Origin: Patescibacteria group bacterium
GTDB lineage: Bacteria > Patescibacteria > UBA1384 > CAILIB01
NCBI GenBank assembly: GCA_020696955.1
Contig: JAJFBK010000013.1
Coordinates: forward strand, 1 to 11,890
Length of the DNA: 11,890 nt
Reading direction: 5' to 3'
Shown here: piece after piece, positions 1 through 11,890 of the stretch
How the letters are laid out: every line of letters begins with the position of its first letter
Numbering within the stretch: position 1 is the first letter of the stretch
Translations under genes and position numbers: made by a program
Notes under the pieces: model-generated
The model's database searches: none
What the model saw: only the letters and a program-made list of their open reading frames with translations
What the model was told of the DNA's origin: nothing

Positions 1-306
1 GTAAGGCTTACCCGTCATCTTGTGATAGCCAAAGTACAGGCCATTTATAAGAATGGTTAGAAATATAGAAACAAGTATCCAGAATCCACACCCACGCTTT
101 TTCGGCTCTCTTGTCTTGGATAGCTGCTGTTCGACGGGAGTATTAAAATGCTGAGAGTATAAAGGATCGCTCTTAACGGCATTCATGTTTTCTTCTATTA
201 TGGTAGGCTGCCAACCTTCATCCATTAGAGATGCCTTTATATTTTCCAGGCTTTGTCCTTTATTTAACAGCTCTTTGATATAGGCAATCACTTTTTCGCT
301 GATCAT
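1..306 (-). CDS. Partial membrane protein of unknown function (N-terminal 102 residues)
   Basis: The gene runs off the left edge; 102 codons are visible without a stop. The N-terminus (about residues 1-40, starting MISEKVIAYIKELLNKGQ) looks like a small helical domain of the kind that precedes a membrane anchor in many patescibacterial proteins. A polar linker follows, then a basic stretch (KKRGC) and one hydrophobic segment at about residues 73-95. The start is an ATG whose last bases overlap the TGA stop of the preceding gene (ATGA, 303-306), so translational coupling is likely and the two genes probably form one operon. I do not recognise the family. The basic residues before the helix suggest an N-in orientation with the missing C-terminal part outside the cell, which is inference. 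Confidence 0.72.
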   Translation of the reverse strand, partial: MISEKVIAYIKELLNKGQSLENIKASLMDEGWQPTIIEENMNAVKSDPLYSQHFNTPVEQQLSKTREPKKRGCGFWILVSIFLTILINGLYFGYHKMTGKPY

Positions 307-965
307 AGAGAAATATTAGTATTTTGGTCATTTCGACTTTCGACTTGAGAAGGCTGGTTATTGGAGGGATTGTTAATTAGTCCATTAATAAGCGATCCTG
401 CTTGAAGAGGCGAAACCGCCCCAGTCGCTTCAAAAGGGATTGAGATAAAAGCTGCAATCTTTTGCCCAATATCTTGCCCCGGAGTGCTTATGGAGGTGCC
501 AATCATACCTACGCTCAAGCTCGGCGCAACGCCATTAGCGAGTAAAATTCTCTGGCCATTGCGCAATACCAGAAATAGGCTGGTTTCAAGATTGGTTTGT
601 GAACGCGTTGTTCCAGTGCTGCTACTTGTTTGAGACTGTCGGTATTCGCTAAGTAGCTGAATCTTTTCAGCCTCTGATATATCATGAGAGCTTACATTGC
701 CGCCAAAAAGAGTTTTTGTTGTGACAGTGACTTTATTTGTTTGCTTATCAATTACCAGCACTAAGCTACGGTTAAAAATAAGTACCAATAAACCAAGTGC
801 AGCCACTGCTAACCCTATCCACCATGGAACGGTGGTGTCGTTTGTTGAGTAGAGATAAAAACTACCTATGAGTCCAGCAATAATTAAAAGGGGAGAAAGG
901 ATGAAGCCGGCCAATTGCTTATTGGCAGCTTCTAGGTAAGTGGTGGTTTCTTGTGTAATTTTCAT
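303..965 (-). CDS. Two-TM membrane protein of unknown function
   Basis: The call is a 220-residue protein starting at MKITQETTTY. An in-frame ATG lies ten codons further upstream (995), but those residues look non-native and a TATAGT box sits inside that stretch, so I chose 965. Two hydrophobic segments (about residues 18-40 and 46-66) form a membrane hairpin. A strand-rich soluble part follows (VIDKQTNKVTVTTKTLFGG), with a Ser/Thr-rich loop near residues 105-120 and a low-complexity Asn/Gln/Ser tail. A TM hairpin followed by a beta domain recalls bacterial PH-like proteins, but this is a guess. Its stop overlaps the next gene's start. No Shine-Dalgarno sequence is visible. By eye the composition is more AT-rich than uppP or rmlB. 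Confidence 0.7.
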   Translation of the reverse strand: MKITQETTTYLEAANKQLAGFILSPLLIIAGLIGSFYLYSTNDTTVPWWIGLAVAALGLLVLIFNRSLVLVIDKQTNKVTVTTKTLFGGNVSSHDISEAEKIQLLSEYRQSQTSSSTGTTRSQTNLETSLFLVLRNGQRILLANGVAPSLSVGMIGTSISTPGQDIGQKIAAFISIPFEATGAVSPLQAGSLINGLINNPSNNQPSQVESRNDQNTNISL

Positions 966-983
966 AAAGATAATATGGGTAGG

Positions 984-992
984 ACTATAGCA
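984..992 (-). promoter_or_regulatory. Candidate extended -10 promoter for the two-gene operon at 965-1
   Basis: The minus strand reads TGCTATAGT, an extended -10 element (TGn plus TATAGT), placed so that a transcript would start about 10-14 nt before the ATG at 965. No good -35 box is seen at standard spacing, which is tolerated by extended -10 promoters. Confidence 0.35.
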
Positions 993-1052
993 CAAGTATA
1001 TATTCTGTAATTATGAAATGATAGCAATAGTTCGAATACTTTCTGAAATGGT

Positions 1053-1070
1053 TGGCGGAGAGGCCGGGAT
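1053..1070 (-). repeat. 18-bp copy of the 3' end of tRNA-Ser(GCU), including CCA
   Basis: The minus strand reads ATCCCGGCCTCTCCGCCA, identical to tRNA-Ser(GCU) nucleotides 59-76 (1196-1213): the last two T-loop bases, the T-stem 3' strand, the acceptor 3' strand, the discriminator G and CCA. Identity stops on both sides after exactly 18 bp. The rest of the tRNA is absent, so this is not a second functional tRNA. It lies 143 bp downstream of the parent tRNA in direct orientation. An attachment-site scar or a retrocopied tRNA end are the leading explanations. Confidence 0.9.
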
Positions 1071-1152
1071 GACGCTCAAGCTCCGCTTTCGCTAACCTTT
1101 CCTCTTTTGAAGTGGAAGGAAAGGTCGAACGGTTCGAATCCCAACCTTTTTC

Positions 1153-1193
1153 AACAAAACAAAATGAGACCACCCAGGGGTGGTCTCATTTTG
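1153..1193 (-). terminator. Rho-independent terminator of tRNA-Ser(GCU)
   Basis: There is a perfect 16-bp inverted repeat (1160-1175 with 1178-1193) around a 2-nt centre. On the minus strand it begins 2 nt after the tRNA CCA and runs into a T-rich tail (CATTTTGTTTTGTTG). Its arm is also A/T-symmetric, so it might act in both directions. Confidence 0.85.
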
Positions 1194-1195
1194 TC

Positions 1196-1285
1196 TGGCG
1201 GAGAGGCCGGGATTCGAACCCGGGAACCCGTTTCCGAGTTAACTCGTTAGCAGTGAGTCGCTTTCGACCACTCAGCCACCTCTCC
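1196..1285 (-). tRNA. tRNA-Ser (anticodon GCU), CCA encoded
   Basis: This is a 90-nt class II tRNA. The acceptor stem is GGAGAGG/CCTCTCC with discriminator G and an encoded CCA (1196-1198). The D-arm is GCTGAGTGGTCGAAAGC, the anticodon loop CTGCTAA, and the long variable arm AACTCG-GAAA-CGGGTT gives six pairs and a GNRA loop. The T-arm is CCGGG-TTCGAAT-CCCGG. The long variable arm and GCU anticodon identify serine for AGC/AGU codons. One oddity is the anticodon-stem closing pair, A31 opposite C39. The unit has its own promoter (1301-1329) and terminator. Confidence 0.97.
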
Positions 1286-1300
1286 GGACTTCCATACGGT

Positions 1301-1329
1301 ACCATAAAGGAGGTGGGAGAACAAGGCAA
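1301..1329 (-). promoter_or_regulatory. Sigma-70-like promoter of tRNA-Ser(GCU)
   Basis: The minus strand shows a -35 box TTGCCT (1324-1329), a 17-bp spacer and a -10 box TATGGT (1301-1306). A start about 7 nt further would leave a leader of roughly 8-9 nt before the tRNA 5' end at 1285. It lies just after the stop of the gene at 1343. Confidence 0.6.
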
Positions 1330-1342
1330 AAGGCTTTATTTG

Positions 1343-1825
1343 CTAGAGCTTGAAGTATTTGCCGACAGTATCGGCAGCGGTCTTTTGACGGGGTTCGAGT
1401 TCAGGCATTACCTGGAGAAAAAGGTTTCTGGCTTCTTCGGAGCTTCCATTTTCATAGAAAAAGCTGATAGGGAACAGGGAGGCTTTAGCTGGCTCGACGT
1501 TGATAATAACATGTCCTGCCTCGGCTGAAAGCCAAAACCCAGCCAGGCTAGTAATCTCATAGTTTTTGGCACCGACCACCAGCTCTTCCTGAGCAAGGCT
1601 AATAACCAAACCTTCAGCTGGCTTCTTTTTCTGAACGACTAACATGCCAGCTGCAAAAGCGGCAACAGTGGCAGCCAAGTAAAAGGTCCAGTCTTTCTGC
1701 CAGTATCCGACGCCGATCATGACGAGGGCGGCAGCTCCGAGGGCCGGAAGGATCAAGGGGTTGGTGTCCAAGCTTTCCGGAAGCTTAGGTTCTTTCCACT
1801 GAGCTAAAAGGTTTTGGGTGCTCAT
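1343..1825 (-). CDS. Two-TM membrane protein of unknown function, coupled to uppP
   Basis: This 160-residue protein has a short polar N-terminus, two hydrophobic segments (about residues 23-41 and 46-65) separated by a short charged turn (QKDW), a KKK stop-transfer signal, and a soluble domain of about 90 residues with alternating hydrophobic strands ending in a helix (SSEEARNLFLQVMPELEP). Its ATG overlaps the TGA stop of uppP by the ATGA arrangement (1822-1825), so it is translated from the same mRNA. I do not recognise the family; the shape resembles short PH-like membrane proteins common in patescibacterial genomes. The location suggests a role at the cell envelope, which is inference. Its stop is followed by the tRNA-Ser(GCU) promoter. 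Confidence 0.8.
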   Translation of the reverse strand: MSTQNLLAQWKEPKLPESLDTNPLILPALGAAALVMIGVGYWQKDWTFYLAATVAAFAAGMLVVQKKKPAEGLVISLAQEELVVGAKNYEITSLAGFWLSAEAGHVIINVEPAKASLFPISFFYENGSSEEARNLFLQVMPELEPRQKTAADTVGKYFKL

Positions 1826-2661
1826 AGGCCTCCGAATTGAATCATAATAATGAGAACAAGGGCTAAGGCAAACCGGTAGTAGGCGAAGCTAGTGAGGGTG
1901 GATCGGCTATAGAAGCTAAGAAGGAAGCGGAGCGTGAAATACCCGGCAATAAAGGAAGTGATTGCTCCAAGGAAATAAAACACCAACACGTCCGAAGCCA
2001 CATTTCCGGCTGATACTTCCGAACCAAAATCGGCCAGTTTCTTAAGGGTCGCCGCAGCGGTGATGGGTACTGAGAGAAGGAAGCTGTAGCGGGCGGCAGT
2101 GACTCGGTCCATTCCTAGGAACATGCCGGTGCTGATGGTGATCCCAGACCTTGAGACTCCTGGAATCAAGGCAATGGCTTGGGATAGCCCGGTCCAGATA
2201 ACCTGGAAAGGACGAGGAGTGACGTTCTCTTTTGGCTTCCGGCGACCGGCTGATTTCTCAGCCGCTATCATCACAAGCCCAACAACCACAAGACTTGTCG
2301 CAATCACATACAAAGATCGAAAATCAGATTCGATTCGACTTTCAAGAGCCATCCCGATCAATCCCACCGGAATGGTGGCCAGAATGATTAGCCAGGGTAA
2401 TTTTTGTTTTCCGGTCATTTTTCCAGGAGGCATGAGCCGAAGAGAGCCAAAAATATCCTTCAGGTCATTCCAAAAGAAGATGATGACGGCCAGGACGGTT
2501 CCCAGGTTGGTGAACATGTCAAAAGAAAGGCCGTAGGTAGCAGGGTCCAGGTTAAAGAGATCCTGGACAATGATCAGGTGGGCCGTCGAAGAGACCGGGA
2601 GAAACTCGGTAATTCCCTGGACAACTCCTAAGATAATGGCCTGAAGATAATGAAAAAGCAT
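1822..2661 (-). CDS. uppP: Undecaprenyl-diphosphatase (BacA/UppP family)
   Basis: This integral membrane enzyme dephosphorylates undecaprenyl diphosphate to the monophosphate carrier reused for peptidoglycan and surface polysaccharide. At 279 residues it has the usual family length. Both signature regions are present: residues 15-28 (QGITEFLPVSSTAH, with Q15/E19 matching the (E/Q)xxxE catalytic motif and H28) and residues 167-173 (PGVSRSG, with the essential Arg at 171). About seven to eight hydrophobic segments are visible. The start ATG at 2661 has no clear Shine-Dalgarno, but a TAGTAT box ends 6 nt upstream, suggesting a leaderless mRNA. It lies 41 bp after a GH2 gene on the same strand and is coupled to the next gene. 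Confidence 0.95.
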   Translation of the reverse strand: MLFHYLQAIILGVVQGITEFLPVSSTAHLIIVQDLFNLDPATYGLSFDMFTNLGTVLAVIIFFWNDLKDIFGSLRLMPPGKMTGKQKLPWLIILATIPVGLIGMALESRIESDFRSLYVIATSLVVVGLVMIAAEKSAGRRKPKENVTPRPFQVIWTGLSQAIALIPGVSRSGITISTGMFLGMDRVTAARYSFLLSVPITAAATLKKLADFGSEVSAGNVASDVLVFYFLGAITSFIAGYFTLRFLLSFYSRSTLTSFAYYRFALALVLIIMIQFGGL

Positions 2662-2667
2662 GCCCTT

Positions 2668-2697
2668 ATACTACTCTTTGCGTCTGGTTTGACGCAA
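2668..2697 (-). promoter_or_regulatory. Candidate uppP promoter overlapping an inverted repeat
   Basis: The minus strand shows TTGCGT (2692-2697), an 18-bp spacer and TAGTAT (2668-2673), only 6 nt before the uppP ATG, which predicts a start at the A of ATG. A perfect 7-bp inverted repeat, TTGCGTC-6-GACGCAA (2678-2697), covers the -35 box and spacer. It could be an operator, or a stem-loop at the end of the GH2 mRNA; it lacks a T-tract, so a strong terminator is unlikely. Confidence 0.4.
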
Positions 2698-2702
2698 GAA
2701 TA

Positions 2703-4487
2703 CTATTTGAATGAGGCGATGATTTTCTTATGGATTTCAGTAAGAAGGGCTGGATCGACCTTGGGTTTGCGGTCATAGGTCATAAGTCCGTTGATCTCTT
2801 GTTCAACATCGATCAGCTGGGTGTAGCAAAAACCGGCCAGGAATGTGAGGGAGAGAACGCCTTCCATAAGGTCACGGTAGCGGTCCATCAGTTCTTCCAC
2901 GCTGTTGATCGAACCGTAGTGCTGGTAGAGGACATCACGTTCAGCTTCAGGAATATCTTGAGGAACCATGAGCAATCCGCCAATTTCTGAAAGAATGATT
3001 GGCTGGCCACGATACTTTGCCCCACGTGCGAAGGTGCGGATTCCATTGGCCCAGACTACGTCACGGAGCTTTCCGTGCTCGAGCATTTCTAAGTATCCTC
3101 GGCGAAGCTCTTCTCCATTGGCGGCGTAGTCGTGGATGGCGCAGATGTCGGTAGTGTCTGAGTGTTCCCATCCGTCATTATCAATAACCGGGCGATAGGG
3201 GTCAAAGCGGCGAGTAAGAGCCACGAGGCGCTCGATAAAGGCGTACTGACCCGGGTGGTTTTCCTTAAGATCAGGAACTCCCCAGCTTTCGTTCATTGGA
3301 ACCCAGGCCACGATGCAGGGGTGGTTGTAGTCACGGCGCACTGCTCGTTCCCATTCGGCCGCCAGCCATTCCTCAGCTTTTGGTGACCAGGCCCTGGCAT
3401 TTGCCATTTCTCCCCATACCATCAGTCCCAGCTTGTCACACCAATACAGCCAGCGAGGATCTTCCATCTTCTGGTGTTTTCGTGATCCGTTAAAGCCAAA
3501 CTTTTTGGTCCATTCTACGTCAGCCCTTAGGTCATCGTCAGTCGGTGCGGTCATCCCTCCTTGTGGCCAGTAGCCCTGATCAAGCACCATTGCCATGTAA
3601 GTTGGTACGTTATTAAGCATTACCTTTCCTTTTTCGACATGAACGGTACGAAGGCCGGCATAGGATTTTACTTCGTCTAGCAGCTTGTCACCTTCAAAGA
3701 AACGAACGGTCAGGTCGTAGAGATGGGGATTCTCAGGAGTCCAATATTCAGGCTCGGCAACGCCAAGGCGGAGATGAGCAGTTGCGAAGGTGGTTTTCTT
3801 GCGAAGGCGAACCACTTCCTGCCCTTTGCTTGAAAGCACTACTTCGATTTCCCACTCGATTGATGGGGCATGGAGGAAGACAGCGATGTCAAAAGAATTG
3901 GTAATGGCAGAGGGGGTAATCTTTAGGTCGTCGATTCGCATCTGGGGAACCGGTTCCAGCCAGACAGTCTGCCAAATACCGGTAGTGCAGAAATAGTCGA
4001 TTTCGGCTGGTTTTCCGTTTACCGATTGTTTTCCGCGTGGCTGATGAGGATCCTGACGGTCTTCTACTCTCACTACTATTCGATTCTCTCCAGTGACAAG
4101 ATAAGGGGCGATATCAAAGGAGAATGAGATATGTCCGCCTTGGTTATGTCCTACTTCTTTTCCGTTTACCCAAACAGTACTGCGATAGTCTATGGCTCCA
4201 AAGTGCAGGAGCAGGTCATCCTGGGCCCATTCGGCGGGAGCCTCAAAGGTGCGGGCATACCAGACGATCTCATGAATATCTTGCTCGTTAATGCCTGAGA
4301 GTTTGGTTTGGTAGGCAAAAGGAACAGTAATTTTCCGATCGAAGCTACGGCCATCAAACCATCCTTCTGTTAGGCCCTTGTCTTCATCGTCGTAGGTGAA
4401 TTCCCACTCTCCATTTAGATTGGTCCAGCGGTCACGAACGAATTGGGGGCGGGGGTACTCTGGGCGTGGGATGGTGATATTTTCCAT
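2703..4487 (-). CDS. Glycoside hydrolase family 2 enzyme (beta-galactosidase/glucuronidase-like)
   Basis: This 594-residue protein has the GH2 order: an N-terminal jelly-roll sugar-binding domain (about residues 15-180, with YRSTVWVNGKEVGHNQGGH at 101-119), an immunoglobulin-like domain (about 185-285), and a TIM barrel (about 286-594). The acid/base motif is N399-E400 in PMNESWG and the nucleophile E501 in LSEIGG. The barrel entry contains VLDQGYWPQGG, seen in a GH2 subgroup distinct from LacZ. There is no signal peptide, so it should act in the cytosol on imported oligosaccharides or glycosides. Beta-galactosidase, beta-glucuronidase and beta-mannosidase activities cannot be separated from sequence alone. 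A sugar-degrading enzyme in a reduced genome suggests acquisition by transfer, which is inference. The 165-bp gap before it holds a possible operator. Confidence 0.92.
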   Translation of the reverse strand: MENITIPRPEYPRPQFVRDRWTNLNGEWEFTYDDEDKGLTEGWFDGRSFDRKITVPFAYQTKLSGINEQDIHEIVWYARTFEAPAEWAQDDLLLHFGAIDYRSTVWVNGKEVGHNQGGHISFSFDIAPYLVTGENRIVVRVEDRQDPHQPRGKQSVNGKPAEIDYFCTTGIWQTVWLEPVPQMRIDDLKITPSAITNSFDIAVFLHAPSIEWEIEVVLSSKGQEVVRLRKKTTFATAHLRLGVAEPEYWTPENPHLYDLTVRFFEGDKLLDEVKSYAGLRTVHVEKGKVMLNNVPTYMAMVLDQGYWPQGGMTAPTDDDLRADVEWTKKFGFNGSRKHQKMEDPRWLYWCDKLGLMVWGEMANARAWSPKAEEWLAAEWERAVRRDYNHPCIVAWVPMNESWGVPDLKENHPGQYAFIERLVALTRRFDPYRPVIDNDGWEHSDTTDICAIHDYAANGEELRRGYLEMLEHGKLRDVVWANGIRTFARGAKYRGQPIILSEIGGLLMVPQDIPEAERDVLYQHYGSINSVEELMDRYRDLMEGVLSLTFLAGFCYTQLIDVEQEINGLMTYDRKPKVDPALLTEIHKKIIASFK

Positions 4488-4652
4488 AAAATAATTAATT
4501 GCAAGAATTTATTTTGAGCTATGAGTCCAGCATTTTCTGTGGTACGAATCACAGATATTCTTCGTAACCCATCTTTTTTAACAGGCTTTTTAGTGAACGG
4601 CAACCTTTCGAGGTGATTGGTCTAGGATAAGTGGTAAGGGGAGCTGTTTTTC
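4488..4652 (-). promoter_or_regulatory. Intergenic region upstream of the GH2 gene, with one inverted repeat
   Basis: This is 165 bp without a credible gene. TCTGTG-8-CACAGA (4536-4555) is a perfect 6-bp inverted repeat about 50-70 bp upstream of the GH2 start, where a sugar-responsive repressor could bind. A weak promoter-like pair, TTGCCG-16-TTAAAA, is seen further upstream on the minus strand. The 14 bases before the GH2 ATG are almost pure A/T with no Shine-Dalgarno. No T-tailed terminator is seen for the gene ending at 4653. All of this is low-confidence. Confidence 0.3.
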
Positions 4653-5258
4653 TTAAGTAAGCCCTGCTAACTCGAAGATGGTGTAGGTTGCGGCCAGAGT
4701 TATGAGTACGGCGGCTAGCGATTCTACGAGGGTGTGTCTTTTGCGCCGGATGCGGGCAAGTGAGATGACGGGTACGAAAAGAAGAAGAAGCAAGAGGAGC
4801 TCATTAATAGTGTAGGCGGCAATCATGGAAGCACTGGCAAAGGTGGCGGCGTGAATACTCACTTTCTTCCATTTCTCGGTGAGCACGAGAAAGATGAGGC
4901 CGTTTATGAAGAGGGCAATTGCTACGTAGAGAATGGTTGGCGGGGCTGCGACTGAGTAAAAAATAACCGAAACCACAAAGGTCCCGGCGATGGCGGCTCG
5001 AAACGGCAGCCCTCTTTGTTCTCTAACAGCTACATGAATGTCAGTGATGGTGCCCCGCTGAATGCCCAGCATTATGACCAGAAGAGGGAGGCCGATGATA
5101 AAAAGGATGAAAAGGAAGCCAAGCAAGAAAAACTGGGTAGAAGAAGTGGAGTTTGCCCCGATTGCCCACAGACCAAACCCGGCAAGCACTAGAAAAGGGC
5201 TGGTGAGAGTGGAGATGAATGCGGCCGACTTGTCGAGGAAGGCTTCTCGGTTGTTCAT
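4653..5258 (-). CDS. PAP2-like integral membrane protein (possible lipid phosphatase)
   Basis: This 201-residue protein has about six hydrophobic segments. Three conserved stretches fall where PAP2-superfamily membrane enzymes carry their active-site motifs: DIHVAVREQRGLPF (about residues 73-86), KVSIHA (132-137, H136) and ARIRRKRHT (168-176, R169 and H175). The canonical PSGH motif is not intact, so it belongs to a divergent branch that may or may not be catalytic. PAP2 enzymes remove phosphate from membrane lipids, including polyprenyl diphosphates, which would fit the nearby uppP and the polysaccharide genes. Alternatively it may bind lipid without catalysis. The start ATG at 5258 is preceded by TATAGT ending 6 nt upstream and lacks a Shine-Dalgarno. 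Confidence 0.7.
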   Translation of the reverse strand: MNNREAFLDKSAAFISTLTSPFLVLAGFGLWAIGANSTSSTQFFLLGFLFILFIIGLPLLVIMLGIQRGTITDIHVAVREQRGLPFRAAIAGTFVVSVIFYSVAAPPTILYVAIALFINGLIFLVLTEKWKKVSIHAATFASASMIAAYTINELLLLLLLFVPVISLARIRRKRHTLVESLAAVLITLAATYTIFELAGLT

Positions 5259-5264
5259 GCTGTA

Positions 5265-5270
5265 ACTATA
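5265..5270 (-). promoter_or_regulatory. Candidate -10 box for the PAP2-like gene
   Basis: TATAGT on the minus strand ends exactly 6 nt before the ATG at 5258, predicting a leaderless transcript. No convincing -35 box is seen; the position 17 bp upstream reads TCATGT. Confidence 0.35.
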
Positions 5271-5300
5271 TCAGAGAATTGCTCTTTACATGACGGGAGT

Positions 5301-5334
5301 AAAAAAGCCGCCCTTCCACAGTGGTGGGGGCGGC
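5301..5334 (-). terminator. Rho-independent terminator after the 192-aa gene
   Basis: On the minus strand, 8 nt after the stop of the gene at 5342, a GC-rich hairpin (GCCGCCC paired with GGGCGGC, with an inner CCA/TGG stem, 5307-5334) is followed at once by six T residues (5301-5306). Confidence 0.93.
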
Positions 5335-5341
5335 AGAACGG

Positions 5342-5920
5342 TCATAAGACGGTAACGGCAAAGTCTCTTACGCTGATACCTGAGGCAGCTACCACTTTCT
5401 CTACCCGGTTCCAGTCAGTAGTAGCCAGGTCATTTTCTACAAAGTTTATGCACTCTGCTATCGTGCAGTCCGGATTCCGGGAGCTCATTTCCAGGGCGAC
5501 TCCTACTCTGTCCAAGTCCCAAATAATAGGGTGCTGCTTCCATTTCATGAGGGTTAGGGCGCGAGTAACGAAGACGCTGCTGTAGCTTTCAGAAAAGATT
5601 TGGATGCCGAATAGCTCCCAGATTTGTTGAGGATCAGGATCCTTTTCCTGGCTGTTAAAAAATTGATGAGTAATTCTTTCAGACAGCCGTGCGCTAGGAG
5701 GCATGGCCTTTATCAGTGCGCTCAATTCTTCACCGATGACTCTTCCCATTGGGGAGCTAAGAAATCTGGTGTAGTACTCTGGCTCTTGCTCAAGAAGAAT
5801 TGCCTCCTGGCCAAGTATTTCCTCGTGTGACTTAAAATTAGTACGAACAGCGGGATAAACCCGTAAGGTCTGGGAAAGTGCAAACGCCCTGTATTGGGCG
5901 CGTGGTTTTACGGTACTCAT
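5342..5920 (-). CDS. Soluble protein of unknown function (192 aa)
   Basis: No signal peptide or membrane segment is seen. The sequence is mixed alpha-helical, with an acidic, charged middle (NSQEKDPDPQQIWELFG) and a C-terminal part containing IIWDLDRVGVALEMSSRNPDC. I do not recognise the family. It is expressed as a single gene: a promoter-like pair lies at 5961-5988, a perfect AGGAGG (5926-5931) sits 5 nt before the ATG, and a strong terminator follows the stop. The strong ribosome binding site stands out in a window where most genes have none. It lies downstream of the putative ADP-ribosyltransferase gene pair, on the same strand, but beyond a terminator, so it is a separate transcription unit. 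Confidence 0.8.
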   Translation of the reverse strand: MSTVKPRAQYRAFALSQTLRVYPAVRTNFKSHEEILGQEAILLEQEPEYYTRFLSSPMGRVIGEELSALIKAMPPSARLSERITHQFFNSQEKDPDPQQIWELFGIQIFSESYSSVFVTRALTLMKWKQHPIIWDLDRVGVALEMSSRNPDCTIAECINFVENDLATTDWNRVEKVVAASGISVRDFAVTVL

Positions 5921-5960
5921 GATTTCCTCCTCAGGATTTTCAAGATACTGCCATACTTAA

Positions 5961-5988
5961 GCTATATCATGAAATGCAGGAAAGGCAA
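5961..5988 (-). promoter_or_regulatory. Promoter of the 192-aa gene
   Basis: The minus strand shows a -35 TTGCCT (5983-5988), a 16-bp spacer and a -10 TATAGC (5961-5966). The leader would be about 35 nt and carries the AGGAGG site. Confidence 0.5.
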
Positions 5989-6004
5989 TAAATAATTCTT
6001 TAAT

Positions 6005-6041
6005 AAAAAAAACGATCCAACTGCATAGGAATTGGATCGTT
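6005..6041 (-). terminator. Rho-independent terminator after the 181-aa gene
   Basis: A perfect 10-bp stem (AACGATCCAA, 6011-6020, with TTGGATCGTT, 6032-6041) and an 11-nt loop is followed on the minus strand by eight T residues (6005-6012, the first two shared with the stem). It lies 12 nt after the stop at 6054. Confidence 0.93.
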
Positions 6042-6053
6042 GAGACGTGAGGG

Positions 6054-6599
6054 TTACGAAATGTCCCGGGTAAATGTTTGGGTGGGAACTAGGCCTTGTG
6101 CGGTAAGGATAGCGACTGGCCTGCCTGATTCATCCACAACTTCGGTTTCGTTGCAGGCTATTTCGACGGCGATATCGATACAGTAGGAAGCCAGGTTATT
6201 CGCCAGTGTGATGACCCCTTCGGAGTTTGCTATTTCTACCGCTCTCTTTATGCCATCTGCGTAGACACCAATTTTGGTAAGAATCTCACCGGTAACTGGA
6301 AAGTGCTTCGCTAAATCCAAAGCTTCATTAACGAGGGGGCCGACTGAGGGGTTGGGGCCACCGATTTTTGCCCATAACCTGGCAAGCTCAGAAGCTTTTC
6401 TTCGGAAGTCTTCCTGGGTTTGTTGACCGAGCTTTTTCTGAAGTAGCTGTGTTTTCACAATATTCGCCTCCGGATTTCCGTTGAGTAATGCCTGGGCATA
6501 TCTCAACAAGTGGTCGAATAATACCAGGATGTGAAGAATTTTCAACCTAGAGAGGGTTTCTTGTAGGTAAAGCTGGGCCATCCATTCAGAGCACTGCAA
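6054..6599 (-). CDS. Helical protein of unknown function downstream of the ART-like gene
   Basis: The protein is about 181 residues and mostly alpha-helical with Leu/Ala-rich stretches (ALLNGNPEANIVKTQLLQKK; ASELARLWAKIGG), then a small strand-like C-terminus (EVVDESGRPVAILTAQG). No membrane segment or signal peptide is evident. The start is uncertain: TTG at 6599 is used here; ATG at 6581 lacks a ribosome binding site; ATT at 6608 has AAAGGA at the ideal 5-nt distance, whereas TTG is 14 nt away. It begins only about 10-20 nt after the stop of the ART-like gene and ends in a strong terminator, so the two form an operon. A partner or immunity role for the upstream enzyme is plausible from position only; I do not recognise the family. 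Confidence 0.72.
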   Translation of the reverse strand: MQCSEWMAQLYLQETLSRLKILHILVLFDHLLRYAQALLNGNPEANIVKTQLLQKKLGQQTQEDFRRKASELARLWAKIGGPNPSVGPLVNEALDLAKHFPVTGEILTKIGVYADGIKRAVEIANSEGVITLANNLASYCIDIAVEIACNETEVVDESGRPVAILTAQGLVPTQTFTRDIS

Positions 6600-6620
6600 T
6601 GCCCGAATTTGATTCCTTTG

Positions 6621-7463
6621 TTAGGCTTCGTTCTCACTTGAGAGGCCGAGATCTTCCTTGCTAACGCCTAACAAATCGTGCAAGTACTGAAATAACTCCT
6701 CAGGCTGGTTATTTGGGAAGTGTGCAATTATCTCATTTGGTGAAATAGTGTCAGGAACAAGGTATTCTTCTTCGTCCAAGCCGTAGAGGTCAATTTCTTT
6801 TGGACGATTGACTATAGAGTCGGTAGGTACCCCTATCACGTATATATGGTATTGGCTGCGCTCTTCTTCTGTGGCCTGATTTCCTGTTCCTGCTTGAGCG
6901 CAAGGTATGTTTGTAGTAGTCGATATGAAAGAAGATCGGCCAACTGCGCTCTGATTATTTGCTAGTTCATCCGCAATATTTGAAGTACTTAGCTCTTTTT
7001 CTCGCCATTTTTCTCCGTATAAGAGAAGGTTGGCATCCTGGGGAGATCTTAATTCTTCGGTAAGCATCTTCGTGGTGCGTTTTAGATACGCATAAGCATA
7101 CGAATAAAGGCCTTTTCTCTCTATTCCTTGATAGTCACCTCGAAGCACTATCATCTTTCCGTCCTTAATAAATTTTGGATTCAATTCTGGTTTCCATTTC
7201 TCAAACTGTAGCTCGCCTATAGAGCTTCGGGGTGGATAGTGATGCTCGGCAAGTATGTCTTGAGGTTTGTGTTCTGATTCAAAAACCTCTTTTCGACTGA
7301 TCAAAGCCATCAATTCAGGATCCTGACTAACTTCTTTTGTGTAAGTTTCCCAAATTGACTCAAGTCTCATCGTTTGTTCCTCGGGTGTCTCGGTAGCAGT
7401 AGGTTCTTGTGATGGGGCAGCAATTAGTTCTGTCTGGTTTGGAATACCTGATTCTTTGAACAT
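6621..7463 (-). CDS. Putative mono-ADP-ribosyltransferase (ART-fold, R-S-E class)
   Basis: This 280-residue protein has an N-terminal polar/helical region (about 1-95) and an ART-like domain (about 100-250). Visible motifs in order are MIVLRGD (R108, the NAD-binding Arg), SSFISTTTN (S181-T182-T183, the central S-T-T strand), YHIYVIGVP (205-213), then DEEEYLVPDTISPNEII, where E231-x-E233 fits the ExE catalytic turn of arginine-specific enzymes and the trailing 'vP..I.p.eI' pattern is typical of this superfamily. Such enzymes transfer ADP-ribose from NAD to proteins, DNA or small molecules and often serve as toxins. There is no signal peptide, so delivery or an intracellular role is open. It is first in a probable operon with the 181-aa gene, and starts 85 bp beyond the tRNA-Ser(UGA) 3'-end copy. 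The ATG has no Shine-Dalgarno. Confidence 0.75.
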   Translation of the reverse strand: MFKESGIPNQTELIAAPSQEPTATETPEEQTMRLESIWETYTKEVSQDPELMALISRKEVFESEHKPQDILAEHHYPPRSSIGELQFEKWKPELNPKFIKDGKMIVLRGDYQGIERKGLYSYAYAYLKRTTKMLTEELRSPQDANLLLYGEKWREKELSTSNIADELANNQSAVGRSSFISTTTNIPCAQAGTGNQATEEERSQYHIYVIGVPTDSIVNRPKEIDLYGLDEEEYLVPDTISPNEIIAHFPNNQPEELFQYLHDLLGVSKEDLGLSSENEA

Positions 7464-7489
7464 TCGAAAAGTTAGGTATGAGTAAGCAA

Positions 7490-7495
7490 ATCATA
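7490..7495 (-). promoter_or_regulatory. Candidate -10 box for the ART-like operon
   Basis: TATGAT on the minus strand lies about 27 nt before the ATG at 7463. A weak -35-like TGGCCT lies 17 bp upstream within the hairpin at 7511-7548. GGAGG with ATG (7494-7503) overlaps this box but is out of frame with the ART-like gene. Confidence 0.3.
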
Positions 7496-7510
7496 CTTCC
7501 TCCCGCCAAC

Positions 7511-7548
7511 AAAGGCCAGCAATCACCTTACGGTAATTCCTGGCCTTT
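7511..7548 (-). repeat. Long stem-loop directly after the tRNA-Ser(UGA) 3'-end copy
   Basis: AAAGGCCAG/CTGGCCTTT gives 9 perfect pairs, then one opposed pair of C bases (G on the minus strand), then 7 more pairs (one G-U on the minus strand) closed by GTAA on the minus strand, a GNRA tetraloop. The arm begins with the final A of the tRNA-end copy. No T-tract follows on the minus strand, so it is not a classical terminator; an RNA-protecting or processing hairpin is possible. Confidence 0.75.
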
Positions 7549-7565
7549 GGCGGAAGGGGAGAGAT
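7546..7565 (-). repeat. 20-bp copy of the 3' end of tRNA-Ser(UGA), including CCA
   Basis: The minus strand reads ATCTCTCCCCTTCCGCCA followed by AA, identical to 7699-7718. The tRNA-derived part is 18 nt, nucleotides 59-76 of tRNA-Ser(UGA); two more A residues after CCA also match. Upstream of A59 identity ends, and no D-arm or anticodon arm of a second tRNA is found. It lies 153 bp downstream of the parent in direct orientation. The internal boundary is the same as at 1053-1070, although the sequences differ. Confidence 0.9.
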
Positions 7566-7700
7566 GTTCGGATCTTTTAGCGGCAGTTGAATCCTCACGG
7601 CTTTCTCGACCTTGCGAGAAGCGCCATCGAACTCTAACGAGCTCAAATTCTCCTGTCCCAACCAAAAGAAAAACTGCCACTTTCGTGACAGCCTTTCTTT
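7548..7700 (-). other. tRNA-Ser(UGA) downstream module ending in a tRNA 3'-end copy
   Basis: This 153-bp stretch has no credible protein gene. From the tRNA it holds the tRNA terminator, GGTTGGGA (7663-7656), a stem-loop GGC-TTTCTCG with CGAGAA-GCC (7599-7625), and the tRNA-end copy. The plus-strand segment at about 7639-7668 (ending CCAACCAAAAG) loosely resembles the tRNA's own T-arm to CCA sequence in inverted orientation, as is also the case in the first module. The order of elements matches 1053-1195, although overall sequence similarity is low. Confidence 0.6.
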
Positions 7701-7703
7701 TGG
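7662..7703 (-). terminator. Rho-independent terminator of tRNA-Ser(UGA)
   Basis: On the minus strand the stem starts at the tRNA CCA: CCAAAAGAAA pairs with TTTCTTTTGG (10 bp), then an AA/CC internal mismatch, then CTGTCAC/GTGGCAG (7 pairs, one G-U) closed by a GAAA tetraloop. The core stem is followed by TTTTTCTTTT. The outer stem competes with the mature tRNA 3' end. Confidence 0.85.
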
Positions 7704-7786
7704 CGGAAGGGGAGAGATTCGAACTCTCGGGACTTTCATCCGACGGTTTTCAAGACCGTTGCATTAGACCACTCTGCCACCCTTCC
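7701..7786 (-). tRNA. tRNA-Ser (anticodon UGA), CCA encoded
   Basis: This is an 86-nt class II tRNA. The acceptor stem is GGAAGGG/CCCTTCC with discriminator G and an encoded CCA (7701-7703). The anticodon stem is ACGGT/ACCGT with loop CTTGAAA (anticodon TGA), the variable arm GGAT-GAAA-GTCC, and the T-arm GAGAG-TTCGAAT-CTCTC. It reads UCA and, by wobble, other UCN codons. It has its own consensus-like promoter and a terminator that begins at the CCA. Confidence 0.97.
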
Positions 7787-7816
7787 AAACGGTTGCTTAA
7801 AAGCTAACGCACAGCG

Positions 7817-7845
7817 AATATATCATTTACAGGTTATTTCGTCAA
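7817..7845 (-). promoter_or_regulatory. Sigma-70 promoter of tRNA-Ser(UGA)
   Basis: The minus strand shows TTGACG (7840-7845), a 17-bp spacer and TATATT (7817-7822), close to consensus. The -35 box overlaps the last codons of the gene ending at 7834. The predicted leader before the tRNA is about 24 nt. Confidence 0.75.
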
Positions 7846-8976
7846 AGCGGAGAAGAGCTCCTGCAGTTCGGGGGATGAGCTCCAGACCTGAATTAACTTT
7901 TGCTCAAACCCTTTTTTGAAAATAGGCCCGACAGTTTCCATGTTCTCGGTGTTTTGGCTGAGACGGGAAGTGAGTAGCGGAAGGAGCTCAGTAAGCACGG
8001 GAGTTTTGGCAAGCTGGGAGCCAGGTGTTGCCGAGGAAGCGAGTGCCAGGGGATTTCCCGACAAAGGAAGTGGTCCACTGACAGCTAACAGGTTGGAGAA
8101 AATCTTAGGATCAACTGAGATGACTCCCTCGATCTTCTTGGTGGATTGTCCGGGAAATACCTGGGCCAACGAAGCTGCCATTTGTTCGAACGAAGCGGGT
8201 TGAACTGGAGGAAGCGGTGTGGCTCCGTAAGTGTAATTGGTGATAGTTCCTTTTTGAGCTTCGATGAGTGCGTATGGTGGGGGCGGAGTTGAAGAGGGAT
8301 TCCCAAAGACCAGTATCCAGGCATGGGATGTGTCGTCCGAAGATCCAAGTGCAGGGCGCAGCTTATTGGTCAGCTGGTTGGCTTCGCTTACGAAAGAATG
8401 GGCCTGGCTAACACTGTGCTTCAGGGCCAGTAATTGTTTTCGGTCGCCAAAGGCAATCCAGTCAGGAATATTTTGGAACTCCTGATTGGCATCGGCAAGA
8501 TTCGTCTCGACTTCTTGAATCATGGCGGAGCGGGAGGAGTGCCATTCCAGATATTTCTTACTGCTTTCGGAAAGAAGCGAAGTAAGGTCTGGGGTTTCTG
8601 GATTCGCTAAGGTAGGAAAGCTTCGAACCAAGAGTGCCGCATCCCTGCCGGCCAAGGCCAAGGAATGGTTGGCTTTGATCAGTCTGACTTGCCAGCGGAA
8701 AGGTGGGAGAACTGAAGTTATTTTTAACAAATAAGGTGCTTGTTGTAGGCGTGAGGCGCTTTCCTCAAAGGCATCGCTGGCCTTGGCAAAAGAGTTTGCC
8801 GATAGCTCAGGGTTGGTAATCAGGTAATGCTGGCCATTTTGCAGCTCAAGAAGCCCTTGTTTGGTGGAAGGAGCGGAGATGAGAGAAAGAATCAAAAAGG
8901 AACCTAAAACGTACGTCGCCAGGACTACAAGCGCTAGGTGGAAAAGACGTTTTGAAACGTGAAATCGGGTGGTCAT
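7834..8976 (-). CDS. DUF4012-like membrane-anchored protein
   Basis: This 380-residue protein has a basic N-terminus and one hydrophobic anchor (about residues 11-34), so most of it should lie outside the membrane. A helical region follows (about 50-210), then a C-terminal domain with GVISVDPKIFSNLLAVSGPL (284-303), the clearest DUF4012-type motif. The other family hallmark, a strand with an Asn and a Gly-Gly-Phe-Ile loop, is replaced by AWILVFGNPSSTPPPPYALIEA (219-240), so this is a divergent, short member. DUF4012 proteins are often found beside surface-polysaccharide genes; here it is divergent from an O-antigen ligase-like gene. The exact function is unknown; a role in polymer attachment or export is inference. 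The start at 8976 has no good Shine-Dalgarno. Confidence 0.75.
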   Translation of the reverse strand: MTTRFHVSKRLFHLALVVLATYVLGSFLILSLISAPSTKQGLLELQNGQHYLITNPELSANSFAKASDAFEESASRLQQAPYLLKITSVLPPFRWQVRLIKANHSLALAGRDAALLVRSFPTLANPETPDLTSLLSESSKKYLEWHSSRSAMIQEVETNLADANQEFQNIPDWIAFGDRKQLLALKHSVSQAHSFVSEANQLTNKLRPALGSSDDTSHAWILVFGNPSSTPPPPYALIEAQKGTITNYTYGATPLPPVQPASFEQMAASLAQVFPGQSTKKIEGVISVDPKIFSNLLAVSGPLPLSGNPLALASSATPGSQLAKTPVLTELLPLLTSRLSQNTENMETVGPIFKKGFEQKLIQVWSSSPELQELFSALTK

Positions 8977-9025
8977 GCCTAAGTCGATATGCTATGCTTG
9001 AAGAGCTTATTTACCTCACCTAACG
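8977..9025. promoter_or_regulatory. Divergent promoter region between the DUF4012-like gene and the polysaccharide operon
   Basis: The only strand switch of the window lies in these 49 bp. On the plus strand TGCTATGCT (8990-8998) fits an extended -10 for the gene at 9026. On the minus strand several A/T-rich hexamers (CATAGC, CATATC) could serve the gene at 8976, with no clear best choice. Promoters in both directions must overlap, so co-regulation is likely. Confidence 0.45.
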
Positions 9026-10276
9026 ATGAATACCAAGCGTCCACTACTGGTTACTGCTCAGCGAATATGGTTGTTCGCTTTTTTGTTTGCCATACCGTTC
9101 TCTACCGCTTACATCGTTAATACTACGGTCGCCATAAGTTATATTAACATGTTCTCAGTCGTCTTTATCGGCCTGGGCGTGGTTAATATGCTGCTCAAAA
9201 CCATTCCGTACAGTCCTGTAGCCGATCGTAGAACAGTGGGGGTCATTTCTCTTCTGTTTGCTGCCATGGCTTTTGCCCTTTTGTTTACAGATCCGGTTCG
9301 AGGAGGAATAGGTTTTTGGATCAGCCGTCTGACCCAGCCGTTTTTAGTAGGCTGGTTTGTCTACCACATGCTGGCAGCCAAGGTTTTGAAGATCGAAGAG
9401 ATAGTCAAAGCCCTGGCCCTTTCGCTGATTCCATTGGTGATCGGAGGAGTGCTACAAGTTGCCGGAGTCATTCCATTCCAAGATCCCGGACGAGTAACCG
9501 TTCTTTATCGCTGGCCTAACACCTTTGCCAGGTATGTGGAAATCTTATTGCTACTCTCTCTTCCTTATATATGGTTCAAAACAGGAAAAAACCGGACCTG
9601 GTTCTTGGCATTGTGGATAAGTGGACTGCTCCTTTTGTTAGCCAGCCTTTCCTATAACGCAGCTGTTGGAGTCATAGTTTCTGGGTTTATATTTCTGGCT
9701 TTGCTTCCTCGTCAGTACCAAAAAGTTCGGGTTTCATTGATGGCCGCCCTTATTCTCATTGTGACAGTTGCGGCTTTTAATGCTCCCAAGCTTCCCAAGT
9801 GGCAGACCAGTATCAATGACAGCAAGGAAACCAGGCTTGAGTTCTGGGGCGTGGCCGTCCAGACTATCAAGGTTAACTTTTGGACCGGTATTGGCATCAA
9901 AGGGTGGGAAAACCAATATACCCAGCTCGTGGAGCGTTATGACAAGAATGAGCACCTTAACTATGCTTCCCAGCAGCCTCACAATGTTTTCCTCGACAGT
10001 CTGCTGAAGGCCGGACCTTTGGGCCTGATGGCGGTTACGCTTATTCTTCTGTGGCCAATCATTCGTGGGTACCAGTTATTTAAGCGGCAAGATTTGGAAA
10101 AATACGGATGGTTTGGAATGAGCGCCTTGCTTTATGGGACAGGGATGCTCCTCTTCGGTCTCATCGACGATCCTCTGTGGAGCGATGACACCATGCCGCT
10201 TTTGTTTATAGTTTTGTTTGCCTTGGCTTATGCCTACGACCACCCAAAGTCCGCCTTAAAGAAATCTGAATCATGA
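9026..10276 (+). CDS. O-antigen ligase/polymerase-like membrane protein
   Basis: This 416-residue protein has about ten to twelve hydrophobic segments. The large loop after residue 255 carries the O-antigen ligase (Wzy/WaaL-type) pattern: TRLEFWGVAVQTIKVNFWTG (269-288, R270 and W274), GIGIKGW (288-294), then QPHNVFLDSLLKAGPLGLM (317-335, with H319). These proteins join or polymerise undecaprenyl-linked sugars on the outer face of the membrane. Polymerase and ligase roles cannot be told apart by sequence. A bacterium without outer membrane would more likely use it as a polymerase or protein/teichoic acid-type ligase, which is inference. It is the first gene of the operon and its TGA stop overlaps the rmlB ATG (10273-10276). 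The start ATG lacks a Shine-Dalgarno. Confidence 0.87.
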   Translation: MNTKRPLLVTAQRIWLFAFLFAIPFSTAYIVNTTVAISYINMFSVVFIGLGVVNMLLKTIPYSPVADRRTVGVISLLFAAMAFALLFTDPVRGGIGFWISRLTQPFLVGWFVYHMLAAKVLKIEEIVKALALSLIPLVIGGVLQVAGVIPFQDPGRVTVLYRWPNTFARYVEILLLLSLPYIWFKTGKNRTWFLALWISGLLLLLASLSYNAAVGVIVSGFIFLALLPRQYQKVRVSLMAALILIVTVAAFNAPKLPKWQTSINDSKETRLEFWGVAVQTIKVNFWTGIGIKGWENQYTQLVERYDKNEHLNYASQQPHNVFLDSLLKAGPLGLMAVTLILLWPIIRGYQLFKRQDLEKYGWFGMSALLYGTGMLLFGLIDDPLWSDDTMPLLFIVLFALAYAYDHPKSALKKSES

Positions 10277-11283
10277 AACTTTTCGTCACCGGTGGAGCCG
10301 GTTTTATTGGCAGTAATTTCATTCTGCACTGGTTGAAAAATCATCCTGATGACCAGATCGTCAACTTTGACGCTCTTACCTACGCCGGTAATCTTGAGAA
10401 TTTACGTTCGCTTGAAGGTGATGATCGTCATATTTTTGTCAAAGGAAATATTACTGATGCCGAGGCGGTTCGTGAGGCCATGAAAGGCTGCGACATGGTG
10501 GTGCATTATGCGGCGGAGACCCACGTTGACCGTTCGGTTACTGGCCCTGGAATCTTTGTCAGCACCAATGTGATTGGTACTCAAGTTTTGCTTGATCAGG
10601 CCATGACGCTGGGAGTTAAGCGTTTTCACCACATTTCAACTGACGAGGTCTTTGGAGACCTGGAACTGGAAGGCGATGACAAATTCAATGAGGAGACTCC
10701 TTATAATCCAAGCAGTCCTTACTCTGCTTCCAAGGCCGGTTCTGACATGTTGGTTCGTGCCTATCATCGTACCTACGGCCTTCCTATTACGATCAGCAAC
10801 TGCTCAAATAACTACGGCCCCTTCCACTTTCCTGAAAAACTGATTCCCTTGATGATCCTGAATGCCATGGCTGACAAGCCATTGCCAGTCTACGGTGACG
10901 GCCTCAATATTCGTGACTGGATCCATGTTGAAGACCACGCCCGAGCAGTCGAACTTGTTTTGGAAAAAGGAGTGGTGGGGGAAACCTACTGCGTGGGTGG
11001 TGAATCTGAGCGTACCAATATCTACATCGTCAAGAAGATCTTGGAAATCTTAGGTAAGCCTGAAAGTCTTATCCAGTACGTGACTGACCGTCCTGGTCAT
11101 GATCGGCGTTACGCGATCGATAATACGAAGATTCGTTCCGAGCTTGGCTTTGAGCCTCAGTATTCGATTGAGGAAGGCCTTGAGAAAACCATTAAGTGGT
11201 TCAAGGAGAACGAATCATGGTGGAAAAATGTGCTGAGCCAAGAATACGCTACTTATTATGAACAACAGTATGGCAAACGATAA
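10273..11283 (+). CDS. rmlB: dTDP-glucose 4,6-dehydratase
   Basis: This 336-residue extended SDR enzyme converts dTDP-glucose to dTDP-4-keto-6-deoxyglucose, the second step of dTDP-rhamnose synthesis. The NAD-binding motif TGGAGFIGSN is at residues 6-15. The catalytic triplet is T123-D124-E125 in STDEVFGDL, with Y150 and K154 in SPYSASKAGSD. SNNYGPFHFPEKLIP (178-192) and the RDWIHVEDHARA (214-225) stretch are typical. Length matches the family. The ATG overlaps the stop of the upstream gene, implying coupled translation, and the next gene begins inside its 3' end. The product feeds an RmlD-like reductase encoded next, although an RmlC epimerase is not visible in this window. Confidence 0.96.
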   Translation: MKLFVTGGAGFIGSNFILHWLKNHPDDQIVNFDALTYAGNLENLRSLEGDDRHIFVKGNITDAEAVREAMKGCDMVVHYAAETHVDRSVTGPGIFVSTNVIGTQVLLDQAMTLGVKRFHHISTDEVFGDLELEGDDKFNEETPYNPSSPYSASKAGSDMLVRAYHRTYGLPITISNCSNNYGPFHFPEKLIPLMILNAMADKPLPVYGDGLNIRDWIHVEDHARAVELVLEKGVVGETYCVGGESERTNIYIVKKILEILGKPESLIQYVTDRPGHDRRYAIDNTKIRSELGFEPQYSIEEGLEKTIKWFKENESWWKNVLSQEYATYYEQQYGKR

Positions 11284-11890
11284 GGTCCTTATTTTTGGTG
11301 GAGGGTATCTTGGTAATCGGATTCGGGATCATTTTGGGGAGAACGCCCTGATTTCTACGGCTGACATTACCGATCTTGAGGCGGTCAAGGAGGCAATCCA
11401 GGCTAGCCAGCCACATGTCGTAATCAATGCGGCGGCTAAGACGTTGACCGGTGAGCTGGAAAAGCCTGAGAATCAAGCCGAAGGATACCAAGTAAATGTC
11501 CAGGGAGCGGCAAATATTGCCTACGCCTGTCGAGAGGCCAGTGTTTTCATGGCCCACATTTCGACTGGCATGATGTTTGACGGGCCAGATGTCAGAGAAG
11601 CAGATACCCCGCAGCCTACCAACTATTACGCCTGGACCAAGGCGTGGGCAGACGCACAGCTGGTTCCCCTCATGGGCGATAAGGTAATGATTGCACGCAT
11701 CCATACTCCACTTTCCAAACATGCTAATCCCCGAAATCTGCTAACCAAGCTCCAAGGCTTCGACAAAGTAGTTGGGGAGCCGAGCTCGCTTACCGTGGTG
11801 GAAGATTTTCTTGCTGCCCTAGAGCAATTAGTGGAAAAACGTGCCAGCGGTATTTACAATGTGGTAAATCCTGGCAGCATAAGTCTGTAC
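11270..11890 (+). CDS. RmlD-like sugar-nucleotide reductase (partial, 3' end missing)
   Basis: Of this gene, 207 codons are visible and the frame is open to the window end. The N-terminus VLIFGGGYLGNR (6-17) is a Rossmann NAD(P) loop of the GxxGxxG type with a Gly-Gly-Gly-Tyr variation. HISTGMMFDG (96-105) and YYAWTKAWAD (119-128; Y120, K124) match the S-YxxxK catalytic set of extended SDRs and the 'FDG' landmark of RmlD. The most likely role is dTDP-4-dehydrorhamnose reductase or a related nucleoside-sugar reductase. It overlaps rmlB by 14 bp; an in-frame ATG at 11258 would overlap by 26 bp. No Shine-Dalgarno is evident, so coupling to rmlB is likely. Confidence 0.85.
   Translation, partial: MANDKVLIFGGGYLGNRIRDHFGENALISTADITDLEAVKEAIQASQPHVVINAAAKTLTGELEKPENQAEGYQVNVQGAANIAYACREASVFMAHISTGMMFDGPDVREADTPQPTNYYAWTKAWADAQLVPLMGDKVMIARIHTPLSKHANPRNLLTKLQGFDKVVGEPSSLTVVEDFLAALEQLVEKRASGIYNVVNPGSISLY

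Follow-up and report, generated by a model that had tools for sequence, protein, structure and literature searches.

Two serine tRNA genes followed by exact copies of their own 3' ends, probably the tails of short structured elements of rtT type

Results

Both tRNA-Ser genes are followed by a copy of their own tail

The window, by which we mean the whole 11,890-base stretch analysed here, contains two tRNA genes according to ARAGORN, both for serine and both on the minus strand: tRNA-Ser(UGA) at 7701..7786, which also matches Rfam RF00005 with 59.6 bits, and tRNA-Ser(GCU) at 1196..1285. In the numbering used, the T-loop covers nt 54-60, the T-stem 61-65 and the acceptor strand 66-72, followed by position 73 and CCA; nt 59-76 thus occupy 7701-7718 in the UGA gene and 1196-1213 in the GCU gene. 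Sequence matching placed an exact copy of this 18-nt tail downstream of each gene and on the same strand, at 7548..7565 (minus strand) for tRNA-Ser(UGA) and at 1053..1070 (minus strand) for tRNA-Ser(GCU). The spacing from tRNA to copy is 135 nt (UGA) and 125 nt (GCU), corresponding to elements of 153 and 143 nt with the tail included. An exact tail running from nt 58 or 59 to CCA, on the tRNA strand and less than 200 nt downstream, is therefore present at both loci, and besides each tRNA and its single copy neither tail recurs in the window with up to 4 mismatches.

An earlier note made from this sequence had described a 20-bp match between 7546-7565 and 7699-7718, which we verified, two additional bases of the match falling past the CCA, and had delimited the tRNA-derived part as nt 59 through CCA, which is exact at 7548-7565. 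Its statement that the copy is specific to its own tRNA applies to both loci, each copy matching its own gene and not the other, and UGA and GCU stand as two independent cases with a common 58|59 boundary. With uniform base composition, a given 18-mer is expected by chance 4e-9 times in 283 downstream positions; with two such loci and the same pattern in further genomes, we agree with the note that chance is very unlikely.

Several simpler descriptions of these stretches were tried and rejected. That one window locus was copied from the other received no support, as their best local alignment scores 24, equal to the 95th percentile of 300 shuffles, and the tails differ, and a remote common origin of the two stretches is possible. 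Neither ARAGORN nor Rfam reported a second tRNA at the copies, as a decayed gene might have produced, and the weak Rfam matches (sX4, SpF41, plastid UTRs) cover the tRNA's own T-arm or gene. A search of the UGA stretch for a known phage or plasmid piece gave just short weak matches. Behind the UGA element, three consecutive minus-strand ORFs (5342-7463) were without a match in Pfam or PHROGs at the thresholds applied, and the one at 6054-6599 has a single weak NCBIfam match below cut-off (E 0.034).

The intervening DNA has a tRNA-specific layout

The order of features is identical at both loci: tRNA, terminator, antisense splint of the T-arm, left copy, body and copy of nt 59-76. Behind tRNA-Ser(UGA), a terminator-like hairpin with a T tract, recognised from the fold and the letters, lies directly after the CCA (7664..7700, minus strand, as are all features of both loci). 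It is followed by the splint GGAGA (7649..7653), which in the fold forms P1 with part of the tail copy and is the weak part of this locus, and by hairpin P2, TTGAGCTC-GTTA-GAGTTCGA, with 8 bp in the fold (7627..7646). The left copy, found by sequence match, is 9 nt long, equals tRNA nt 50-58 (AGAGTTCGA) and contains the 3' arm of P2 (7627-7635); a body of 61 nt (7566..7626) leads from it to the tail copy. Directly behind the copied CCA, folding predicts a second hairpin with a T tract (7511..7547).

Behind tRNA-Ser(GCU), the terminator-like hairpin identified by folding occupies 1158..1195 and the splint, GGTTGGGAT, 1138..1146; the latter can form 9 pairs, wobbles allowed, with the first nine letters of the tail copy. 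P2 is TCGAA-CCG-TTCGA (1125..1137), the left copy GTTCGA equals tRNA nt 53-58 and consists of the P2 3' arm plus the preceding G (1125-1130), and the body measures 54 nt (1071..1124). Neither window locus shows a repeated terminator or tandem unit past the distal tail: the second UGA hairpin has no likeness to the first terminator (similarity score 9, shuffled 95% 13) and the GCU locus scores 10 against 11.

In inverted orientation, the GCU stretch matches its tRNA over at most 12 nt, the T-arm segment GGGATTCGAACC (1132-1143), a length reached by 0/100 shuffles; in direct orientation, the UGA stretch matches its tRNA over at most 9 nt, reached in 1/100 shuffles. The stretch behind each terminator is predicted to fold together with the tail copy. 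When the duplex of body and tail was compared with shuffled sequences, 175/500 were as good at UGA and 23/500 at GCU, against 0, 3 and 0 of 500 for three E. coli rtT units. Splint-tail pairing was accordingly rejected as a universal rule, being true of rtT, marginal at GCU and absent at UGA.

We combined left copy, hairpin and splint into a layout score, which we devised with the cases already in view. The window loci score 20 and 20.5, values attained by 0/4000 dinucleotide shuffles each, and both show the left copy ending at nt 57-58 as the 3' arm of a hairpin with an adjoining splint, a combination scored post hoc. Of 303 control flanks, taken from tRNA genes of two Clostridia genomes and of viral contigs, none reached 20 and one reached 18.5. 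With the two window tRNAs swapped, the loci still score 16 and 16, so that part of the layout signal is the common T-loop.

The layout recurs in the rtT repeats of E. coli

The earlier note had overlooked both this folded intervening DNA, with its extra tRNA-specific segments, and the known tyrT/rtT repeats of E. coli. RtT has been described as an enterobacterial curiosity confined to one tRNA locus. In E. coli K-12, three repeats of tRNA-Tyr nt 58-76, spaced 178 nt apart, lie behind tyrV, and one more occupies the interval from tyrT to tyrV. The units obtained layout scores of 18.5, 18.5, 18.5 and 23, with 0/200 shuffles as high in each case, and the end of the annotated small RNA rttR falls on the first copied CCA (L023 2567). 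A 159-nt rtT body was matched in 4680/5426 E. coli genomes, at a median of 2 and a maximum of 9 places. A 175-bp VNTR in rtT RNA has been listed between two Salmonella Paratyphi A strains (PMC2658671).

The window loci share with RtT RNA (rttR; Rfam RF00391) an own tail behind the tRNA (nt 58-76 in rtT) at a similar spacing (159 nt in rtT), an antisense splint, a left copy (AAGGTTCG(A) in rtT), a hairpin body and a tail ending at CCA. They differ in that the rtT tRNA is a tyrosine tRNA, that rtT forms a tandem array (three copies in K-12) with another body, and that rtT overlaps the annotated tpr gene. RF00391 itself has no match in the window, where the Rfam gathering scan gives tRNA only, nor is RtT among the Rfam matches to E 10 at 7480-7820 and 980-1310.

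A survey of tRNA flanks finds own-tail copies in a Clostridia genome

As a negative control, we surveyed the tRNA loci of three genomes reached via relatives of the window's UppP protein, the nearest of which is 67% identical, together with viral contigs. A free own-tail copy of at least 12 nt was found behind 5/117 surveyed tRNAs (105 of them with at least 300 nt downstream), all five in one genome, G003, whose locus is titled Clostridia bacterium RGIG1666. These copies follow tRNA-Lys(CTT) (14 nt), Lys(TTT) (19 nt), Pro(TGG) (18 nt), Thr(TGT) (19 nt) and Glu(CTC) (18 nt); the four full ones begin at nt 58 or 59 with spacers of 146-186 nt, and the 14-nt copy has a spacer of 141. Past the second terminator of a tRNA-Lys(CTT) (L050) we also noticed CCTTCAGGGACTCAAACCCC, which approximates the reverse complement of its T-arm and acceptor strand.

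None of 231 viral-contig tRNAs had an own-tail copy outside another tRNA, and the exact UGA pattern gave 0 matches in the viral contigs. A degenerate pattern gave 18 loci there, none exact (3 to 8 mismatches), and at 15/18 the second tail lies within a neighbouring called tRNA, the exceptions being L005, L011 and L015. In the last of these (5620-5796), a lone tRNA-Ser is followed by a near copy of its tail with 3 mismatches, in no called tRNA.

One body family carries the tails of many tRNAs

Used as a DNA query, the Pro element matched in 12/20 genomes of the family to which that Clostridia genome belongs, mostly behind tRNAs, the matches ending in ...GGCTGT or similar and being followed by the host tRNA's own tail. 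In an alignment of 18 elements (A1), 22/47 predicted pairs are maintained through changes on both sides; the splint-tail helix is among the covarying pairs, and the pair at nt 59 is CG in 10 elements, UA in 4, AU in 3 and broken in 1. A covariance model, R1, identified 60 places in 16/20 family genomes and gave matches in 26/95 genomes of the order. We examined the best 48 of these 60 places, the other 12 being the weakest or partial ones (E above 1.4e-12).

At 38/48 places a same-strand tRNA lies within 700 nt upstream, and these tRNAs represent 16 anticodons and 8 amino-acid classes. The own tail is reproduced in 18/18 letters at 27/38 and with at most one mismatch at 31/38, the remaining seven having 2 to 8. 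The R1 tail was placed at the best own-tail match and the tails of other tRNAs were compared at that position, which makes this control asymmetric; the 27 exact own-tail matches are independent of that placement and span 14 tRNA kinds. In 23/27 the copy starts at nt 59 (18 nt); the remaining four measure 19, 20, 36 and 37 nt. Both longer copies (36-37 nt) follow tRNA-Pro(GGG), at L111 1487-1668 and L112 1482-1662, and start in the variable region, the splint there approximating the reverse complement around the shifted boundary. Of the ten places lacking a tRNA, five have an end that differs by no more than one letter from a known Met, Pro, Ser or Lys tail, and seven have under about 800 bases of upstream sequence.

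Past the distal tail of the Clostridia elements, a further copy of the terminator, in many cases together with some of the splint or body, is present at 18/29 flanked places under a lenient rule, at 15 of them with a score of at least 35; these comparisons covered places with no more than 2 tail mismatches and without long spacers. The repeat stops at varying points, and the arrangement looks like a complete unit plus a partial one.

The window loci share with the R1 family the own tail from nt 59, a splint opposite the tail (its pairing marginal at GCU and absent at UGA), the P2 hairpin and the terminator before the element. The R1 elements differ in their longer body, which spans about 110 nt between left copy and tail, in a left copy that usually covers only nt 51-55 and in often repeating the terminator past the tail. 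The layout score fits this family less well, chiefly because its left copy stops at nt 55: 8/31 elements exceed all 40 of their own shuffles and several score zero. R1 gave 0 matches in the window up to E 10 and none at E. coli tyrT. Since R1 has no match in the window, the putative kinship of the window loci with rtT and the Clostridia elements is one of architecture.

At L106 (1273-1346, minus strand), a Gut-1 RNA (RF01706, 71.5 bits) lies about 160 nt past the tRNA-Met element.

Unlike bodies, patchy occupancy and switching between tRNAs

Other bodies occur in the same arrangement. The Lys(TTT) element belongs to a separate body family, with GAGTCGT before the tail and matches in 4/95 genomes; in G033 a body of this type follows tRNA-Ser(GGA) with an exact tail and a terminator repeated past it. 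In G017 (L192 1773-2221), two tandem units of 224 nt follow tRNA-Ser(GCU), each with an exact tail and with a different body, and the copies match from about nt 56 (about 21 nt). As the Lys(TTT)/Ser(GGA) and G017 bodies differ, one layout is common to several bodies that do not resemble each other. At L211, L213, L214 and L215, of which L213-L215 are the ends of three G003 contigs, a body of the second type precedes a tail-like ...GGGGAGCCA, and the corresponding tRNA lies outside the available sequence.

Occupancy is patchy among relatives. No copy was found at 14/16 Ser(GCU) loci of relatives within the available bases (less than 300 nt at three of them), and the relative G006 (L205) has a Ser(GCU) copy with a single mismatch. 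For tRNA-Ser(UGA), an element lies directly behind the gene in G015 and in 0/16 other genomes read; since the relatives have Ser(UGA) beside Ser(GCU), with no clear synteny with G015, this comparison is one of presence and absence.

To follow inheritance within the R1 family we used a tree of 46 bodies, two of the 48 being too short to include, in which 11/42 inner branches are well supported. Anticodon labels require 25 changes on this tree (minimum 15, shuffled mean 30.1, 1/200 as low) and genome labels 29 (minimum 15, shuffled mean 34.0, 0/200 as low). There is some vertical inheritance, as in the Leu-CAG and Pro-CGG pairs, plus much switching.

Discussion

The rtT layout of the window loci is supported by the observations above, and it is probable, in our judgement, that each window copy forms the 3' terminus of a short, structured and non-coding element of rtT type nested at a tRNA 3' end. 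The earlier note had pointed to a process acting repeatedly at serine tRNA 3' ends. Repeated action at tRNA 3' ends stands, and the restriction to serine falls with the 14 tRNA kinds of the Clostridia family: serine is an accident of this window, and the mechanism is visible at many tRNA kinds. The contrary outcome that the note had envisaged, copies here alone and variable boundaries elsewhere, is, in the genomes searched, mostly contradicted by the Clostridia Lys(TTT), Pro, Thr and Glu loci and by E. coli Tyr, the exceptions to the boundary being both Pro(GGG) loci and a Ser(GCU) array (from about nt 56).

One way to view such an element is as the 3' half of a tRNA in which a body intervenes at 58|59, with the upstream splint facing both halves. 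Its RNA would be made by read-through from the tRNA promoter and would mature at the CCA, as the annotated end of rttR suggests. Entry into tRNA genes would take place at 58|59 and leave the tRNA with an intact 3' end, after which the element would be amplified or decay as one to three tandem units. We saw no gene for an enzyme of the proposed insertion.

More tentatively, and with less than even confidence, we suggest that these loci may belong to a widespread protein-less class that colonises many tRNA kinds, mostly at 58|59, each member carrying or copying its own nt 59-76 and a matching splint. In that case rtT would be a local case, the window loci a lineage with other bodies, and every move would involve taking tail and splint from the target; we know of no integrase, transposon or intron that does this. 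In the titles and abstract openings of the literature searched, which mostly excluded subscription papers, we found no description of a general class of such elements. Should the layout prove general, it would define tRNA-nested elements as a class and place the tyrT repeats within a wider frame. Own tail from nt 58-59, splint and left copy would then together provide a signature, one that annotation and island-finding would overlook or mistake for scars of integration.

The attachment-site scar is the strongest competitor, though we think it unlikely: an integrase island would have entered the tRNA-Ser 3' end, restored it and then lost its interior. A tRNA gene with a displaced 3' fragment is the signature used by Islander, and the T loop is named there as one crossover region (PMC4383910). 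The window loci fit this signature, with an intact tRNA, the displaced fragment downstream, and the correct side and orientation. The same source discards candidates that are shorter than 2 kb or lack an integrase and filters for 2-200 kb (PMC4383910), whereas the window spacers are 125 and 135 nt, contain an internal tRNA-specific splint and left copy, and are accompanied by no integrase match among the window proteins scanned (Pfam, PHROGs, NCBIfam). Two scars of nearly equal size with an identical inner layout would be a coincidence, and a fixed attP tail fails for one body with 14 different own tails; the own tails at 14 tRNA kinds are why an integrase island fits poorly.

Immobility is the core of another account, which we consider improbable, namely that an RNA with a regulatory or processing role, coupled to its tRNA, is vertically inherited and keeps its exact tail through selection or gene conversion. 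The covarying structure is what such an RNA would show, the few orthologous pairs at the same tRNA across genomes (Leu-CAG, Pro-CGG) agree with it, and rttR is annotated as a small RNA; against this, the bodies do not track tRNA kind (25 changes versus the minimum of 15) and occupancy is patchy, with 1/17 Ser(UGA) loci read being occupied.

A very low probability attaches to reverse transcription that starts at the tRNA 3' end or passes across it and halts at a modified A58 to give 18 nt, with the cDNA recombined behind the tRNA. It would supply each copy with its own tRNA's tail, and the usual 59-76 length is that of a retroviral primer-binding site. However, the E. coli copies begin at nt 58 and E. 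coli, to our knowledge, lacks m1A58; the copies of 36-37 nt at Pro(GGG) and of about 21 nt at Ser(GCU) in G017 do not have this length, the terminator repeat past the distal tail is left unexplained, and no reverse transcriptase match was found among the window proteins scanned. Finally, chance or an assembly artefact, for which it can be said that the window is a single metagenome contig, is scarcely credible with 4e-9 expected at each of two loci and the pattern repeated in other genomes.

Two further features of the Clostridia elements deserve mention beside the nested-element reading. A dispersed repeat, CGTCGGAACAAG...CTTGTTCCGATTTTTT, stands directly behind the native or copied CCA at several places (L102, L105, L106, L123, L130, L131 and others); it is the sequence after the distal tail in 9/31 places, all with no more than 2 tail mismatches and without long spacers, and follows the tRNA itself in L103 and L131, and may be another small repeat settling at CCA ends. 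In alignment A1, columns 52-56 and 134-140 and the loop at 102-105 mostly form hairpin loops of three letters, variable in sequence, with GCGAAGC recurrent. Such triloops are very stable in single-stranded DNA, and their presence may hint at a DNA stage.
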